DNA from: Cerasicoccus sp. TK19100
Lineage (GTDB): Bacteria > Verrucomicrobiota > Verrucomicrobiia > Opitutales > Cerasicoccaceae
Length of the DNA: 64,000 nt
Assembly (NCBI RefSeq): GCF_027257155.1
Contig: NZ_JAPWDU010000005.1
Location: 186,001-250,000, forward strand
Reading direction: 5' to 3'
Shown here: positions 1 through 64,000 of the stretch, in pieces
Layout: the number at the start of each line of letters is the position of its first letter
Numbering within the stretch: position 1 is the first letter of the stretch
Program-made: the position numbers and the translations under genes
The notes under the pieces: model-generated
What the model was told of the DNA's origin: nothing
The model's database searches: none
Seen by the model: only the letters and a program-made list of their open reading frames with translations

Positions 1-567
1 CAGCGCGCTTCGATCATGAACATGTGGCTGGAGCGTGGTGACGCCGGGCAGCTGATCCGCTTTTTGGAAGCCAACCCCGATGCCGCGCCTAACTCTTGGT
101 ATTATCGGGCCAGCGCTTTGGGCCGCATGGGGAATTATCCAGCCGCAATTGAGCTGGCCAAGCAATTTGCCCCGGTGCCTCAGATCCCGGCCATGGAGTC
201 GCTGACCGTGCGTGACGTAGGTGAGCAGCGGGCGATATTCGCCTCGCGCCCCAATGATGTCGTGCGCGGCGGCATTCTTCTGCAAACGCAGTTGAATCAA
301 AATGACACCGATGGCGCGCGATGGACCATTGAACAGCTCCTGAAGATGGAGAAGCCGCCGCCCTATGCCTACTACTACCAGGGTGAGCTAAGCCGCCTGA
401 ACAAGGATTACAAGGAAGCCTGGGCTGGCTGGAAGCGATACCTGGAAGAGGTCATCGAGCGCAAAATCAAGCTGAAGTCCTCAGAGGCTTCCATGTTTGA
501 AGGAATCGATGATACCGACGAAAACCCGCTCTTGCGAGAACTCGCGGACCCATTTCAGCGCAAATAG
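1..567 (+). CDS. C-terminal part of a repeat (TPR-like) protein, 5' end outside window
   Basis: The reading frame is open from base 1, so the gene starts upstream of the window. The first ATG visible, at 16, need not be the real start. About 188 codons remain. The sequence is helical and has paired-helix character typical of tetratricopeptide-type repeats (WYYRASALGRMGNYPAAIELA; AYYYQGELSRLNKDYKEAW), ending in an acidic tail. Such proteins usually act as scaffolds. I see no enzymatic motif and cannot name a function. It is the only plus-strand gene before 36 kb and is followed by about 250 bp in which I see no gene. Confidence 0.6.
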   Translation, partial: QRASIMNMWLERGDAGQLIRFLEANPDAAPNSWYYRASALGRMGNYPAAIELAKQFAPVPQIPAMESLTVRDVGEQRAIFASRPNDVVRGGILLQTQLNQNDTDGARWTIEQLLKMEKPPPYAYYYQGELSRLNKDYKEAWAGWKRYLEEVIERKIKLKSSEASMFEGIDDTDENPLLRELADPFQRK

Positions 568-756
568 GCTGTTTTCGAGTAGGGAAGGGACGCTGATGAA
601 GCGCTGCTGACTCATTTCAAGCGCTCAGGGCTGTCTTATCGCGGATGAATGCAATCTGATGCCATGCGCATTGTTACAAGGGGAAAAGGAATCGACGGCT
701 TAAAGACTGGGCGGATGTCCTGCCGCCCAACGGCGTCCTCGGGTAGCTTTCCGGGC

Positions 757-791
757 AAATAAAAAACCCGACTCTCATCGAGAGCCGGGTT
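757..791 (-). terminator. Rho-independent terminator for the 818-1486 gene
   Basis: Arms aacccgactctc (765-776) and gagagccgggtt (780-791) pair with one mismatch around the loop atc. On the minus strand the hairpin is followed by a T-rich tract, the complement of aaataaaaaa at 757-766. It lies directly after the stop codon of the minus-strand PEP-CTERM gene. Confidence 0.8.
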
Positions 792-817
792 CTGCGTAGT
801 GGTATGGTAAAAAGTGC

Positions 818-1486
818 TTACTTACGGCGGCGGTAAACGGCCAAACCGAGAACCATCAGGCCTGCGATTGCGGCGTAGGTTTGCGGTTCGGGAACGGCGG
901 TGAAGGTGCCGAAAGGAACGGCAGCGCCTTGCTGGGAAGCGTCGAGATCATTGAGCGCGCTAGCCCCTGCGTAGGTAAAGTCATTGACGTCGAATGCGCC
1001 CGTGTCGGTGTTGTTGCTGATGCGGTATGCGTAAGAATCGACGAAATCCCATGCAGTGCCTGTTCCATCCACACCTAATTCGCCGTAGCTGCTCAATACT
1101 GTGGATAGGCCATCAACAAGCTGATATGTGTCGTCTCCATTGCTGTTTACAGCGCTAAATTCTGCGGTATTCGCAAAATCACCTGAAGTGCCGAACAGTG
1201 ACTGGAATTCGGGAGTGTCGCCAGTTCCTAGCAGGTAGAAAAATCCACCAGCTGGGATGGTGCCGGAGAGTGCCGAAGAAGTGGTAATGGTTGTAGAACT
1301 GTTTGCATAGAACTCCAAAGTAAGAGCCGACAGGTCAAAGGAACTCGCGCCGGTGTTGTAAAGCTCAATAGCTTTGGGTTCGCCGCCGGTGAGATCGCCG
1401 TCCATTACGCCAGTAATGATGATGGCCGCGTTAGCGTTAAGCGCCAGCAGTGCGCCAGCGGAGAGAATGAGTGCAGTCTTTTTCAT
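818..1486 (-). CDS. PEP-CTERM sorting-domain protein with lamin-tail-like (LTD) domain
   Basis: A secreted protein of 222 aa. I start it at the ATG at 1486 (MKKTALIL...) because that gives a clean signal peptide ending near ANA-AIII. The frame is open further upstream, but that stretch looks non-coding. After the signal peptide the sequence (IIITGVMDGD...PKAIELYNTG...) resembles lamin-tail-like domains found in surface proteins. The C-terminus has the PEP-CTERM arrangement: VPEP, a hydrophobic helix (IAGLMVLGLAVY) and a basic end RRRK. Such tails are recognised by exosortase (EpsH), which removes them at the membrane during export. No exosortase gene lies in this window. Proteins of this type usually go with a polysaccharide matrix, which fits the large glycan locus next door. 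Confidence 0.85.
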   Translation of the reverse strand: MKKTALILSAGALLALNANAAIIITGVMDGDLTGGEPKAIELYNTGASSFDLSALTLEFYANSSTTITTSSALSGTIPAGGFFYLLGTGDTPEFQSLFGTSGDFANTAEFSAVNSNGDDTYQLVDGLSTVLSSYGELGVDGTGTAWDFVDSYAYRISNNTDTGAFDVNDFTYAGASALNDLDASQQGAAVPFGTFTAVPEPQTYAAIAGLMVLGLAVYRRRK

Positions 1487-1576
1487 GATTGAGTCGTGGT
1501 TTTGAGGAATTCTTAGAATAGAGCCTATAGTAACCACGTCCTGTTCCAAAATCACCGCGCTGGGGCGACAAAATGG

Positions 1577-2479
1577 TTACAAACTCAATTTTTTAGCGAG
1601 ATGGACTGCATTCTCGAAGCTTTTGGCGCTGGCCAGGCCTTTTCCCGCGATAGAATAGGCGGTTCCGTGGTCGGGACTGGTGCGAATGAAGGGCAGGCCT
1701 AAAGTAATATTCACGGCCTGATCAAAATCGACCGTCTTTAGGGGAGCTAGGCCCTGATCATGATACATGGCGATGACCACATCGAAATCTCCCTTTAATT
1801 GCCGCCAGAACACGGTGTCGCCAGGCAGGGTGGGGGACAAACCGGGATACTGATCGCGGAGTTGATCCAGTATCGGGTCGATCACCCCCTGTTCTTCGAA
1901 GCCAAGCAGGCCACCTTCGCCAGCGTGAGGGTTCAGGCCGCATACTGCGATCTTTGGTTCACGCGCACCCATTCGCTCTGCCAAAAAGGCGGCATTTTTC
2001 ACTGCGCGTTCGAGGGTTTCTTCATTCAGGTGACTGGAGACTTCGGATAGGGGGATGTGCCACGTTGTGAGCACGACAGTGAGCTTTCCTCCGGCAAATG
2101 CCATGGACGGTTGGCCGTGCCATCGATCGGCAAAAAACTCTGTTTGCCCGGGGTAGGACCAGCCGGCTTTCTCCATCCAATGCTTGCTGACTGGAGCGGT
2201 GACGACTCCGCGGTAGCGCAACTGGCGGCACCCATATGCTGCCTCTTCCAGCGCGTTCAGGGCAATGCGAGCCCCCTCAGTATTTGGCTCGCCGGGGCTG
2301 GCAGTGTAGCCGCTATCGTCAACGGACAGCTTGTGCTCGCAAGGGAGGCTTTCAAGCCAAGAGGCTGGTCCGATGACGCAAACGTCGTTTGCTGATCCTG
2401 GATTCGATTTCAACCAGCTCTGGATTATTTCCGGGCCGACGCCAGCTGGGTCACCGCATGTAATTGCAAGAGGAAGCAT
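1577..2479 (-). CDS. pdxA: 4-hydroxythreonine-4-phosphate dehydrogenase
   Basis: A 300 aa protein of normal family length. PdxA oxidises 4-phosphohydroxy-L-threonine with NAD(P), and the product condenses with deoxyxylulose phosphate in pyridoxal 5'-phosphate synthesis. Family blocks are intact: GDPAGVGPE at 9-17, TAPVSK at 94-99, NPHAGEGG at 183-190 and TSPDHGTA at 267-274. The three metal-binding histidines are probably H141 (TWHIPL), H240 (YHDQG) and H271 (PDHG). The substrate-loop motif reads GQTEFF where the E. coli enzyme has GHTEFF, so a Gln replaces a His there; this should be tolerated but is worth noting. It sits between two PEP-CTERM genes with a terminator immediately upstream, so it is likely transcribed alone. 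Confidence 0.95.
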   Translation of the reverse strand: MLPLAITCGDPAGVGPEIIQSWLKSNPGSANDVCVIGPASWLESLPCEHKLSVDDSGYTASPGEPNTEGARIALNALEEAAYGCRQLRYRGVVTAPVSKHWMEKAGWSYPGQTEFFADRWHGQPSMAFAGGKLTVVLTTWHIPLSEVSSHLNEETLERAVKNAAFLAERMGAREPKIAVCGLNPHAGEGGLLGFEEQGVIDPILDQLRDQYPGLSPTLPGDTVFWRQLKGDFDVVIAMYHDQGLAPLKTVDFDQAVNITLGLPFIRTSPDHGTAYSIAGKGLASAKSFENAVHLAKKLSL

Positions 2480-2492
2480 TGGAACGAAACCA

Positions 2493-2525
2493 TAAAAAAA
2501 AGCCTGCGATTTTCAATCGCAGGCT
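2493..2525 (-). terminator. Rho-independent terminator for the 2551-3327 gene
   Basis: A perfect 11-bp stem, agcctgcgatt (2501-2511) and aatcgcaggct (2515-2525), has a 3-nt loop. On the minus strand it is followed by eight T residues (aaaaaaaa at 2493-2500). It separates the PEP-CTERM gene from pdxA. Confidence 0.92.
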
Positions 2526-2550
2526 AGTGAAAAAAGATACTTGAGAGTGC

Positions 2551-3327
2551 TTAGCTCTCTTGCTTGGCGCTCTTCTTGCGGCGACGAACGTAGAGGAACG
2601 AGCCGAGAAGAATGGCTGATGCGCCAGCTAGGTAAACCGAAGGCTCTGGAATCGGAACCACGTCACCGTAGAAGGTAATGTTGTCGCCAGTGGTGAACTG
2701 AGCACCAACGGGTGAGCCGCCGCTTGAACCGACGAGGAAGAGTGAGTAGGATTCGGACTCACCGCCGGTGAATGCGATATCGTTCCAGCCAGAAATGTCA
2801 AAAGTGAGGCTGAAGGGGCCGTTGGCGGGTGCGCCAGTGGTCAAGAAAATCGACTGGTTCGCGGAGTTGCGGATTACGATGCCCTGCAAGTTGGTACCGG
2901 TGCCAGCAACGGTGAGGCTGTCGGGCAGAATTTTGTAGCCATTTGGTGCATCGGGCAGATCCGGAGCCGTATCGTTAATAAAGCTGAACTGTGCAATACC
3001 AGTGAAGACAGCAAAACCGGGCGAAGTCGGAGTCGTGCCAACCGAGGTGGCACCGTAACCGGGTGCGGCGCTTGGAGACATACCAGCGCTGAATGGGCTA
3101 GTAATTTCTTGGAAAATGGTAATACCACCGGTGCCAGTGAAGAAGCCCGTGTCCGGATTCGATGTAACAATGACATGATCCGCCGGTGCATTTGGCAGGT
3201 AGCCGGTAGTTTCGTTGATGTTCGACGCATCGAACGTGAATTCAATCAGCTTGGCAGCGTCTAGGGACGCTAGCGAAAGTGACGCGAACGCGGTTGCAGT
3301 CAGTAGTGTACGTGTATTGTAGCGCAT
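2551..3327 (-). CDS. PEP-CTERM sorting-domain protein
   Basis: A secreted 258 aa protein with an N-terminal signal peptide (TLLTATAFASLSLASLDAAK). The C-terminal sorting tail is IPEP, then a hydrophobic helix (AGASAILLGSFLYV), then RRRKK. The body is rich in Gly, Thr, Ser and Asn and is probably a beta-sandwich; I recognise no enzymatic motif. It is the first gene downstream of the polysaccharide locus on the same strand. It has its own terminator at 2493-2525 and about 65 bp of leader after the TPR gene. The tail should be processed by an exosortase encoded elsewhere. The protein is most likely a matrix or cell-surface component. Confidence 0.85.
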   Translation of the reverse strand: MRYNTRTLLTATAFASLSLASLDAAKLIEFTFDASNINETTGYLPNAPADHVIVTSNPDTGFFTGTGGITIFQEITSPFSAGMSPSAAPGYGATSVGTTPTSPGFAVFTGIAQFSFINDTAPDLPDAPNGYKILPDSLTVAGTGTNLQGIVIRNSANQSIFLTTGAPANGPFSLTFDISGWNDIAFTGGESESYSLFLVGSSGGSPVGAQFTTGDNITFYGDVVPIPEPSVYLAGASAILLGSFLYVRRRKKSAKQES

Positions 3328-3392
3328 GATGGGTTTAATTTAGGAAATCAGTTGATATTGTAAAGATATTTTTAACCAAATTTTCGAATGGC

Positions 3393-5075
3393 TTATTTTG
3401 CTAAAGCCTTGGTTCTAAGTTGGTTTTCCTCTGGAAGCAGGTGGCCTGGATCAATGGCGGAAAGTAGTAACTTTCCGCTCTCAATGTCCCCTAAGTTGAT
3501 TAGTATAAGCCCTTTAAGTAAATTTACGTCGGCCTGATTCTTCAACCACTGAGGTATGGTGTCCAGTTTTTGCAATGCCTTGGTGGGGTTTCCATCCAGA
3601 TACAAAAGATAGGCAACGGTCGCATTCAGTTCGGTACTCCCCAGAATTTGCTGAATATGCGTGAGCTGCTTTAGGTCTTCTTCCTCATTTTTTCCTAACA
3701 AGGCGCGAAAGTAGAAGAAATTGTTTTGATAGACAGGATTGGCCGGAAAAACTTGCCGCAGCTCAGTTGATACTTGGAGGGCTTCCTCGGTTCGATTTTG
3801 GCTGAGGATGACTGTCAAGTATTCGCGCTTGAGGTTGGCCTCAGCATATTGGCTTGGCGCAAAACGAATTGCGGCTTGGTAGGCTTGATCAGCGTCATCC
3901 CACCATTTGTTGATGCCCGCGAGGCGCGCCAGTGCTGTCAGGGAGTCGATTTCTTCCTCTTTCTCGGCAGTTTGGAACGTCTCTTTCCAGACAGCGGGGG
4001 AAAGCTGCTCGCTGTCCTCCAAATTGAAAATGAGCTCAAGCGTTTGCTTCTGGATTTCATTGGCGGCGGAATAATCCAACGCAATTAGGCGTTTTAATTC
4101 GGCAAGGTTCTGATCCTGCAAAGCGGCTTGATATTGCAGAACCCATCTTTCGCGGGACTTGGGTAGGTCGGCTCGATTGAGCAGTTCCATGGCGTCTTTG
4201 GCGGCACCAATGCTAATTAGCCACTCGGCAACTGCAAGCGGTTGTTCTTGACCAAATTGAGTCGTCGTTTCGCTGATGATGGTCTGTTTTGCGCCTTCAT
4301 CGGCGATGATGCGTTGCGTGGCTGCCATCATGTGAGCCTCGGTTGTGGCCATAGGATGCGCAGTCAATTGAGCGGCCAACCAGGTTCTTTCATCCGGGAA
4401 CAACTGAATCTCGGGGCGCCGGCCCATGGTGAGCAACGCTTCCAAGCCGAAGCCGTCCTTGGCGTTGCTTGCCTCTTTGAGTGCTGATTTGGCTTCGATC
4501 CAATTAGTGATTCGAGGTTGGCTCAGGAGCAGCTCGGCCCGGGCCAGTTGTGCTTCAGCGCTGTTCGGCTGAATGTTGATCAGGTAGGTCAATTCCTCCA
4601 TCGCTTCCTCGAGCTTGCCCTGTTGTGCGAGCAGGCGGACTTTTAGCATCATTATTTCGCTGTCTCCGTTGTAAGATTCTTTCATCGCGCTGAGGGTGTT
4701 GGCTGCTTTTTCCAACTCCTGAGTTACGATGCAGAGATTAATATAAGCGATGGCGCTCTCGCGATAGACATCGGAGTTCGGATTTTGCAAGAGCGTCTCC
4801 AGTGCTTGCATCGCTTCTTCGGGATCGGTGGCCTGGATTGCTTTGGCATAGAGGAGTTTGTTCCGCGCCGCGGTTGGCTGCAGTACTCCCAGTCTTTTGA
4901 TGTGGGACAGCGCCTGGTCTTCCTCTTGATTATCGATGGAGCTGCTTGCCTCGCTGCTTTCATACTGTACCCAGCGATTCCAGACGATCACTGCGCAGAG
5001 TGAGGCCACGACAACGATGATGATGATGCCGAGCAGTTTTGGAGACGTCTCTTTTTTTACTTTTACTTTTGGCAT
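3393..5075 (-). CDS. Membrane-anchored TPR protein of the polysaccharide locus
   Basis: A 560 aa protein. A lysine-rich start (MPKVKVKKET) is followed by one membrane helix (residues about 14-31, LLGIIIIVVVASLCAVIVW), then a long, all-helical periplasmic part with several tetratricopeptide-like units (for example LNIQPNSAEAQLARAELLL and FAPSQYAEANLKREYL). TPR proteins of this layout are common in exosortase/PEP-CTERM polysaccharide loci, where they are thought to organise the assembly machinery. Its start lies 4 bp after the stop of the O-antigen-ligase-like gene, so the two are probably co-transcribed. No catalytic residues are apparent. Confidence 0.75.
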   Translation of the reverse strand: MPKVKVKKETSPKLLGIIIIVVVASLCAVIVWNRWVQYESSEASSSIDNQEEDQALSHIKRLGVLQPTAARNKLLYAKAIQATDPEEAMQALETLLQNPNSDVYRESAIAYINLCIVTQELEKAANTLSAMKESYNGDSEIMMLKVRLLAQQGKLEEAMEELTYLINIQPNSAEAQLARAELLLSQPRITNWIEAKSALKEASNAKDGFGLEALLTMGRRPEIQLFPDERTWLAAQLTAHPMATTEAHMMAATQRIIADEGAKQTIISETTTQFGQEQPLAVAEWLISIGAAKDAMELLNRADLPKSRERWVLQYQAALQDQNLAELKRLIALDYSAANEIQKQTLELIFNLEDSEQLSPAVWKETFQTAEKEEEIDSLTALARLAGINKWWDDADQAYQAAIRFAPSQYAEANLKREYLTVILSQNRTEEALQVSTELRQVFPANPVYQNNFFYFRALLGKNEEEDLKQLTHIQQILGSTELNATVAYLLYLDGNPTKALQKLDTIPQWLKNQADVNLLKGLILINLGDIESGKLLLSAIDPGHLLPEENQLRTKALAK

Positions 5076-5079
5076 GCCG

Positions 5080-6528
5080 TTAGTGATCGCTTCGAAACGT
5101 TACTTTTTTGGGGCCTAAACTCAGCCTCGCGCAGGCGGCAAAGCATACAAAAAATATGGCGATTCCCGCTGATGGACCAAAAGGGAAATCAAAAGAAGCA
5201 AAAGTGAGAAATAGGCCGACACTGAGTGCTATCCAATAAGATTCTGAGTTTTTTCTCTGATGCTTAATGGTGAGGAAAATAATCCCGCTTGGTATTGAAA
5301 TGAGCAGTGCAAAACCGATGGCTCCGAACTCGACCAGATACTGCATCCAATCGTTGTGGGCATACTCGTTGCGGACCTTGATTTTTCCCAGTTCATGGCG
5401 GTATTCCGGTCCTGCGTAAGAGTAGAATACATGGGCGTAGGAACCTAAACCCCAGCCCCAGATTGGCCTGTCCTTGAACATGTGCCAGCAGTCGCGCGGT
5501 GATGCGTAGAACCGCTGGTCGATTTCGCCGGATTCAATTTGAGCTTTAGATTTTTCGATGCCCTTGTTGACGAAATCCCAGCTCAAGTTGGCACCTATAC
5601 CGCCGAGTATCGTTGCGGTAACCAGTAGCGAGATGCCCAGCGTGTTGCGTGAGCGGCGGGACAGGTGGGTGAAGATTGAGCTTCGGTTTTTATAGGCAAA
5701 GGCTAGATGGATTCCCGCGATGGTGATGAAGAGGGCGGCAAAGAGGAGGCCGGACCTTGAGCCGGATAGTGGAATACTGATCCAAATCATCACGGAAATG
5801 GCGACCCAGACGATATCCCAACGTTGCTTGATGCGGTCGAAATTTTCCTCAAGAGTGTATTGCTTGATCTTGGCTTCGGCGACCGTTAACGCTGCCCCCA
5901 GGCAGAGAAGCGCGTAGGCGACCCAGTGGTTATAATAGCGGAAACTGGCGTAGAATAGCGGGTTTACGGGATCGAATACGCCGAGAACCTTGGGGTTGTT
6001 GGACAATTTGAACCAACCGCCGATCACCGCCAGAAGCACGCCGTTGATTGCCACAATGCTTAGGAGGGTGATGATCGATTTGCGGTCTCGAATCACGGTA
6101 AACACGGAAGCCCCCGTGATCATGCAGCCAATGAAAATGGCAATGTACTCCTGCGTGCGCATGGGGTTGTAGCAAATAGGCAGAAAGGGGATGGTTTCGT
6201 TGGGTTGCCAGAGGATGTATTCTGATTCCGGAGAAATTTCCGGATTATACATTGGATTGAGCCAACTAATCAGCATCAGGAAAATGAGTGCTATCCATGG
6301 GCTTAGTTTGATCAACCAGCCCTTGAAGCCTTCCCATTCGGCGTCACTCCAAAATTTGATCAGTGGAATCAAACCAGCTAATCCAATGAGGGCGATTATG
6401 TAGCCGCAGCCAGGGTAGCGCCCGCCCAGGGCCCAACTTGAAAATACGATCAATATCGAGGCTTGTCCTATCGCTATTTGAGTGGCGATTTGGGGCATCG
6501 AACCAGATTCATGCTCCTTGTAGCGCAT
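5080..6528 (-). CDS. O-antigen ligase / polymerase family membrane protein
   Basis: A protein of up to 482 aa with about 10-12 predicted membrane helices. A large periplasmic loop carries the motif region GWGLGSYAHVFYSYAG...HNDWMQYLVEFG, typical of the Wzy_C/WaaL O-antigen ligase superfamily. The preceding GSRSGLLFA is also characteristic. These enzymes transfer or polymerise undecaprenyl-linked glycans at the outer face of the inner membrane. A second ATG at 6498 is an alternative start; the sequence does not decide between them. It lies downstream of the FecR gene but behind a strong terminator (6536-6570), so it probably has its own promoter, and it is tightly linked to the TPR gene. Ligase and polymerase roles cannot be told apart from sequence alone. 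Confidence 0.85.
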   Translation of the reverse strand: MRYKEHESGSMPQIATQIAIGQASILIVFSSWALGGRYPGCGYIIALIGLAGLIPLIKFWSDAEWEGFKGWLIKLSPWIALIFLMLISWLNPMYNPEISPESEYILWQPNETIPFLPICYNPMRTQEYIAIFIGCMITGASVFTVIRDRKSIITLLSIVAINGVLLAVIGGWFKLSNNPKVLGVFDPVNPLFYASFRYYNHWVAYALLCLGAALTVAEAKIKQYTLEENFDRIKQRWDIVWVAISVMIWISIPLSGSRSGLLFAALFITIAGIHLAFAYKNRSSIFTHLSRRSRNTLGISLLVTATILGGIGANLSWDFVNKGIEKSKAQIESGEIDQRFYASPRDCWHMFKDRPIWGWGLGSYAHVFYSYAGPEYRHELGKIKVRNEYAHNDWMQYLVEFGAIGFALLISIPSGIIFLTIKHQRKNSESYWIALSVGLFLTFASFDFPFGPSAGIAIFFVCFAACARLSLGPKKVTFRSDH

Positions 6529-6535
6529 ATCCCGA

Positions 6536-6570
6536 CATAAAAAAGCTGGAGTGCGTGAAGCACTCCAGCT
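6536..6570 (-). terminator. Rho-independent terminator for the FecR gene
   Basis: An 11-bp perfect stem, agctggagtgc (6544-6554) and gcactccagct (6560-6570), has a 5-nt loop. On the minus strand it runs into a T-tract (complement of ataaaaaa). It ends the transcript of 6594-7472 and overlaps the leader of the ligase gene. Confidence 0.9.
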
Positions 6571-6593
6571 CTAAAGTTATATTAACGCCGAAC

Positions 6594-7472
6594 TTAGAAC
6601 GGTGAGTTCGTCGGGTTCGTAATGTTATTGGTCGAATCGAAGTTGGTTGGATCGTTGCCCGTGCGAAGCGGAGTAAGGACCAGATTTTCTCCGGGGGCAC
6701 CTGGTGAAACCAACGTCGTGTTGTTTTCGGCTTCCGTGAGCATCTCGTTCAGCTCGGTAAGAAGCTGGGCATCGGTGACGCTTTGACCGGAGTCCGGTGC
6801 TTCTTCGGTGCTGGAGATTTCGAGTTCACCAGTGCTGCCATCAGCGAAGGTCACGGTGATAGTCTTGGTCTCACCTGCGTTGACCACATAGGTGGTGCCG
6901 TCGACAGTGAGCTCTACAACACCTTCACCCACGGAGAGGGAGGTGATTGCCGAGGTAAGGCTGCCTTGGGAAGCTTGAACTGCCTGAGACTTGGTGATCG
7001 TGCTGAATACCCAAGTTGTTCCGCGGATGCCAGCACTACCGGTCGGGGAGTTGATGACATACTTGGACTCGGGCTGGAGCTTACGAACGCTACCAATGAT
7101 CTTACCGTAGTGCACTTCCAGCTCGGTGGAAGAGGGAGAAGGATCTTCGCCCAGCAGAGCGTAGTTTGCGACGGCCATGTCGAAAGGCTGCTGCGTAAAT
7201 TCAGCAATCTTCACATAGGACTCAGGGGCGACGTTGACGGAGGCACCATTCGAGAAGAGCAGGAGTGTGGATGAATCGGCCTGTGTTTCGATAGCGTAGC
7301 CTTCGCTGATGAGGTCGCCGCGCTTCAGCGGTTGTGTCTCGTTGGTCTCAATGTTGATCAAAGAGACATCGCCCTTAACCAGATAGACTTGGATAACTGG
7401 TTTGTCCACTGTGGCAGCAGACAGTAGGCATGCTGTAGCAAGCCAGATGGTGAAATAGATGATGCTTTTCAT
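6594..7472 (-). CDS. Secreted FecR-domain protein
   Basis: A 292 aa protein with a signal peptide (SIIYFTIWLATACLLSAAT). It has a FecR-type domain: VKGDVSLIN..., LKRGDLISEG, the beta-rich FSNGASVNVAPES and the hallmark SAGIRGTTW. Classical FecR proteins relay signals from TonB receptors to sigma factors through a membrane segment. Here there is no transmembrane helix after the signal peptide and no sigma factor nearby, so it is more likely a periplasmic or surface structural protein. Secreted FecR proteins of this kind are frequent in PEP-CTERM/polysaccharide loci. The C-terminal ~80 residues are Thr/Asn-rich and low complexity. It follows the barrel gene at 7514 by about 40 bp and is likely in the same operon. 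Confidence 0.8.
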   Translation of the reverse strand: MKSIIYFTIWLATACLLSAATVDKPVIQVYLVKGDVSLINIETNETQPLKRGDLISEGYAIETQADSSTLLLFSNGASVNVAPESYVKIAEFTQQPFDMAVANYALLGEDPSPSSTELEVHYGKIIGSVRKLQPESKYVINSPTGSAGIRGTTWVFSTITKSQAVQASQGSLTSAITSLSVGEGVVELTVDGTTYVVNAGETKTITVTFADGSTGELEISSTEEAPDSGQSVTDAQLLTELNEMLTEAENNTTLVSPGAPGENLVLTPLRTGNDPTNFDSTNNITNPTNSPF

Positions 7473-7513
7473 TGTAAACAGTGGTTAGTGTTAGAGCAGA
7501 GTCGTAGGGATTT

Positions 7514-8713
7514 TTAGAAACTTACGGTCAGGTCAGCAAAGATTTGCCAGCGATCATATTGGAATGTGCTGACGTCGGAATCGTTCCACTGATAGCTTGT
7601 GTTCAAGCTAGCTTGCGCCCACTGGTTGATGTCGTAGTATAGGCCAGCATTCAGGACGTAGGCGTTGTCAAGTCGGTTAGTAGCACCGGTGAAGAAGGTG
7701 TGAACGTAGTTGAATCCAGCTTGTGCGGAGAATTGATCAGTCAGGAAGTGGGTGGCGTTGACGCCAGCGCTGATCGTTTCCAAGCCTTGGTTGGCAGGTG
7801 ATTGGCCAACGTCGACGTTAACCATGGCCCCGAGGTTTGTCTTTTCGTTAACGGCCCAGTCTACGGTCGCATTCACATAAGGGTAAACGAAATTGCTCTG
7901 GGAGTTCGGCTTAAGCCATTCGCGGTAAGAAATACCGGTCTGGACGTTACCCGTAAGCTTTGGAGCCAGGACACCGAATGCACCGACGAACAAGGTGTGG
8001 TCGAGGGATTCATTGGTTGGGCCGCTGCTGCTGCTGGGCACATATTGGTAGCGAATGCGGTAACCGGCGTCAAAAGTGAGCTTTTCTGAGTAGCTGTACT
8101 GTCCGTCCAGCGCCAAGCTGGTGGAGAAGACGTCTGCGAATCCGTTGGTGCGGTAGTCTTGGTATTGGACGGCTGGTGAAACACCAATGGCCCAGAGGTC
8201 GTTCAGGCTATAATTGAAGTCCGCGCTGAAATCATAATTGAAAACATCCGTGATTTGACCAACCAAGCTGTTGGCACTGGTGTTACGGGTGAAGGCAAAC
8301 ATTAAGTTGTAGGTGAGCGGCGCTCCCTGGATCCCGTTGGGACCAGCTACACTGGCGTAGAAATACGGGTTGATGGAGTTGTTGCCTTCAACGAAAGTTG
8401 GGGTCGGCACACCAAATGCGTTGGGTCCGATGACGGTTTGGTCATTGCCGAAACGATCATATCGGATAATGTTGAAGCCACCACCGAGGGAGATCACGTT
8501 TAGGCCCTGATTGCGCACAAATTGCACAGCGGGAGTAATCGTTAGGATATTGTCCCCGTTTTCGTTGCTGTTGGCATTAATATTGGAGTCGTATCCATAT
8601 TTCGTGCCGAGAGAAACCCCAATCTCTCCACCGAGAACTGGGTAAAGTGCGTTAGCTGAAGACGCTAAAGCAAGGCATGCTGTAGCAGTAAGCAGAGTGT
8701 TTTTAGTGCGCAT
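7514..8713 (-). CDS. Outer-membrane beta-barrel protein of the polysaccharide locus
   Basis: A 399 aa protein starting at the ATG at 8713 (MRTKNTLLTATACLALASSANA), which gives a clear signal peptide; upstream in-frame codons look non-coding. The mature part is a run of alternating amphipathic strands with many aromatic girdle residues and ends in F at the C-terminus (ADLTVSF), the usual outer-membrane assembly signal. It resembles the outer-membrane beta-barrel proteins found in exosortase-type exopolysaccharide loci. A likely role is as a pore or surface component for the glycan. It is first in a two-gene unit with the FecR gene. Confidence 0.75.
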   Translation of the reverse strand: MRTKNTLLTATACLALASSANALYPVLGGEIGVSLGTKYGYDSNINANSNENGDNILTITPAVQFVRNQGLNVISLGGGFNIIRYDRFGNDQTVIGPNAFGVPTPTFVEGNNSINPYFYASVAGPNGIQGAPLTYNLMFAFTRNTSANSLVGQITDVFNYDFSADFNYSLNDLWAIGVSPAVQYQDYRTNGFADVFSTSLALDGQYSYSEKLTFDAGYRIRYQYVPSSSSGPTNESLDHTLFVGAFGVLAPKLTGNVQTGISYREWLKPNSQSNFVYPYVNATVDWAVNEKTNLGAMVNVDVGQSPANQGLETISAGVNATHFLTDQFSAQAGFNYVHTFFTGATNRLDNAYVLNAGLYYDINQWAQASLNTSYQWNDSDVSTFQYDRWQIFADLTVSF

Positions 8714-8788
8714 AGCTTGAAAGATGCAGTTAGTTGCAGTTTGGAATGTTGATATCATTATGCATAACAGTCGCAAGGCTAATTTTAA

Positions 8789-10195
8789 CTAATTTCTTAT
8801 GAACGAGGTATCTACGACTGTTACCATTACTGAATTTGTTGAGCCAAAACTACGCCAAATCTTGTAGGTTGAGCATTTATCGGCATTTATTGTCAATTTA
8901 ATCACGTTCTCCCAAATTGGGATGCTGATTTGACCTGCTGGCTGATCTCCGATTGGAGTCACCCGGATGACTGCGGTGCTTGTGTTGGCCATGCCGGACC
9001 AGAGGCAGCGTTCGCTTTGAGAATTGGTAACGGCAAAGTTCAGTGCTTTGCCATCGGCTAGTAGCTTTCGGAAAGCTTCAAACTCGCTCCAGACAGCAAC
9101 GACGTCCTCAATTTCGGCACGGTGTTCGTCGGGTGTCAGCGCAGGCGAATTGAAAACGAGCATGCTGTCGATGTCGCGCAGCCAGAGGTGCCGGAGGGCT
9201 TCGCGGTAAGCTTCGCGGCTCATTGTGGGGAGATTGTTATTTGGGGAATCCCTAACAACGCGGGCCACCCAAGGGATGGAGCCAAGGTAGGGCGCTGATT
9301 GGGCTCGGTTGAGCGAATCGACGCTCGTGTACCTTAGGAGCAACTGAGTGTAGAATGCATCGATATCTCTTTGTGGAAGGGTGAGGGGAAGCTCCGCTAG
9401 CTCGAAGGAGAGTGTATTTCCGTAGGCGTAGGGATTGGAGTGAGTGAAGAAGCTTGGTCCGGTGGCAGGGGTGGGTTGGTTGAGGGCATTGATGATTGGC
9501 GTTTGCGGATAGGAGATATTGGCCACCCAGTTGAGGACGCTGATGGACGGAAAGACTTCCCGGGCTGGCAGCGCAAGGTAGCTGCTGGCGATGTTATGGG
9601 CCATCTGCCGTCTGAAGTCGCCCCACGCCTCGGGGGTTGCGGCGCGCTGTCCGCCAACTTCCAGGCTTGGCGTATATGGCGCTGAAAAAGGATAGCCTTC
9701 GTAGTCTAGCCAAAGTGACTGAATGACCAAACCATTGTCTTGATAGCGGATGAGGGTGTCCCTGATATGTTGAGCCACTTGCCGCCATTTGCTGAGGTTA
9801 AAGGAATCCTTGGGCGTTTCGGGAAACGGCGTCCTTTGTCCGTTTTCGTCGGGGAGATTGAATCGCTTTAAGCCCTGCATGATCTGGAGCGGGGCACCGG
9901 CGTCGGCCAGGCTTTGGGCTGTCGCCAGATGGTCGCCTTCCAAGGGCAGGTGTTGATTGAAGCCTAGTGACCGAATGATTTGAATATCCTCAGGGGACAA
10001 CGGATCGTAGCCAAAACCGGACCAGAGTAGCATTGGCCCGGCTGGGGGTGGATCGAGGGGGCGGTAGTTTTGAGATAACTGGCGGAAAAGTCGCAACGCC
10101 TCGCTGGAGTCCCAACTGGTTGTATTGCCCTGCAGGTTCGCGGACAAAATGGTCAGCCAGCAGGCGAGACCGGGAAGGAATCGAAGCAAGTTCAT
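8789..10195 (-). CDS. Secreted TIM-barrel-like protein, putative glycoside hydrolase
   Basis: A 468 aa protein. The start is the ATG at 10195, which overlaps the stop of the upstream gene in an ATGA junction and gives a signal peptide (RFLPGLACWLTILSANLQG). The body alternates strands and helices with motifs such as LLWSGFGYD, IIRSLGFNQH and SLWLDYEGYP, followed by FPSISVLNWVA. This looks like a (beta/alpha)8 glycosidase-type fold, with the acidic D-Y-E as a candidate active-site segment. The last ~90 residues look like a beta-sandwich module. I cannot assign a glycoside hydrolase family. Coupling to the phosphodiester glycosidase-like gene and its place at the end of the glycan operon suggest trimming or turnover of the exopolysaccharide. 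Confidence 0.6.
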   Translation of the reverse strand: MNLLRFLPGLACWLTILSANLQGNTTSWDSSEALRLFRQLSQNYRPLDPPPAGPMLLWSGFGYDPLSPEDIQIIRSLGFNQHLPLEGDHLATAQSLADAGAPLQIMQGLKRFNLPDENGQRTPFPETPKDSFNLSKWRQVAQHIRDTLIRYQDNGLVIQSLWLDYEGYPFSAPYTPSLEVGGQRAATPEAWGDFRRQMAHNIASSYLALPAREVFPSISVLNWVANISYPQTPIINALNQPTPATGPSFFTHSNPYAYGNTLSFELAELPLTLPQRDIDAFYTQLLLRYTSVDSLNRAQSAPYLGSIPWVARVVRDSPNNNLPTMSREAYREALRHLWLRDIDSMLVFNSPALTPDEHRAEIEDVVAVWSEFEAFRKLLADGKALNFAVTNSQSERCLWSGMANTSTAVIRVTPIGDQPAGQISIPIWENVIKLTINADKCSTYKIWRSFGSTNSVMVTVVDTSFIRN

Positions 10196-11091
10196 TGGGC
10201 GCTTAAACCAAACATGAAGGGAATCGGGCGAGATATGAGTTTCTCTGGCGCTGGTGTGAGCTGGTAGGAGTCTTTGGTTTTCAAGACCATGCTGGTGCTG
10301 GAGCCGCCATCCATGCTGAAAGCTCGGTCGACGCCTAGTGAAATCAAGAATTCCGCTATTTCGGGCAGCGATGCGCCGGATTCGCGAATGGGGGAGGGGC
10401 GGTTGGCACCGCACACGACCAGGTAGAGGTAGCGGTTGTCTTTGGATAGACCAATGGCAGTCCGGCTTTTGCGGTTGGTGTAAGGCCTGATCGCTTTGTA
10501 AGGCGCACTATCCTGAACGAGCCAATTATAAGCGCTGAATGCCCAAACGGCGTCCTGCGGATTTGGTTCATTGGTTAGACTGATGATGCCATCGCTGCTC
10601 ATCCAGAGGATTGGGTAGTCGGGCGCTGCGCGCTCGTCGCCTATTTGATTCCCATCGGTGAGTTTGGCGAAACCACGGAGGGTAACATCTGTCCCCGGCA
10701 GAAACGTTTTCCACGTTTCCGTTTCTTCGGGTGTCTTGTCGGGGAGAGTGTAGGATGTGGCGTTTATCCCGACGAGAAAATTGCCAACCCGAGCCATGTT
10801 CAGGGGTGATTCCAGCCGGGCGTTGGCTGACTCCGGTGCATTTTTGCCCGGCGGGTTTACGAGTAGTAAAAACCGCTCAGACGCTTCACTGATCTCGATC
10901 CGCGCGGTGGTGAAGTCACCCAAACCGCTTGGTGACGGCTCCTGCCAGATGTAAACGGTACTGTCGTCTGAAGCCTTTGGCCGCGCGTCTCGCAAGATCG
11001 CTGCCGGACTTTGGTTTTGGGCCAGGTAGAGCCCGGCTGCGGTCAGGCATAGAAATGCGCCGCCGATGGCCAGCTTGGTTTTGGTTCTCAA
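10192..11091 (-). CDS. Phosphodiester glycosidase (NAGPA)-domain protein
   Basis: A 299 aa protein with an N-terminal membrane/signal segment (LAIGGAFLCLTAAGLYLAQ), so it is exported. The C-terminal half has the signature of the NAGPA / phosphodiester glycosidase domain: LISLGVDRAFSMDGGSSTSMVL, preceded by TAIGLSKDNRYLYLVV. In animals this fold removes GlcNAc from mannose-6-phosphate; in bacteria such proteins are common in exopolysaccharide loci and may cleave glycan phosphodiesters. The frame begins at a TTG (11091), since no ATG is available near the signal peptide. Its stop overlaps the start of the hydrolase-like gene (ATGA), so the two products are probably made together. It starts 13 bp after the acetyltransferase gene. 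Confidence 0.75.
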   Translation of the reverse strand: MRTKTKLAIGGAFLCLTAAGLYLAQNQSPAAILRDARPKASDDSTVYIWQEPSPSGLGDFTTARIEISEASERFLLLVNPPGKNAPESANARLESPLNMARVGNFLVGINATSYTLPDKTPEETETWKTFLPGTDVTLRGFAKLTDGNQIGDERAAPDYPILWMSSDGIISLTNEPNPQDAVWAFSAYNWLVQDSAPYKAIRPYTNRKSRTAIGLSKDNRYLYLVVCGANRPSPIRESGASLPEIAEFLISLGVDRAFSMDGGSSTSMVLKTKDSYQLTPAPEKLISRPIPFMFGLSAQ

Positions 11092-11104
11092 GGCTGGTGT
11101 GGAG

Positions 11105-11659
11105 TTAGCGAACGCCTATCACCTTGGCCGGATTACCGGCGACAATTACTCCGGCCTCGACGTCGCGAACGACGATCGCCCGAGCGCCCACTACGGCATT
11201 GTTGGCGATACTGACGCCTGGGCCAATAAAGCTGCCCGCGCATAGCCAAACACCGCTGCCCACCTTGATTGGAGGTGTCCTCAAGGGGAGATTTGGCTGG
11301 CGGAAATCGTGTGTGCCCGCGCAAAGCTGAACCCCTTGCGAGATCAGTGTGTGCTCCCCAATTGTGATAGGGCCAAGGTTGTAAATTTTAACATCCCACG
11401 AGACAATGGAGTGATCGCCGATGGTGAGGTTCCAGGGGAATATGACCTCCGCCTGCGGATAGATAATGACGTTCTTTCCGATTTTGGCACCCATTCTGGT
11501 GAGCAGCCAATTGCGAAAGGAATAAAGCTTTCGCGGGCTGAAGCGGAACAGCGGTTTGAGCGCACCCCAAATGACCCGCTTGACCATGACGTGGCGCGGG
11601 TAGTTGATGTTGTTTCGGTGCGCGACTAGATCCTGTTGGATGGCGTTTGGATCTGACAT
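11105..11659 (-). CDS. Left-handed beta-helix acetyltransferase (WcaF/colanic acid type)
   Basis: A protein of about 184 aa starting at the ATG at 11659. A GTG at 11695 would add 12 residues and overlap the upstream glycosyltransferase; I prefer the ATG, which lies 16 bp past that gene. Hexapeptide repeats are visible (IGDHSIVSWDVKIY, ITIGEHTLISQGVQL, VGSGVWLCAGSFIGPG, IANNAVVGARAIV). The catalytic region CAGTHDF and the end VAGNPAKVIG are typical of WcaF-like O-acetyltransferases that acetylate sugars during exopolysaccharide synthesis with acetyl-CoA. The N-terminal basic/hydrophobic stretch (VMVKRVIWGALKPLFRF) is also usual for this group. Confidence 0.85.
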   Translation of the reverse strand: MSDPNAIQQDLVAHRNNINYPRHVMVKRVIWGALKPLFRFSPRKLYSFRNWLLTRMGAKIGKNVIIYPQAEVIFPWNLTIGDHSIVSWDVKIYNLGPITIGEHTLISQGVQLCAGTHDFRQPNLPLRTPPIKVGSGVWLCAGSFIGPGVSIANNAVVGARAIVVRDVEAGVIVAGNPAKVIGVR

Positions 11660-11675
11660 TTCAGCCGCGATGACT

Positions 11676-12971
11676 TCAGGCGACTCGTTGAACACAGCTT
11701 GGCATGTTGGATTGGTTTCTCAGCCATGAATAGACACCATTGATCTGTTGGGCAATGCCTTTCCAACCATACTGGTTTTGGATCAATTGGCGTCCGCGAG
11801 CACCCATTTCGGCCCGCTGTTTATCGGTTAAGTTCATGGCTTCGAGAAGGGCGTCCGCGAGCGGGTCGGCTCCAATATCGACCCACCAGCCGCAGTCATG
11901 CTTCTCGATTTCGCTCCATGGCGCGCCCTTGGTCGTAATAACCGGCGTTTCGCAGCTGAGCGCTTCGGCCACAGTGAGGCCAAAGTTTTCGGTGTGCGTT
12001 GGCAGCACAAAGAGGTCCGCGTTTTGGTAGGTCTTCCACTTGGCGTCGTTGCATAGTGGCTCGCAGAAGGTAATGTCTTGGCGGACACCCAATCGTGTGG
12101 CGAGCTTCTCCAGCTCGGCCTTGTGATTGTCTTCCTCGGGGCCAACAATTTGGATGCGCCAACCGGGCTGACGGACTTTTGCCCACGCTTTGACCAGATT
12201 GACGAGTCCTTTGACCTTCTGAATGCGGCCCAGGAACAGCAAAGTTCTGATTTCCGGATTGGCGCGCTTGCTTGATTGGGCTTTGAGCATTTCCAACTCT
12301 TCGTCGGAAATGATTTCGACGCCGTTTGGAATGACGGCTACCGGGCTGGTGATGCCCAATGCGCGGATGTGCTCCAGCTCGCTTTGCGCTGTGGCGTGGA
12401 GGCAGGTCGCTTCCTGCAGCACCCGCTTTTGGTAAAGGCGCCAAGCCAGCTCTTTCTTGAGCCGCTTATGCTTCATGGCCCATGGCGCGGTCATGCCGCG
12501 GGGAGAGACCATGTAGGGGATATTGGTCTGGCGGGCAAATTTGGGACCTGCGTTCAGGAATGGAAGCCACAATCCGTTGACGTGGATAATCGAATCCTGA
12601 TGCGGCGTGATGTGCTCGCTCAAATAGGAGTCCGCATTGGTCGCATCGGCGTTGAGCAGGTAGCACTTCGGGCCATTGACGATGAGCGGAGATGCGCTGC
12701 TGCGCGAAATGATGGATACGTCGATGCCTTGCGTGACCAACTCTTTGCAGACTTGGGGCACGGAACGGGAGAGACCACCGGAACTTGCGTCCAGGTCTTT
12801 GACAAAATGGAATACGCTGGCGGAGTTTAGCTTTTCCGCAGATCGGTAGAGCCAGGAATCACGTCGTTGTGAACGATCGCTTCGGCCAGAAACTTGAGTC
12901 AGAGAACCTAAGTTTACGGTGGCCGAATCCTTGGCAAAGACCGGAGCTGTATGTTTCAGTAGTGTAGTCAT
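11676..12971 (-). CDS. Glycosyltransferase, GT4-like
   Basis: A 431 aa protein of GT-B fold. The N-terminal Rossmann half begins around residue 52 (VFHFVKDLDASSGGLSRSV), with the usual glycine-rich loop. The C-terminal Glycos_transf_1 half has LFLGRIQKVKGL and the donor-binding segment HTENFGLTVAEALSCETPVITT, including the EX7E-type acidic pair. The first ~45 residues are unlike other family members and may not be structured, so an internal start is possible. It heads a sub-operon: about 290 bp of leader with a symmetric dyad lies upstream (13060-13118). It probably adds one sugar of the repeat unit. Confidence 0.85.
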   Translation of the reverse strand: MTTLLKHTAPVFAKDSATVNLGSLTQVSGRSDRSQRRDSWLYRSAEKLNSASVFHFVKDLDASSGGLSRSVPQVCKELVTQGIDVSIISRSSASPLIVNGPKCYLLNADATNADSYLSEHITPHQDSIIHVNGLWLPFLNAGPKFARQTNIPYMVSPRGMTAPWAMKHKRLKKELAWRLYQKRVLQEATCLHATAQSELEHIRALGITSPVAVIPNGVEIISDEELEMLKAQSSKRANPEIRTLLFLGRIQKVKGLVNLVKAWAKVRQPGWRIQIVGPEEDNHKAELEKLATRLGVRQDITFCEPLCNDAKWKTYQNADLFVLPTHTENFGLTVAEALSCETPVITTKGAPWSEIEKHDCGWWVDIGADPLADALLEAMNLTDKQRAEMGARGRQLIQNQYGWKGIAQQINGVYSWLRNQSNMPSCVQRVA

Positions 12972-13059
12972 GAGCGCTTTGACGGGCTAAGGTATACATG
13001 TTTAGGGAGGTAGCATGCTCCCCACATAGTTGCCATCTTGGTTGCGCGGGATAGGTGAT

Positions 13060-13118
13060 TTGTACAAGCAAATTCGCAAGCACCTCATTGGAAGTGATTT
13101 GCGAAAGTAGTTGTGCAA
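13060..13118 (-). promoter_or_regulatory. Symmetric nested inverted repeat in the leader of the 11676-12971 gene
   Basis: The outer arms ttgtacaa (13060-13067) and ttgtgcaa (13111-13118) pair at 7 of 8 positions. The inner arms ttcgcaa (13073-13079) and ttgcgaa (13099-13105) pair perfectly. Both pairs share the same centre (13089) and the spacers on each side are 5 nt, so the 59 bp form one dyad. It lies about 90-150 bp upstream of the start codon in the 12972-13263 interval, which otherwise holds no convincing gene. It could be an operator pair or a structured RNA leader; the sequence does not show which. Confidence 0.4.
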
Positions 13119-13263
13119 ATGCGCGAGTCATGGATTGGATAGTAGCATGCGACATACCAACCACACTCTTTTAGAAGTATAATTGAGCAGCAGCCGCAAT
13201 TTTTCGATAATTTTAACGGCTACCTTATGAATTTTTTGGGCAATTGCCAGCCTAGAATTCTAC

Positions 13264-14652
13264 TCAATGTGCTTGAGACACTGATCTAGTATTCTCCTCA
13301 GTGTCTTCATCGTAATCCTCTATTTCGTCCGGGTCATCTGCTTCAGGCATCAGGAATTTGTGCAAGCCAATGTAGGCTACAAAGGCTACGATCGCGCCTT
13401 TTGTTAGCTGATTCAGCACCACTACCAGTTCGGTTTCCGCCTTGATTGACTGATAAAAAATGAAGGGTAGCCAAAAGATAAAAATCGCTTCTTTATGCGT
13501 GTAAGTGACTGCGATGCGATAGATGAACGCATAGACCCCGCCCCATATGAACATGAATATCGCACCGCCGAAGCCGGCATAGTTGGCATAAGCTTCGCCC
13601 AGAATACTGGTTCCCATTGAGGTGCCTTGCTCAAGAACGAGACCAGTAAACCGCTCGAAGTTCTTCTTACCGCCAGCCTCAGCTTTGTTTTTCATGATGG
13701 CGCGCGGGAAAATCGAGCTGATGATCGCTTCCTTGACGGTTTCGCCTTCGGCATGGGGTTCCACGAGCGGCACGTGGAGCATGATCGCGGAGATAATCCA
13801 ACCTTGGTTTATTCGCTGGCCGGCAGCTTTGAGTGTCTGCGTATCGAAGAAGGCATGGTCTACAAACACTTTGTCGTATACCGCTGCGACAATCGAAGCG
13901 TCCTGGTTTGCCCAGACTTTGCTTCGGTAATCCGCTTTGATAACCTGGATCGTGAACACGCAAAAGAATCCTGCGGCAAAGAACATGGCCTTCTTGGTGG
14001 GATTCCACGACATCGTGTGATACCAATAGCAGGCCACCAGGCTGACCCAGATAATAAGGTCATGGAACATGGCCGTCTCAGCACTCTGCAGGAGCAGGGT
14101 GGACATCGCCAGCCCGGTGTAAATGTAGCGCCGCTGGTGCCCGCTGTAGAGGAAATACAAGGCTGCGACATACCGAAGCTGCGTGAGCAACTTCATTAAA
14201 AACGCCAGCGAGCCCGGGGCATAGGGGTAAGCGTATTGCGCCACAAGGCTGATGATGAACAGCGCTATGCCTCGGTAAAAGAGTTTGTTGTCGCTAAGTT
14301 TTGTTAAAAAATCTTTCTGATGTGTTTCATAGGGAAACAGCGCCAGACCGATCAAAAATACGCAGGTTGCCGGCAGCACGAATCCGAAGTATCGCGCTTC
14401 TTCGACGTACATTTCGTAACGAATATCCGTGGAGCCAATTGCATAACCAATCACCGGACCGACCAGCCACTGTAAGCTCGCGATGGTTGCCGTGATCTCC
14501 AAAATCGGGATATGCGTATCCAGTCCCCGATAAAATGACATAAACGCAACGGCGAATACAGCGAGGGCTAACGTACTGTTGGGCAGCAATTGAAAGCTGC
14601 CCAACAAGCCAATAACCGCATAGGCTGATATCGAAAATAAGCGAAAATTCAT
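13264..14652 (-). CDS. Polytopic membrane protein, probable Wzy-type repeat-unit polymerase
   Basis: A 462 aa protein with about 10 hydrophobic helices and an acidic cytoplasmic C-terminal tail (ADDPDEIEDYDEDTEEN). A large loop lies between helices in the middle (residues about 265-340), the layout expected of oligosaccharide repeat-unit polymerases, whose sequences are notoriously divergent. Context supports this: it is embedded among glycosyltransferases, and its start overlaps the stop of the upstream glycosyltransferase by 4 bp. It is distinct from the ligase-like protein at 5080-6528. If the ABC exporter handles a finished chain, a separate polymerase would be unexpected, so its exact role is open. 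Confidence 0.65.
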   Translation of the reverse strand: MNFRLFSISAYAVIGLLGSFQLLPNSTLALAVFAVAFMSFYRGLDTHIPILEITATIASLQWLVGPVIGYAIGSTDIRYEMYVEEARYFGFVLPATCVFLIGLALFPYETHQKDFLTKLSDNKLFYRGIALFIISLVAQYAYPYAPGSLAFLMKLLTQLRYVAALYFLYSGHQRRYIYTGLAMSTLLLQSAETAMFHDLIIWVSLVACYWYHTMSWNPTKKAMFFAAGFFCVFTIQVIKADYRSKVWANQDASIVAAVYDKVFVDHAFFDTQTLKAAGQRINQGWIISAIMLHVPLVEPHAEGETVKEAIISSIFPRAIMKNKAEAGGKKNFERFTGLVLEQGTSMGTSILGEAYANYAGFGGAIFMFIWGGVYAFIYRIAVTYTHKEAIFIFWLPFIFYQSIKAETELVVVLNQLTKGAIVAFVAYIGLHKFLMPEADDPDEIEDYDEDTEENTRSVSQAH

Positions 14653-15758
14653 AAATCAAAGGCCCTTAATAGTGGGGCTATCGCATTCTCGCAACTGTAG
14701 TCTGACCTAAATTCCCGCAGTGCGGCCGGGCGCGGAAACGGACCCTCTGTCGGCAACTCATTAAAATCCAGCCGACGCAGCGGAGCTTGTGTGGTGGCCT
14801 CCTGCAAATGCGTGATCTGCTTCATTTCCTGTGGATACCAGACCTCCAGGCCCGCCGCCCAATACTCGAAGAGTTTATTCGGCGCATTATAAACAAAGTT
14901 CAAGGTATTGCCGCGGTATAAGATGAGGCCGACATCGTAATTGTGCAGCCGTTCGGGTAGTTCATCGTATTGCCAGCCTTGGGGGAAAGTTTGCACATTC
15001 GGAAAGTTCTCTTTTTCGAGCCATTCCCAAACCGCCGGGTCGACGTTAAATCCGCTGATAGTCAGCGTGGCCTTATCGGGAAATCGTGCGACCCATTCTA
15101 CGAGCTCGCGAATGTAGGTGTCGTGAAACGATGCCGAGCCCAGGTAGAGTAATCGAACGGGCCCATTTATGGCGGGTTGCGTAGATTTACGGTTCCAGGA
15201 AAGAGGTGGGTAGTTGGGCCAAATCTGAAATTTCTCCGCAGCAATCTCCGGATTATCCTTCGCGAGAAATCCGCTCCGGCTTTCGTTGGTCTGCGAAATC
15301 CATTCAGCGCGGGGAAACAGTTCACTCTGCTCGGCTTTCTGGCCAAGCTTTACCAGCTTCATGCCCGGGCGGTCGTAGTCATGCGGGGCATAATACTCGT
15401 GGTGGTGGATGAAGAGCCGGGCTTTGCCGCCAAGCAACCGGTAGTAAATCCAGGCCGCAATCGCTGAGTGTGGCTCAATGTAGAGGATTGCGTCGGGCTT
15501 GAATTTTCTGAGGGCGATGGCGCAATCCCAGTGCCACTTCAGGCATTGATAAAACCGCAGGAATGCCGACGTGCCAGGGTTGACAAACGGTAGGCGGTGT
15601 ATGCGCACGCCGTCGCAGTTAAATTCTGGTAAGGACTTCCGGTTGGCACTGGTCCAAACGGCTGCATCGACGTCATCCATCGATGCGAAGATCCGGATCG
15701 CATTGGTGGCTGGCGGGTAATACTCCAGCGGTAAAATATGAACGTAGGCCAGCCGCAT
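14649..15758 (-). CDS. Glycosyltransferase, GT4-like
   Basis: A 369 aa GT-B type protein. The N-terminus (MRLAYVHILPLEYYPPATNAIR) matches glycosyltransferases that begin with a substrate-binding Rossmann unit. The C-terminal half has LLYLGSASFHDTYI and YDVGLILYRG...PNKLFEYWAAG, the equivalent of the donor nucleotide-sugar pocket. It has 4-bp coupling to the polymerase-like gene downstream and lies 2 bp from the upstream gene. The sugar donor cannot be inferred. Confidence 0.8.
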   Translation of the reverse strand: MRLAYVHILPLEYYPPATNAIRIFASMDDVDAAVWTSANRKSLPEFNCDGVRIHRLPFVNPGTSAFLRFYQCLKWHWDCAIALRKFKPDAILYIEPHSAIAAWIYYRLLGGKARLFIHHHEYYAPHDYDRPGMKLVKLGQKAEQSELFPRAEWISQTNESRSGFLAKDNPEIAAEKFQIWPNYPPLSWNRKSTQPAINGPVRLLYLGSASFHDTYIRELVEWVARFPDKATLTISGFNVDPAVWEWLEKENFPNVQTFPQGWQYDELPERLHNYDVGLILYRGNTLNFVYNAPNKLFEYWAAGLEVWYPQEMKQITHLQEATTQAPLRRLDFNELPTEGPFPRPAALREFRSDYSCENAIAPLLRAFDL

Positions 15759-15760
15759 AA

Positions 15761-16798
15761 TCAGCTTGGGGAGAGGGTGCCGGTTTGCGCGAGAATGTTG
15801 GACAAGATCGAGTGATAGTCGCGCTGGTCCCGCCGGACTCGGGCAGTGCCAGCGCTCGCCATCGCCCGGAGCTTTTCCGGGTCTTGCAACAGGGCTTTTA
15901 TTTTTTGAGCCAGTGTTTGGTAATCCGTAAAGAACAGCGCTTCATCGTCATTAAAGAATGACTGTGTTTCGCGATTGGTCTCTGTCGCCAGAATCGTTCC
16001 GCAGGCCGGGATTTCGAAGGTGCGCGTTGTGTGGAGTTCAGGGAAGCGCTTTGAGATTAAGCCCAGTGATATCCACGACTTGGAGATCATGTTGACGTAA
16101 TCATCGCCAAAGACTTCGCGGCCGGCGAAGCTGAAGTGCGCGTCATGCTGATGCCTCTGGCAAAAGTCTTCCCAGTTAACCCCAGCAATGCGCAATGGCA
16201 CGCCGGCTGCGAGCAGTTGCTCAGCGCAGTCCATCCGGTCGGGTTCGCACAGGCCGATAAAGGAAACTTCGGGAACTTTTTCCTCGAACGCAAATCGTGG
16301 GTAGTGGACCTTCGCGTCATAGGCCTGCGTTGTCATGAGCAAGCGATCTGCGGGAATCCATTGGGCATACTCTGCGGTCTCGAATGACTTCGTGCTCACC
16401 GCGTAATCATAGAGCGGAAGCGAGGCGTTGAATGCCTTGGATTTATTAGTGTGAAAGGCGGTGTCGGGCGTATAGTGGATTAGCTTTCCCGTGGAGCGGC
16501 GCAGCAGCTTGGTCGTATCCAGTGAAAGGTAGGCGGCCTTGTCCGTCCAAATAAGATCCGGTTGATTGGTCTTGGCGATCTGAGCCAACTCATTTTGGAC
16601 GAGTCGATTGGTGGCCTGCATGACTGGGCCAATCTTAAAGCGCATGGCCAAGGTGCGGCCCCACCGAGACGCTTGCAGATACGGTTTGTGCGTATCGATC
16701 CAATGCCAGTGCCATCTCGGGGTGATTGTCCGCAAAGTTTCAGCACGCATCCGGGATGTCGTGCCGGGAGTCAATATGCCGATGTAGACAGCGTTCAT
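15761..16798 (-). CDS. CgeB-like glycosyltransferase
   Basis: A 345 aa protein. The C-terminal part (FPELHTTRTFEIPACGTILAT, then DDEALFFTDYQTLAQKIKALL and RVRRDQRDYHSILSNIL) has the arrangement of the CgeB-type Glyco_trans_1_2 family, a GT-B group common in bacterial surface-glycan loci. The N-terminal half has LIHYTPDTAFHTNKS and a Rossmann-like beginning. It forms part of the same minus-strand run as its neighbours, 27 bp from the upstream gene and 2 bp from the next. Confidence 0.8.
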   Translation of the reverse strand: MNAVYIGILTPGTTSRMRAETLRTITPRWHWHWIDTHKPYLQASRWGRTLAMRFKIGPVMQATNRLVQNELAQIAKTNQPDLIWTDKAAYLSLDTTKLLRRSTGKLIHYTPDTAFHTNKSKAFNASLPLYDYAVSTKSFETAEYAQWIPADRLLMTTQAYDAKVHYPRFAFEEKVPEVSFIGLCEPDRMDCAEQLLAAGVPLRIAGVNWEDFCQRHQHDAHFSFAGREVFGDDYVNMISKSWISLGLISKRFPELHTTRTFEIPACGTILATETNRETQSFFNDDEALFFTDYQTLAQKIKALLQDPEKLRAMASAGTARVRRDQRDYHSILSNILAQTGTLSPS

Positions 16799-16825
16799 GG
16801 CGAGGTTTGACCGGGTGAATTTTGC

Positions 16826-17959
16826 TCAGTGCTTGTCCAAGCTGGTGGACATCACATCGGCTAATCGATCTCCGATAGCGCCCCAGGTGTGGTTGCCCAA
16901 GGCATGGGCGCGGGCTTCTTCGCGCATGGCCATGTAGCGCGGACGATCCTGAATCAGTGTCTCGATTTGCGTGGCTAGCGCATCCGGAGAAACCGGTGCA
17001 TCCAGCAGAATGCCCGTTCTGCCATCGATGATGAGCTCGGGGATGCCGAACTTGTTCACGCTGATCGAGGGGCAGCCAAAGTATCCTGCCTCGGTGATGA
17101 CGAGCGGGTTGGTGTCTTCGCGGGTTGGGTGTAGCAGTAGGAAGGCGTTCGCTAGTATTTCGCGAAACGTCTGTCGCTCGGCATCGACATCCGGGCGCAG
17201 CTTGCCGTGAAATTGAACGCCGGGTAGGGCCAGTACATCGTCCGGAGGAGTGCCGCCAATGATATGCCAGCGTATTTCCGGATGTTGCGCCCTGAGCTTA
17301 CGATAGGCTTCGGCCACGAGGTCACCGCCCTTCTGATAAAAGTGCATCGCGATGGTCACGAAGTCGAGCGTGTCGCTGCGCCACTCTATGTTTTCGGGTG
17401 GCTCCAGCACGCCGCCACGGCCGAGGGCCAGGTAGTGGTCGCCCGTCAAATGGTAGGCTTCGCGCGCGCGCTCTAGCCCCCACTGCGATTCAAAGAAAAC
17501 CCCTTTGGCATTTTCGAGAAACTCTGCCTCTTTCGCCCAGATGCGCTCGAGGTCTGATTTCTCGAAATCCTCCAACTGGAAGGTGTTGAAAAAAAACGTA
17601 TGGAAGACGACATCGAGGTAAACGTAGTAAGGCAGCCGCGGTACTGAGTGGCACCAGCGGGTTGCGGAGCGGAAAAACACGGCGTCAGATTCTTCACCGA
17701 TGGCTGCAGATACCTGACGGGCATTGGCATCCAGCGTTTTCACGGAGAAGTAGGAAAACTTGCCCGGCCGCTTTAGGAATTTTCGGTTTATCTTCGAGGT
17801 AAAGTTCTCTCGGGCGCTGACTTTGGGTGTGATGGGCGGTCCGGCGATGACATTGAAATGTCGACGTAATTGCTCCTGTGCATGCCAATTAACCGCGAAG
17901 GAACCTCCACCGGATGGTTGGTGGGGCAGGTCCGTGATGTATGTGATGGTGCGTTTCAC
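16826..17959 (-). CDS. Glycosyltransferase, GT4-like (GTG start)
   Basis: A 377 aa protein starting at a GTG that overlaps the stop of the upstream gene (GTGA, 17956-17959), which implies translational coupling. It has a GT-B fold: MKRTITYITDLPHQPSGGGSF at the N-terminus with its glycine-rich loop, and a C-terminal Glycos_transf_1 domain with LLHPTREDTNPLVITEAGYFG and the acidic pair for donor binding. It belongs to the exopolysaccharide assembly set; donor and acceptor are unknown. Confidence 0.85.
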   Translation of the reverse strand: MKRTITYITDLPHQPSGGGSFAVNWHAQEQLRRHFNVIAGPPITPKVSARENFTSKINRKFLKRPGKFSYFSVKTLDANARQVSAAIGEESDAVFFRSATRWCHSVPRLPYYVYLDVVFHTFFFNTFQLEDFEKSDLERIWAKEAEFLENAKGVFFESQWGLERAREAYHLTGDHYLALGRGGVLEPPENIEWRSDTLDFVTIAMHFYQKGGDLVAEAYRKLRAQHPEIRWHIIGGTPPDDVLALPGVQFHGKLRPDVDAERQTFREILANAFLLLHPTREDTNPLVITEAGYFGCPSISVNKFGIPELIIDGRTGILLDAPVSPDALATQIETLIQDRPRYMAMREEARAHALGNHTWGAIGDRLADVMSTSLDKH

Positions 17960-18984
17960 CGGTCTGAGCTTCGGAGTGATTTTGGCTCCAACTGCTGAAT
18001 TCGTTTACTCTGCTTCCAAGCCAGAACTTGAGACCAACCACTGCTGTAGGCGAGCTGCTGTAAGCGGCGAACATTCTTCCAGCCAAGAATTGGCAGCAAA
18101 ATGCCTAATGCGCGGCCTCCCTGCATCTGTAGGTTGCTACCACCAAACCGCGCGACTTCTGACTCCGCCTGTTTTGCCAAATCTGCGAACTCAGGGAAGA
18201 ATTGAAACAGCCACATCTGATGGCGGTCGGCACAGATTTTCCGAATGCGCTCACTGCATTCTCGCTCAATTAAATTATCGCAACCGAGCTTGGTGGTTAG
18301 CCAGGCTGACTCCATTGCCTTGCGTCCGCGTGAGCCGCTGAGCGAGGCAGTTTCCGCTTTGCGATAAGCATACAAGGCTTCCGGTGCATGGCGCACTCCG
18401 CTCGATGCCAGCAGTAGCCGGATGCTGAAGTCGAAATCGTTGTTGAGGCTGAGCTTTGAGTTCCATCCGCCTGCTCGCTCAATGACCGCTTTGTGGATCA
18501 GCCATTTCCAGCCACCCATCATGCCTTCGTTTTTGGTGAGCGATTCCACCAGCCAGTCCATGGGGTTCTCGTAATCCTGATTGGTGGATTCAATTCTGGG
18601 GCGCGCACTTTGCCAGTCATTTACAAAGTAACCCCAACTGCAGTCGGCAATCGCGTTGCTGTCAGATTCTATGGCCGCTAACTGCGCGTGAATGTGATTT
18701 GGCGAGAGGGCGTCATCCGCATCGAGAAATTTTAGGTACTGGCCTGCCGACTCAGCAATACCGCGATTGGCGGCGGCGGATTGACCAGCGTTGCTTTGCT
18801 CAATCAGCTTAATGCGTTTGTCGTCGAAGGTCTTGACGATGGCCGCGGTATCGTCCTTGGAACCATCATCAATGACAATGATTTCGATATGCTCATAGCT
18901 CTGCTGTATTGCCGACTCCAGTGTGGTTTTAATCCACTGGCCGGCATTGTAGGCGGGTATGATAATGGATACCAACGGGCGCAT
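17956..18984 (-). CDS. Glycosyltransferase family 2
   Basis: A 342 aa protein. The GT-A signature is complete: VSIIIPAYNAGQWI at residues 5-18, IIVIDDGSKDDT near 36-47, and the metal-binding KFLDADDALSP near 88-98. The acceptor-side region holds FDFSIRLLLASSG. The ~80 C-terminal residues are helical and probably bind membrane or partner. It overlaps both neighbours: GTGA with the gene downstream, and 1 bp with the gene upstream. Confidence 0.9.
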   Translation of the reverse strand: MRPLVSIIIPAYNAGQWIKTTLESAIQQSYEHIEIIVIDDGSKDDTAAIVKTFDDKRIKLIEQSNAGQSAAANRGIAESAGQYLKFLDADDALSPNHIHAQLAAIESDSNAIADCSWGYFVNDWQSARPRIESTNQDYENPMDWLVESLTKNEGMMGGWKWLIHKAVIERAGGWNSKLSLNNDFDFSIRLLLASSGVRHAPEALYAYRKAETASLSGSRGRKAMESAWLTTKLGCDNLIERECSERIRKICADRHQMWLFQFFPEFADLAKQAESEVARFGGSNLQMQGGRALGILLPILGWKNVRRLQQLAYSSGWSQVLAWKQSKRIQQLEPKSLRSSDR

Positions 18985-19874
18985 TACTTAGCGTATCGAT
19001 TGAGGCCTTTTAACAGTTGGGCCCAAGACAGGCCGGATGCCTCACAGGCCTCGCGGGCCAGTGCCAGGTTTTTTCCTTTTACGGCCAAAGCAATTATCCG
19101 CCGTGCTTGGTGTTGTTGTATCTTCTGCAAGGCGGCTTCGCGGTCTGCGGGCTTTAGCGGACAAGTATCCGCAGTGAGCGCTTGCCGGGCCACTTGGTAG
19201 CCGAGGATTAGATACTCGCGCTGTGCTTTCGCGCTGCGGATTTCCTGACCTTCGTGAATGCGCCACCACATCAAGCCCGGGCCAAAGAGGATGACATCCG
19301 ACAACGCCGCGAGGCGTAGCCACATATCGTTATCACTCGCCACGCCATAGGCACCAAAGCCGCCGAGCTTCGCAAACGCGTCGCGTCGCATGATGGCTCC
19401 GGAAGGGCCGCAGCTCAGGCAACCGCGGTCAATGAAATGCTTCTGATACGCCTGCTCGGATGAGAGGAGGAAAGGGTAGGGCTTGGCGGCTTGCTGTTCG
19501 GAATGCTCCAAGCCCAAGCCGGCCTCGGGATGGCTTTCCATTGCGCGCACCATCAAGCCAAGGGTGTGCGGATAGATGACGTCATCGGCGTCGACGTATT
19601 TTAAATACTTTCCGCGTGCTTTTGCCGCTACCGCATTGCGGTTTGGATAGTCGCCAAGATTTTCTTCGTTTTGGTAGGCGCGAATTCTTGGGTCGGACTC
19701 CGCCAGCTTCTTCGCGACGGCATACGAGTCATCCTTGGAGCGATCATCCAGCAGGATGATTTCATAGTCTTCGTAGTCCGATTGCAAAATACTCCGCACG
19801 GTCTCCTCAATGAAGTGAGCGCGGTTGTAAATGGTTACCAGAACTGAGACCGTTGGAGACGAAGTGGATGGCAT
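18984..19874 (-). CDS. Glycosyltransferase family 2
   Basis: A 296 aa GT-A enzyme: VSVLVTIYNRAHFI at the start, ILLDDRSKDDS, the DXD equivalent KYVDADDVIYP near residue 92, and a typical acceptor segment GGFGAYGVASDNDMWLRLA. It is one of three consecutive family 2 enzymes (17956-20980) that probably act in succession on the repeat unit. Its stop codon shares one base with the start of the gene downstream. Confidence 0.9.
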   Translation of the reverse strand: MPSTSSPTVSVLVTIYNRAHFIEETVRSILQSDYEDYEIILLDDRSKDDSYAVAKKLAESDPRIRAYQNEENLGDYPNRNAVAAKARGKYLKYVDADDVIYPHTLGLMVRAMESHPEAGLGLEHSEQQAAKPYPFLLSSEQAYQKHFIDRGCLSCGPSGAIMRRDAFAKLGGFGAYGVASDNDMWLRLAALSDVILFGPGLMWWRIHEGQEIRSAKAQREYLILGYQVARQALTADTCPLKPADREAALQKIQQHQARRIIALAVKGKNLALAREACEASGLSWAQLLKGLNRYAK

Positions 19875-19909
19875 GGAATGATTGAATCGAAAAGCGATTT
19901 GAAACGCGT

Positions 19910-20980
19910 CTAGGGCCTGGGTGCTTCGACTAATAACTGACGCATGGTTTCCATTTGTTGAGCGGTAGCGTGGGCGGGCTCAGAATGCACGGCAAACGGA
20001 AAGAACGCGGCGGGCAAAAACTTCATCGCAAGACGTCGGGCAAGGCGGACCAGCAGGTAGGCCTTGGTTTGAAACATCATCGTGAGCTTAACGTAGCCGC
20101 CGACGACCAACCTGCGCATGGGCGATGGTGAAAAGTCGCGCAGCCATTCGTTGTAAACTTTGCTTACGTCTTCGCGGTAGTCTCCCGGTTGAAACAGGAG
20201 GAACTCGAGTTCAAAAAAATACTGTCCCTCCCAATCCTGTAGCCGGTTGCTTGGGCTATTGATCCTGCGTAGAAACTTCGTGCCTTCAGTCAGCCGCGTG
20301 CGACGCGAAGCGATGAGCGTTGGCGAGAGTGAGTTGGTGATACGTTCCATGTCGCTGCGACGAATGAATGCGTCGGGCAGGGCCGACGGGTATTTTTCAT
20401 ACTGCAGCTCCGAGGCAATGGCGCGCGTGTGCAAGTCTGAGTCATCACCGTAGAAGACTTGGTCATTGAAGCCGCCAATACGTTCCAAGGCAGATCTTTT
20501 CCACAAAGTTGAAGTGGTTTGCCACGGGCAATCGGAACGTAGAAAGCGGCCAAGGTCATCGCTGCCCTGGAGGTGGTTCCAAAGATCGTCACTGTCCGCC
20601 GGTTTTTCGCGAAACAGCATGACCACAAAAACCCAAAAGTCGCATTCTGGGCTTTGGCTGACTTGCCGCATGCGGTTTTCCAAACACCAGGGTGCCAGCA
20701 TGTCGTCCGAATCGAGGAACATCACGTAATCGCCCTCGCTGGCTTGTATGCCGCAGTTTCTGGAGCGTGATGGCCCCTTGGGTTCGCCGGTGCGATCCAG
20801 GACGCGCACTTTGTGCGAAGCATACTGCTGGATCATTGTGCGCTCGGGTTCGCTCGAGCCATCGTCGACTACGACGACTTCCCAGTGATCGTAGGATTGC
20901 GCTTCTACTGAAGCCAAGGTTGCTTGCAGTAGTTTACTCCGATTGAAGTGCGGGATGACGATGGAAACCTTGGGCTTCAT
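19910..20980 (-). CDS. Glycosyltransferase family 2
   Basis: A 356 aa protein with intact GT-A motifs: VSIVIPHFNRSKLLQATLASV, VVVDDGSSEPE, and VMFLDSDDMLAPW as the DXD region. FYGDDSDLHTRAIA is the acceptor-side acidic motif, and a long C-terminal extension follows. Its start overlaps the stop of the gene at 20977-21753 by 4 bp. It presumably acts in exopolysaccharide repeat-unit assembly at the cytoplasmic face of the membrane. Confidence 0.9.
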   Translation of the reverse strand: MKPKVSIVIPHFNRSKLLQATLASVEAQSYDHWEVVVVDDGSSEPERTMIQQYASHKVRVLDRTGEPKGPSRSRNCGIQASEGDYVMFLDSDDMLAPWCLENRMRQVSQSPECDFWVFVVMLFREKPADSDDLWNHLQGSDDLGRFLRSDCPWQTTSTLWKRSALERIGGFNDQVFYGDDSDLHTRAIASELQYEKYPSALPDAFIRRSDMERITNSLSPTLIASRRTRLTEGTKFLRRINSPSNRLQDWEGQYFFELEFLLFQPGDYREDVSKVYNEWLRDFSPSPMRRLVVGGYVKLTMMFQTKAYLLVRLARRLAMKFLPAAFFPFAVHSEPAHATAQQMETMRQLLVEAPRP

Positions 20981-21753
20981 TGTGCCTGCGAAGCTTTCCC
21001 GCCAACGACGCGTCCCAGCTTGCGGATGGCGCGTACTGGTAGAGTAGCGGCAAATTTTCGCTGATCAAAGCGCCAGGGGATTCGGCCCTTTCCTGCCGTA
21101 GCGTTGTAGCAAATCGTCTTGGCCAGTGGCCACAGGTTGTGCGGCCAAAGATAGCGGTAGGGTGGGTCGACATAGTCCGCCTTGTGCTCCACATCATAAT
21201 GGCGCTGGGGGCTAAAGTGGCGATGATAGGCCTGGATGCTAAAGGCGGGATTGCGTACCTCGTAACCAGCGTTTTGCAGTTCGAATAAAAAGCGATTATC
21301 GCATCTGACTACGCCGAGCGGGAAGTCAGCATTGAGCGGTAAGATCGGCCCCCGAAAGACCCAGGCGTCCTGACTGTCATTGCGGTCAAACAGGATCGGT
21401 GCCGCCGCCGGTTGGTCATCCCAGCGGGCAAGCGCCCAGCATTGCTCGCGCCGTAACTCGGTCTGCGCTAAATGTATGCTTTGCCCGAAATAAATGTCTG
21501 CATTGGCGATGATGCTGATGTCGTCTGGTGCAGCGATTTCATTCACCCAATCAATGTAGTCCTGCAAAATCGGGCGGCTTTGCACCTCGCGGATTCTTAG
21601 CTTTACGCTCGCGGGCAGCTCGGGATTTCCTTCGCAGAGGACACTGACTTCATCAATCAGATCCAGGTTGAGATTGTTTTGCAGGCACTCGTTGATCTCC
21701 TGTCGCCGCGTTGAATCGCTAATGGGATAGGCGGTTGTAAATAGCCGGATCAT
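20977..21753 (-). CDS. Putative glycosyltransferase-like protein, family not recognised
   Basis: A 258 aa protein. It lacks a classic GT2 or GT4 signature, but several features suggest a GT-A-like fold. The segment ISIIANADIYFGQSI has the place and form of a DXD-type nucleotide-sugar motif. CWALARWDD, QDAWVFRGP and LGVVRCDNRFLFELQNAG follow in the order seen in small GT-A enzymes, and a histidine-rich stretch (QAYHRHFSPQRHY) comes after. It is translationally coupled to a family 2 enzyme. I infer a sugar-transfer or sugar-modifying role from context only. Confidence 0.5.
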   Translation of the reverse strand: MIRLFTTAYPISDSTRRQEINECLQNNLNLDLIDEVSVLCEGNPELPASVKLRIREVQSRPILQDYIDWVNEIAAPDDISIIANADIYFGQSIHLAQTELRREQCWALARWDDQPAAAPILFDRNDSQDAWVFRGPILPLNADFPLGVVRCDNRFLFELQNAGYEVRNPAFSIQAYHRHFSPQRHYDVEHKADYVDPPYRYLWPHNLWPLAKTICYNATAGKGRIPWRFDQRKFAATLPVRAIRKLGRVVGGKASQAQ

Positions 21754-21784
21754 TCAGAAATTCGTTGCGGGTTTATCAGTGCTC

Positions 21785-22999
21785 CTAGGCGTGCAGAGTT
21801 TTCTCATACAGCGCCTTGTAGCGAGCGGAAGCCACTGAAACATCGAACCGCTTAACGGCGTCTTCCCGGATGGCCTGCAAGTCGAAGTCTGCCTGTAATG
21901 CAGACTCAATGGCGGTGGCCAAACCTGATGGCGTCAGATCCTTGGCGAGCATGCCATTAAAGCCATCCAGCACCGCTTCGGGCACGCCACCGATGGAGGT
22001 GGCTGCGACTGGGGTTCCGGTTGCTAGCGCTTCAATGATGACGTTGGGGAAATTATCACCGCGGGTTGGCAGAACGAGCAAATCCGCAGCGGAGTATAGC
22101 AACGCCATCAGACGCTCGTCCGAGACGCTACCAACGGAGTAGCTCGGTATGCCATCGACGGAAAAGGTACCACTGCCTGCGGATATAACCGCAAGGTCTT
22201 GCTTGGGTGAGATACGTTTCAGCGCCTCCGCCAGTATGTCGCTTCCCTTGCGGTAGTTGCCGAGCTGCTCGGCGACGGTCAGCAGCAGCTTGGCGTTTTG
22301 AGGAAGGCCAAACACATCACGGGCGAACGTCTGCGGATACGGTTTAAAGGTGTTCGTATCAATGCCGTTGTTGATCGTGATGTGCTCAAAGCGGCCCAGC
22401 ATGGCGGATGCTTTGGACTCATTGCTAAGCCATTGGGAAGGCGTCACGATGACGAGGCGATCGGTGGGCATAGCCTTGATGCTTTCGGCCTTGATCGCCG
22501 CGAGCTTTTCATCTTCGGCCTTAACGGCGTGCGATGCCTGCTCGCGGTCGCAATCATAATGAAAGCCACCCATGAATGGATGCATGTCGTGCAGCGTCCA
22601 AAAAACTTTTTTGTCGGTGCTTTGGAAAAAAGTGGGCCAGTCCAGTAAGTCGGAAACCCAGTGCAGGTGGATGGCGTCGGCTTGCTGTGATTGGGGTAAG
22701 GCGTTGATGTCGTAGTCACTGCGGGGCCAGGAAAATGCGGCGTGTCCGGTGTCCAGACGCTGCCGATCCTGCTGCCGTTTCATGGATTCGTTGAGCGCAA
22801 TGCCAGCCCTCCAGGCGATTTGCTCATACCAGCGCGTGTAACGTTTCGGAATGCGAAAGCAGCCGTCACGCGGAGCCTCCGGGCCATCAAGAGAGCCGAA
22901 TTGATTTTCCACACCGAGCGCCCTGAGCCCATGGTGAATGCGCGTAGCCGCAATACCGGCTCCTCCGGACGAAAATGTGGAGTATTGCGCTATTTTCAT
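21785..22999 (-). CDS. Glycosyltransferase, GT4-like
   Basis: A 404 aa protein starting at the ATG at 22999 (MKIAQYSTFSSGGAGIAA), which matches the usual start of this subfamily; the in-frame upstream extension looks spurious. It has a GT-B fold. The acceptor half contains HLHWVSDLLDWP and WTLHDMHPFMGGFHYDC, as in colanic-acid type transferases. The donor half has LLTVAEQLGNYRKGSDIL and LVLPTRGDNFPNVIIEALATG with the acidic pair. It lies 37 bp downstream of the disrupted fkbM gene. Confidence 0.88.
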   Translation of the reverse strand: MKIAQYSTFSSGGAGIAATRIHHGLRALGVENQFGSLDGPEAPRDGCFRIPKRYTRWYEQIAWRAGIALNESMKRQQDRQRLDTGHAAFSWPRSDYDINALPQSQQADAIHLHWVSDLLDWPTFFQSTDKKVFWTLHDMHPFMGGFHYDCDREQASHAVKAEDEKLAAIKAESIKAMPTDRLVIVTPSQWLSNESKASAMLGRFEHITINNGIDTNTFKPYPQTFARDVFGLPQNAKLLLTVAEQLGNYRKGSDILAEALKRISPKQDLAVISAGSGTFSVDGIPSYSVGSVSDERLMALLYSAADLLVLPTRGDNFPNVIIEALATGTPVAATSIGGVPEAVLDGFNGMLAKDLTPSGLATAIESALQADFDLQAIREDAVKRFDVSVASARYKALYEKTLHA

Positions 23000-23036
23000 A
23001 ACTGCGGCAGAGATACGATTTCTATGCTGCGAAAGG

Positions 23037-23834
23037 TTAAGCTTCGCGCCAAGCAAAGATATTTACCTGATGGTCGAACCGCCCATCTTGCGGTTCGGAA
23101 ATAAATGGCTTCTTGGGAATGAAGCAGGTTGCTTCGACGTAGTAACGCAGACCGCTCTCGGTTAAAATTTTCAAAATTTTACCGAGCTCCTGTTCTTCGC
23201 CTTTGATAGAATGATACTCGATGAAGATTCGGTCGACTTGGGGCAGGGCGTGCTTCGCTTCTTGAATGACGCGCATTTCGGCACCTTCGATGTCGAGCTT
23301 CAGAAAATCCACATGCTGGTCCGCAATGATCTCTGACAATAAAAGTGCGGGCACTTCGTTGCTCGCATCGCTTGAATCACCCGCTGCACCACCGTCGGCA
23401 TTATCTGATAAAAAACTGAGGGAGCCCGGTTCGTCCCAAAGCGCCCCGTGCCGATGGGTGACGTTTTGACAATCGTAGGTGTTGCAGTTCTTTATCAGGA
23501 TTTCATTGATGTTGGGATCGGCCTCAATGGTGGTGACTTTGGCTTGCGGGTAGCGCTGCTTTAAAAAGAGCGTGGCAAGGCCAATGTTTGCGCCACCATC
23601 GATGATCACCGGTTCCTTTTTGCCGCACTCGAAATCGTAGATGCCGCGGATATAGATTTCGTCGTGCGCCGAGAGGAATGAGGCTGAGTCACAGAAGGCG
23701 AAGTCCCGATTGAAAACGTGGAAAGTTTTTTAGCCGCGCATATTCGATTTAACCGATGCCGAAGGGGGCGGTTTTCCGACCAACTCTCTCAGCCGGGATT
23801 TTAGCTTGCCGGGTATTATGGATCTCCAGTGCAT
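23037..23834 (-). pseudogene. FkbM-family methyltransferase interrupted by an in-frame stop
   Basis: FkbM proteins O-methylate sugars or polyketides with S-adenosylmethionine. The conserved core is intact: VIIDGGANIGLATLFLKQRYP (SAM site), TTIEADPNI, and FLKLDIEGAEM. Reading the same frame upstream gives YDFECGKKEP, SAHDEIYIRG, DSASFLS and KTFHVFNRDFAF, a normal FkbM N-terminal region. Then there is a TAA at 23730-23732, and beyond it 34 more in-frame codons back to an ATG at 23834 that lies 28 bp after the preceding gene. The stop therefore sits at codon 35 of an otherwise complete ~265-codon gene. No ATG, GTG or TTG lies between the stop and the GTG at 23609, which would lose the N-terminal subdomain. 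A frameshift cannot explain it, since both sides share one frame. It is either a nonsense mutation or a base-call error. Confidence 0.75.
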
Positions 23835-23862
23835 TGCTAGGGATTGGATTCGCTGGTTTCGG

Positions 23863-25149
23863 TCAGTGGGCCTGGACCGTTTGAATGGCTCGAATGTAAT
23901 TTTGCGCCACAATTTCCAAATTGATTTCTTCGTCGATAATGCGACGGCTTTCGCGGCCCATTTGCTTCAATTTTGTGGTGTCTTGAAATGCCATGCTCAG
24001 TTTTTCCTTGAGGCTTACGGCATCACCTTCCTTGAAGAAGTAGCCGTTTTCACCTTCGCGAACCAGGAACTTTTCGGTGCCATCACAGCGGGAACAAACG
24101 ACTGGCAAACCAGCACACATCGCATCGTTGATCGACAGACCGCCGATGCCAGCCAAAATGTATAGCGAGCTGGCATTGAGGTGTGGGGCGAGTTGGTCGG
24201 CCTTGTGAATCGCGCCCAGGAACTTTACATGCTTGGATAAACCCAATGACATGCTTTGCTCTTCCAGGTTGGCTTTCTCCGGTCCGTCGCCGACGACGAT
24301 GAGCTCCAATGCCGGGAATTGACTGATCAAGTCGGTCATCGCGGTAAGAATTAAATCCACTCTCTTCCAACCCACCAAGCGGCCCACATGGATCATGCGG
24401 TAGGGGTTATTGTCCTGCGGTGGAGCATTCTTTTTGGCCGTTTCGCATTGGCTGATCACTTCATCAGTGTTCGTCGAGTTGCGCACGACTTGTATCTTTT
24501 CTGTTGGGACGCCAAATGACTCGTAGATGCGGACCCCATCCTCGTGGTAGACGACATGCAAGTCCGGATGATTGACGATCCTGGTATGCCATTCTACGGG
24601 CTTTAGTAATGTGCGCCGCCGAACGCAGTTCCCGTAAAGACGGTGCAACTGCAGCCACTTAATTGGCGCTCCAATTGGTCCCAAGCTAGACAACTGAAGC
24701 TCGATGTTTTTGGGCACCGCATCAATGGCCTCTTCCTTGGTAGGCGTCTCGAAGGGAATGCTATGGAAGATCACTGAGATGCCCATGCGCCTGACCGCGT
24801 CATTCAGTTTTTCGTCAAACGCGAATGCGGCTTGGTAAACTAATTGCACGACGATGCAGTCAATTTTCTTTTCCGCCAAAAAGCTTTCCAAGCCAAGGAA
24901 GGTTGCATACTTGGGCCGCACTTCCAAGTCGTACAGCCCAAGCATTCTTTTGGCAGGTATCTCTTTTTCTTCCAAGGTTGACCAGTGGTAGTCGATGCCG
25001 TCGAAGTCCTGGTGGACGCCTTTGCCCAAGTGGGTGTTGGTACCGGCAGGCGAGATTTGATATATCTCAAGCGACGGTTCGTTCTGGAGTCTATTGAGGA
25101 GATCCCGAAAATACGGGACTACGCCAAAGCCTAGAAAGAGTATGTTCAT
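23863..25149 (-). CDS. Glycosyltransferase, GT4-like
   Basis: A 428 aa GT-B type protein. It begins MNILFLGFGVVPYFRDLL. The donor domain has RMIHVGRLVGWKRVDLIL, LELIVVGDGPEKANLE and VKFLGAIHKADQL. The usual EX7E segment is less regular here (LYILAGIGGLSINDAMCAGLP): the first acidic residue is not obvious, although N-D near the second position remains. The rest of the fold is normal. It lies immediately upstream of fkbM in the operon and about 40 bp downstream of the epimerase gene. Confidence 0.85.
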   Translation of the reverse strand: MNILFLGFGVVPYFRDLLNRLQNEPSLEIYQISPAGTNTHLGKGVHQDFDGIDYHWSTLEEKEIPAKRMLGLYDLEVRPKYATFLGLESFLAEKKIDCIVVQLVYQAAFAFDEKLNDAVRRMGISVIFHSIPFETPTKEEAIDAVPKNIELQLSSLGPIGAPIKWLQLHRLYGNCVRRRTLLKPVEWHTRIVNHPDLHVVYHEDGVRIYESFGVPTEKIQVVRNSTNTDEVISQCETAKKNAPPQDNNPYRMIHVGRLVGWKRVDLILTAMTDLISQFPALELIVVGDGPEKANLEEQSMSLGLSKHVKFLGAIHKADQLAPHLNASSLYILAGIGGLSINDAMCAGLPVVCSRCDGTEKFLVREGENGYFFKEGDAVSLKEKLSMAFQDTTKLKQMGRESRRIIDEEINLEIVAQNYIRAIQTVQAH

Positions 25150-25189
25150 GACGTTTGCTAAATCGTGTAATAGGCCAGTCGGCGTTCCG

Positions 25190-26173
25190 CTACTTTGCGG
25201 AGCGGTAAAGGTCTATCGCCTTTTGAATGCCGTCGCGGAAAGACACTTGGTATTCGAAGCCATATTCCTTTTGCTTGGTGGTGTCGCCGCCGCGGGCAAA
25301 GACACCGGCAGGTTTATCGGACAGACCGACAACCTCGGGCTCATAGCCGCAAACTTCAGCTGCGATGCGTGCAAACTGCTTGAAGCTGGTGTAGATGCCA
25401 GTGGAGAGATTTAGCGCATCGCCGTCGTCGATTTTATCGATGGTGGCCAGCACGCCGTCGACGCAGTCTTCGATGTAGATGAAGTCACGCATCTGGTCGC
25501 CGGTGCCCCAGACGGTCAGCGTGTCTTCGCCCACATGCGCCATCGCACGCTTGCAGATGCTGGGGAAGGGGTAGCTGTCGTCCTGGTCTTCGCCGTAGCC
25601 GGAAAATGGGCGGTAGCATGCGGACTTGAGGCCGTGCTTTTCGTAGGCGAGACGGGCAAGGTATTCGCAGGTTAGCTTGGCCCAGCCATAGGACATGTCG
25701 GGCATACCGATGTCATCATCAAAGGCGATCATGTCTTCCTTGAGCAGTTCATAGCCTTCTGCGCGCTGGCGTCCAATCGGGTAGGCAGCGCTGGAGCTGA
25801 AGCACGCGGTCTTGGCAGGCTTGGCCTTCTCCGCCCACTGCCAGTATTCGGCGTCGATGGATAGGTCGTCAGCCACGGCGAGCGGATGGTTCTCGATCAT
25901 AGCGCGTCCGCCAACCATCGCGGCGAGATGGAAAACGTAGTCGAAGTCGTCGTCGCGGTGTTGCTTGAACCACGCGCGGCAATCCTGCTGATAGAAATGG
26001 AAGTTCGGATAGTCCTTCGGGTTAAAGAGTGGCCAACCCTTATCCGGGTGAATGCCACCGGTGAACTCTGCCACCGGGTCAACGCAATGCACTTCGGCTC
26101 CTTGATCCAAAAAGCGTTTACAGAAACGGCGGCCGACGAAGCCAGCGCCTCCTGTGATTAGGATTTTCTTCAT
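25190..26173 (-). CDS. NAD-dependent nucleotide-sugar epimerase/dehydratase
   Basis: A 327 aa extended short-chain dehydrogenase. I start it at the ATG at 26173 (MKKILITGGAGFVG), where the NAD-binding GGAGFVG falls at residues 8-14; the longer upstream frame overlaps the next gene. Active-site elements are visible: FSSSAAYP (Ser), YGWAK (Tyr-x3-Lys) and YRPFSGYGEDQD for substrate binding. The substrate is a nucleotide sugar of unknown identity; GDP-mannose 3,5-epimerase-like or UDP-sugar epimerases share this form. It is co-oriented and 4 bp from the glycosyltransferase upstream. Confidence 0.88.
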   Translation of the reverse strand: MKKILITGGAGFVGRRFCKRFLDQGAEVHCVDPVAEFTGGIHPDKGWPLFNPKDYPNFHFYQQDCRAWFKQHRDDDFDYVFHLAAMVGGRAMIENHPLAVADDLSIDAEYWQWAEKAKPAKTACFSSSAAYPIGRQRAEGYELLKEDMIAFDDDIGMPDMSYGWAKLTCEYLARLAYEKHGLKSACYRPFSGYGEDQDDSYPFPSICKRAMAHVGEDTLTVWGTGDQMRDFIYIEDCVDGVLATIDKIDDGDALNLSTGIYTSFKQFARIAAEVCGYEPEVVGLSDKPAGVFARGGDTTKQKEYGFEYQVSFRDGIQKAIDLYRSAK

Positions 26174-26177
26174 AGTA

Positions 26178-27281
26178 TTATCGGGTGTAGCTTTCCTGTT
26201 TAGAGGTGTAAATTTTGCGATATAAACCGGCGCACTGCTTCGGTGTCCAATCTTCGAGTGAGCGTTTACGGTTGGTGGCACCCAGATCGGTTTTAGTCAG
26301 CTCAAATGCCTTTTCCACTGCAGCAGATGCGGTGGCTGGATTTTCCGGGTCGAAGGTGACGTTGCCCGTTTCGGTGAGCAGTTCGCCGACGTCCCACGAG
26401 TTGGGACCTACGACCACTTTACCAAAGGTCATGCCCAGAGTCACGTTGCCGGAATTGAGGACTTTGAACCTGGGGATGAAGAGGACATCAGACGCATTCA
26501 GGAAGGTTTGCGCGTCATCTTCTTCCACAAAGTCATAGTTAAAATTGTACTGCGGGTGAAGCTTGTAGTAGAGGCGCTTCCAGTCCCGTATCCAGTACTT
26601 GAGCCGTATCCACGAAACGTCTGCGAGTTTCTCCCGCCAGCGTGAAACCAGCAGTAGTTTATTCTTGGTTTTGGCACCCTGGAAAGCCTGCAATATGAGA
26701 TCGCATTCCTCGAAATTGCGAATCGAGCCAAATACCAGCATCACTTGGGCATCCTGCGGAATGCCAAGCTTTTGGCGGGCTTCCTTTCTTGAAATTTCGT
26801 TGGGCAGGGATGCGTAGTTGGCGTGGGGGATGATGGCGTGCGTGGGAGGCGTGTCGCGATAGAAATCCGTATTCCGGTAGCGTTCCTTAAACTCCTCAAT
26901 GCTGGCATTGGCGAAGTGCACAACGACATCGGCGTAGCGGTAAAAGAGCTCATACATCCGCTCCCACGCCGGATCATTTACCGAGTCATGGGGCAGGAGC
27001 ACGTGACGCGTGATTACTATTCGAGAATGATCGGCCCAAAATTTCAGACGCTCTGCCACACGTTCTAGCAACTCGTCGGTCAGCTCTTTCTGATAGGCTT
27101 CCTGGACCTCAAAGGTTACGTATTCGGGGAAGTGCAAATGCACCACATCGTAGTCTCCCTCGCGGTTCCAGAATGTTTCGTGGCAATGGGTTATCTGAAT
27201 GCCCATGTCTGCCATGGCCTCGTGTAGATCGACCAAAAAGCGATTTCCGGGGAGTGGAATGTTTGCGACTAAAACTTTCAT
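26178..27281 (-). CDS. Glycosyltransferase, GT-B type
   Basis: A 367 aa protein. It starts MKVLVANIPLPGNRFLVDL and has YDVVHLHFPEY, the typical acceptor-domain segment of GT4-like enzymes. The C-terminal half has QVMLVFGSIRNFEECDLIL and VLFIPRFKVLNSGNVTLGMTFGKVVVGPN. The second half of the acidic donor motif is replaced by a small/neutral pattern, so the donor site may be unusual. It is part of the contiguous glycan operon. Confidence 0.75.
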   Translation of the reverse strand: MKVLVANIPLPGNRFLVDLHEAMADMGIQITHCHETFWNREGDYDVVHLHFPEYVTFEVQEAYQKELTDELLERVAERLKFWADHSRIVITRHVLLPHDSVNDPAWERMYELFYRYADVVVHFANASIEEFKERYRNTDFYRDTPPTHAIIPHANYASLPNEISRKEARQKLGIPQDAQVMLVFGSIRNFEECDLILQAFQGAKTKNKLLLVSRWREKLADVSWIRLKYWIRDWKRLYYKLHPQYNFNYDFVEEDDAQTFLNASDVLFIPRFKVLNSGNVTLGMTFGKVVVGPNSWDVGELLTETGNVTFDPENPATASAAVEKAFELTKTDLGATNRKRSLEDWTPKQCAGLYRKIYTSKQESYTR

Positions 27282-27308
27282 TGGATAACTTCTGTGGCGG
27301 AAAAGCGG

Positions 27309-28490
27309 CTAGGATGCCTGGATCATCGATTGGACGATTCTCTCTGCGGACTTGCCGTCCCAATGCTTGGGGCGGTAGGGCTTGGGGGCGATTTTACGTA
27401 GTTCCTGGTAGGCCATGCGGATGCGGTCAACTTGATTGCCTGCCAGGATACTGACGCCACCATTTTCGACCAGAGTCACGGGGCGTTCGGTGTTTTCCCG
27501 GAGTGTCAAACAGGGGGTGCCCAAGACGCAGCACTCCTCTTGGAGTCCGCCACTGTCGGTAAGCATAACGGATGCTTCCAAATTAAGTTTCAGCATCTCG
27601 CGGTAGCCTACCGGCTCAAGCGGGTGGAAGTTCGCGCAGCTCATTAGCTTGCCCCATGAACTGGTCCCCTGCAGGTTTTTGCGCGTCCTTGGATGAAGCG
27701 GCATGATCACCGGAAATTCTGCAGCAACCTCATCGATGATGAAATCAATGATCGGGTCCAGGATTTCCGGACTATCGACGTTGGACGGGCGGTGCATGGT
27801 GATCAGGCAATATTCGCCCATCGGCTGTGGTAGCTCTTTGCGAGGCACGCCGGTAATTTCGGTGCTCAGATAATTCTCTTGAATGATCTCCGATAGCGAT
27901 AGCTCCCGGGCGGCCTTTAGCTCGTGCTCCAGGGTATCGATCATGATGTTGCCCACTTGCACAATAGATTCTTCTCGGACGCCTTCCCTGCGGAGATTTT
28001 TATCGGCAAACTCATCTGTGGTTAACAGCAGGTCTGACAAGCGGTCCGTTACCATGCGGTTAATTTCCTCAGGCATGCCTAAGTCAAAGGAACGCAAGCC
28101 GGACTCAATATGGGCGACTTTGATGCCCGCCTTCTTTGCGGTAATGGAGCAAGCGCATGTAGCATTCACGTCGCCAACGACAACGACCCAATCCGGCTTT
28201 TCGGCCTCCAGGATTTTTTCAAACTCGATCATCGTTTGCCCCACCTGCCACGCATGCGAGCCCGACCCGATACCCATGGAGTAATCAATCTTCGGTATTT
28301 GCAGCGTTTCGAGGAACGTCTTCGACATGCGGTCATCGTAGTGTTGTCCGGTGTGAACCAAAATGCTTTCGATGCGGCAGGATTTACCCACTTCACTTTC
28401 GTTGCTATTTCTGATGGCGCGCAGAAATGGCGCGATTTTCATGAAGTTGGGTCGCGCTCCAACGACGGATACAAATTTTAAGGTTTTCAT
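27309..28490 (-). CDS. wecB: UDP-N-acetylglucosamine 2-epimerase (non-hydrolysing)
   Basis: A 393 aa protein of family length. It interconverts UDP-GlcNAc and UDP-ManNAc, so the exported glycan probably contains ManNAc or a derivative. Diagnostic blocks are VVGARPNFMKIAP at the N-terminus, VVVGDVNAT (catalytic Asp region), HIESGLRS (catalytic Glu), TMHRPSNV (catalytic His) and LTDSGGLQEECCVLG near the C-terminus. No UDP-ManNAc dehydrogenase (wecC) is found in the window, so oxidation to ManNAcA is not indicated here. Confidence 0.93.
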   Translation of the reverse strand: MKTLKFVSVVGARPNFMKIAPFLRAIRNSNESEVGKSCRIESILVHTGQHYDDRMSKTFLETLQIPKIDYSMGIGSGSHAWQVGQTMIEFEKILEAEKPDWVVVVGDVNATCACSITAKKAGIKVAHIESGLRSFDLGMPEEINRMVTDRLSDLLLTTDEFADKNLRREGVREESIVQVGNIMIDTLEHELKAARELSLSEIIQENYLSTEITGVPRKELPQPMGEYCLITMHRPSNVDSPEILDPIIDFIIDEVAAEFPVIMPLHPRTRKNLQGTSSWGKLMSCANFHPLEPVGYREMLKLNLEASVMLTDSGGLQEECCVLGTPCLTLRENTERPVTLVENGGVSILAGNQVDRIRMAYQELRKIAPKPYRPKHWDGKSAERIVQSMIQAS

Positions 28491-28561
28491 GTAGCAGTTA
28501 TAATATGGTGGTGGGTTTAGTAGTATTTAATTGCTGCCGAATCCGGCTTGGATTTGCCTGC

Positions 28562-29722
28562 TCAGCGGCTCGTGTTGCGAGCGGCATCGAGCACTTCCTG
28601 CAAGCGTTGGACATGCTGTTGAGTATTATAATTGGATCGGATGTGCTCGCGCGCGTTGGTGCCCATGCGTCGCGCCAGCTCGGAATCTTTTAGCAGGCGA
28701 ACCATCCCCTGGGCCATTCCGTCGACATCCAACTCGTCCACCAGGAAGCCGGTTTCGCCTTCGATGACTACGTCTTTAATACCGGCGTGCCGTGTGCTGA
28801 CTACGGGCAGCGCAGCGGCACCGGCCTCAAGGATTGTATTGGGCGTGCCTTCCGCATCACCATAACTGGGGATGACCGAGTGCTGGGCAAAGCCGCAGGC
28901 CCGGGTAAAGTGTTGTTGAATCTCCGCGTGGGGAATGGAGCCGGTGAAGGTAATCTTGTCATCGACCTTTAAGACTTTTGCCATCGTCTTGCAGGTTTCG
29001 AGCAGCTCGCCATCGCCGATCATGATCATCTTGGCATTGGGCACTTCCTTGAGGGCGCGCTCAAAGGCGAGGATGTTTAAGTAATTTGCCTTGATGTTCG
29101 TAAACCGACCAACAGACAACAGTGTCGGCTCATAGCTCGGGCTCAATGTGTAAAAAGAATCGCGGGGGCCGTATGGATTATAGGTGAGCTTGGTGGGGCT
29201 GCAGCCCAGTTGCTCAATCTCACGCATCATGTATTTGGAAACGCCGAGAATACCAGATGCATAGTCGAACATTACCTCATATTGTGCCCGCATTTCCTTG
29301 GTTAAGTAGGGCTGGCGATGCGCGTCATGACCGTGGAAATGAACAACCAGCGGGATGCCCAATCTTTTAGCGTAAGGCGCGATGCTGGCACCGATGTTTC
29401 CAAACTCTGCTAAAATCAAATCCACGCCGTGCTCATCGAAGAGCCCGCCGAGCGCATCCGTGATGGCGTCGTCCGATTCCAGTTTTTGCGTTACCAGACG
29501 ATGGTATAGGAACTGTGGTAATAAACGCTTGGCCTTCAGCGCGAATTTATTGCGGCTGTAGAAATGCTGAATCTGCCGGCCCTTGTATTCGTAGTAGGGA
29601 GGATATTTGTGAAGGCAGATGATCTCACCGGTCAAATTTTCAATGTGAATGCGAATGAAGTCTTTAATGACTTTATCGTCATCGAATCCGATTACGCAGG
29701 TAGTGCTCTTCTGGTTAGACAT
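28562..29722 (-). CDS. Glycosyltransferase, GT4-like
   Basis: A 386 aa protein starting at the ATG at 29722. The longer frame upstream reads into the next gene and is rejected. The acceptor half has VDLILAEFGNIGASIAPYA and LVVHFHGHDAHRQPYL, the latter typical of enzymes that recognise lipid-linked acceptors. The donor half has LLSVGRFTNIKANYLNIL, MIMIGDGELLETC and GDAEGTPNTILEAGAAALPVV with the acidic pair. It lies 4 bp after the upstream glycosyltransferase and about 70 bp before wecB. Confidence 0.88.
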   Translation of the reverse strand: MSNQKSTTCVIGFDDDKVIKDFIRIHIENLTGEIICLHKYPPYYEYKGRQIQHFYSRNKFALKAKRLLPQFLYHRLVTQKLESDDAITDALGGLFDEHGVDLILAEFGNIGASIAPYAKRLGIPLVVHFHGHDAHRQPYLTKEMRAQYEVMFDYASGILGVSKYMMREIEQLGCSPTKLTYNPYGPRDSFYTLSPSYEPTLLSVGRFTNIKANYLNILAFERALKEVPNAKMIMIGDGELLETCKTMAKVLKVDDKITFTGSIPHAEIQQHFTRACGFAQHSVIPSYGDAEGTPNTILEAGAAALPVVSTRHAGIKDVVIEGETGFLVDELDVDGMAQGMVRLLKDSELARRMGTNAREHIRSNYNTQQHVQRLQEVLDAARNTSR

Positions 29723-29726
29723 GGTT

Positions 29727-31001
29727 TCAGGCTCGGGGAATGATGATTCGCTTGATTTTCCCGGCAAACATGCGGCTGCGAACCGCTTTATGTTTGAGAT
29801 AGCTTTGGATGGGGCGTTTGCGCTCACCGGCATTGTTGATCGCCGGATTGGGCGATGGGAGGCTAATCCATTTAGGGATGTTGATACGGCCCGGTTTGCG
29901 CCAGCGCTTTATTTGGTCACGCAGGACGTCGGCCCAGATGTCCGCACCGTGATCCATGGTGTATTCTTGGAGAATTTTTTCTCGGCTGGCGCGGGAGAAT
30001 TCAGCCCAGCGATTTGGCTCGGCCAGCAGCTTTTTAATCGCGCCGGTTAAGGCCTCGGTCGAGTCGTCGAGAATGTAGCCATTGACGCCGTCTTCGATTA
30101 ATTCCGGGATGCCGCTTTTATTAAAACGACAGATCGGAACCACGCCGCAGGCCATGGCCTCCATGAGTGCAATGGGTAGCCCTTCGTAGTCGGACAGCAG
30201 GACGATGACGTGGCACTGCAGCATCGTGTCCTGAATTTCCGTGCTAGGGATGGAGCCGCCAAAATAGACCGGCAAGCCTTGGCCGATTTCTGTCAAGAGT
30301 GCGGCAGCGGCATCCTTTTCAGGGCCGTCGCCGTAGAGATATAGCTCAACGCCGGGCACTTCTTTGGCCGTGTGGCAAAATGCGCGGACGACGTTGAGTA
30401 TCTTCTTTTGCTCGGTGACTAACCGGCCAAAGAAGCCGATGCGCAGTTTACCGGTGGGAGGCGATACGCATCGACCCGGAACCGGCGCTCCATAGGGAAT
30501 GCGGTAAACGCTGGTGGCGTCACTTGCGCAGGAGTTGATCTGGCGCTTCAGCTCACGGGAAACACCGACCATGCCGCTCAGGCGAAAGTCTCGCTGCCCT
30601 GCAACAAACTCTTCCTGGAGCGCATCGCAGTATTCGTAATCGGAGTGCAGGATGCCGACGGTGGCAATGCCTGCCTGGCGCACCCACTTGCACGCATAAA
30701 AAGCGGAGGTAACGACGTTGGGCAAAAACACATCGGTGGGCGTTTGTTGAAGCTGCGCCAGTGTCCAGCGAATGCTGTCCTGCACGTAATGTGGATTGTG
30801 TGTTTTTGCGTGTGGAATCTTGTTCTGCTCTAAAAATTTGACCAGCGGTCCATCTTCTCCGGTATGTAGAAACACGAGGCAATGGATGGCAAACCCGCGC
30901 TTCTGCAATGCGGGCATCAACCAAATCAACCAGGACGCCGGGCCACCGATATTGCCGGGCTTGTCAAAGGCACAAAAGGTAATGTGCGGTTTTTCAGTCA
31001 T
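29727..31001 (-). CDS. Glycosyltransferase, GT4-like
   Basis: A 424 aa GT-B enzyme. It begins with HITFCAFDKPGNIGGPASWL, including the glycine-rich loop. The donor domain shows LRIGFFGRLVTEQKKILNVV, VELYLYGDGPEKDAAA and VVLLSDYEGLPIALMEAMACGVVPI with the EX7E pair. The C-terminal ~50 residues are strongly basic (KAVRSRMFAGKIKRIIIPRA), which may anchor the protein to the inner leaflet. It lies one base from the next gene upstream. Confidence 0.9.
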   Translation of the reverse strand: MTEKPHITFCAFDKPGNIGGPASWLIWLMPALQKRGFAIHCLVFLHTGEDGPLVKFLEQNKIPHAKTHNPHYVQDSIRWTLAQLQQTPTDVFLPNVVTSAFYACKWVRQAGIATVGILHSDYEYCDALQEEFVAGQRDFRLSGMVGVSRELKRQINSCASDATSVYRIPYGAPVPGRCVSPPTGKLRIGFFGRLVTEQKKILNVVRAFCHTAKEVPGVELYLYGDGPEKDAAAALLTEIGQGLPVYFGGSIPSTEIQDTMLQCHVIVLLSDYEGLPIALMEAMACGVVPICRFNKSGIPELIEDGVNGYILDDSTEALTGAIKKLLAEPNRWAEFSRASREKILQEYTMDHGADIWADVLRDQIKRWRKPGRINIPKWISLPSPNPAINNAGERKRPIQSYLKHKAVRSRMFAGKIKRIIIPRA

Positions 31002-31002
31002 C

Positions 31003-32205
31003 TCAATTGGCCTCCCATTCGGCGAGTTTTTCCCGGACGTACCTAAGGTCTTTTTCCATGTAGATGAAGTCCAGTTTTTCCGCGATGCGTCGCCAGTCGT
31101 ATTCTTTTAGCACACGTTCGCGGGCGGCTTTTCCACGCGAATTGTCCTTCAGGGAGGCTTCTACTTTTCGAGCCAAATCGTCAATGTCGCCAAGGGTATA
31201 GGCGAAACCATATTGACCGTGTGAAATGGCTTCCAAGCATCCCTTGTCAATGGGGGCCACAATGGGTTTCTGGTGGGTCATGGCTTCCAGAATCAAGGTT
31301 GGTAGGCCCTCCCGCTTGCTGGTGACGATGACGCCATCACTGCCAGCAATTGCATCCTGTACTCCCTGATGATCGAGTGCGCCTATGATCTGCAGATTTT
31401 CGGGAGCTTCAACGCCATAGTCCTTACGCAATATCTCCGCGCTAAGACCGGGACCAGCCATGACAAAATTTCGCTGAGGCATGGCCTTCGCGAGCAACGC
31501 AAATTCTGCAGGGTTTTTTACCGACTCATTTCGGCCAACGTAGAGCAGGTAACGACTCAACCCGAATTTTTTCCTGAAGCGTTCAGCTCTGCCTTGATCG
31601 CAATTCTCGACATCGACGCCGTTTGGTAAATAGAAAGTGGAAATGCCATGATTCTCGCGGTATTCATCGCGCTGCCATTTAGCGACTGAGAGGCGGATAT
31701 CCGCCGAGGGGGCGAGATTGAGCAGGGCGTCATTAATTTCCTGCTGCCATGGCTCGACGGCGCTGGAGTCACTATCCGGGAAGTAATTATTATGATAGGT
31801 GTGAACCCAGCGTATGCCATGTTTCTGTGCAGACATTCCCCATTGCATCATCCAGGGAAATACGTGCGAGTGGATGCAACGGACACCTGTTGGACAGTAT
31901 GTTACTAGCTCTTCACGGATTATTTGCGTTAAATCATTAAGATCGGGAAAATACTTTTCGCTTGGAATGATATCGCATCGATGGGATGTGTAGCGATGAA
32001 TGGCTTGGATATGATTGCGAATGCCGCCAAATTTTAAGTTGGCACCAATGATAACATCTGGCGGCAATTTTTTCGTATCATTCTTCCAAGCCTCGTATTG
32101 TCTGCGTTGGCGCTCCGTCCGCTTCCTGTGACTGCGCATAGCCAATTTATGGGCTGCCAACTTTTTGTAGCCCGTGTATTTAGATTGAATTAAGTCTAAA
32201 ATCAT
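31003..32205 (-). CDS. Glycosyltransferase, GT4-like (paralogue A)
   Basis: A 400 aa protein, clearly paralogous along its whole length to the gene at 32462-33673. Shared blocks include IRWVHTYHxNYFP, YLPNGVDV, VGRxxxVKNP and REGLPTLxLEAMTxxKPIV with the EX7E pair, then GQYGF/GRYGF and YDWRxIA. The N-terminus is rich in Lys and Arg (residues 10-50), as expected for a peripheral membrane protein. Between the two intact copies lies a short decayed third copy (32220-32429). Confidence 0.88.
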   Translation of the reverse strand: MILDLIQSKYTGYKKLAAHKLAMRSHRKRTERQRRQYEAWKNDTKKLPPDVIIGANLKFGGIRNHIQAIHRYTSHRCDIIPSEKYFPDLNDLTQIIREELVTYCPTGVRCIHSHVFPWMMQWGMSAQKHGIRWVHTYHNNYFPDSDSSAVEPWQQEINDALLNLAPSADIRLSVAKWQRDEYRENHGISTFYLPNGVDVENCDQGRAERFRKKFGLSRYLLYVGRNESVKNPAEFALLAKAMPQRNFVMAGPGLSAEILRKDYGVEAPENLQIIGALDHQGVQDAIAGSDGVIVTSKREGLPTLILEAMTHQKPIVAPIDKGCLEAISHGQYGFAYTLGDIDDLARKVEASLKDNSRGKAARERVLKEYDWRRIAEKLDFIYMEKDLRYVREKLAEWEAN

Positions 32206-32219
32206 CTAGAGCAACCTAT

Positions 32220-32429
32220 CTATAGCAGGTGATTTGGGGCTTTCGGTAAAGCATCATTTACTTCAATTTGCCATGGCTTGAACCCTGCCGTTTCATGATT
32301 GGGAAGGTGATTCAGATGATACGTGTGCATCCAACCAAAGCCTTTCTGCTTCGCGTTTCGACCCCAATGATTGGTCCAAGACATGGCATGTGAGTGTAAG
32401 GCGAGACAATCTGTGATTTGCTGAATCAT
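32220..32429 (-). pseudogene. Remnant of a third glycosyltransferase paralogue
   Basis: A 69-codon open stretch whose translation aligns only with the middle of the two flanking glycosyltransferases. It has HSHAMSW...WGRNAKQKGFGWMHTYHLNHLPNHE and KPWQIEVNDAL, against HSHVFPW...GMSAQKHGIRWVHTYHNNYFP and EPWQQEINDAL in the downstream copy. Everything before and after (acceptor N-terminus, whole donor domain) is missing. Its end lies 14 bp from the start codon of paralogue A. It is best read as the leftover of a tandem duplication that was trimmed by deletion. It is unlikely to make a functional protein. Confidence 0.8.
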
Positions 32430-32461
32430 TAGATTCTCCAGTCATCGATCATAGTTCGTAT

Positions 32462-33673
32462 TTACAGCCATTGCTCAACCGCCTGGGTGGCCTTGTTTAG
32501 GTCTGGCTCGCTGTAAATAATGTCCAATGCTTTGGCGATTTTACGCCAGTCGTAGTGATCCAGAACGCGTTCACGCGCTTTAGCACATCGAGTGGTGTCG
32601 GCCAAAGCAAGGCGCGTTTGCCGGACCAGATCTTCGATGTCGTCGGTTTGGTAGATGAAGCCATAGCGACCTTGGTCGATGGCCTCGCGGCTACCTGCTT
32701 CATCGGCGACTACAATCGGCTTATTTTGTGTCATGGCTTCGAGGACGAGCGTTGGCAAACCCTCGCGGTAACTCGTTACCACCAGCGCAGCGCATGCAGC
32801 TATGGCGTCCTGCACCCCTGCACGGTCTTCCTTGCCGTGGATGACCAAATTCTCCGGTGTTTGCTGCTGATAGTTTTCTTGCAGGATTTTTGCGTCAAGG
32901 CCCGGGCCAATCATTAAAAATTTCTGATCGGGCATTTTTTCCGCGAGCTGAGCAAACGCGCGTGGATTTTTAACTGGATCATCCCGCCCGACGTAGAGCA
33001 CAAAGTTTTCGTGACCGGATTTTTGAATGAACCGTTCAGCCTGAGCTTTATCGCAGATCGCTACATCGACTCCGTTCGGGAGGTAGAGCGATTCAATGCC
33101 ATAGTCTTCCAGCAGCTCTTGCTGATGCCAGCGGGAGACACACAAGCGGATATCGGCGCGGGGAGCATGATGAATGAGGCTTTCATTATAATCCAATTGC
33201 CACTGAGGCATTTCGGCTTTTCCGCTGTGCTCGGGGAAATAGTTTAAATGATAGGTATGAACCCAGCGAATGCCTTTGGCTTGGGCGTTTTCTCCCCAAA
33301 CCAGAATCCACGGCATCACGTGCGTGTGAATTGCTCGCATTTGTGAGGGGAGGTATTCTTGTAAGGCTGCCTTGTGTCGTTCTCGGAGGTTTCGGCTATC
33401 TGGGTATATGGTTAGATTCGGAACGGCCTCCACTTTTAAAGTAGAATGCTTTCTGATTGCTTCAATATGATTCAGAACCCCTCCGCCGCAAAAAACGTCG
33501 CCAATGATAACCTCGGCTTTTGCGTCTTCTAATTTTTGCAGGTAGCTATTGAAGATTCGATCGCGCTTCGCTTCGATTTGTTGGGCTTTTCGTTGCTCGA
33601 GATAGAGCTCCAGCAAGCGAAGATATCCACGGTATCTTTTTGTAAGTGATCCGAAAATGCCCTGATTACCCAT
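32462..33673 (-). CDS. Glycosyltransferase, GT4-like (paralogue B)
   Basis: A 403 aa protein and first glycosyltransferase after the exporter genes. The acceptor half contains EVIIGDVFCGGGVLNHIEA and RAIHTHVMPW. The donor half contains FVLYVGRDDPVKNPRAF, FLMIGPGLDAKIL and TSYREGLPTLVLEAMTQNKPIV with the acidic pair. It shares most motifs with 31003-32205, which suggests recent duplication and possibly addition of the same or a related sugar at two positions. Confidence 0.88.
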   Translation of the reverse strand: MGNQGIFGSLTKRYRGYLRLLELYLEQRKAQQIEAKRDRIFNSYLQKLEDAKAEVIIGDVFCGGGVLNHIEAIRKHSTLKVEAVPNLTIYPDSRNLRERHKAALQEYLPSQMRAIHTHVMPWILVWGENAQAKGIRWVHTYHLNYFPEHSGKAEMPQWQLDYNESLIHHAPRADIRLCVSRWHQQELLEDYGIESLYLPNGVDVAICDKAQAERFIQKSGHENFVLYVGRDDPVKNPRAFAQLAEKMPDQKFLMIGPGLDAKILQENYQQQTPENLVIHGKEDRAGVQDAIAACAALVVTSYREGLPTLVLEAMTQNKPIVVADEAGSREAIDQGRYGFIYQTDDIEDLVRQTRLALADTTRCAKARERVLDHYDWRKIAKALDIIYSEPDLNKATQAVEQWL

Positions 33674-33773
33674 CAGATTTGTGTTAGTCGGCGGTATTTA
33701 TTGATCCACTCTTGCAATTACTAACAGCTGATCGCCCGAGCGGTAGGTGAGCCTAAGACTTCTGTCGCTAAAT

Positions 33774-35009
33774 TTATTCCTGCTGCCAAGAGCAGGGCTT
33801 GAGGACGAGTGCGTGCGTGGACGCGACTGATTTTACATTCAAAAACGCAACATTGTCATGTCGACAATAACTCTGGCTGAAATCCATGCTATTTAAGTGA
33901 ACACTGATGGCGTATTTGCCGCCATTCAGCTCAAGGTTATTAATGTCTACGCTGATAACGACTTCGCCTTGGCCATTCGTTTGCACTGGTTGCCCATTGA
34001 ATTCTTCACACATGATATCGACTACTGGTAACAATTCAGAATTCCATATTACCAGCTGTGCTCTAAACTCGGTAATTGTGCCTGAGACTCCAATGGTTAG
34101 GCGTGCTTTAAGGTCATCTCCATGGTTGCACTCTAGAGTCTCTCCTTTGTTTATTTGGCCGGTGCTGTTTTGGACTTGGATATCAATCACATTGAGATCG
34201 CTACCACCAAAAACTTGCTGATCTATATTGTTTAGCAGCGCAAGGTAGCGGGAAACGCCCTCAGAGATATCGTTGCCTTGATACTCACTTTTGCCGTGAT
34301 TCATGACCAAGACCTCATTGCAGACACGGTGGATTTGCGGCATCGAATGCGATACGAAAATAACTGCCGTTCGTTTCATTTTTTCGCAGATAGCATTCAG
34401 TGACTTCATTCTAAAGGCCACGTCGCCCACTGCGAGCACTTCATCAAGGATCAAAACGTCTGGCTCGATCTTTGTCGCTACTGCGAATCCCAATCGTACT
34501 TTCATGCCAGAGCTGTAATTCTGGACTGGCATGTCGATGAATTCCCGAATTTCTGAGAACTCGATGATGTCTTCAATTTTTTCGTCAATGTCTGACTTGC
34601 TTAGGCCGTAGAGCGCTCCTTGATTATATATGTTTTCCCTTCCCGTCAGGATGGGGCTGAAGCCGGCACCGAGCTCGATCAGGGCACATACTCGCCCTCG
34701 GATGGTGATCTTGCCGGTGTCTGGCTTAATCAGACCATTTATGACTTTTAATAGCGTGCTTTTGCCGGCGCCGTTGTGACCGATTAGGCCTAAACATTCG
34801 CCACGACGCAGTTCGAAATTGATGTTCTGCAATGCCCAGAATTCGTCTTTCCGTAGTTCTGGAATTGTGCTTTGCGCGCTTGTTCCACTGCCTGCAAAGG
34901 GGTTGATGGCTTTAATGATATCATGAGTCCCATAATAAAGAGACCTTTTCAGCGATTTGCAGAATTTCTTCCCCAAATTTTCTACGACTATGAGTGGCTC
35001 TTCGTTCAT
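33774..35009 (-). CDS. wzt: ABC exporter ATP-binding protein with Wzt-like C-terminal domain
   Basis: A 411 aa protein. The ATPase domain covers residues about 1-250: Walker A GHNGAGKST at 77-85, signature YSSGMK at 165-170, Walker B LILDEVLAVGD at 186-196 and the H-loop VSHSM. Residues about 270-405 form a separate beta-sandwich (TEFRAQLVIWNSELLPVV...GGKYAISVHL) that matches the position of the Wzt C-terminal glycan-binding domain, which recognises the capped chain before export. With the permease at 35016 it forms an exporter for O-antigen or capsule-like chains. The 6-bp gap implies one operon. Confidence 0.88.
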   Translation of the reverse strand: MNEEPLIVVENLGKKFCKSLKRSLYYGTHDIIKAINPFAGSGTSAQSTIPELRKDEFWALQNINFELRRGECLGLIGHNGAGKSTLLKVINGLIKPDTGKITIRGRVCALIELGAGFSPILTGRENIYNQGALYGLSKSDIDEKIEDIIEFSEIREFIDMPVQNYSSGMKVRLGFAVATKIEPDVLILDEVLAVGDVAFRMKSLNAICEKMKRTAVIFVSHSMPQIHRVCNEVLVMNHGKSEYQGNDISEGVSRYLALLNNIDQQVFGGSDLNVIDIQVQNSTGQINKGETLECNHGDDLKARLTIGVSGTITEFRAQLVIWNSELLPVVDIMCEEFNGQPVQTNGQGEVVISVDINNLELNGGKYAISVHLNSMDFSQSYCRHDNVAFLNVKSVASTHALVLKPCSWQQE

Positions 35010-35015
35010 GGATAA

Positions 35016-35858
35016 TTAGGCTGAAAGTCGTTCGACCAGATATGGGACTGTGATCTTAAAGATTATCACGCTTACTATTAACAATAGGGGTAAGGTCAAT
35101 GTGATGCACCAAAATGGTAAGAGCATGTCTAATTCCCCACCAATTAACCAACTTCGGCTGGTTATGAGTAGGGGAGTTATGGGATTTATTTCGGCAATGA
35201 TTCTTGCGAGGCCGTGTTCTGGCATCGGATAGATGACTGGCGTCAGGAAGAAGCCAAATCGTAAAATCAATTGAATGCCTTTGCCTATATCGGTATAGAG
35301 AGTCGCGATGGGTAACAGCAAAATGGCAATTGTAGAGCCGGCCGCTAATAAAGACAGGACGCCGATTGGAAAAAGTAGCATTTGCCAGTGCAGCGATGAA
35401 AGATAAAAGGGTAATATCGGTATTAGTATTATCAGCGGAATTAGCCCATTAAACGCTGCCTTCATGAACGCTGATAAAAGCAGGGATTCGTGTGGGAAGT
35501 TGATCTTGGATATCAGATTCCTGGCCTCATTTACCGCACCAAGCAGGCCGACGATGGCGCTGTTGAATGCCGCCCAAAGTAAATTGCCAGTCAGCACGAA
35601 TACCGGATATGGCGTGCCTTTGGTATCAATGTTCAGCACTTGTTGCTGGTTCAAGAATATCCACACTAGACTATTGGCCAGTGGCGGGAGGATGATCCAT
35701 GCGTATCCTAGGATGGATTGACGATGCATTGCCCGTATATCTCGAAGGAACATGCGCCGTGCGAGCTCCCACGTTGGACCTAAGTTCTTCACCATACTAA
35801 GTAGGGTAGCTTTGATGGAACCTAGGCCAGAATCTGGGCTGATAATTGTCTCCTTCAT
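35016..35858 (-). CDS. wzm: ABC-2 type polysaccharide export permease (Wzm-like)
   Basis: A 280 aa inner-membrane protein with six predicted helices of the ABC-2 type. It contains FLRDIRAMHRQSILGYAWIILPPLAN near residues 38-63, typical of Wzm/TagG/KpsM permeases, and the C-terminal ALARIIAEINPITPLLITSRSW-type loop before the last helix. It partners the ATPase downstream. It is the first gene of the long minus-strand locus, and its transcript must start in the divergent region 35859-36171. Confidence 0.88.
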   Translation of the reverse strand: MKETIISPDSGLGSIKATLLSMVKNLGPTWELARRMFLRDIRAMHRQSILGYAWIILPPLANSLVWIFLNQQQVLNIDTKGTPYPVFVLTGNLLWAAFNSAIVGLLGAVNEARNLISKINFPHESLLLSAFMKAAFNGLIPLIILIPILPFYLSSLHWQMLLFPIGVLSLLAAGSTIAILLLPIATLYTDIGKGIQLILRFGFFLTPVIYPMPEHGLARIIAEINPITPLLITSRSWLIGGELDMLLPFWCITLTLPLLLIVSVIIFKITVPYLVERLSA

Positions 35859-35949
35859 ACCTTTGCAACTAATGTTTTTGACACGCTGCCGCCCTTGGTC
35901 GGATCCCTGCTATTTGAGAAAACCAATATTGCATGTGTGGTGAGCTGGC

Positions 35950-35968
35950 TAACTTGGATGCCAAGTTA
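35950..35968. promoter_or_regulatory. Perfect inverted repeat in the divergent exporter/wza control region
   Basis: Taacttgg and ccaagtta pair perfectly (8 bp) around the centre atg. It lies 92 bp from the start of the exporter operon and about 200 bp from the wza-like gene. No T-tract follows on either strand, so it is more likely a protein-binding operator than a terminator. The 35859-36171 interval contains no convincing gene. Confidence 0.45.
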
Positions 35969-35976
35969 TCAAATGA

Positions 35977-35992
35977 TTCAATTTCTATTGAA
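35977..35992. promoter_or_regulatory. Second inverted repeat in the divergent control region
   Basis: Ttcaat (35977-35982) and attgaa (35987-35992) are perfect 6-bp arms with a 4-nt spacer. They lie only 8 bp from the repeat at 35950-35968. The two together could bind one or two regulators controlling both directions. I cannot match either to a known operator. Confidence 0.35.
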
Positions 35993-36120
35993 CAAAAAAG
36001 ACCTGTCAACGGGAATCACCGTTAGAGCTACATCAAACACCTGAGTTATGCGATTGGGCTTGGTGGAGGAACAAGCCGCTCCAAAGTCGGTCTCTGTCTG
36101 GAGTATTGGGGAAATGAGTC

Positions 36121-36149
36121 TTGCCTTAACTAGGCGGGTTCTCTACAGT
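36121..36149 (+). promoter_or_regulatory. Possible sigma-70 type promoter for the wza-like gene
   Basis: The hexamers ttgcct and tacagt are separated by 17 bp, with the second ending 22 bp before the ATG at 36172. Agreement with the consensus is moderate (3 of 6 and 4 of 6), so this is a weak prediction based mainly on spacing and position. Confidence 0.25.
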
Positions 36150-36171
36150 TCGTCGTTTGAATATTGTCTAT

Positions 36172-36825
36172 ATGATAGCTACTGCCAAAACAGCATTTTT
36201 AACAGTTCTTACTCTGTTGAGCCTTTGTCACCATGCCTTTGCCCAGAAGGAGGCAACGGCTACTTCATCCGGTATGGGGCAATCCGAAGCGGTCGCGCTG
36301 CCTGCTAATTATAAGCTTAGCGTGACGGATATGGTCTCAATTGATGTCTATGAAGAGCCTGAATTAAAGGTCAGTCAGCGCATTCCGGCTAATGGCAAGA
36401 TCCGCATACCGCTGCTGGGGGAAATTTCTTTGGAGGGGCTCACGATCCGCGAAGCTGAGTACAAGATCCAAAACGCATTCATTGACGCGCGCTTGCTCCG
36501 GAATCCGCAAGTTTACGTGACAGTCTCGGATTACGTGGCCAGAGAATACTCTGTCTTTGGGCAGTTGGGTTCACAGGGGCAGGTGCCATTTCCATTGGAA
36601 AAAGATTCCATCGACATTGTTGAAGCCGTTTCCCGCGCTGGCGGGTTTACCGGTATTGCCCGGGGCTCCGAAGTCAAGGTAACCCGCAAAAAGCCGGATG
36701 GCACCCAGGAATTCTTCATCGTTGATGTTGAGGCGATGATCGAAGATCAGGATGAGGACAACTCTCGGGACGAATACCTGATCTATCCCGGGGATATCAT
36801 TTTTGTTCCACAACGGCTCTTCTAA
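36172..36825 (+). CDS. Wza-like polysaccharide export protein (OPX, SLBB domains)
   Basis: A protein of about 217 aa starting at the ATG at 36172, which gives a clean signal peptide (AFLTVLTLLSLCHHAFAQ); a TTG at 36157 is an alternative. It has a Poly_export domain (YKLSVTDMVSIDVYEEPEL...IRIPLLGEISLEGLTIREAE) and a soluble ligand-binding beta-grasp (EYSVFGQLGSQGQVPFP...DIVEAVSRAGGFTGIARGSEVKVTRK). The end YPGDIIFVPQRLF is typical. There is no lipobox cysteine after the signal peptide and no long C-terminal membrane helix. This short form resembles periplasmic OPX proteins that need a separate outer-membrane pore; the barrel at 7514-8713 is one candidate. Confidence 0.88.
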   Translation: MIATAKTAFLTVLTLLSLCHHAFAQKEATATSSGMGQSEAVALPANYKLSVTDMVSIDVYEEPELKVSQRIPANGKIRIPLLGEISLEGLTIREAEYKIQNAFIDARLLRNPQVYVTVSDYVAREYSVFGQLGSQGQVPFPLEKDSIDIVEAVSRAGGFTGIARGSEVKVTRKKPDGTQEFFIVDVEAMIEDQDEDNSRDEYLIYPGDIIFVPQRLF

Positions 36826-36896
36826 GGCAATTCGCTTTGGGATAGCTCTTGCAGAGCACTGTAACTACCTGACTACTACTTTTTTACGCGCACACC

Positions 36897-39137
36897 ATGT
36901 CAAATAAACAAGCGAAACCATCGCTGAATCCCAACCAGTCTCACGGCGGCTTGGCAATTCCCGCGCCCGTGCGAAACTGGCGCGACTATCTACTAATGAT
37001 CCGTGAGCGGTGGCTCATTGGCGTTAGCCTGGGCTTGCTGTGCGCCTGCCTCTTTGCCTTTTTCGCGCTCAAAGAGCCTTCGCTTTACCGGTCCACTGCG
37101 TCTCTCCTCATTGAGTCCAAGGCGGACCGCGTTGTTGATATTGCTGAGGTTGTGGATAACACGGTTCGCAATTCGACAGAGCTGCGCAATCACCTTTCCC
37201 AGATGCGCAGCCGTAGCTTCACTCGGCGCGTCATCGATAGCTTTACTGAAAAGGAATCTGCGCGCATTACGCAGCCCTACGATACGCCGGAGTCGAAGGG
37301 GAATCTGGGCTCCATCGCTTCTAATATCAGCATCGGATTGCCTGAAGGCCAGGTGTTTTACTTTACCTCCACGCACCGTGATCCGGAAATGGCGGCGCTG
37401 ATCGCCAACCGCTACGTGACCGAGTATATTCAGTATTTGCTGGAGCGGACCACGGTCGGTGAAACTTCGGCAAACCAGTTCCTGCAAGCTCAGGCCGATA
37501 AGCTGAAGGAGAAAGTGCAGGCAGGGGAGAAGGCCCTTGAGGACTTCCGCCGGAGCAATGACATGATTTCCTTGGATGAGTCGCAGAATGTTATCGCGAC
37601 GCGACTGACTAGCCTGAATGCCGCGTTGACGACGGCTCGCGTGGAGAAGCTGCAAGTGGAAACGCAATTGCAGCAAGTGGAAGAGGCACTCGATAACAAC
37701 AGTAACCTCTTGCAAATTCCCGTGGTCAACCTGTATGGCAACGTCAACGAACTGGTGGAAGCTCAGCAGTCACTAAAGGCTGAGCGGGAGATTTTGGAGC
37801 ATCGCTATCTGGAGCGCCACCCCAAGATGATTGATAATGAAAATCGCATGAAGGCGAATCAGTCTTTGATCGATGAAGCGGTTAATAAAGCCATCGCCGA
37901 TCTGCGAGCCCAGCTTGCCGGTGCTAACCGCAAGTTCTCCAATCTGCAGACGGAAATGACCAAGGCTGAGCAGGAGTCGCTCGACTTGGACGAACTGCGC
38001 ATTGTCTATAACGGCATGCGTCGTGAGGTGGATAGTGACCGCCAGCTGTATCAGCAGATTCTCTCCCGAATGAACGAAACAACGATTTCGGCTCAATTGG
38101 ATAATACCAACATCCGTATTTTGGACGAGGCTGCCGCATCATCGACGCCCTTTGCTCCTGACCGTAAAGCGATCATTACCAAGGCTGTCGGCATTTTCTT
38201 CATCGTGGCGATCGGTGTTCCGATCTTGCTGGAGCTGGTCAATAATCGACTCCACGGCTACTGGGACGTCCACGTGTTCCTGCAGCGCGAATTGCTCGGT
38301 GAAGTGCCTCGTAGTAACCGGATTGACCCGGAGAAACTTCCCTATGCCATTCGGGATGATCTGAACGACTCAATATCGGAATCATTCAGAGTTTTGTATG
38401 GGCAAATAAGTATGCTCTCCGAAAGAGAGTTCCCGAAATCACTCCTCATCACGAGCACGGTTCCGGGGGAAGGTAAATCTACCGTGGCAGCTAACTTGGC
38501 TTTCACCTTCGCCAAGCACGGTAAGAAGGTGCTGATTGTTGACTTCGACTTGCGCCGTCCCGTACTTCACCGCTTCTACAAATTGGAGAACGAAAAGGGT
38601 CTCCTGAATTGGTGGAACAGCAAAAAGGAAGTCCAGGAATGCATTCCGCTCAAGACGAATGACGATCTGGGTATCGTTCCAATGACGGACAACCTCTCGC
38701 TGCTGCCTTCCAGTGGCACCTCCAAGAATGCGACTGAAATGCTGTCCAGCCCACGCTTCGAGGAGTTGCTTTTCCAGCTAAAGAAGGAGTATGATCTCGT
38801 TTTGTTTGATACGCCTCCGGCTGGTATTTTCGTGGAAACTCTCCAACTGGGTGAGATTATCGACGAAGTCGTTTACATCGCCCGCCAGAACGCCGTTAAC
38901 CGAAATAAGGCTAAGCGTGTGCTGCAGGACTTCGACCGTATCGGCGTTACCGTGCTCGGTGTGATCTTGAACTCGGTAAAGGGCGCTGGTGCTCAGCGAT
39001 ACGGCTATTACGGCTACTCCTACAGCTCGACGGACTACGTCTACCGCTATTACCAGCGACGCGATCGAAAAGAGCGCAAGCAATCGAAGTCAGACGAGAA
39101 GCCAGCCAAGAAAGACAAAGAAACGATTGCCAGCTAA
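36897..39137 (+). CDS. Wzc-like polysaccharide co-polymerase with BY-kinase domain
   Basis: A 746 aa inner-membrane protein. The Wzz-type chain-length domain is bounded by membrane helices at residues about 40-58 and 428-448, with a long periplasmic coiled-coil between them (about 195-400). The cytoplasmic tyrosine autokinase has Walker A TVPGEGKST (521-529), Walker A' VLIVDFDLRRP (545-555) and Walker B LVLFDTPPA (634-642). Near the C-terminus is a tyrosine cluster at 702-719 (nine Tyr), the expected autophosphorylation site that cycles during polymer growth. A basic tail follows. It lies 71 bp after the wza-like gene on the same strand. Kinases of this type usually serve Wzy-dependent export, which contrasts with the Wzm/Wzt exporter next door. 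Confidence 0.92.
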   Translation: MSNKQAKPSLNPNQSHGGLAIPAPVRNWRDYLLMIRERWLIGVSLGLLCACLFAFFALKEPSLYRSTASLLIESKADRVVDIAEVVDNTVRNSTELRNHLSQMRSRSFTRRVIDSFTEKESARITQPYDTPESKGNLGSIASNISIGLPEGQVFYFTSTHRDPEMAALIANRYVTEYIQYLLERTTVGETSANQFLQAQADKLKEKVQAGEKALEDFRRSNDMISLDESQNVIATRLTSLNAALTTARVEKLQVETQLQQVEEALDNNSNLLQIPVVNLYGNVNELVEAQQSLKAEREILEHRYLERHPKMIDNENRMKANQSLIDEAVNKAIADLRAQLAGANRKFSNLQTEMTKAEQESLDLDELRIVYNGMRREVDSDRQLYQQILSRMNETTISAQLDNTNIRILDEAAASSTPFAPDRKAIITKAVGIFFIVAIGVPILLELVNNRLHGYWDVHVFLQRELLGEVPRSNRIDPEKLPYAIRDDLNDSISESFRVLYGQISMLSEREFPKSLLITSTVPGEGKSTVAANLAFTFAKHGKKVLIVDFDLRRPVLHRFYKLENEKGLLNWWNSKKEVQECIPLKTNDDLGIVPMTDNLSLLPSSGTSKNATEMLSSPRFEELLFQLKKEYDLVLFDTPPAGIFVETLQLGEIIDEVVYIARQNAVNRNKAKRVLQDFDRIGVTVLGVILNSVKGAGAQRYGYYGYSYSSTDYVYRYYQRRDRKERKQSKSDEKPAKKDKETIAS

Positions 39138-39143
39138 AGGCAC

Positions 39144-39204
39144 CTCACCTTGCACTGCTGAGCTTACTTTTTCCGTTGGCTACAGCAAGCATCAGCAAGG
39201 TGAG
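39144..39204. repeat. Inverted repeat between convergent genes
   Basis: Ctcaccttgc (39144-39153) and gcaaggtgag (39195-39204) are perfect 10-bp arms separated by 41 nt. They begin 6 bp after the wzc-like stop codon and lie before the convergent rhodanese gene. The long loop and lack of an adjacent T-run make this an atypical terminator. It may still protect or end both transcripts. Confidence 0.4.
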
Positions 39205-39237
39205 ACTTCAGCGTTGGTAACTTCAACTGCGCATTGC

Positions 39238-39801
39238 CTAATCATCCACTTCGCTGCCGGCAAAGGGCAGCGTGGTTTGGTTGACGTCGAGGAGGGGGCC
39301 AAGCTCGTAGATGTTCTCGTAGCCATAGGCACGTAGGGAGGCTTGCGTATGCAGGTTGAGCGAGGCGCGGACGGATTTCGTTGCGAAAGACGACGGGCTG
39401 TTCAGAAAGTTGTTGTTGCAGTAGATCAGAATCTTTGTGTCCGTGTTCGGAATGATGGCGGCTAGGGTGTCCGCTGTGAATTCCGTTAGTGGCAGATTTA
39501 CGGCACCGTCGATGTGACGCAGGTTGAACATGGAGGCGCTACGGGCATCGAGGAGCACGTAGTCTCCCGATGTCAGGGCCGTGAGAAATTGCGCTTCGGT
39601 AAGGCGCTTGTTTTCCCGGTCGGCCTGGGAGTGGTTGACCAATTTTACGAAGCCCGGCGCGTCGATATGGGCGTTGGGAATTGACTGAGCTGAGAAGGCT
39701 GGGAGGCCCGTGTCAGCACCGAGAAAAACCGTCTGGGCAATGCCGGTGACGGTGAGCAGGTAGCCTGCGGCGATGGCGGGAGGGATGAGTTGCAAGTTCA
39801 T
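39238..39801 (-). CDS. Exported rhodanese-like domain protein
   Basis: A 187 aa protein with a hydrophobic N-terminus (IPPAIAAGYLLTVTGIAQTV), probably a signal or anchor. Residues about 65-180 form a rhodanese domain: GDYVLLDARSASMFNLRHIDGAVNLPL, then the active-site loop IYCNNNFLNSPSSF with a cysteine in the expected position, and LRAYGYENIYEL. Single-domain rhodaneses carry persulfide sulfur or act in redox and stress roles. The loop after Cys is longer and Asn-rich compared with the classic six-residue loop. It is probably monocistronic. Confidence 0.8.
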   Translation of the reverse strand: MNLQLIPPAIAAGYLLTVTGIAQTVFLGADTGLPAFSAQSIPNAHIDAPGFVKLVNHSQADRENKRLTEAQFLTALTSGDYVLLDARSASMFNLRHIDGAVNLPLTEFTADTLAAIIPNTDTKILIYCNNNFLNSPSSFATKSVRASLNLHTQASLRAYGYENIYELGPLLDVNQTTLPFAGSEVDD

Positions 39802-39883
39802 GCCCTAAGTTAGCAGATCCCGCTATGGTAGTTGTCAGGGATTTGTCAGCTTTTGGTAAGGCTTTCGCGGAACTAATTGCCGA

Positions 39884-40516
39884 TTAGTCCTTGCGCGTCA
39901 GTTTACCAAAGATGGACGCCGTCAGGCCTTTGCGCTTGGGTGGCGGTTTATCATCGTAGCCCGCGGACGCCAAGAGGCCGGTACCAGGGTTGCTTTTGAC
40001 TGGTGGGCTTGGTGGTGCGGGTGGTGGCTGCTCGTAAACCGGTTTGGGTGGAGACTTGATGGGCCCGGGGGGCGGCGTCCGCTTCGCCGAGGGCGGGCTG
40101 GGCGGAGTCGGGATCTTCATGGGTGGATCCGTCTTCTTCTTAAACGGCGGCTGAGTGGTGATCATGTAGTGCTCGCGGAGCTTTTTCATGACCTGTCGGT
40201 AGAGTAGTGGCTTGGTGAAATAAGGAATTTCGGCCAAGCGGAGCGTGTCCTCGTCGGACGGCGTGAGGCATCCGGAGACCACGGCTAGCTTGATGCGAGG
40301 GTAGAGCTGCTTGATCTCCATGAGGAAATCAATTCCCCGGCCATCGGGCAGGCGGTGGTCGGCCATGATCAGGTGGACCGATTGCCAGTTTTCCTCGACG
40401 ATGCTTCGGGCCTCCGCGATATCAAGTGCGGGATACACATTATGCCCCAAGTGACGCAGCTGTTCAACGCCAATCGCGTTCAACTCGATTTCGTCCTCGA
40501 GGAATAAAATGTTCAT
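39884..40516 (-). CDS. Response regulator receiver protein with proline-rich tail
   Basis: A 210 aa protein. The receiver domain covers residues 1-120 and has the acidic pair E7/D8, phospho-acceptor D53 (IMADHRLPDG), S81 and K102 (YFTKPL). There is no DNA-binding or enzymatic output domain. Instead residues about 120-190 are proline- and lysine-rich (many PPP, PSPP and KSPPKP units), and the chain ends in a short conserved-looking LTASIFGKLTRKD. It may work by protein-protein contact, the tail binding a partner. No histidine kinase gene is adjacent. Confidence 0.85.
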   Translation of the reverse strand: MNILFLEDEIELNAIGVEQLRHLGHNVYPALDIAEARSIVEENWQSVHLIMADHRLPDGRGIDFLMEIKQLYPRIKLAVVSGCLTPSDEDTLRLAEIPYFTKPLLYRQVMKKLREHYMITTQPPFKKKTDPPMKIPTPPSPPSAKRTPPPGPIKSPPKPVYEQPPPAPPSPPVKSNPGTGLLASAGYDDKPPPKRKGLTASIFGKLTRKD

Positions 40517-40683
40517 GATTTAGCAGTGTGGTCGGCTACTTACGCTTGGTAAGTATCGTTCGTATAGGTGGTAGGGCCTATCCAAACTGAATTGATTACC
40601 TAATTGTGGCTAAAGATAGCACTTTGAGCAACCTCCGAGCCAGTTCAAAATACTTAGCACCGGTTTTTACAATTATTTAATTG

Positions 40684-41976
40684 TTACTGTGCGGTAACTT
40701 CGCGGGCAATAGTCGGAGTAGGGTCCGATTGGCGCGATTCTTTGAGCATTTCAGCGCATCCGAGAGCGACAGCCTGGAGGAGGCGCTCCGCGTCGGCGTC
40801 GCCGGAATTGGTCAGCACGACGAATCCCGTGCGGTAGGCGGGGTAAATTCCAATTGCGGCCGATTGCTCGCCGTATTGCCCAATGGCGAGAACGACTTCC
40901 GTCTCCGCGTGGTAAAGGCGTGTCCAGCCGAGGCCGCGGTGCTCGGAATTTTGCACTGCGGCAGGCTGCCAGCGTTCGCGGATGCTAATTGGTTGCGCAA
41001 TGCGCGTTCCGTCCGGGGCAATGCCTTGGGCAAGCTCGGTTTGGAGCCAGCGGGCGGCGTCATTCAGGGAGATGCGTAAGCCGCTCAGTGGGGCCATGGG
41101 GTGGCGTTCCGGTTCTTCAAAATAGGCCGGATTGTAGCTGAACTCCGCCTTAATGTGCCCGGTGGCAACGTTGCCGCTTTCCTTGGCCTTGCGGGGGGAG
41201 AAGGTGGCCCGTGTCATGCCCAGCGGGCTGATCAGGCGTTGCTGCATTACATCGATAAAATTGCTGTAAAGGCCACGCTTTTGATTCCCCACCTCCATGG
41301 CGGCGAGATAGCCGCCGACCGTTGCGCTAAGCTGGCTGTAGCGAAAATGTTGGCCGGGTTGGGACATGACGGGCGCTTGTCCGAGCAGGGCAAAAACGTC
41401 TTCGGGCTGCGCCCATTGGGGGTCCAGGATTTTATCACTGTAAGTCGGCACGCCCGCAGTCATGGCGAACAGGTCGCCTACGGTGGCGTTGGCCTGCGCA
41501 CGCGGCTCCGTCATTTTGAATAGCGGGCTGATCGTGGTCGCCTTGCGCTCGAATATGGGGCGGTCCGGGCGGTCTTCCGTTGCGGCGAGCAACGTGGTGA
41601 ATGCCAGTGTAGCCTCGCCTAGGTTGAAGAGGGTGTCCGCATCGATTTCATCACTTTCGCGGATATTGCGCAGGCCGACACAGGTCTCCTCCACAACGCC
41701 CTCGGGTTGGACAATGGCAATGGCGGCACCGGGCAAACGGTAATCGCTGATCAGCTCCAACCAATATCGACGCAAGTTGCCCAGCGCGGTGGGGGAGAGT
41801 GTGGGGGGCTTGGCGTTGTCAGGGAGCACGCGGACCGGCGTCTTGTCTTCCTGATCGATCAGCCTGAGCGGCGGCTCGTTATGCGTCCAGATCGGCTCTC
41901 GGGCATGGCCCGCTGATGTGCCAGCTACGAGAGCGATCCCGGCCAAGAGCCACATTCTGAATACTGCGGTTAACAT
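40684..41976 (-). CDS. Serine-hydrolase (class C beta-lactamase) fold protein lacking catalytic residues
   Basis: A protein of about 430 aa starting at the ATG at 41976, with a signal peptide (MWLLAGIALVAGTSAGHA). The overall plan is that of the class C beta-lactamase / DD-peptidase-like family: YRLPGAAIAIVQPEGVVEE, IDADTLFNLGEATLAF, FAMTAGVPTYSD, HFRYSQLSATVGGYLAAME and MTRATFSP. However, the catalytic SxxK is replaced by EATL in the LGEATLAF segment. The tyrosine motif reads YSQ, and no KTG or HxG triad is recognisable near the C-terminus (IGQYGEQS). The protein is probably a non-catalytic binding protein of periplasm or surface. It is divergent from the gene at 42208. Confidence 0.75.
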   Translation of the reverse strand: MLTAVFRMWLLAGIALVAGTSAGHAREPIWTHNEPPLRLIDQEDKTPVRVLPDNAKPPTLSPTALGNLRRYWLELISDYRLPGAAIAIVQPEGVVEETCVGLRNIRESDEIDADTLFNLGEATLAFTTLLAATEDRPDRPIFERKATTISPLFKMTEPRAQANATVGDLFAMTAGVPTYSDKILDPQWAQPEDVFALLGQAPVMSQPGQHFRYSQLSATVGGYLAAMEVGNQKRGLYSNFIDVMQQRLISPLGMTRATFSPRKAKESGNVATGHIKAEFSYNPAYFEEPERHPMAPLSGLRISLNDAARWLQTELAQGIAPDGTRIAQPISIRERWQPAAVQNSEHRGLGWTRLYHAETEVVLAIGQYGEQSAAIGIYPAYRTGFVVLTNSGDADAERLLQAVALGCAEMLKESRQSDPTPTIAREVTAQ

Positions 41977-42207
41977 ACCAAACCCAGTGTCATAATTGTG
42001 AAATTTCAAAATTGCAAGGGGGGTATGCGTAACAATACTCGGAACTTATTCACTAACAGTTCTTCATGAGGCGTTTGCTGGTTAATTTTCGCAATTGTCG
42101 GCCGATGTTCTCATACATGATTGCATCCCTGCCCAAGTGCATTTGTGATTTCGACTGTCTGCTCAATAATTCTTCTCCTCCTGAACCTACAACCACCTGA
42201 ACTCTTA

Positions 42208-43389
42208 ATGCGTAGCTGCACCCCATTTTTCGCTCTAATTGCGTTGCTTGCATTGTCGTTTGCTCCTCGCATATCCGCTCAACTAATTGCCTACGAAGGA
42301 TTTCAATATCCGGTGATGAAACAGTCACCCGCCCTGTGGCCGGTGACGAATAAATCTCCTGACGGCACACCGTTGAAGTATTTTGCCGAGATTGACACGC
42401 ATGCTTCGCGCTCGCCTTACGCCTATAATATTCAGGTGGTCAATGGCAGCATCCCGACGCAGGGGTCGGCATTTCCTTTTAAGACCAATGGCAACTCACT
42501 GAGCTGGGCGCGCGAGTGGCTGGATGCGTTTGGCACGTTGGACCCGAATTTCCAGTTCGATACGTCCAATGACAATCGCCCTCTATACGTGAGCTACATC
42601 ATCCGCGCCAACAGCAGCAAAACGCCTGTGCGCCAGATGTCATTTGCCTACAGTAATGGGGGCAGCCACCGCCTGCAGTTCGGTGTGGACGACTCATCGG
42701 TCTCTGGCAAACCACGCTTTTTTGCCTGTGCTGCCAGCCCGCAACCGACTCGGGAATACAGCAGCAAGGAGTTTAAGGAAGGCACGACCTATTTCCTCGT
42801 GGGTAAAATAACCACCGCCCAAAATCGCGCTGATTCCGTGCAGCTCAAGGTATTTGGCCCGGGCGACGCGATCCCGAGCTCCGATTCAAGTATCAAGTGG
42901 GATGTGGAAGTTCGCGAGTGGACCGATTTCCTGGTCACCGATGTCGCGCTCGCGCTGTATGGTGGTGATTCCGGCAGCTTGCTTTTTGACGAACTGCGGA
43001 TCGGTTCCACTTGGGATGTTGTTGCTGTCGCGCCGAAGGTCGAGGTTGCTGAAAGCGCCCCGCCTAGCGAAACGAGCAGCGCGCCTTCTGCCGATCCCGG
43101 CGAACCGACTGATGCGCCCGCTAGCGAAGAGGAGTCATCCCCGCTCGTATTGGGCATTATTGCACTTGGCATCGTGGCGTTTTTAGTGGGCGGCGTGGCG
43201 TTCTACATGTTTGTGCTTAAGCCAAGCAAGTCGGCTATGCCTGCCAAGCCCAAGTCGGCACCCAAGCCGGTGTCGAAGCCACCATCGGCCAAAGAACCAG
43301 CAGGAGCAGGGGCCGCGCCCAAAGAAAAGGCCGAGTCCGGCCCAACCAAGCCGCGCCGCCCCAAGCGGCCGCCACCACCGCCCAAGTAA
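42208..43389 (+). CDS. Secreted/anchored protein with beta-sandwich domain and Pro/Lys-rich tail
   Basis: A 393 aa protein starting at the ATG at 42208 (MRSCTPFFALIALLALSFAPRISA), giving a signal peptide. The extracytoplasmic part (LIAYEGFQYP... to LLFDELRIGSTW) resembles the concanavalin/LamG-like sandwich of secreted Verrucomicrobial proteins. An acidic Ser/Pro/Glu linker follows. Then comes a single membrane helix (LVLGIIALGIVAFLVGGVAFYMF, residues about 317-339) and a cytoplasmic tail of repeated K-P-x-S units ending in PPPPPK. Topology is therefore outside domain, one helix, basic proline-rich inside tail. Function unknown; the layout suggests tethering or signalling to the inside. Confidence 0.65.
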   Translation: MRSCTPFFALIALLALSFAPRISAQLIAYEGFQYPVMKQSPALWPVTNKSPDGTPLKYFAEIDTHASRSPYAYNIQVVNGSIPTQGSAFPFKTNGNSLSWAREWLDAFGTLDPNFQFDTSNDNRPLYVSYIIRANSSKTPVRQMSFAYSNGGSHRLQFGVDDSSVSGKPRFFACAASPQPTREYSSKEFKEGTTYFLVGKITTAQNRADSVQLKVFGPGDAIPSSDSSIKWDVEVREWTDFLVTDVALALYGGDSGSLLFDELRIGSTWDVVAVAPKVEVAESAPPSETSSAPSADPGEPTDAPASEEESSPLVLGIIALGIVAFLVGGVAFYMFVLKPSKSAMPAKPKSAPKPVSKPPSAKEPAGAGAAPKEKAESGPTKPRRPKRPPPPPK

Positions 43390-43437
43390 TTTGTCCTTTG
43401 CTTCTCTTGCGGTAAGTGGCAGTCTGGTCACGTAAAC

Positions 43438-44817
43438 ATGCGGCTCTCGGTTTTATCCACTGGCGAAATTCCTGTCAGCTTATTGCAGCACCTGCAGGCG
43501 TTGGGCTTTCACCTGCAACTGGAGACATTTGACCGCATACGCGCGCTGGACGCCGGTTCGCTGGATTTGGTTCACCTGATCTCCAGTGATGAATTTAAGC
43601 ACGAGGACTGGCCGGAAAATCGTGTGCGCCTGTCGCGGGCGAGTCGGTTTTACCTGGTTTATGGATTCAACCTCGGGACGCGCCAGATCGTTGACGCCGT
43701 GCGTGACGGAGCCCACGACGTGGTCGACCTGACCGAGGAAAGCGATCGCTGGAAGCAGGCGCTGGAATCGGCGGCACAATCACAGGAACTCTGGTGGCAG
43801 CTTTATGGCGCGCAGGGGGAGGTGGATCAGCGCAAGATGGTTGGCCGCTCGACATCGATGCAATCGCTGCGGGAGTCTATACAGCGCATTGGGCCGACTG
43901 ACGCTACGGTGCTGATTATGGGCGAGTCTGGCACGGGTAAGGAGCTCGTGGCTGAGTCCCTCCATGATGCCTCGGGGCGCGCGCCGTTTGTGACGGTTAA
44001 CTGTGCCGCGATTCCTGCTGAGTTGATGGAGAGCGAGCTCTTTGGCGCGCAAAAGGGCGCGTTTACGGGTGCCACGCGTGATAAGCCTGGCTTGGTTGAA
44101 GAAGCTGCGGGCGGCACTTTGTTTCTTGATGAAATTGGCGAGCTCGGGCTCACGCTCCAGCCGAAGCTGTTGCGCTTCCTCGAAACGCGTCGCGCGCGTC
44201 GGGTAGGCAGCACGAAGGAATACGTTTCCGAGGTGCGCGTGGTCTCTGCGACCAATCGCGACCTCCGCGCAGAGTCGCAGAAAGGCGAGTTTCGTCTGGA
44301 TCTCTTCTACCGCTTGTCCGAGGTAATTCTCAACCCCACGCCGCTGCGCAACCGACCGGAGGATATCCCGGATTTGTCGTTGTTGTTTCTGGAGAAGGCT
44401 GCCGTACGCCTGGGTAAAAATTTCGAGTCGCTGGAGCCGGATTTGATCTTTCGGATGCAGAACTACAATTGGCCTGGCAATGTCCGTGAGCTGCGGCAAA
44501 CCATCGAGCGCATGGCGATTTACTACGATGGCCCGGTCATGCGCAGCACTTGGTGGACTGAGCCGACGCCGCCTGATCAGAAGTCCGTCACGCAGGCACC
44601 GTTTGTCAACGTGAGCCGCGACCGCAAACCGACGCCGCAGCCATTCCCGACCGCGCCGCATACCGCTTTCCCAAACCGCGCGCTCAATCGGCGCGAGAAG
44701 TTCACCTACGCGAAACGTTTGCTGGAAGAGAGCGGCGGCGATTTGTCCTGGACTGCCTCGCAGTTGGGCATCCACCCGACGACGCTTTACCGCTGGCGCA
44801 AAGAGGGCAAGGTCTAG
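43438..44817 (+). CDS. Sigma-54 dependent transcriptional activator with degenerate receiver domain
   Basis: A 459 aa NtrC-type protein. The AAA+ domain is complete: GESGTGKE at 162-169, the sigma-54 contact loop GAFTGA at 207-212 and TLFLDEIGE at 227-235, followed by RNRPEDIP and [12 protein letters not shown] Fis-like helix-turn-helix lies at the C-terminus ([19 protein letters not shown]). The first ~115 residues have a receiver-like pattern, but the aspartate at the end of strand 3 is absent ([12 protein letters not shown]), so it is probably not controlled by normal phosphorylation. The target is unknown; a sigma-54 like promoter is visible upstream of glnII. Confidence 0.92.
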
Positions 44818-44824
44818 GCCAACC

Positions 44825-45340
44825 TTAGCTGCCGAAATTCACGCTTATGCCGCCGCCGTCGTGGCGGTCGTCGTGCAGGACTTGGTCGATGACGATGACC
44901 GCTGCCAGAATCGCCACGTCGTCTTCGCCGTCGACGATGTCCACGCCATAGGTATCCGTCCAAGTGAAATACTCGCGTGAGACCTGGGCGACGACTCGGC
45001 CGGAGCGCTCGAAAGTGTAATTGCGCTGCCAGAAGCTACCGTTGATCGAGTAGTCGTTCGGGCCAGGCACATCGAGCAGGAATTCCTTCTTAAACCAGGA
45101 AAATTCCTTCGTAACTTCTGCGAACAGCTCGCCATTGCGGAATATTTCAAAGCGTGGTTTGAAGGATAGCAGCTTCTGGCTGATGAAGGCCAATTCGTTG
45201 CCCTGCAGGTCTTGAAACGACAGCTTGTCTCCCCAGCTAAAGGCTTTTCCTTTCACGAAAAAGATCGGCTGACCGTTGGCGTCTTTAATGCTGAAGTCGT
45301 CGCTGAAACTCCAGAATTTTTCTTTCATCATGTATCGCAT
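44825..45340 (-). CDS. LURP-one-related / YxjI-like protein
   Basis: A 171 aa protein. The repeating pattern (EKFWSFSDDFSIKDANGQPIFFVKGKAF, DKLSFQDLQGNELAFISQKLLSFKPRFEIF, YTFERSGRVVAQVSRE, DTYGVDIVDGEDDVAILAAVIVIDQVLHD) is that of the LURP-one-related family, a tubby-like beta-barrel around a central helix. It is the usual length for bacterial members. Their molecular role is unsettled; a membrane or lipid link has been suggested for the fold. It lies convergent with the sigma-54 activator only 7 bp away. Confidence 0.85.
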   Translation of the reverse strand: MRYMMKEKFWSFSDDFSIKDANGQPIFFVKGKAFSWGDKLSFQDLQGNELAFISQKLLSFKPRFEIFRNGELFAEVTKEFSWFKKEFLLDVPGPNDYSINGSFWQRNYTFERSGRVVAQVSREYFTWTDTYGVDIVDGEDDVAILAAVIVIDQVLHDDRHDGGGISVNFGS

Positions 45341-45425
45341 AGGCAGTGTATGTTTGGGTTATTCTGGGTAATTTACCACATCCACTAAGGCGGGGCGATT
45401 ACACTTTTTGCCTTAATTTGTAGGG

Positions 45426-45953
45426 CTACAAACCACGTGCTTTAAAACCGGCACTGACCTGCACGTATTTCTCTGCCCAGGCTTTGAGCCCAGCCATTTC
45501 CGCAGGCGTCATCGTTTTAACGATCTTACCCGGCACGCCCATGATCACTGAGCCCTCCGGTGCCACGAAGCCTTTCGTGACAAGCGCGTTTGCACCGACC
45601 ACACAGCGCGGGCCGATCTCCGCCCCATCGAGCACGGTGCTGCTCATGCCGATCAGCGACTCGTCGCCAATAGAGCAGGCGTGTATCATCGCCAAGTGGC
45701 CAATGGTCACATAATCGCCGACCTCGACGCCGTAATCGTCGGCCAGATGGACGATACTGCCGTCCTGCACGTTAGAGCCTTCGCCGATGACAATGGAGTT
45801 GATGTCGCCCCGTAAGACCGCGCCTGGCCAGACGCTGCTCAGGGCTTTTAGCGTGACATCGCCGATGATCGTGGCATGCGGCGAGACGTAGGCGTCGGCA
45901 TGGATGTCGGGTGTTTTATCGAGGTGTTTGGCAAGTCGCTCCTCAGTCGTCAT
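45426..45953 (-). CDS. Gamma-class carbonic anhydrase family protein (YrdA/PaaY-like)
   Basis: A 175 aa left-handed beta-helix protein. Hexapeptide repeats run through most of it (ATIIGDVTLKALSSVWPGAVLRGDINSIVIGEGSNVQDGSIVH). Metal-binding histidines are in the expected pattern: H in SIVHLADD, and two in IGHLAMIHACSIGDESLIGM. A C-terminal helix follows. The family ranges from true zinc or iron carbonic anhydrases to CoA thioester hydrolases, so the activity is not certain. Confidence 0.88.
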   Translation of the reverse strand: MTTEERLAKHLDKTPDIHADAYVSPHATIIGDVTLKALSSVWPGAVLRGDINSIVIGEGSNVQDGSIVHLADDYGVEVGDYVTIGHLAMIHACSIGDESLIGMSSTVLDGAEIGPRCVVGANALVTKGFVAPEGSVIMGVPGKIVKTMTPAEMAGLKAWAEKYVQVSAGFKARGL

Positions 45954-46033
45954 TCTGGTAACTTAGCGCGCTGCCGGAAGTCGCGAAAGCCTAAACAGAC
46001 AACGTGCGGGCGACATTAGCACCCGTTCTTGGC

Positions 46034-47155
46034 CTAATCAAAAATCAGCAGGCAATACGTGGCGAACAGGATGATGTGCACCAGACCCTGGACGACGTTG
46101 GTCTTGGGAATGGAGAAATTGATTGCCGAAACTGCCAGGGTCAGGAGCAGCATGATTTCGCCCACCGGTGAGAGGCCGAGCACGACCGACTTACCCGTGA
46201 CCATGCCGATGATCAGCACGGCGGGAACCGTGAGGCCAATAGTCGCCAGCGCGGAGCCGAGGCAGATATTCATCGAGCGTTGAAGCTTATTGTGCGCGGC
46301 TGCTTGGAGCGCGGCCATGCCTTCGGGTGCGAGCACGAGAATTGCCACCAGGAAGCCACCCAGCTCCGCTGGCGCGCCGGCCTCGGCAATGCCATAGTCG
46401 ATGATGACCGCAATTTTCTTCGACAAAAGCACGATGGGTAGCATCGACAGGATGAGCAACACGATGTGGTAGGGCACACTGCGAATTTCGAGTTCGCCAT
46501 GGTCGTGACCGTCGTCTTCATCGCCGCGAATGGCGGCGGGCGACATGAAGAACGGCTGGTGCCGCATGGTCTGAATTGCCAGAAATGTCCCGTAAAGCGC
46601 AATGGTCGCCAAAATGACGAAGATCGATTGCGACATCGAAAATGTTCCCTCCGCCGAGGCTTGCGTGAAGTTGGGCAGGAGCAGACCGAGCACCGAAAGC
46701 GGGATGAGCACGGTGAGGAAGGAGTTTGCGCCCTGAAGATTGAACTCCTGCTGGTGGTGCTTGATGCCGCCGATGAACAGCGACAGCCCGACGAGGCAGT
46801 TCAGCACAATCATGACCACGGCGAACATCATGTCGCGGCCCAACGTGGGGTTTTCCGCACCAGTGAGCATCACGGCGGAGACCATAATGACCTCAATCGT
46901 AATCACCGAGAGGGTGAGGATTAAGGTTCCGTAGGGCTCGCCGAGTTTGATTGCCAGGCAGTCCGCATGTTTAACGACGCCAAAGCTCGACCAGAGCATC
47001 ACCGCAAACAGCCAAACGAATAGGGCGATAATCTTCGGCGTATTGGTGAGGTCCGCCAACCAGGCCTTACCGAACATGAGAAACAGCGCCGCCGAGACGA
47101 GGCCGATAATCAGGCTTAGCTCAGCGCGGTAGAAAGGTTTGGTGGTAGCAGCCAT
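46034..47155 (-). CDS. chaA: Calcium/proton (sodium/proton) antiporter, ChaA type
   Basis: A 373 aa polytopic membrane protein with about 11 helices. It has two inverted CaCA-type repeats: GEPYGTLILTLSVITIEVIMVSAVML in the first half and LVAILVLAPEGMAALQAAAHNKLQRSMNICLGSALATIGLTVPA in the second. The conserved Glu residues in the alpha-repeats (TIEV and APEG) would line the ion path. A His/Asp/Glu-rich cytoplasmic loop (GDEDDGHDHGELE) lies between the halves. It exports Na+, K+ or Ca2+ in exchange for H+ in alkaline or salt stress. Confidence 0.88.
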   Translation of the reverse strand: MAATTKPFYRAELSLIIGLVSAALFLMFGKAWLADLTNTPKIIALFVWLFAVMLWSSFGVVKHADCLAIKLGEPYGTLILTLSVITIEVIMVSAVMLTGAENPTLGRDMMFAVVMIVLNCLVGLSLFIGGIKHHQQEFNLQGANSFLTVLIPLSVLGLLLPNFTQASAEGTFSMSQSIFVILATIALYGTFLAIQTMRHQPFFMSPAAIRGDEDDGHDHGELEIRSVPYHIVLLILSMLPIVLLSKKIAVIIDYGIAEAGAPAELGGFLVAILVLAPEGMAALQAAAHNKLQRSMNICLGSALATIGLTVPAVLIIGMVTGKSVVLGLSPVGEIMLLLTLAVSAINFSIPKTNVVQGLVHIILFATYCLLIFD

Positions 47156-47201
47156 TGGGTATCAACGGTTATCAGAGCAGCCCTTCGGAGGGAAGGCCTT
47201 T

Positions 47202-48437
47202 TTAACTGGCCTTGCGATTAAACGGCGAGCGTGTGCCGGTGTGCATGGCCTTCTTAGGGAAACAGATGCGGGAGACGGCTTCGTCGAAGTCCTTGACGCC
47301 GCGAAGGATTTCAACTTCCAGACGGAGGAAGTAAAACGGGGCTTGTTCGGGGACCCAATCCCGCTTGATGCGGACGGCGTCCTTTTCCGTGGTGATCACG
47401 AGATCGACCTGAGCTTCATTGGCCTCGTCGAAGTATTGCTCGATTTCCCAGGCGGTGAACATGTGGTGGTCGAGGAACCGGCGGTTAAAGACGATTGTCG
47501 CGCCAAGGTTGGTCAGAAATGCCTCAAAGCTTTCGGGGGTGGCAATGCCACTGAAAGCCGCGACACGTTTTCCTTTGAGCCAGGTGAGTGGATTTTGCTC
47601 ATCGCCGAACACCGTCTGAATATATTTGGGCTGGTGCGTGCATTCGATGAGTTCGGCATCCGGTTTGTGTTGGTGGATGAGGTCTTCGAGCTCGGGGGAG
47701 GGCGTGCCGTCGCTCTTGGTCAGAAAGACGTAGCTGGCGCGCTGGATGTGCTTCACCGGTTCGCGGAGAATACCGCGCGGGAGCAGGTTCTGGTTGCCGA
47801 AGGGATTGTTCTTATCGACGAGCAACAAGTTGATCATACCGCGCAGAGGCAGGTATTGAAAACCATCGTCGAGGAGGAGGGTGTCTGCGCCAAATTGGCG
47901 GATTGCATATTCGCCGGCTTTGACACGGTTTTTGTCGACGAGCACGACGACGCCCGGGCAATTGCGGGCGAGCATGTAGGGCTCGTCGCCAGCAGTGTGG
48001 GAATCGAGCAAAATATTTTCGCCGTCGCTGACGATCTTGGGTGGCGGTGCCTTGCGATGGGTAATCCAGCGCATGAAACGCTTGTAGCCGGGCTCTTTCT
48101 TGCTACCGTAGCCGCGGCTAAGGATCGCCACTTTGCGGCCACGCTCGGTGAGTGACTTGGCGAATTTTTCCACGACGGGTGTTTTGCCGGTGCCGCCAAC
48201 GGTGAGGTTCCCGACGACGACGACGAGGCAGCCCAGTGGCTGGTCACGCAGGACGCGCTTATTGTAGAGGAAAAATCGAGTCTGAACGATGCCGCTGAAG
48301 ACCATGGACAGCCCGCGCAGAAAGCCGCCCACCATGGACTCAATGCGCCCATGCCGACGGTCGAAAGCGACGTCGATCATGAATTCTTCCAGTCGCTCCA
48401 TGCGGTGCTTCCAGCGTTCTTTAAAGCTCAGGTCCAT
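47202..48437 (-). CDS. lpxK: Tetraacyldisaccharide 4'-kinase
   Basis: A 411 aa protein starting at the ATG at 48437. LpxK phosphorylates the 4' position of the lipid A precursor at the inner membrane, which shows the organism makes lipid A. A membrane-associated N-terminal part is followed by the P-loop [17 protein letters not shown], then [46 protein letters not shown] (the DDG-FQH-like motif, here FQY) and TTEKDAVRI near the C-terminus. It is longer than E. coli LpxK (about 330 aa) because of a charged N-terminus. Upstream codons in frame overlap the next region but look non-coding. Confidence 0.93.
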
Positions 48438-48645
48438 CAGGTTATCCCGCCTACCATGAAGGTTCTCGCCGCGAAGAAAAGAGGAATCCGCCAAGGAATT
48501 TCTCTGCGGAGGCTCGCCCGGATCAGCGGGGCGCAATAAAACCGGCATGCTCGCACATTGTGCATGGCCCTGGATGTCATGGCCTCCCGCGGCGATCGTT
48601 TGAGGTGCAGGCTCGCTGTGTGAGCATGCGTTGGTTAGTCTTTCT

Positions 48646-49689
48646 TTAAGAGAAACGGACAATGCCTTGCTTGGCGGCTGCCTCTTCCGCGCCATCGAGG
48701 TAGCGCTGGATTTCGGCACCACGGGCGAAGTCGGGCATGTCCTGAACACCGGTCTCGACTGCCTTGGCGAAGCGCTCGTAGATATTAGGCGTTTTGCCGG
48801 TGTAGAGGCTTTGCCAAGGGGTGGTTTTGCCGTCCTGGATTTCGCAGAATTCCAGCATTTCGTAACTTTTATCGAGGTCGATGCGCAGGGCACCTCGGTC
48901 GCCGTGGATCGATACGCTGACGGAGTTCAGGTGGCCGGTGGCGAAGCGTGTGGCGGTGATGACTCCGGCGGCTCCATTGGCAAAGCGAACGTTGAGGATC
49001 GCGGTGTCGTTGGCATCGAGAGTGTAGTCGCCAATCTTGCCGCCCTCAGCCTTGTCGAGCGTGGGCAGCATGGCCTGCATTTCGGCAATGGGACCCACGG
49101 GCAGAGTGGCGAAATCCAAAATGTGCACGCCGACATCCCCGAGGACGCCCTTACTGCCGTGTGCTTGCGAGAGACGCCAAAGCCAGCCGGGCTCTTCGGA
49201 CCAGACGCCCCATTCATTAGTCGTCAGCCAGCTCTGCAAGTAATTGCCCTGCACGTGGCGGATGCGGCCCAGTTTACCATCGGCGACCCACTGTGCTGCG
49301 AGCTGAATCGCGGAGCTATTGCGGTAGCTGAAGTTGACCATGTTAATCACGCCAGCGGACTTTGCCGCGTCGGCCATCTTTTGCGCATCGGAGTAGCTGG
49401 TGGCCAGTGGTTTTTCGCAGAGCACATGCTTACCTGCAGCCAGCGCCTCCAGCGAAAGCGGGCAGTGGGAATTATCCGGGGTGACGATGCTTACCGCGTC
49501 GACCTGCTCCTTACTGTAAAGTGCTTCTGTGCTCGTGTAAGCCTTGGCTATGCCGTGCTTCTGGCAGTAAGCGCTTGCCCGCTGTTCGTCGAGATCGACG
49601 CCGGCCACGATTTCCACGCCTGGTATTTTGGCAAAATTCAAGGCGTGGCTGTTCGCCATGCCGCCAGTCCCAATGATTGCAAGTTTCAT
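48646..49689 (-). CDS. Gfo/Idh/MocA family oxidoreductase
   Basis: A 347 aa protein. The N-terminal NAD(P) Rossmann fold has [16 protein letters not shown] at residues 4-19 and [15 protein letters not shown], with the catalytic Lys in EKP at about residue 95. The C-terminal alpha/beta domain has [12 protein letters not shown], where Asp and His belong to the usual GxHxxD-type site. Such enzymes oxidise or reduce sugars, inositols or related polyols. The substrate is not indicated. It has about 210 bp of intergenic DNA downstream to lpxK, so the two are probably separate. Confidence 0.9.
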
Positions 49690-49809
49690 TGGGATACTGG
49701 CTTACCGAATCTAGCTCGTCGCAAGCAATGCAATACTGAATTTGATTCGTTTGGTTCCCTTGTGCCGTAATCGTCTTTGAGGACGCAGGTTAGGTGGACA
49801 CGCGTTTCT

Positions 49810-49851
49810 AAATGAGAAAAGAAAAACGGCGCCCTGCTAACAGGACGCCGT
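49810..49851 (-). terminator. Rho-independent terminator for glnII
   Basis: The arms acggcgccctg (49826-49836) and caggacgccgt (49841-49851) pair with a single mismatch around ctaa. On the minus strand the stem is followed by a T-rich run (complement of gagaaaagaaaaa). It lies about 30 bp after the glnII stop codon. Confidence 0.85.
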
Positions 49852-49881
49852 CGCGTAATAGTAGTGGTGTTATAAAATCCC

Positions 49882-50904
<1,023 letters not shown>

Positions 50905-51000
50905 AATCAGTGTTGTTGGTTAGATAGATATGGCAGAAATGCGGTCCGTTTAAGGACTGCGTTCCCGACTATCGGGTTTTTATATGAAAAGGCACGTCGA

Positions 51001-51020
51001 AAAGCACCTCATGTGCCAAA
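51001..51020 (-). promoter_or_regulatory. Candidate sigma-54 (-24/-12) promoter of glnII
   Basis: On the minus strand the sequence reads ttggcacatgaggtgcttt. It has the -24 element TTGGCAC and a -12 element ending GC with exactly 10 bases between GG (51017-51016) and GC (51005-51004), as in the TGGCAC-N5-TTGC consensus; the only core mismatch is G for T before TGC. It would start a transcript near 50992, leaving a leader of about 88 nt with two short hairpins before the start codon. Nitrogen genes are classic sigma-54 targets. Confidence 0.5.
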
Positions 51021-51198
51021 TAGGTAATTTTTCCCTGAGAGGCGTTCATTTTGCATTATTGTGAGCGAATTTTACCACTTTTGGCCGAGGTGATGAATTT
51101 TGCTCATGGATGTATGGCCTAGTATCAGATCGAAATCAAGTTAACACACCGTGCTTTCTCTCTGGAATTGCTGCACGGGTTTTGTATAACTTCAGCCA

Positions 51199-51642
51199 AT
51201 GCAGGGTAATAAAGACACTAAGCAGGCCAAGGTGCGCATCGGTTACGATGGCCTGGTGCGCAAAAATTTCCTCGGCCCCATGGCCAAAGAGCGGTTTGAG
51301 AACGAACTGCGCGTGCTGAAATACCTCGAAGAGAAAGGCTGCGAGTTCGTGCCGCGTGTGGTCGATTACAAGGCCGAGACGTTGTTCATGGTCACGACCA
51401 ATTGCGGCAAAGTCGTCGAGAAGATCAGCGACTCTAAGCTGAAGCAGATTTTCGACGAGTTGGAAACCTACGGCGTGCGCCACGAGGACCGATTTGCGCG
51501 CAACGTGACCTACAGCGCGCAGTTGGGCCGGTTTTGCCTGATCGATTTCGAGTTCGCCACCATTCTGGAGACTGGCGAGGGGCTAACCGTGGAAGAGGTG
51601 ACTGAATATCGCCTCGAACAACAACGCAGGCAGGCCGACTAA
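51199..51642 (+). CDS. Minimal protein-kinase-fold protein paired with a PP2C phosphatase
   Basis: A 147 aa protein. It has the catalytic-loop pattern of a small Bud32/RIO-like kinase: YGVRHEDRFARNV (H95, D97, N102) followed by FCLIDFEFA (DFE at 116-118 in place of DFG). The N-terminal lobe is very short (RKNFLGPMAKERFENELRVLKYLEEKG...VPRVVDY): it keeps a likely ATP-lysine and the alpha-C type Glu but has no glycine-rich loop. The family is well under the usual 200+ aa for such kinases. It overlaps the phosphatase gene by one base, so the two are co-translated. It could be a true kinase or a kinase-fold binding protein. Confidence 0.65.
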   Translation: MQGNKDTKQAKVRIGYDGLVRKNFLGPMAKERFENELRVLKYLEEKGCEFVPRVVDYKAETLFMVTTNCGKVVEKISDSKLKQIFDELETYGVRHEDRFARNVTYSAQLGRFCLIDFEFATILETGEGLTVEEVTEYRLEQQRRQAD

Positions 51643-52475
51643 TGGGCGCGCAGAATCCAACCGAGCCGACCGGCCTGCGCTGGTGGGGAATGACTGACAA
51701 GGGCCGTTTCCGCCAAAATAACGAAGACGCTTTCCTGGGGCTTGAGCTCGACGGCCGCGAGGTCTTCCGGCTGGGCAAAGTCGGTGAAGCCAAATTTGAG
51801 CAGGGCGACTTCATCTTTGCCGTCAGCGATGGGATGGGCGGAGCCAATGCGGGGGAGTTCGCCAGCCGCATTGCCGTGGAGAAAATTACGCAGCTCTTGC
51901 CGTCGGCCTTTCGCTTGCGGGCGACGGGATTTCGTCGCGGCGGCACAGATTTCCTGGCCGAGGTCATCGACCAGATTCATGCTGAAATGCGATGGCAGGG
52001 CCGGGCATACGAGGAAACCTCCGGGATGGGAGCCACGTTGAGTATGTCTTGGTTCACGCCCGAGAAGGCCTATTTTGCTCACGTCGGCGATAGCCGGATT
52101 TACCACCTGCCCAAGGACGGCGGCTACACGCAGATTACCCACGACCATACGCACGTCGGTTCGCTGGTTCGCTCGGGCCAGTTGACTGAGCTGCAGGCGC
52201 GTATGCATCCGGCTAAATCAATGCTCCAGATGGCCCTCGGGGGCAAGGTGGACAACGTCGACCCGCACTTGGGCTCAGTCATTTATGAGCCGGGTGACTG
52301 GTTCGTCTTCTGTTCGGACGGCATCTCTGACGGCGTCAGCTCACGCAAGATTGAGGACCTCATTCGCACGCCCTCGCAGGTGGCGATTAAATACCCTCCC
52401 GCAGAGCGCCTGATCAAGGAGGCGTGGGATTCCTCCCGCGACAACATGACGGCAGTCGTGGTGGAGGTCTTTTAA
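51642..52475 (+). CDS. PP2C-family serine/threonine phosphatase
   Basis: A 277 aa protein. The metal-binding residues of PPM/PP2C phosphatases are present: NNEDAFLG (D29), VSDGMGGANAG (D63, G64), HVGDSRIY (D150), CSDGISDGV (D226) and DNMTAVVVEV (D267). It removes phosphate from Ser/Thr with Mn or Mg. There are no transmembrane helices or extra sensor domains. The ATG shares a base with the stop of the kinase-like gene (taATG), so it very likely opposes the product of that gene. Confidence 0.92.
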   Translation: MGAQNPTEPTGLRWWGMTDKGRFRQNNEDAFLGLELDGREVFRLGKVGEAKFEQGDFIFAVSDGMGGANAGEFASRIAVEKITQLLPSAFRLRATGFRRGGTDFLAEVIDQIHAEMRWQGRAYEETSGMGATLSMSWFTPEKAYFAHVGDSRIYHLPKDGGYTQITHDHTHVGSLVRSGQLTELQARMHPAKSMLQMALGGKVDNVDPHLGSVIYEPGDWFVFCSDGISDGVSSRKIEDLIRTPSQVAIKYPPAERLIKEAWDSSRDNMTAVVVEVF

Positions 52476-52671
52476 TGTCGCTGCCCGCGCCACGCTGGAA
52501 TTGCCAAGCCTGAGCGCGGGTTGGTTTCACCATTTGCAGAGAAGGCGGCTCATGGCGTCGATTTTTCGCTGGATGATTTACTGATGATACCCGTGCCCGC
52601 GCGGAAACTTATCTATGGCAAGTAGCCGAGGTGACCGCCTTCGGGCTTGATCAGTAAAGCGCTCCTCGCTC

Positions 52672-53964
52672 ATGGTGGAGGCTTTCTCCATGAATCAGCG
52701 GAAGCGAAAACAAACCCGTCTGCAAGCCAAGCTCGCCAAGGGCAGTGGCATCGAGCGCCTGATGGACGACCTCGGTCGCGCCTTGGCGGAAGGAGCCGGG
52801 CACGTGCACATGCTCGGCGGCGGCAATCCTGCACCCATCCCGGAGGTTGCCCAGCGCTGGCGCACACTCATGCGGGAGATGCTCGACAGCGCGCCCGAGC
52901 GCTTCGACCGCATGCTCGGCGTCTATGACCCCCAGCAGGGGAACGGCCGTTTTATTCGAGCCGTGGCCAAACTGTTTAACGACGCCTACGGATGGGGGCT
53001 GACCGAGGACAATATTGTCATCACTAATGGTGGGCAGACGGCGTATTTTTACCTCTTTAATTTGCTCGCAGGCGAGGGCGAGGAGGGCTTGCAGCGAATC
53101 CTTTTTCCGCTGATGCCGGAATACATCGGCTATGCCGAACAAGGGCTGCATCCGGAGTCGTTTATCGCCGCCCAATCCATTATTGAGGAGCTACCGGGCA
53201 ATCTCTTTAAGTATAGAGTCGATTTCGACAATCTGCCCTGGGATGAGTCCATCGCCGCGGTCTGTGTTTCGCGTCCCACGAATCCGACTGGCAATGTGCT
53301 GACCGATGCCGAGGTCCAGCGTCTGCATCAGCTATGCACTGAGCGCGGTGCCTACCTGATCATCGACAATGCCTACGGAGCACCGTTCCCCGACATGATC
53401 TTCACGGATGTTCAGCCATTTTGGGGCGAGAACACCGTGCTGACATACAGCCTTTCCAAGCTTGGTCTGCCGGGCACGCGAACGGGCATATTAATCGGGC
53501 CGCCGGAAATTTGCCGCGCCATTTCGTCGATGAACGCCGTTGCCGGGCTCGCCAATGGCAATGTGGGGCAGTCGTTGACCCTGCCGTTGTTTGAGTCTGG
53601 AGAAATCATGACGGTGGCGCATGATGAAATTCGCCCCTACTATCAGGAGCGTAGCCAGCGCGCGGTCCAGATGGTGCATGAGGCGATGGACGGCGTGCCG
53701 TGCCGCGTGCACGTTTCGGAGGGCGCGCTGTTTCTATGGCTGTGGTTTCCGGGCCTACCGGGTGGTGCGGATGCGCTTTATGAGGATTTGAAAGAGGCGG
53801 GTGTGCTCGTCGTGCCCGGGCATTTCTTTTTTCATGCTTTGCCTGAGCCTTGGCCGCATGCCGAGGAGTGCATTCGCATCAATTACGCGATGAATATCGA
53901 TGCCTTCCCGGAAGCCATGCGGATCATGGCGGTCGTTGTCCGTGCGCGCTTTGAGCGCGACTAG
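52672..53964 (+). CDS. avtA: Valine--pyruvate aminotransferase-type PLP enzyme
   Basis: A protein of 430 aa, or 424 if it starts at the second ATG at 52690. It has the fold type I aminotransferase plan: ITNGGQTAYFYLF near 117-129, RPTNPTGN with N204, IIDNAYGAPFPD with D232 and Y235, the PLP lysine K263 in TYSLSKLGLPGTRTG, and R270. The N-terminal HVHMLGGGNPAPIPEV and overall length match AvtA, which makes L-valine from 3-methyl-2-oxobutanoate with alanine as donor. Related aspartate- or kynurenine-type enzymes cannot be fully excluded. It appears monocistronic. Confidence 0.85.
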   Translation: MVEAFSMNQRKRKQTRLQAKLAKGSGIERLMDDLGRALAEGAGHVHMLGGGNPAPIPEVAQRWRTLMREMLDSAPERFDRMLGVYDPQQGNGRFIRAVAKLFNDAYGWGLTEDNIVITNGGQTAYFYLFNLLAGEGEEGLQRILFPLMPEYIGYAEQGLHPESFIAAQSIIEELPGNLFKYRVDFDNLPWDESIAAVCVSRPTNPTGNVLTDAEVQRLHQLCTERGAYLIIDNAYGAPFPDMIFTDVQPFWGENTVLTYSLSKLGLPGTRTGILIGPPEICRAISSMNAVAGLANGNVGQSLTLPLFESGEIMTVAHDEIRPYYQERSQRAVQMVHEAMDGVPCRVHVSEGALFLWLWFPGLPGGADALYEDLKEAGVLVVPGHFFFHALPEPWPHAEECIRINYAMNIDAFPEAMRIMAVVVRARFERD

Positions 53965-54038
53965 CTGACACCCGCAAAAAGAATTGCATGGTCCGTTTCC
54001 GTTCTAAAAAGAATCTGCAAAATTATTTGAAAAAACAC

Positions 54039-54068
54039 TTGCCAATGCGACGCGTGAGTGGCTTTATT
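54039..54068 (+). promoter_or_regulatory. Possible promoter of tRNA-Arg
   Basis: Ttgcca, close to the -35 consensus (5 of 6), is followed after 18 bp by tttatt. The predicted start lies about 12 bp before the tRNA. The -10 match is only fair, so this is a suggestion. Confidence 0.3.
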
Positions 54069-54087
54069 CTCGGCTTTCTCACCTCAA

Positions 54088-54164
54088 GCGGGGCTAGCTC
54101 AATTGGATAGAGCACCTGACTACGGATCAGGAGGTTAGGGGTTCGACTCCCTTGCCCCGTGCCA
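54088..54164 (+). tRNA. tRNA-Arg, anticodon ACG
   Basis: A 77-nt cloverleaf can be folded completely. The acceptor stem is gcggggc/gccccgt and the D stem gctc/gagc. The anticodon stem is cctga/tcagg with loop ctacgga, so the anticodon is ACG at 54122-54124, whose A34 is normally edited to inosine to read CGU, CGC and CGA. The variable loop is aggtt and the T arm agggg-ttcgact-ccctt. The CCA end is encoded (54162-54164). The gene is followed by a decayed, repeat-bearing region and then the Wadjet operon. I found no second copy of its 3' end downstream that would mark an integrated element. Confidence 0.95.
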
Positions 54165-54682
54165 TTTGAGGTTTTTGAATCGCAGGCACTTAAATAATTC
54201 CTTGTTAGACAGAGGGTCGCGCAGTGCCAAGGGTTAAAGCTTTATAAGTCCCGCGAACATATGTTGCTCGGCACTGATCTCGGATATGCCTATTGGGTTA
54301 GTTGCTTTGATTTATCTTGATGTCGTTGTTAAGTTAGATAGGAGCAAAGGGATAGACTTGGCGTCATCTGTTAGATCATGTGTATGACCGCTTTTCTGCT
54401 CTTGCGGAGTGAGTGGCAACGGCGGGTAGTTGGGCCGCCGCATCGCGGTGATCGACAGTGCCTAGGCGGTCGCCGGAGATGGTGGTGCTCATCCACTCAG
54501 AGAAGCAGGCATATTTCGTGAATAACCGGAACCGGCTGCGAAATGCTGTCAGTTGCGCGGTGGTCTCTACGCCGACGCCATCAACTGCACCTCATCCATT
54601 ACCCAGAAGGCGTCTGAAGTTTGATGAGACTGTCTTGAGGAAGGCTTTTGTTGGAGGCTTAGCGTAGTTCGATACGCTATTA
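54165..54682. other. Non-coding interval after tRNA-Arg, nothing recognised
   Basis: Short reading frames exist in this stretch on both strands, but none has a recognisable motif, a credible start or compositional support. No promoter, terminator or duplicated tRNA end is evident. Together with the remnants further right it looks like decayed accessory DNA. Confidence 0.4.
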
Positions 54683-54809
54683 TTTAACCACGAAGGACAC
54701 GAAGAGCACGAAGGCTGAATTAAAGTAACGTTGAATCCCGCTAATGAGAAATTCCATAATATCCAAAGCTTTACAGGGCTCCGTACTCTTCGTGCTTTCG
54801 TGGTTAAAA
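54683..54809. repeat. MITE-like element with accacgaag terminal inverted repeats
   Basis: The left end reads tttaaccacgaaggacac and continues gaagagcacg. The right end, reversed, reads tttaaccacgaaagcac and continues gaagag. The two are inverted copies differing by a 1-2 base gap, and they enclose about 75 bp without coding capacity. Repeats built on accacgaagg-acacgaag units are familiar interspersed elements in environmental bacterial genomes, including Verrucomicrobiota. I see no target-site duplication with certainty. Confidence 0.6.
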
Positions 54810-55043
54810 CTCGTATAGTGCCAAGCTATCTGACCAAACGCTAAGATAGTTCTGCTTGCTCGGGCGATGTCTAATTGAAACACTACCGATGTTTAACCGT
54901 GACAGGGGCGGTGTCATTGCCGTGCATCGACAAAGGAATCTCCGACACGTGGTGAGGGAGTTGGGGATGAAGGAGGCGGGAGTGGGAGTCGACGGCTCCC
55001 GGGTTGCCGCTAGGCAGCGGTGTCGCTCACGTGTGTGGGGGCG

Positions 55044-55175
55044 CGGGTGAATGGTGAGGAAATGGTCCAAGCGTCCCACGGCAAGTCGTTGGGCGCGGGT
55101 GCGAACTTCGAGGAGGTAGGTACCCGCAGGCAAGTCGGTGGGGATGATGGCGAAGATTTCCTTGGAAGACGCCAA
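55044..55175 (-). pseudogene. Remnant of a DUF4469-type protein (C-terminal end)
   Basis: The translation SSKEIFAIIPTDLPAGTYLL followed by EVRTRAQRLAVGRLDHFLTI matches the end of DUF4469 / HU-like proteins, which close with a segment of the type IP-x-LPAG-x-Y-x-LEVRT...GxLxxxLT. Only about 40 residues remain. The frame runs straight on without the stop that should follow the LTI segment, and the domain's N-terminal part is absent. Its upstream edge joins the WYL remnant, in another frame, near 55160. Confidence 0.6.
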
Positions 55176-55329
55176 AGCTGTCGACGAGCAATTTGGAAAT
55201 GGAAAAATCTTTGGGGCGGCGAAAGCGTTTGCCCGTCTAGGGTTGTCCTTGAATGCGGTTCAACACGAAGGTGCGCAGCTCGCCGCGCCCGAGGTCGTGG
55301 GCATCGCAGTGGTCGCGGGGAGATAATTT
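55158..55329 (-). pseudogene. Remnant of a WYL-domain transcriptional regulator
   Basis: Reading the minus strand from about 55329 gives SPRDHCDAHDLGRGELRTFV, then LNRIQGQP, a TAG stop at 55237-55239, and TGKRFRRPKDFSISKLLVDS followed by FGVFQG. This is the core of WYL-domain regulators (AhDl-RG-lRTF-L-RI...TgkrF-rPkdF...sFGvf). The WYL tripeptide itself is lost by a small deletion before AHDL, a stop interrupts the domain, and both the N-terminal HTH and the C-terminus are missing. WYL regulators are frequently associated with phage and plasmid defence genes, and the Wadjet operon starts about 270 bp away. Confidence 0.65.
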
Positions 55330-55382
55330 CCGATCAAACGCAAGGGAACAATGCTAAACTGAGGCGCTTGTACTGGGGATGC

Positions 55383-55489
55383 TTTTTAACAGGAAGATGG
55401 GGAAGAACAGGAAGCGAAGCGGCAACCGCATTTGAACAGAAGGCAGGAAATGCCCTGTATCGTTGCTTCGCGCTCTTAGTGGTTTAAAC
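55383..55489. repeat. Second, degenerate MITE-like element
   Basis: The left part begins ttttaacaggaagatgg and has purine-rich gaagaacaggaagcgaag units. The right end, reversed, reads tttaaaccactaagagcgcg. It resembles the element at 54683-54809 in ends and size but is more decayed. The two flank the WYL/DUF4469 remnant. Confidence 0.4.
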
Positions 55490-55560
55490 GGCATTGGACC
55501 TCCATCACGGCATGGTTCGTTTTTATTAGTAGACATGGTCCCTGTATGTCCGATCCCTGG

Positions 55561-55569
55561 TGTTAAAAT
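55561..55569 (+). promoter_or_regulatory. Possible extended -10 promoter of the Wadjet operon
   Basis: Tgttaaaat matches an extended -10 (TGn plus TAAAAT, 5 of 6) and would start a transcript near 55576, leaving a leader of about 28 nt before the jetA ATG at 55604. No good -35 is seen, as is usual for extended -10 sites. A short inverted repeat gacat/atgtc lies just upstream, around 55531-55550. Confidence 0.35.
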
Positions 55570-55603
55570 ACATGTGCGATTTATCTTTATTAACTGAAAA
55601 CGG

Positions 55604-57121
55604 ATGCATTGTATGGACGATATGGAGTTGGACCCGGTGCTTGCTCGTAACTTGATTTTGGCGCGCCAGAACAATGCTGCGTGGCTGCTGTTGTCGGCGC
55701 GGCGTGGTCCGTTGATGCTTGCCAGTTTGAAGCCGTTGTTTGAGCGCGGCGTGGCGGAAATTCCGCAGGAAGATGCGCGCGAGCAACTCGCCCGGATACT
55801 CACGGAGTATGCGAACGACCCGGCGTTCGAAATCGACACCGACGACTTTCGTGCGTTGGCCCGCAAGGAGCTGCGGGAGTGGATTAAGCGCGACTTACTG
55901 GTGGAGCGCGGCGGCTCCATTCTGGCTACGGACTCCTTGCAGGCAGCCTTTGGTTTTTTGGAGAGCATCACGGGACGGGTGATGACGACAACGGCTTCGC
56001 GTCTGGCCACGGTCCAGCAGAAAATTGAAACCTTGCAAGCGAACTTGAACCCCGACCGCGAAAGCCGCGCGGCTTTCATCCGGGGTAAGATTGCCGCTCT
56101 TGAAGCTGAATTGGCGCGCGTGGAGGAAGGCGAATTTGAAGTGCTCGACGGTGATCGGGCGACTGAAGAGATTCGCGAACTCTACAGTTTGGCAATGAGC
56201 TTGCGGTCAGATTTTCAGCGAGTCGGCGATTCGTATCGAGAGGCGGATCGCGCGTTGCGGCAGGCGATCATTGGCGATGAACAGAACCGTGGCGAAGTTG
56301 TGCAGAAGCTGTTGTCGACCGATGACGCCCTGCTGGAAACGCCGGAGGGACGTGTATTTGACGGCTTCTACCGGCAGGTTCAGCACGGGACGGATTTGGA
56401 GGTGATGCGGGCGCGCTTGCGGGAAATCCTCGGCAACGAGGCGTCCGCTCAGGCGCTGGATCGTCGTCAAGCGCAGGACTTGCGGCTGTTGGTGTCGCGG
56501 CTGATCACTGAGTCGGAGAGCGTCTTGCGTGCCCGTTCGCAGGGAGAGCGCGACGTGAAGGGCTTTATCAAGTCAGGCTTGGCGGCGGAGAATCACCGGG
56601 TCGGCCAATTGCTGCAACAAATTTTGGAATCCGCTTTGGACATTGACTGGCGGCAGCAATCCATCCGGCGGACGCCATCCCCGCTACCACCAGTGGCACC
56701 GTCTCTGCCAAGCCTGCCGCTTCCTGAGCGGCTGTGCTACAAGGATATAGCGGAAGCACTGGAGGGTGCGCTGATTCTGGAGCAGCAACAAGGCAGCCTG
56801 AACGATCTGGAAGCGGACTTTATCGCGTGTGACGACGAGCTGGACACGCTGGCGCTTTATGGGAAAACACTTGAGCGCCTGCGTGAAAGGGGGCATGCGC
56901 ACCGACTTGGGGAATTGGCCGAAGCATTACCACCGGAGTATGATGTTGAGACGCTGGTTTATTGGTTGTCTCTGGCGCGGGAGACGGAGTGTGTGGTCGG
57001 GCCGGATTCTGAGGCGTTTACTTTGCGGGACAAAGCAAATGTGGAGTCGGCCTTCGTGGTGCCGGTGATTGCGCTCGATCCTGAAGCAGTTGCAACCATT
57101 GATCCGGAGCATTTGGCATGA
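55604..57121 (+). CDS. jetA: Wadjet anti-plasmid system protein JetA (DUF3375, kleisin-like)
   Basis: A 505 aa protein; later ATGs at 55613 and 55622 are possible starts. Its pattern fits JetA of type I Wadjet, a DUF3375 protein acting as the kleisin-type linker of the SMC complex. It has an N-terminal winged-helix-like part (ARQNNAAWLLLSARRGPLMLASLKPLF), long helices with coiled-coil character (residues about 130-330) and a C-terminal proline-rich linker followed by a globular end. Identification is strengthened by the following three genes in the exact Jet order. JetA joins JetB and JetC into a ring that extrudes DNA and lets JetD cut small circular plasmids. The stop overlaps the jetB start (ATGA). 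Confidence 0.9.
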   Translation: MHCMDDMELDPVLARNLILARQNNAAWLLLSARRGPLMLASLKPLFERGVAEIPQEDAREQLARILTEYANDPAFEIDTDDFRALARKELREWIKRDLLVERGGSILATDSLQAAFGFLESITGRVMTTTASRLATVQQKIETLQANLNPDRESRAAFIRGKIAALEAELARVEEGEFEVLDGDRATEEIRELYSLAMSLRSDFQRVGDSYREADRALRQAIIGDEQNRGEVVQKLLSTDDALLETPEGRVFDGFYRQVQHGTDLEVMRARLREILGNEASAQALDRRQAQDLRLLVSRLITESESVLRARSQGERDVKGFIKSGLAAENHRVGQLLQQILESALDIDWRQQSIRRTPSPLPPVAPSLPSLPLPERLCYKDIAEALEGALILEQQQGSLNDLEADFIACDDELDTLALYGKTLERLRERGHAHRLGELAEALPPEYDVETLVYWLSLARETECVVGPDSEAFTLRDKANVESAFVVPVIALDPEAVATIDPEHLA

Positions 57122-57861
57122 GTGACTACTTCGACGAACAATTGCGGCCGCCGCCAGAGGCGGATGATTCGGCTCCTCCTACTGAGGATGGATCGCCGGG
57201 CTCAATTGAGCCCACGACTGAGGAAGGCGCGGCACCGGGCACGAGCGGACCGATCAAGGTCGCTGCTCAGGAATTGCTGAAATATGGTTTGGTGGAGCAG
57301 GCCGCGAAGCCGAATCTCTACCGCGAACTGCGGCAGAATCCAAATGAGCTCCAGCGCATTCTGGAACCGTTCGACTTGGTGATGGAATTGGATGACGTGC
57401 GCGGGATTGCGTTTCTGGCCGTGCCGACGGATGAGGAAGCCGATGATGATGATCCATGGCAACATCCTCTCGTGCGGCGTCAACGACTGACAACTGATCA
57501 ATCCCTGCTAGTGGCGATCCTGCGGCAAAACTTTGTCGCTTACGAGCAGACGCATGGCATCGGCGCCTCAGATGCTCGCATCGACTTGGAAGAGTTGCAG
57601 GCGCAGTTCGATGTATACCTAGGGAACTCGGGCAGCGATAAATCCGACGTCGAGCGCCTGCGCCGCGTCATCACTCAGTTGGCGGCGCACGGGGTGGTGA
57701 GCGAGCCAGATAAAGAGAATCAGGTGACGATACGGCCGATCATTGTGCACTTGGCGAACCCCGAGCACTTGGCAATCCTGCTGGCTCATTTTCGTGATTT
57801 GGCAGAGAAAACGAAGCGGGTTGACGCAGACGAGGAATCCGAAACGGAGGAGGGCGAATGA
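57118..57861 (+). CDS. jetB: Wadjet protein JetB (DUF4194, KITE-like subunit)
   Basis: A 247 aa protein. The first ~50 residues are acidic and probably disordered (PPPEADDSAPPTEDGSPG). The folded part, residues about 55-225, fits the DUF4194 family with tandem winged helices: LLKYGLVEQAAKPNLYRELRQNP, FDLVMELDDVRGIAFLAV, TTDQSLLVAILRQNFVAYE and VERLRRVITQLAAHGVV. KITE-type subunits dimerise and bind the kleisin JetA. The gene overlaps both neighbours through ATGA junctions, which should give balanced synthesis of complex subunits. Confidence 0.9.
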   Translation: MSDYFDEQLRPPPEADDSAPPTEDGSPGSIEPTTEEGAAPGTSGPIKVAAQELLKYGLVEQAAKPNLYRELRQNPNELQRILEPFDLVMELDDVRGIAFLAVPTDEEADDDDPWQHPLVRRQRLTTDQSLLVAILRQNFVAYEQTHGIGASDARIDLEELQAQFDVYLGNSGSDKSDVERLRRVITQLAAHGVVSEPDKENQVTIRPIIVHLANPEHLAILLAHFRDLAEKTKRVDADEESETEEGE

Positions 57862-60800
57862 GATCGGGCGGTGAGGATATGTTGTTTAACTTGGAGCGTG
57901 CAGCGTTCCGATTACAGCGCTTAGAGGTGTTTAACTGGGGGCCGTTTTCGGGAATGCACGCGGCGGAGATTGATGCGCACGGCACGGCGATTATCGGGAT
58001 GACCGGTAGTGGCAAGACGACGCTGGTCGATGGCTTTGTGACGCTGATCGCCGAGCAGCCGAAATACAACCTGGCCTCGACTGGCGGCCACGAAAGCGAC
58101 CGCAGCCTGATCTCCTACGTGCGCGGTGTCGTGGGCTCGGGCAACGACAGCGGCGACGCGGCGCACATTTCGCGCAAGGGCAAGACGACTACCGGGATCT
58201 GTGCAACCTACAGCGACGGCCAAGACGAGCTGCGGTTGGGCGCGATTATGTGGATCGATGGCGGGAGCTTTTCGCCCAGTGACTTAAAGCGAGCCTGGAT
58301 GTTTTCGCGGGACCCGCGCCACTCGCTGGAGCAGTGGTTGGCGATTCACAGTCAGGGCGGGTTGCGTCTGCTCAAGCAGCAATTGCGCGATGATAACGAA
58401 GCGCAAATCTTTGACGCATCCACGGGGGGCAAACGCGCTTACCTTGCCCGGGTGCGGAGCTTCTTCGAGGTGGCCGACAATGCGTTTGCCCTGTTAAACC
58501 GTGCGGCGGGGCTCAAGCAGCTCAACAGCATTGACGACATTTTTCGGAATCTGGTGCTGGATGACCATGCGCAGTTTGACCGCGCGGCGGAGGTTGCGAG
58601 TGAGTTTGATAACCTTGCCGAAATCCACGCAGAGTTGGAGACCGCGCAGCGTCAGCAGCAATCGCTTTGGCCGGTGGAAAAGCAGTTCGACGCCTACGAG
58701 CAGCATCGCGCCGAACTGGAGCGCAAGCGTCGGTTGGTGGGCTTGCTGCCTGTGTGGTTTGCGTTGGAAGGCAAGCGACGGTGGCAAACGCGAGCGGTGG
58801 AGCTGGAGACGGATTTTCGTGCGCGGGACAAGGCTTTGCTCGAAGCCGAAGAGCAGGTGAAGCACGCCGGCAGCGAAGTCGAAACGCTTTACGAAAAATA
58901 CGTCCATGCCGGTGGTGGGGATGTGGAATCGCTGCGCAAATTGATCGAGGTCAACCGGAAGGAAGCGGCGCGGCGACGGGATCAGGCGTCCGGGTATCAA
59001 GCGACTTGTCGGTTGTTTGACTTGCCGGCCGAGATCGAAACTGAGACATTTGCCGAGACCCAGCGGCGAGCTGAAGCGGTCTTGAAGCACTTGATGCAGG
59101 ATAAGGAAGCGTCGGGCGAATTGACATATCGGCGAGGCGCGGCGGTATCGCAGATCGAAGCCAATGTGAAGGAGCTGAAAGCGGAGTATGATGCGGCGAA
59201 GGATAGGCCGGCTTCGAATATTCCTGGCACCTTTCAGCGTTTTCGTGATTTGTTGGCGAGTGAATTGGAACTGAGCCCGGACGCCCTGCCCTTTGTGGGC
59301 GAACTGGTGCAAGTCTTGGAACAGGAGCAACCCTGGCGTGGCGCGATCGAGCGTGCGCTGGGTGGCAATCGGCTGCGTTTACTCGTGCCGAAAGTTTGCT
59401 TGCGGGCTGCGCTGCGTTGGGTGAACGCGCATCAGCATGGGCTGCATATTCGCCTGTTGGAAGCGGATCCGGAGCAGGCACCGAATGCGGATTTTTTTGC
59501 CGATGGCTATTTGCGCAAGCTGGAGTTTAAGCTGCATCCTCTGCGCGAGGCGATGAAGGCATTTCTGGCCTCGTATGATTTGCACTGCGTCGATTCGACG
59601 GATGCGCTGGAGCATACTCCGCATGGGCTTACGCGGGAAGGGTTGATGTCCGGCAAGCGAGGGTTGTTTGAGAAGAAAGATCAACGGCGGTTAGAGCAGG
59701 ATTGGTGCACGGGCTTCAGCAATCGTGATCGTCTTGCCGACTTAACCAAACAACTGGAAGAAGCTAGCGCGAAGCATGACGAAGCAGCGAAGGCGTTCCA
59801 AGCTGCGCGTGAGCATCATGTGCGTTTGGAGGAACAAACGCGCCTGGTGGAGGGCTTGCGTAAGTTGGAATTTGAAGCGGTCGATTACCCGTCGCAGGAG
59901 GCGGAAATCCTGCGCAACGAAAGTAAGCTCCGGGAGTTGACCGACCCGGAGTCCGACGCAGGAAAGGCGCTGCAAGTTTACGAAGAAGCGAAAAAGAGAA
60001 AGGAAAAACTGGAGGCAAAAGCCAAGGTGTGTCTTGGTGCAGCGGTAGCGGCTGAAGGCTTGCTGAAAAGTGCGCAGCAACGCATCGAAGCTTGCAATAA
60101 AAGTGCGGGGGATGGTCTGTCTTTTGAAGATCAGCGTTTCGCCGAAGAGCACCTGGCGGTTGACGCACAGTTGAAAGCGGAGGGCCTTGCTGAGGAAGAG
60201 CGTCGGCGTGTCGCCGAACTGGCGAAGGCGATCGAGGCCGGGCAGATCAACCTAACCAATCGGCATGCTAATTTGGTGCGGGCGATGGAACACGCCAAGC
60301 TACAGGATACCGGAGCCTTGGCCGAAGTGGGAACCGAGTTGGCGGACATTCCGGCCTATCTGGAGCGATTGCGTGTGCTCACCCATGAGGCTTTGCCGGA
60401 CAAGCGCAAACGCTTCCTGGAATACCTTACGAAATCCTCGGACCAAGGGGTCACTCAGCTGCTGGCGGCGGTGAATGAAGAGGTTACGCGAATCAAGGAA
60501 CGCATTGACGATTTGAATGAAAGCCTGGAAAGCGTGGATTTCAAACAGGGGCGTTACCTGCGACTGACTACTCAGAATGTGCTGCACGATAACCTTCGTG
60601 GGTTTGAGCGTGCGCACAAGCAACTGCGTGCAGCGGCGCTGCGCCACGATGATCACGAAGGGCATTTCAAGGCCTTGCAGCACATCGTGCAGTTGCTCCG
60701 TGATGCCGTGGACAAGAAGCACACAGTCGGCGCACGGGCTTTGCTCGATCCACGCTTCCGGTTGGAGTTTCACGGCTTGGAAGTCGATCGTGAAAGCGAC

Positions 60801-61205
60801 GCCGTGGTGGAGCGCTTTAAGGGATCGCAGGGTGGCTCTGGTGGCGAAAAGGAAATCATCGCGAGCTACATTTTGACGGCTTCCTTGTGTTATGCGTTGA
60901 GTCCGGAAGGGGGACGGTTCCCACTGCACAGCACGATAGTGCTGGATGAAGCTTTTTCGAAAAGCTCACGCGCGGTGGCGAACCGCATTGTCAACGCGCT
61001 GCGGGAGTTTAAGCTGCACCCGATCTTTGTGACGCCAAATAAAGAGATGCGTCTTTTGCGTCAGCACACACGGTCGGTGGTTTACGTCCATCGTAAAGGT
61101 GCGCGGGCCACGCTGGCGTCGATCAGTTGGCGAGAGCTGGAATCGCGCGTTGAAAACCGCAGCGGCGATGAAACGAGTTGGAACAACGAACCAGTTGCGC
61201 CATGA
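57858..61205 (+). CDS. jetC: Wadjet SMC-like ATPase JetC
   Basis: A 1115 aa protein; the ATG at 57879 is a possible later start. The N-terminal head has LQRLEVFNWGPF and Walker A GMTGSGKT (47-54). Two long coiled-coil arms rich in Glu, Ala, Leu and Arg flank a hinge-like region (about 440-560). The C-terminal head carries the signature QGGSGGEKEII (about residues 990-1000) and Walker B IVLDEAFSKS (about 1027). This SbcC/MukB-like plan is that of JetC, the motor that pairs heads on ATP binding and extrudes DNA loops until it meets a closed small circle. Motifs are intact, so the ATPase should be active. Confidence 0.93.
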   Translation: MRSGGEDMLFNLERAAFRLQRLEVFNWGPFSGMHAAEIDAHGTAIIGMTGSGKTTLVDGFVTLIAEQPKYNLASTGGHESDRSLISYVRGVVGSGNDSGDAAHISRKGKTTTGICATYSDGQDELRLGAIMWIDGGSFSPSDLKRAWMFSRDPRHSLEQWLAIHSQGGLRLLKQQLRDDNEAQIFDASTGGKRAYLARVRSFFEVADNAFALLNRAAGLKQLNSIDDIFRNLVLDDHAQFDRAAEVASEFDNLAEIHAELETAQRQQQSLWPVEKQFDAYEQHRAELERKRRLVGLLPVWFALEGKRRWQTRAVELETDFRARDKALLEAEEQVKHAGSEVETLYEKYVHAGGGDVESLRKLIEVNRKEAARRRDQASGYQATCRLFDLPAEIETETFAETQRRAEAVLKHLMQDKEASGELTYRRGAAVSQIEANVKELKAEYDAAKDRPASNIPGTFQRFRDLLASELELSPDALPFVGELVQVLEQEQPWRGAIERALGGNRLRLLVPKVCLRAALRWVNAHQHGLHIRLLEADPEQAPNADFFADGYLRKLEFKLHPLREAMKAFLASYDLHCVDSTDALEHTPHGLTREGLMSGKRGLFEKKDQRRLEQDWCTGFSNRDRLADLTKQLEEASAKHDEAAKAFQAAREHHVRLEEQTRLVEGLRKLEFEAVDYPSQEAEILRNESKLRELTDPESDAGKALQVYEEAKKRKEKLEAKAKVCLGAAVAAEGLLKSAQQRIEACNKSAGDGLSFEDQRFAEEHLAVDAQLKAEGLAEEERRRVAELAKAIEAGQINLTNRHANLVRAMEHAKLQDTGALAEVGTELADIPAYLERLRVLTHEALPDKRKRFLEYLTKSSDQGVTQLLAAVNEEVTRIKERIDDLNESLESVDFKQGRYLRLTTQNVLHDNLRGFERAHKQLRAAALRHDDHEGHFKALQHIVQLLRDAVDKKHTVGARALLDPRFRLEFHGLEVDRESDAVVERFKGSQGGSGGEKEIIASYILTASLCYALSPEGGRFPLHSTIVLDEAFSKSSRAVANRIVNALREFKLHPIFVTPNKEMRLLRQHTRSVVYVHRKGARATLASISWRELESRVENRSGDETSWNNEPVAP

Positions 61206-62353
61206 AATCTCCTGACGAGCTTGCCGCGAAGCTGGCCCGACAATGGGAAAACTCCGATTTGCGTGAGCAGCGTTTGACTCAGCGTGAAGCTTGGCCGGTG
61301 GAGATTTCCATTGGCCGGCCCACTGCGTCGGAGATTCGTGAAGACCTGGACGGAGTGCGCCAACACATTCAAATGTGGAAAAAGATATCCATCGGTGAAG
61401 TCGAGTGGCGCAGTGAACGTTACCGTGACACGGCGGAGACGGTGGAAATACCGCGCGCTTGGCGCGTGAGAAGTCCTTCGGAATGGGTTGCAGCTGCTGG
61501 CGCTGAAGGAGTATCCAGAGAGTATACCGCGATGAAAAAACTATGTGCTGAAACGAATGTGCGGTATCATCGACTTTGGATTCGCCAGCGTTCACTGTGG
61601 CGGGAGAAGCCTCTGGAGGATGCAATACTCTCGGCTGCTATCGCCGATAAACTGACTCCTGGTTGCGCTAATGGCGCGCCGCTCAGAACACTGTCCGCCG
61701 CTGGCAACGACACTAAGTTTTTTGAGCGTAATCGTGCGTTGTTGATTGCGTTGTTGGATGTTAGTTTCAAAGGCGAGGCGGGTCGGATGGGCTTGGAGTC
61801 TTTTCTTGGTGCGATGCTAGAAGGTGAGCAATGGCTGCTGTTGGCGGATCTCGACGGAAGCTTATTGTCTTTTGAACAATTGCGGGTGCGCGCATCGGAA
61901 TTAGCCGAGCGCGTAAGCTTGCCGGGGAAACGGATCTTGGTCGTGGAGAATGAGCGCTGTCTCTATCTACTGCCGAAGTTACCCGATACGCTGGTAATTC
62001 TCGGAGCGGGTTTGAACTTGAGCTGGTTGTCCGCGTCAGCCTTTGTCGATAAGCCTATGGCTTACTGGGGCGACTTGGACACCTGGGGCCTTGTGATGCT
62101 CAGTCTAGCCCGTAGCCATCAGGCGCATATTGAAGCGCTGATGATGACCCGCGCGGTGTTTGATCAGTATGTGGATCGAGCCGTTCAAGAGCCGGTCAAA
62201 GCACGGTTGCCGGATACCCATATGTTGACGGATCAGGAGGTGGAGCTCTTTGCTTTTCTTCAGGCGCATGAGAATGCCCGTTTGGAGCAGGAGTTTTTGT
62301 CTGCTGAAAACGTGGCTGATGTGCTGCATGCGTGGATTGAACTCAAGTCTTGA
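61202..62353 (+). CDS. jetD: Wadjet nuclease subunit JetD (DUF3322/DUF2220, Toprim)
   Basis: A 383 aa protein starting at the ATG at 61202 that overlaps the jetC stop (ATGA). The N-terminal DUF3322 region has SPDELAAKLARQWENSDLR, followed by VEISIGRPTASEI and VRSPSEWVAAAG. The C-terminal DUF2220 region is Toprim-like: ILVVENERCLYLL (acidic E near residue 249) and MAYWGDLDTWGLVML with the D-x-D at about 290-292, the metal site used in DNA cleavage. The remainder ends in helices. With all four subunits intact the system is likely functional. Confidence 0.92.
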   Translation: MKSPDELAAKLARQWENSDLREQRLTQREAWPVEISIGRPTASEIREDLDGVRQHIQMWKKISIGEVEWRSERYRDTAETVEIPRAWRVRSPSEWVAAAGAEGVSREYTAMKKLCAETNVRYHRLWIRQRSLWREKPLEDAILSAAIADKLTPGCANGAPLRTLSAAGNDTKFFERNRALLIALLDVSFKGEAGRMGLESFLGAMLEGEQWLLLADLDGSLLSFEQLRVRASELAERVSLPGKRILVVENERCLYLLPKLPDTLVILGAGLNLSWLSASAFVDKPMAYWGDLDTWGLVMLSLARSHQAHIEALMMTRAVFDQYVDRAVQEPVKARLPDTHMLTDQEVELFAFLQAHENARLEQEFLSAENVADVLHAWIELKS

Positions 62354-62508
62354 AAAATAGTATGAGGCTTAGGGGGGTGTGATGTCTTACATTGCACATT
62401 TTAACTCAACCGTACCGAATGCCAATCGTTAATTCCTTGAGAGGCTCAAAGTCTGCATCAGTTAACTCGCCTTTATGGCTTTAAACCGCACAAGTTATTG
62501 CTATTTTT

Positions 62509-62550
62509 AAGTGTGGAAAAGACCTATATAAACCTATTTTCCAAGCACTT
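62509..62550. repeat. Hairpin between convergent jetD and symporter genes
   Basis: The arms aagtg-tggaaaa (62509-62520) and ttttcca-ag-cactt (62537-62550) pair over 12 bp with a 2-nt bulge around a 16-nt AT-rich loop. It lies directly after the symporter stop codon on the minus strand. No T-run follows on either strand, so its role as terminator is uncertain. The rest of the 62354-62551 gap shows nothing recognisable. Confidence 0.35.
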
Positions 62551-62551
62551 T

Positions 62552-64000
62552 CTAGCGATTGTCTTTGTTAATGATTCTCTCGGCAGGCTTTTCAGTTGTC
62601 TCAACATCGGCGAAACAGATGTCCTCGGCATTCTGGTCTCCGATGACTTGACCATTGTCATAGATGTTCCGTTTGATGTTTTTCAGATTTTTAAACAAGC
62701 GCCTCAAATCCCAAGTGCCACCGATGAAAAACCAGACCGAAGTGATTGCGCCGATACCGAGTAAGACGGGAATGGTGAAATACTTGAAATAATTCAGCCA
62801 TGCCTGATCGGACCAGATACCAAAGGCGAGGTTCCAGATCGCGACAAAGGCAAAGGTGAGGAGCTTAAATATGGTGTATCCGAATACTGACCATGCCAGT
62901 ATGCGGTCGCCACGTGTGTATTCCTCATCAATGCTGACGATACGTCCGATCAAGCTACGTTTCGTGGTGGGCCTTGAAACCTGTTTGTGTTCGCGGTTGT
63001 ATTCACCGCGGTGTAGCATCTTATCTAAATTGTAGGGTTCACGGCAAGTGAGCAGTGAAACCACAAAATAGACGATGGTTGAACTAACAATCGTGATGAG
63101 CATGACTTCCTGTCCGGTGATCGGGAAATTGATCTCGTTGACTTCCCAATTGACGAAAGGAAGCTTGCTGCCCAGTCCTTCCAGGCCAGACTTGAGTGAG
63201 ACTAGGAAGTTTGGAGATGTCTTATCAAGCCAGGGATAGACGTGGGTGGACCAGAACTTTTGCCCCAAAAAGCCAGTGACGCCGAGTGTGGCACCAGTGA
63301 TCATGGCGGCCCAAGCACCAATTGTAGTGCCTCGCCGACTGTAGAGCCCGCCGATAATGACAATGCCCGCACCACCAACATAGATCGATCCAGTCAGGGC
63401 AAAGAACATCAAAATGTAGGTGACCTGACCGAAATACATACTGAAGAACCAGGCAAAAATTGCGATTCCGAGAATAGCCAGCCGAAGGAAGAGGATTTGC
63501 CTTTCAGGAGTGATTGGTTTTTTGCGCAGCGGCATGACCACGTCTTGAATGAAGATACTGCCCCAAGAGTGGAGGTAGCTGGTATCCGTGCTGATCAAGA
63601 GAAATATCATCATAGCCACGAAGACACCGGTCACGCCAATTGGGAAGATTTCGCGTAGCGCGACAGGAACCATCATCTGGTTCCGGATGGTTTCGGTGGT
63701 CGTCGGGTTGTCGAAATTTATGCGACTGGTCAATTCCTGGTGGACATTACTGGCCCCTGCACTGAAGTCTGGGTGATTTAAGAAGGTGTAGGCTGCCAGA
63801 GCCATCAGAATGATGGTGATATAAGTAAAGCCAGAGCGCCATGTGCCGAGTACGGCGGCCATCTTTTGTTCGTGCGGTGAGGTGGCTGCAGAGTTGAAGC
63901 CTTGCGTGCCTTGCCAGGACATTCGTCCATAGACCAGCCCAATGAGTCCGATGAAGACATAGAGAAAGTTAAAGTCGGTGAAGTTTCCGATATCGAATGG
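62552..64000 (-). CDS. Sodium:solute symporter family transporter, N-terminus outside window
   Basis: The frame is open to the right edge, so the start lies beyond the window; at least 482 codons are present. The protein is polytopic, with about 11 hydrophobic helices. It has SSS-family traits: SWQGTQGFNSAATSPHEQKMA, GVFVAMMIFLLISTDTSYLHSWGSIFIQDVV (the family's equivalent of the sodium-site helix) and LTGSIYVGGAGIVIIGGLYSRRGTTIGAWAAMITG. A charged cytoplasmic section (DKMLHRGEYNREHKQ) precedes two final helices and a hydrophilic tail. Substrate unknown; sugar- or urea-type SSS members share this plan. Confidence 0.88.
   Translation of the reverse strand, partial: PFDIGNFTDFNFLYVFIGLIGLVYGRMSWQGTQGFNSAATSPHEQKMAAVLGTWRSGFTYITIILMALAAYTFLNHPDFSAGASNVHQELTSRINFDNPTTTETIRNQMMVPVALREIFPIGVTGVFVAMMIFLLISTDTSYLHSWGSIFIQDVVMPLRKKPITPERQILFLRLAILGIAIFAWFFSMYFGQVTYILMFFALTGSIYVGGAGIVIIGGLYSRRGTTIGAWAAMITGATLGVTGFLGQKFWSTHVYPWLDKTSPNFLVSLKSGLEGLGSKLPFVNWEVNEINFPITGQEVMLITIVSSTIVYFVVSLLTCREPYNLDKMLHRGEYNREHKQVSRPTTKRSLIGRIVSIDEEYTRGDRILAWSVFGYTIFKLLTFAFVAIWNLAFGIWSDQAWLNYFKYFTIPVLLGIGAITSVWFFIGGTWDLRRLFKNLKNIKRNIYDNGQVIGDQNAEDICFADVETTEKPAERIINKDNR

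What the first reader, a model, noticed from the sequence alone, without database searches (positions are those of the whole stretch)
55044..55329. Fused remnants of a WYL regulator and a DUF4469 protein upstream of Wadjet
In one minus-strand frame the core of a WYL domain is readable, with the WYL residues deleted and a TAG inside. It changes near 55160 into a different frame encoding the end of a DUF4469-type protein. Two unrelated broken genes are joined directly. WYL regulators often control defence genes, so an ancestral regulator of this island may have been lost.
Basis: partly seen in the sequence, partly recalled or inferred. Interest (0 to 1): 0.6.

Follow-up and report, generated by a model that had tools for sequence, protein, structure and literature searches.

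The report
Remains of a lost Wadjet-side regulator
Next to an intact bacterial anti-plasmid defence operon lie the deleted remains of a regulator gene and a neighbouring gene, both of which are still whole beside the same operon in a related marine bacterium; it is a clear case of gene loss but an ordinary kind of event.

Summary
Window 54858-55302 (minus strand) holds shrunken remains of a WYL-domain regulator gene and a HU-like/DUF4469 gene. A same-genus genome, Cerasicoccus frondis NBRC 105381 (JAVDPC010000028.1, handle G002), carries both intact, in the same order and orientation, divergently upstream of a Wadjet operon 91% identical to the window's. Against it the window lacks 571 bp (joint 55294-55302) and 1585 bp (joint 55158-55165). 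The first loss removed the N-terminal part and the WYL motif; the second fused the WYL core to the DUF4469 tail. So the genes are neighbours joined by deletion, not strangers. Wadjet itself is intact and constrained (dN/dS 0.08-0.21). The WYL remnant still looks constrained, which suggests a recent loss (13 differences only). The module is more similar between the genomes than four neighbouring genes and lies at different sites, so it probably moved horizontally. The WYL search found no other WYL protein in this genome. That the WYL protein controlled Wadjet is inferred from position only: four other close Wadjet loci of the order show no homologue, and its homologues often sit elsewhere, sometimes near cas1. 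WYL regulators near defence systems, Wadjet included, are published. Interest is modest.

The parts
55294..55316 (-). Remnant of the first few codons of the WYL regulator gene (start region)
   Evidence: Corresponds to L010 8124-8146, the start of the intact 369-aa frame; the start region is altered in the window
55294..55302 (-). Deletion joint 1: 571 bp of the regulator gene (N-terminal part and WYL motif) absent relative to C. frondis
   Evidence: Overlap of two colinear alignments; L010 8138-8146 and 8709-8717 share 7 of 9 bases, 3 exactly at the joint
55166..55302 (-). Remnant of the WYL-domain core, with TAG at 55237-55239
   Evidence: 90% DNA identity to L010 8709-8853; 78% protein identity, E 4e-24
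55158..55165 (-). Deletion joint 2: 1585 bp absent relative to C. frondis (end of the WYL gene with its WCX domain, intergenic DNA, start and HU-like part of the DUF4469 gene)
   Evidence: L010 8846-8853 and 10431-10438 share 7 of 8 bases, 3 exactly at the joint
55000..55165 (-). Remnant of the C-terminal end of the HU-like/DUF4469 gene, frame lost near its end
   Evidence: Part of the 80% identical alignment to L010 10431-10761; Pfam DUF4469 19.6 bits; codon comparison
54858..54999 (-). Non-coding homology downstream of the DUF4469 gene; left limit of the shared module
   Evidence: blastn alignment ends at 54858
55317..55603 (.). Former divergent intergenic region between the regulator and jetA, retained
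   Evidence: Within an 85% identical alignment; alignment
55604..57121 (+). jetA (Wadjet type I), intact
   Evidence: PADLOC JetA1 E 3e-183; dN/dS 0.08 against C. frondis
57118..57861 (+). jetB, intact
   Evidence: PADLOC JetB1 E 1e-81; dN/dS 0.16
57858..61205 (+). jetC, intact
   Evidence: PADLOC JetC1 E 0; dN/dS 0.12
61178..62353 (+). jetD, intact; homology to the C. frondis locus ends at 62338
   Evidence: PADLOC JetD1 E 1e-149; dN/dS 0.21
54088..54164 (+). tRNA-Arg(ACG), left neighbour of the module
   Evidence: ARAGORN

Best explanation
A horizontally acquired module of Wadjet (jetABCD) with a divergent WYL-domain transcription regulator and a HU-like/DUF4469 gene downstream of that regulator lost the latter two by two internal deletions, probably between short imperfect direct repeats. 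What is left is a non-coding scar. Shown: the intact arrangement in a relative, the two joints, the intact and constrained Wadjet, and no WYL match elsewhere in this genome at the limits searched. Inferred: horizontal transfer as a unit, recent loss, and repeat-mediated slippage. Inferred with less certainty: that the WYL protein acted on the shared jetA/regulator intergenic region, most likely as a repressor as in BrxR-type regulators, so that Wadjet here now runs without that control.
For: Colinear homology from jetD through jetA to the DUF4469 end, interrupted only by the two joints. Intact WYL+WCX protein and HU-HIG/DUF4469 protein in C. frondis. No WYL-domain match at E 1e-3 in the window's genome, and only the remnant when the intact protein is the query. 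jetA-D dN/dS 0.08-0.21; WYL remnant 9 synonymous against 4 non-synonymous differences, ratio 0.12. Synonymous difference: jetA 0.21 against 0.42, 0.70, 0.72 and 0.85 for four genes left of the tRNA. Module and tRNA-Arg lie on different contigs in C. frondis.
Against: Regulation of Wadjet is not tested. In 0 of 4 other close Wadjet loci of the order was a homologue of the WYL protein found nearby. Its homologues lie in varied places; 9 of 80 genomes have one within about 13 kb of cas1. Microhomology at the joints is short: 3 exact bases each, and random pairs reach 3 or more in 6.6% of cases for one joint. No operator-like inverted repeat stands out (8-base arms in C. frondis, reached by 50 of 200 shuffles; window 6, reached by 197 of 200). 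The WYL remnant figure rests on 13 differences; jetD has a higher synonymous difference than jetA-C (dS 0.47 against 0.24-0.26), so the module is not uniform.
Confidence: 0.85

Rival explanations
1. The WYL and DUF4469 genes belonged functionally to the neighbouring type II CRISPR-Cas locus (cas9-cas1-cas2-array in C. frondis) or to nothing nearby, and only travelled beside Wadjet; their loss left Wadjet regulation untouched.
For: In C. frondis the DUF4469 gene is followed by Cas9, Cas1, Cas2 and an array. The PADLOC WYL models it matches are labelled as CRISPR-associated. 9 of 80 genomes have a WYL homologue within about 13 kb of cas1. 0 of 4 other close Wadjet loci of the order show the WYL gene.
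Against: The shared module ends before the CRISPR genes, and no Cas1 was found in the window's genome. The WYL gene is divergent from jetA over a shared intergenic region retained in both genomes.
Confidence: 0.35
2. The fused remnant still does something, as a short RNA or short peptide regulating Wadjet.
For: The intergenic region and remnant DNA have not been eroded beyond recognition. A 123-aa open frame (54804-55175) covers the DUF4469 tail.
Against: The N-terminal part, WYL motif, WCX and HU domains are all gone; a stop, frame loss and indels are present. The DUF4469 tail shows dN/dS near 0.7, a rough figure.
Confidence: 0.04
3. The joints are assembly errors and the genes are whole in the organism.
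For: Only one assembly was available and reads were not held.
Against: Beyond the joints the remnants carry further damage: a stop, an altered start region, indels and frame loss in the DUF4469 end. The contig is 567,657 bases long.
Confidence: 0.03

Closest known systems
Wadjet type I (JetABCD) with a divergent WYL gene in Cerasicoccus frondis NBRC 105381 (JAVDPC010000028.1)
   Same: Same operon at 91% DNA identity, same WYL and DUF4469 genes in the same order
   Different: There both side genes are intact, the locus is followed by cas9-cas1-cas2 and a CRISPR array, and tRNA-Arg is on another contig
BrxR family of WYL-domain regulators of defence islands (PMC9122601; found passages and section 22 seen)
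   Same: A WYL-domain regulator beside a defence system; that paper reports co-localisation with Wadjet among others
   Different: Here it is broken; the intact relative has WYL and WCX domains and its best PDB match by sequence is PafBC. Membership in the BrxR family was not tested.
HU-like proteins with a DUF4469 Ig-like tail
   Same: The intact C. frondis gene matches HU-HIG, HU-DNA_bdg and DUF4469 over their cut-offs
   Different: Only the C-terminal tail remains in the window; five other DUF4469 places exist in this genome

Membership tests
WYL-domain transcription regulator | WYL domain over the Pfam cut-off | tested here: not met
   Remnant 15.3 bits against a cut-off of 21.8; intact relative 61.2 bits
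WYL-domain transcription regulator | Common descent with an intact WYL gene | tested here: met
   78% protein identity, E 4e-24; 90% DNA identity over 145 bp
WYL-domain transcription regulator | N-terminal (presumed DNA-binding) part present | tested here: not met
   Removed by the 571-bp deletion; that this part is a helix-turn-helix is from recall, no Pfam HTH match was returned for the intact protein
DUF4469 protein | DUF4469 domain over the Pfam cut-off | tested here: not met
   19.6 bits against 22.6, profile positions 62-88 only; intact relative 54.5 bits
DUF4469 protein | Common descent with an intact HU-like/DUF4469 gene | tested here: met
   80% DNA identity over 333 columns, of which about half is the gene and the rest downstream DNA
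Wadjet type I | Intact jetA, jetB, jetC, jetD in order | tested here: met
   PADLOC JetA1, JetB1, JetC1, JetD1
Regulator of Wadjet (BrxR-like role) | Control of the jetA promoter | not testable with these tools
   Needs binding or expression assays; no operator-like repeat above chance
BrxR family | Sequence or fold membership in the published family | not tested
   Only PDB sequence matches and Pfam domains of the intact relative were examined

The most novel reading that the evidence does not exclude
A Wadjet module with its own WYL regulator and a HU-like/DUF4469 partner travels between marine Verrucomicrobiota, and after arrival the control genes are discarded by selection-favoured deletion, leaving a constitutively active Wadjet.
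Probability: 0.15. Interest if true: 0.5.

Novelty: new member of a known kind. Interest (0 to 1): 0.3.

Why it matters
It gives a natural pair, Wadjet with and without its neighbouring WYL regulator, in two members of one genus, so one could ask whether loss of the regulator changes Wadjet expression or plasmid restriction. My paper searches on Wadjet with regulators listed few papers and I opened only one, so I make no claim on how much is known of Wadjet regulation.

Tried and rejected
Same-locus comparison at tRNA-Arg: the tRNA is in all 4 genus genomes, but window 54165-54900 has no blastn match at 1e-4 in the stretches that follow it in the three others, so that locus does not show the intact form. 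An att-like repeat of the tRNA end: in the window, apart from the tRNA itself, the rows shown are matches of 10-15 bases with E 0.035 or worse (list cut at 20 rows); in the next 17,900 bases of the contig only matches of 9-10 bases with E 1.8 or worse. Operator palindrome between jetA and the WYL gene: dropped, 50 of 200 shuffles reach it. A general WYL-Wadjet link: not borne out. The stretches around 4 other close JetA genes of the order gave, at E up to 1, one weak WYL match of 37 residues (E 0.058, about 7 kb from jetA) and one weak DUF4469 match (E 0.98), and 2 more distant JetA stretches and 2 plasmid stretches gave none; 2 further distant JetA stretches of about 4.3 kb gave none. The annotation of the two plasmid Wadjet loci shows no WYL gene. 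Only homologues of the C. frondis WYL protein were sought there, not all WYL domains.

Neighbours of 20 top-scoring WYL homologues outside the genus were listed by a simple ORF rule. A recheck by tblastn shows that the rule took a wrong frame for the WYL gene in 6 of 20 loci (L076, L079, L080, L088, L090, L091), so orientations there are void. One nearby frame from each of 10 of the 20 loci was scanned with Pfam: 5 had a family (SIR2, M13 peptidase, PD-(D/E)XK nuclease, aminotransferase, SAM synthetase) and 5 had none; none matched a Jet family. Two of the ten (from L080 and L090) come from loci with the wrong frame. Of 7 rows in the synteny comparison 3 (49689-50270, 49876-51024, 51437-51976; synonymous differences 0.03, 0.11, 0.40) were frames overlapping the other genes and were dropped; the 4 used are 49885-50919, 51190-51639, 51606-52472 and 52651-53961; one of the two further stretches fetched, L110, gave no row. 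In the cas1 survey 13 genomes with the weakest WYL hits were left out, because at most 80 handles are taken. Paper searches for DUF4469 and for Cerasicoccus with Wadjet found nothing; a search for WYL, CRISPR, regulator and pseudogene found 123 papers, the 10 listed not on the point so far as their titles show.

Full report
What is there. The stretch 54858-55302 on the minus strand lies between a tRNA-Arg gene (54088-54164) and an intact Wadjet type I operon, jetA-D, at 55604-62353. Translation shows a WYL-like core with an internal TAG at 55237-55239, and in another frame the end of a DUF4469-like protein. Family models alone are weak: Pfam WYL 15.3 bits and DUF4469 19.6 bits, both under their cut-offs, NCBIfam nothing, PADLOC WYL E 4.5e-6.

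The intact version. A DNA search of the 4 genomes of the genus found one other carrier, G002, in three colinear pieces; the remaining two genomes had none. G002 is Cerasicoccus frondis NBRC 105381, contig JAVDPC010000028.1, so the window is from a relative of it (Verrucomicrobiota, Opitutia, Puniceicoccales, Cerasicoccaceae). There (locus L010) jetA-D on one strand faces a 369-aa WYL+WCX gene, then a 291-aa HU-like/DUF4469 gene, then Cas9, Cas1, Cas2 and a CRISPR array of 24 listed repeats.

The two deletions. Window 55294-62338 aligns to L010 at 91%; 55158-55302 aligns at 90% and 54858-55165 at 80% to separate places further on. From the coordinates, 571 bp are missing at 55294-55302 and 1585 bp at 55158-55165 relative to L010. 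The first loss takes the N-terminal part and the WYL motif; the second takes the end of the regulator with its WCX domain, the intergenic DNA, and the start and HU-like part of the second gene. Each joint shows 3 exactly shared bases within an imperfect short repeat (7 of 9 and 7 of 8). Random pairs in this region share 3 or more in 6.6% of cases, so slippage between short repeats is plausible but not proved.

Selection and timing. Against C. frondis, dN/dS is 0.08 (jetA), 0.16 (jetB), 0.12 (jetC) and 0.21 (jetD; its dS of 0.47 is higher than the 0.24-0.26 of the others). The WYL core remnant (45 codons) has 9 synonymous and 4 non-synonymous differences, ratio 0.12; this suggests that most of the divergence built up while the gene was still under selection. 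The DUF4469 tail (51 codons) gives 0.68, but its end is frame-shifted and the figure is rough. These are small numbers.

Horizontal movement. jetA differs at 21% of synonymous sites between the two genomes. Four genes left of the tRNA differ at 42% (the 49885-50919 frame, which I recognise as glutamine synthetase from recall, no call), 72%, 85% and 70% (three overlapping frames were dropped, see Tried and rejected). The module also lies at a different place: in C. frondis tRNA-Arg is on contig C8 and Wadjet on C28. The shared block runs from 54858 to 62338, close to the end of jetD, and does not include the CRISPR genes; no Cas1 was found in the window's genome at E 1e-6. I read this as transfer of a Wadjet+WYL+DUF4469 unit; a common donor and transfer between the lineages are not distinguished.

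Was the WYL protein the regulator of Wadjet? Position favours it: divergent from jetA with a shared intergenic region kept in both genomes. The window's genome (97% complete) has no Pfam WYL match at E 1e-3, and the intact protein finds only the remnant there. Against: in the order, 6 of 372 genomes have a JetA at E 1e-30 or better. Of these, C. frondis has the intact WYL gene, the window its remnant, and the other 4 show no convincing homologue in the stretches fetched (one stretch, L094, holds only about 1.6 kb upstream of jetA). In the phylum sample, 92 of 387 genomes have a WYL homologue at E 1e-20 or better, the window's remnant included, and 7 of 387 a JetA at 1e-15 or better. Of 80 genomes checked for cas1 (78 with homologues, plus C. 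frondis and the window's genome; 13 weaker ones left out), 35 have a cas1 somewhere and 9, including C. frondis, have a WYL homologue within about 13 kb of it, counted by eye. So the family is not a dedicated Wadjet regulator, and a link to CRISPR-Cas is a real rival.

Literature. A paper on the BrxR family (PMC9122601; found passages and section 22 seen) reports that BrxR-family WYL regulators co-localise with many defence systems, Wadjet and CRISPR-Cas among them, and that the BrxR studied there is a repressor. A search for WYL domain, Wadjet and regulator listed 3 papers; a broader one listed 5; only PMC9122601 was opened. DUF4469 gave no paper. The arrangement is thus a new member of a known kind, here in broken form.

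Verdict. 'Unrelated genes joined' should read 'neighbouring genes joined by deletion', and control of Wadjet remains an inference.

Noticed in passing
window about 54680-54812: An inverted pair of CCACGAAGGACACGAAG-type repeats, a palindromic interspersed element. With up to one mismatch the pattern has 49 matches in the genome (27 forward, 22 reverse; some overlap within one copy) against 3 for the reversed control; at least nine inverted pairs lie about 90-190 bp apart. Copies also in C. frondis and another genus member.
   Followed up: partly
G000 C3:309808-310065 and C4:111306-111545: Two of the five DUF4469 places in the genome lie within about 0.6 kb of a copy of that repeat, and the window's DUF4469 remnant within about 0.3 kb; not tested against chance.
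   Followed up: no
L010 11170-17169 (C. frondis C28): A type II CRISPR-Cas locus (Cas9 1051 aa, Cas1, Cas2, 24 listed repeats with about 66-bp spacing) stands after the DUF4469 gene.
   Followed up: partly
L082 8268-8951, L085 8498-9151, L087 8815-9486: Divergent from the WYL homologue in three loci lies a 217-227-aa gene without a Pfam match; the three proteins are 52-58% identical, so this looks like a conserved WYL-linked pair of unknown role.
   Followed up: partly
L010 7964-7987: A degenerate half of the repeat family may lie in the jetA-WYL intergenic region of C. frondis (weak match, E 0.31).
   Followed up: no
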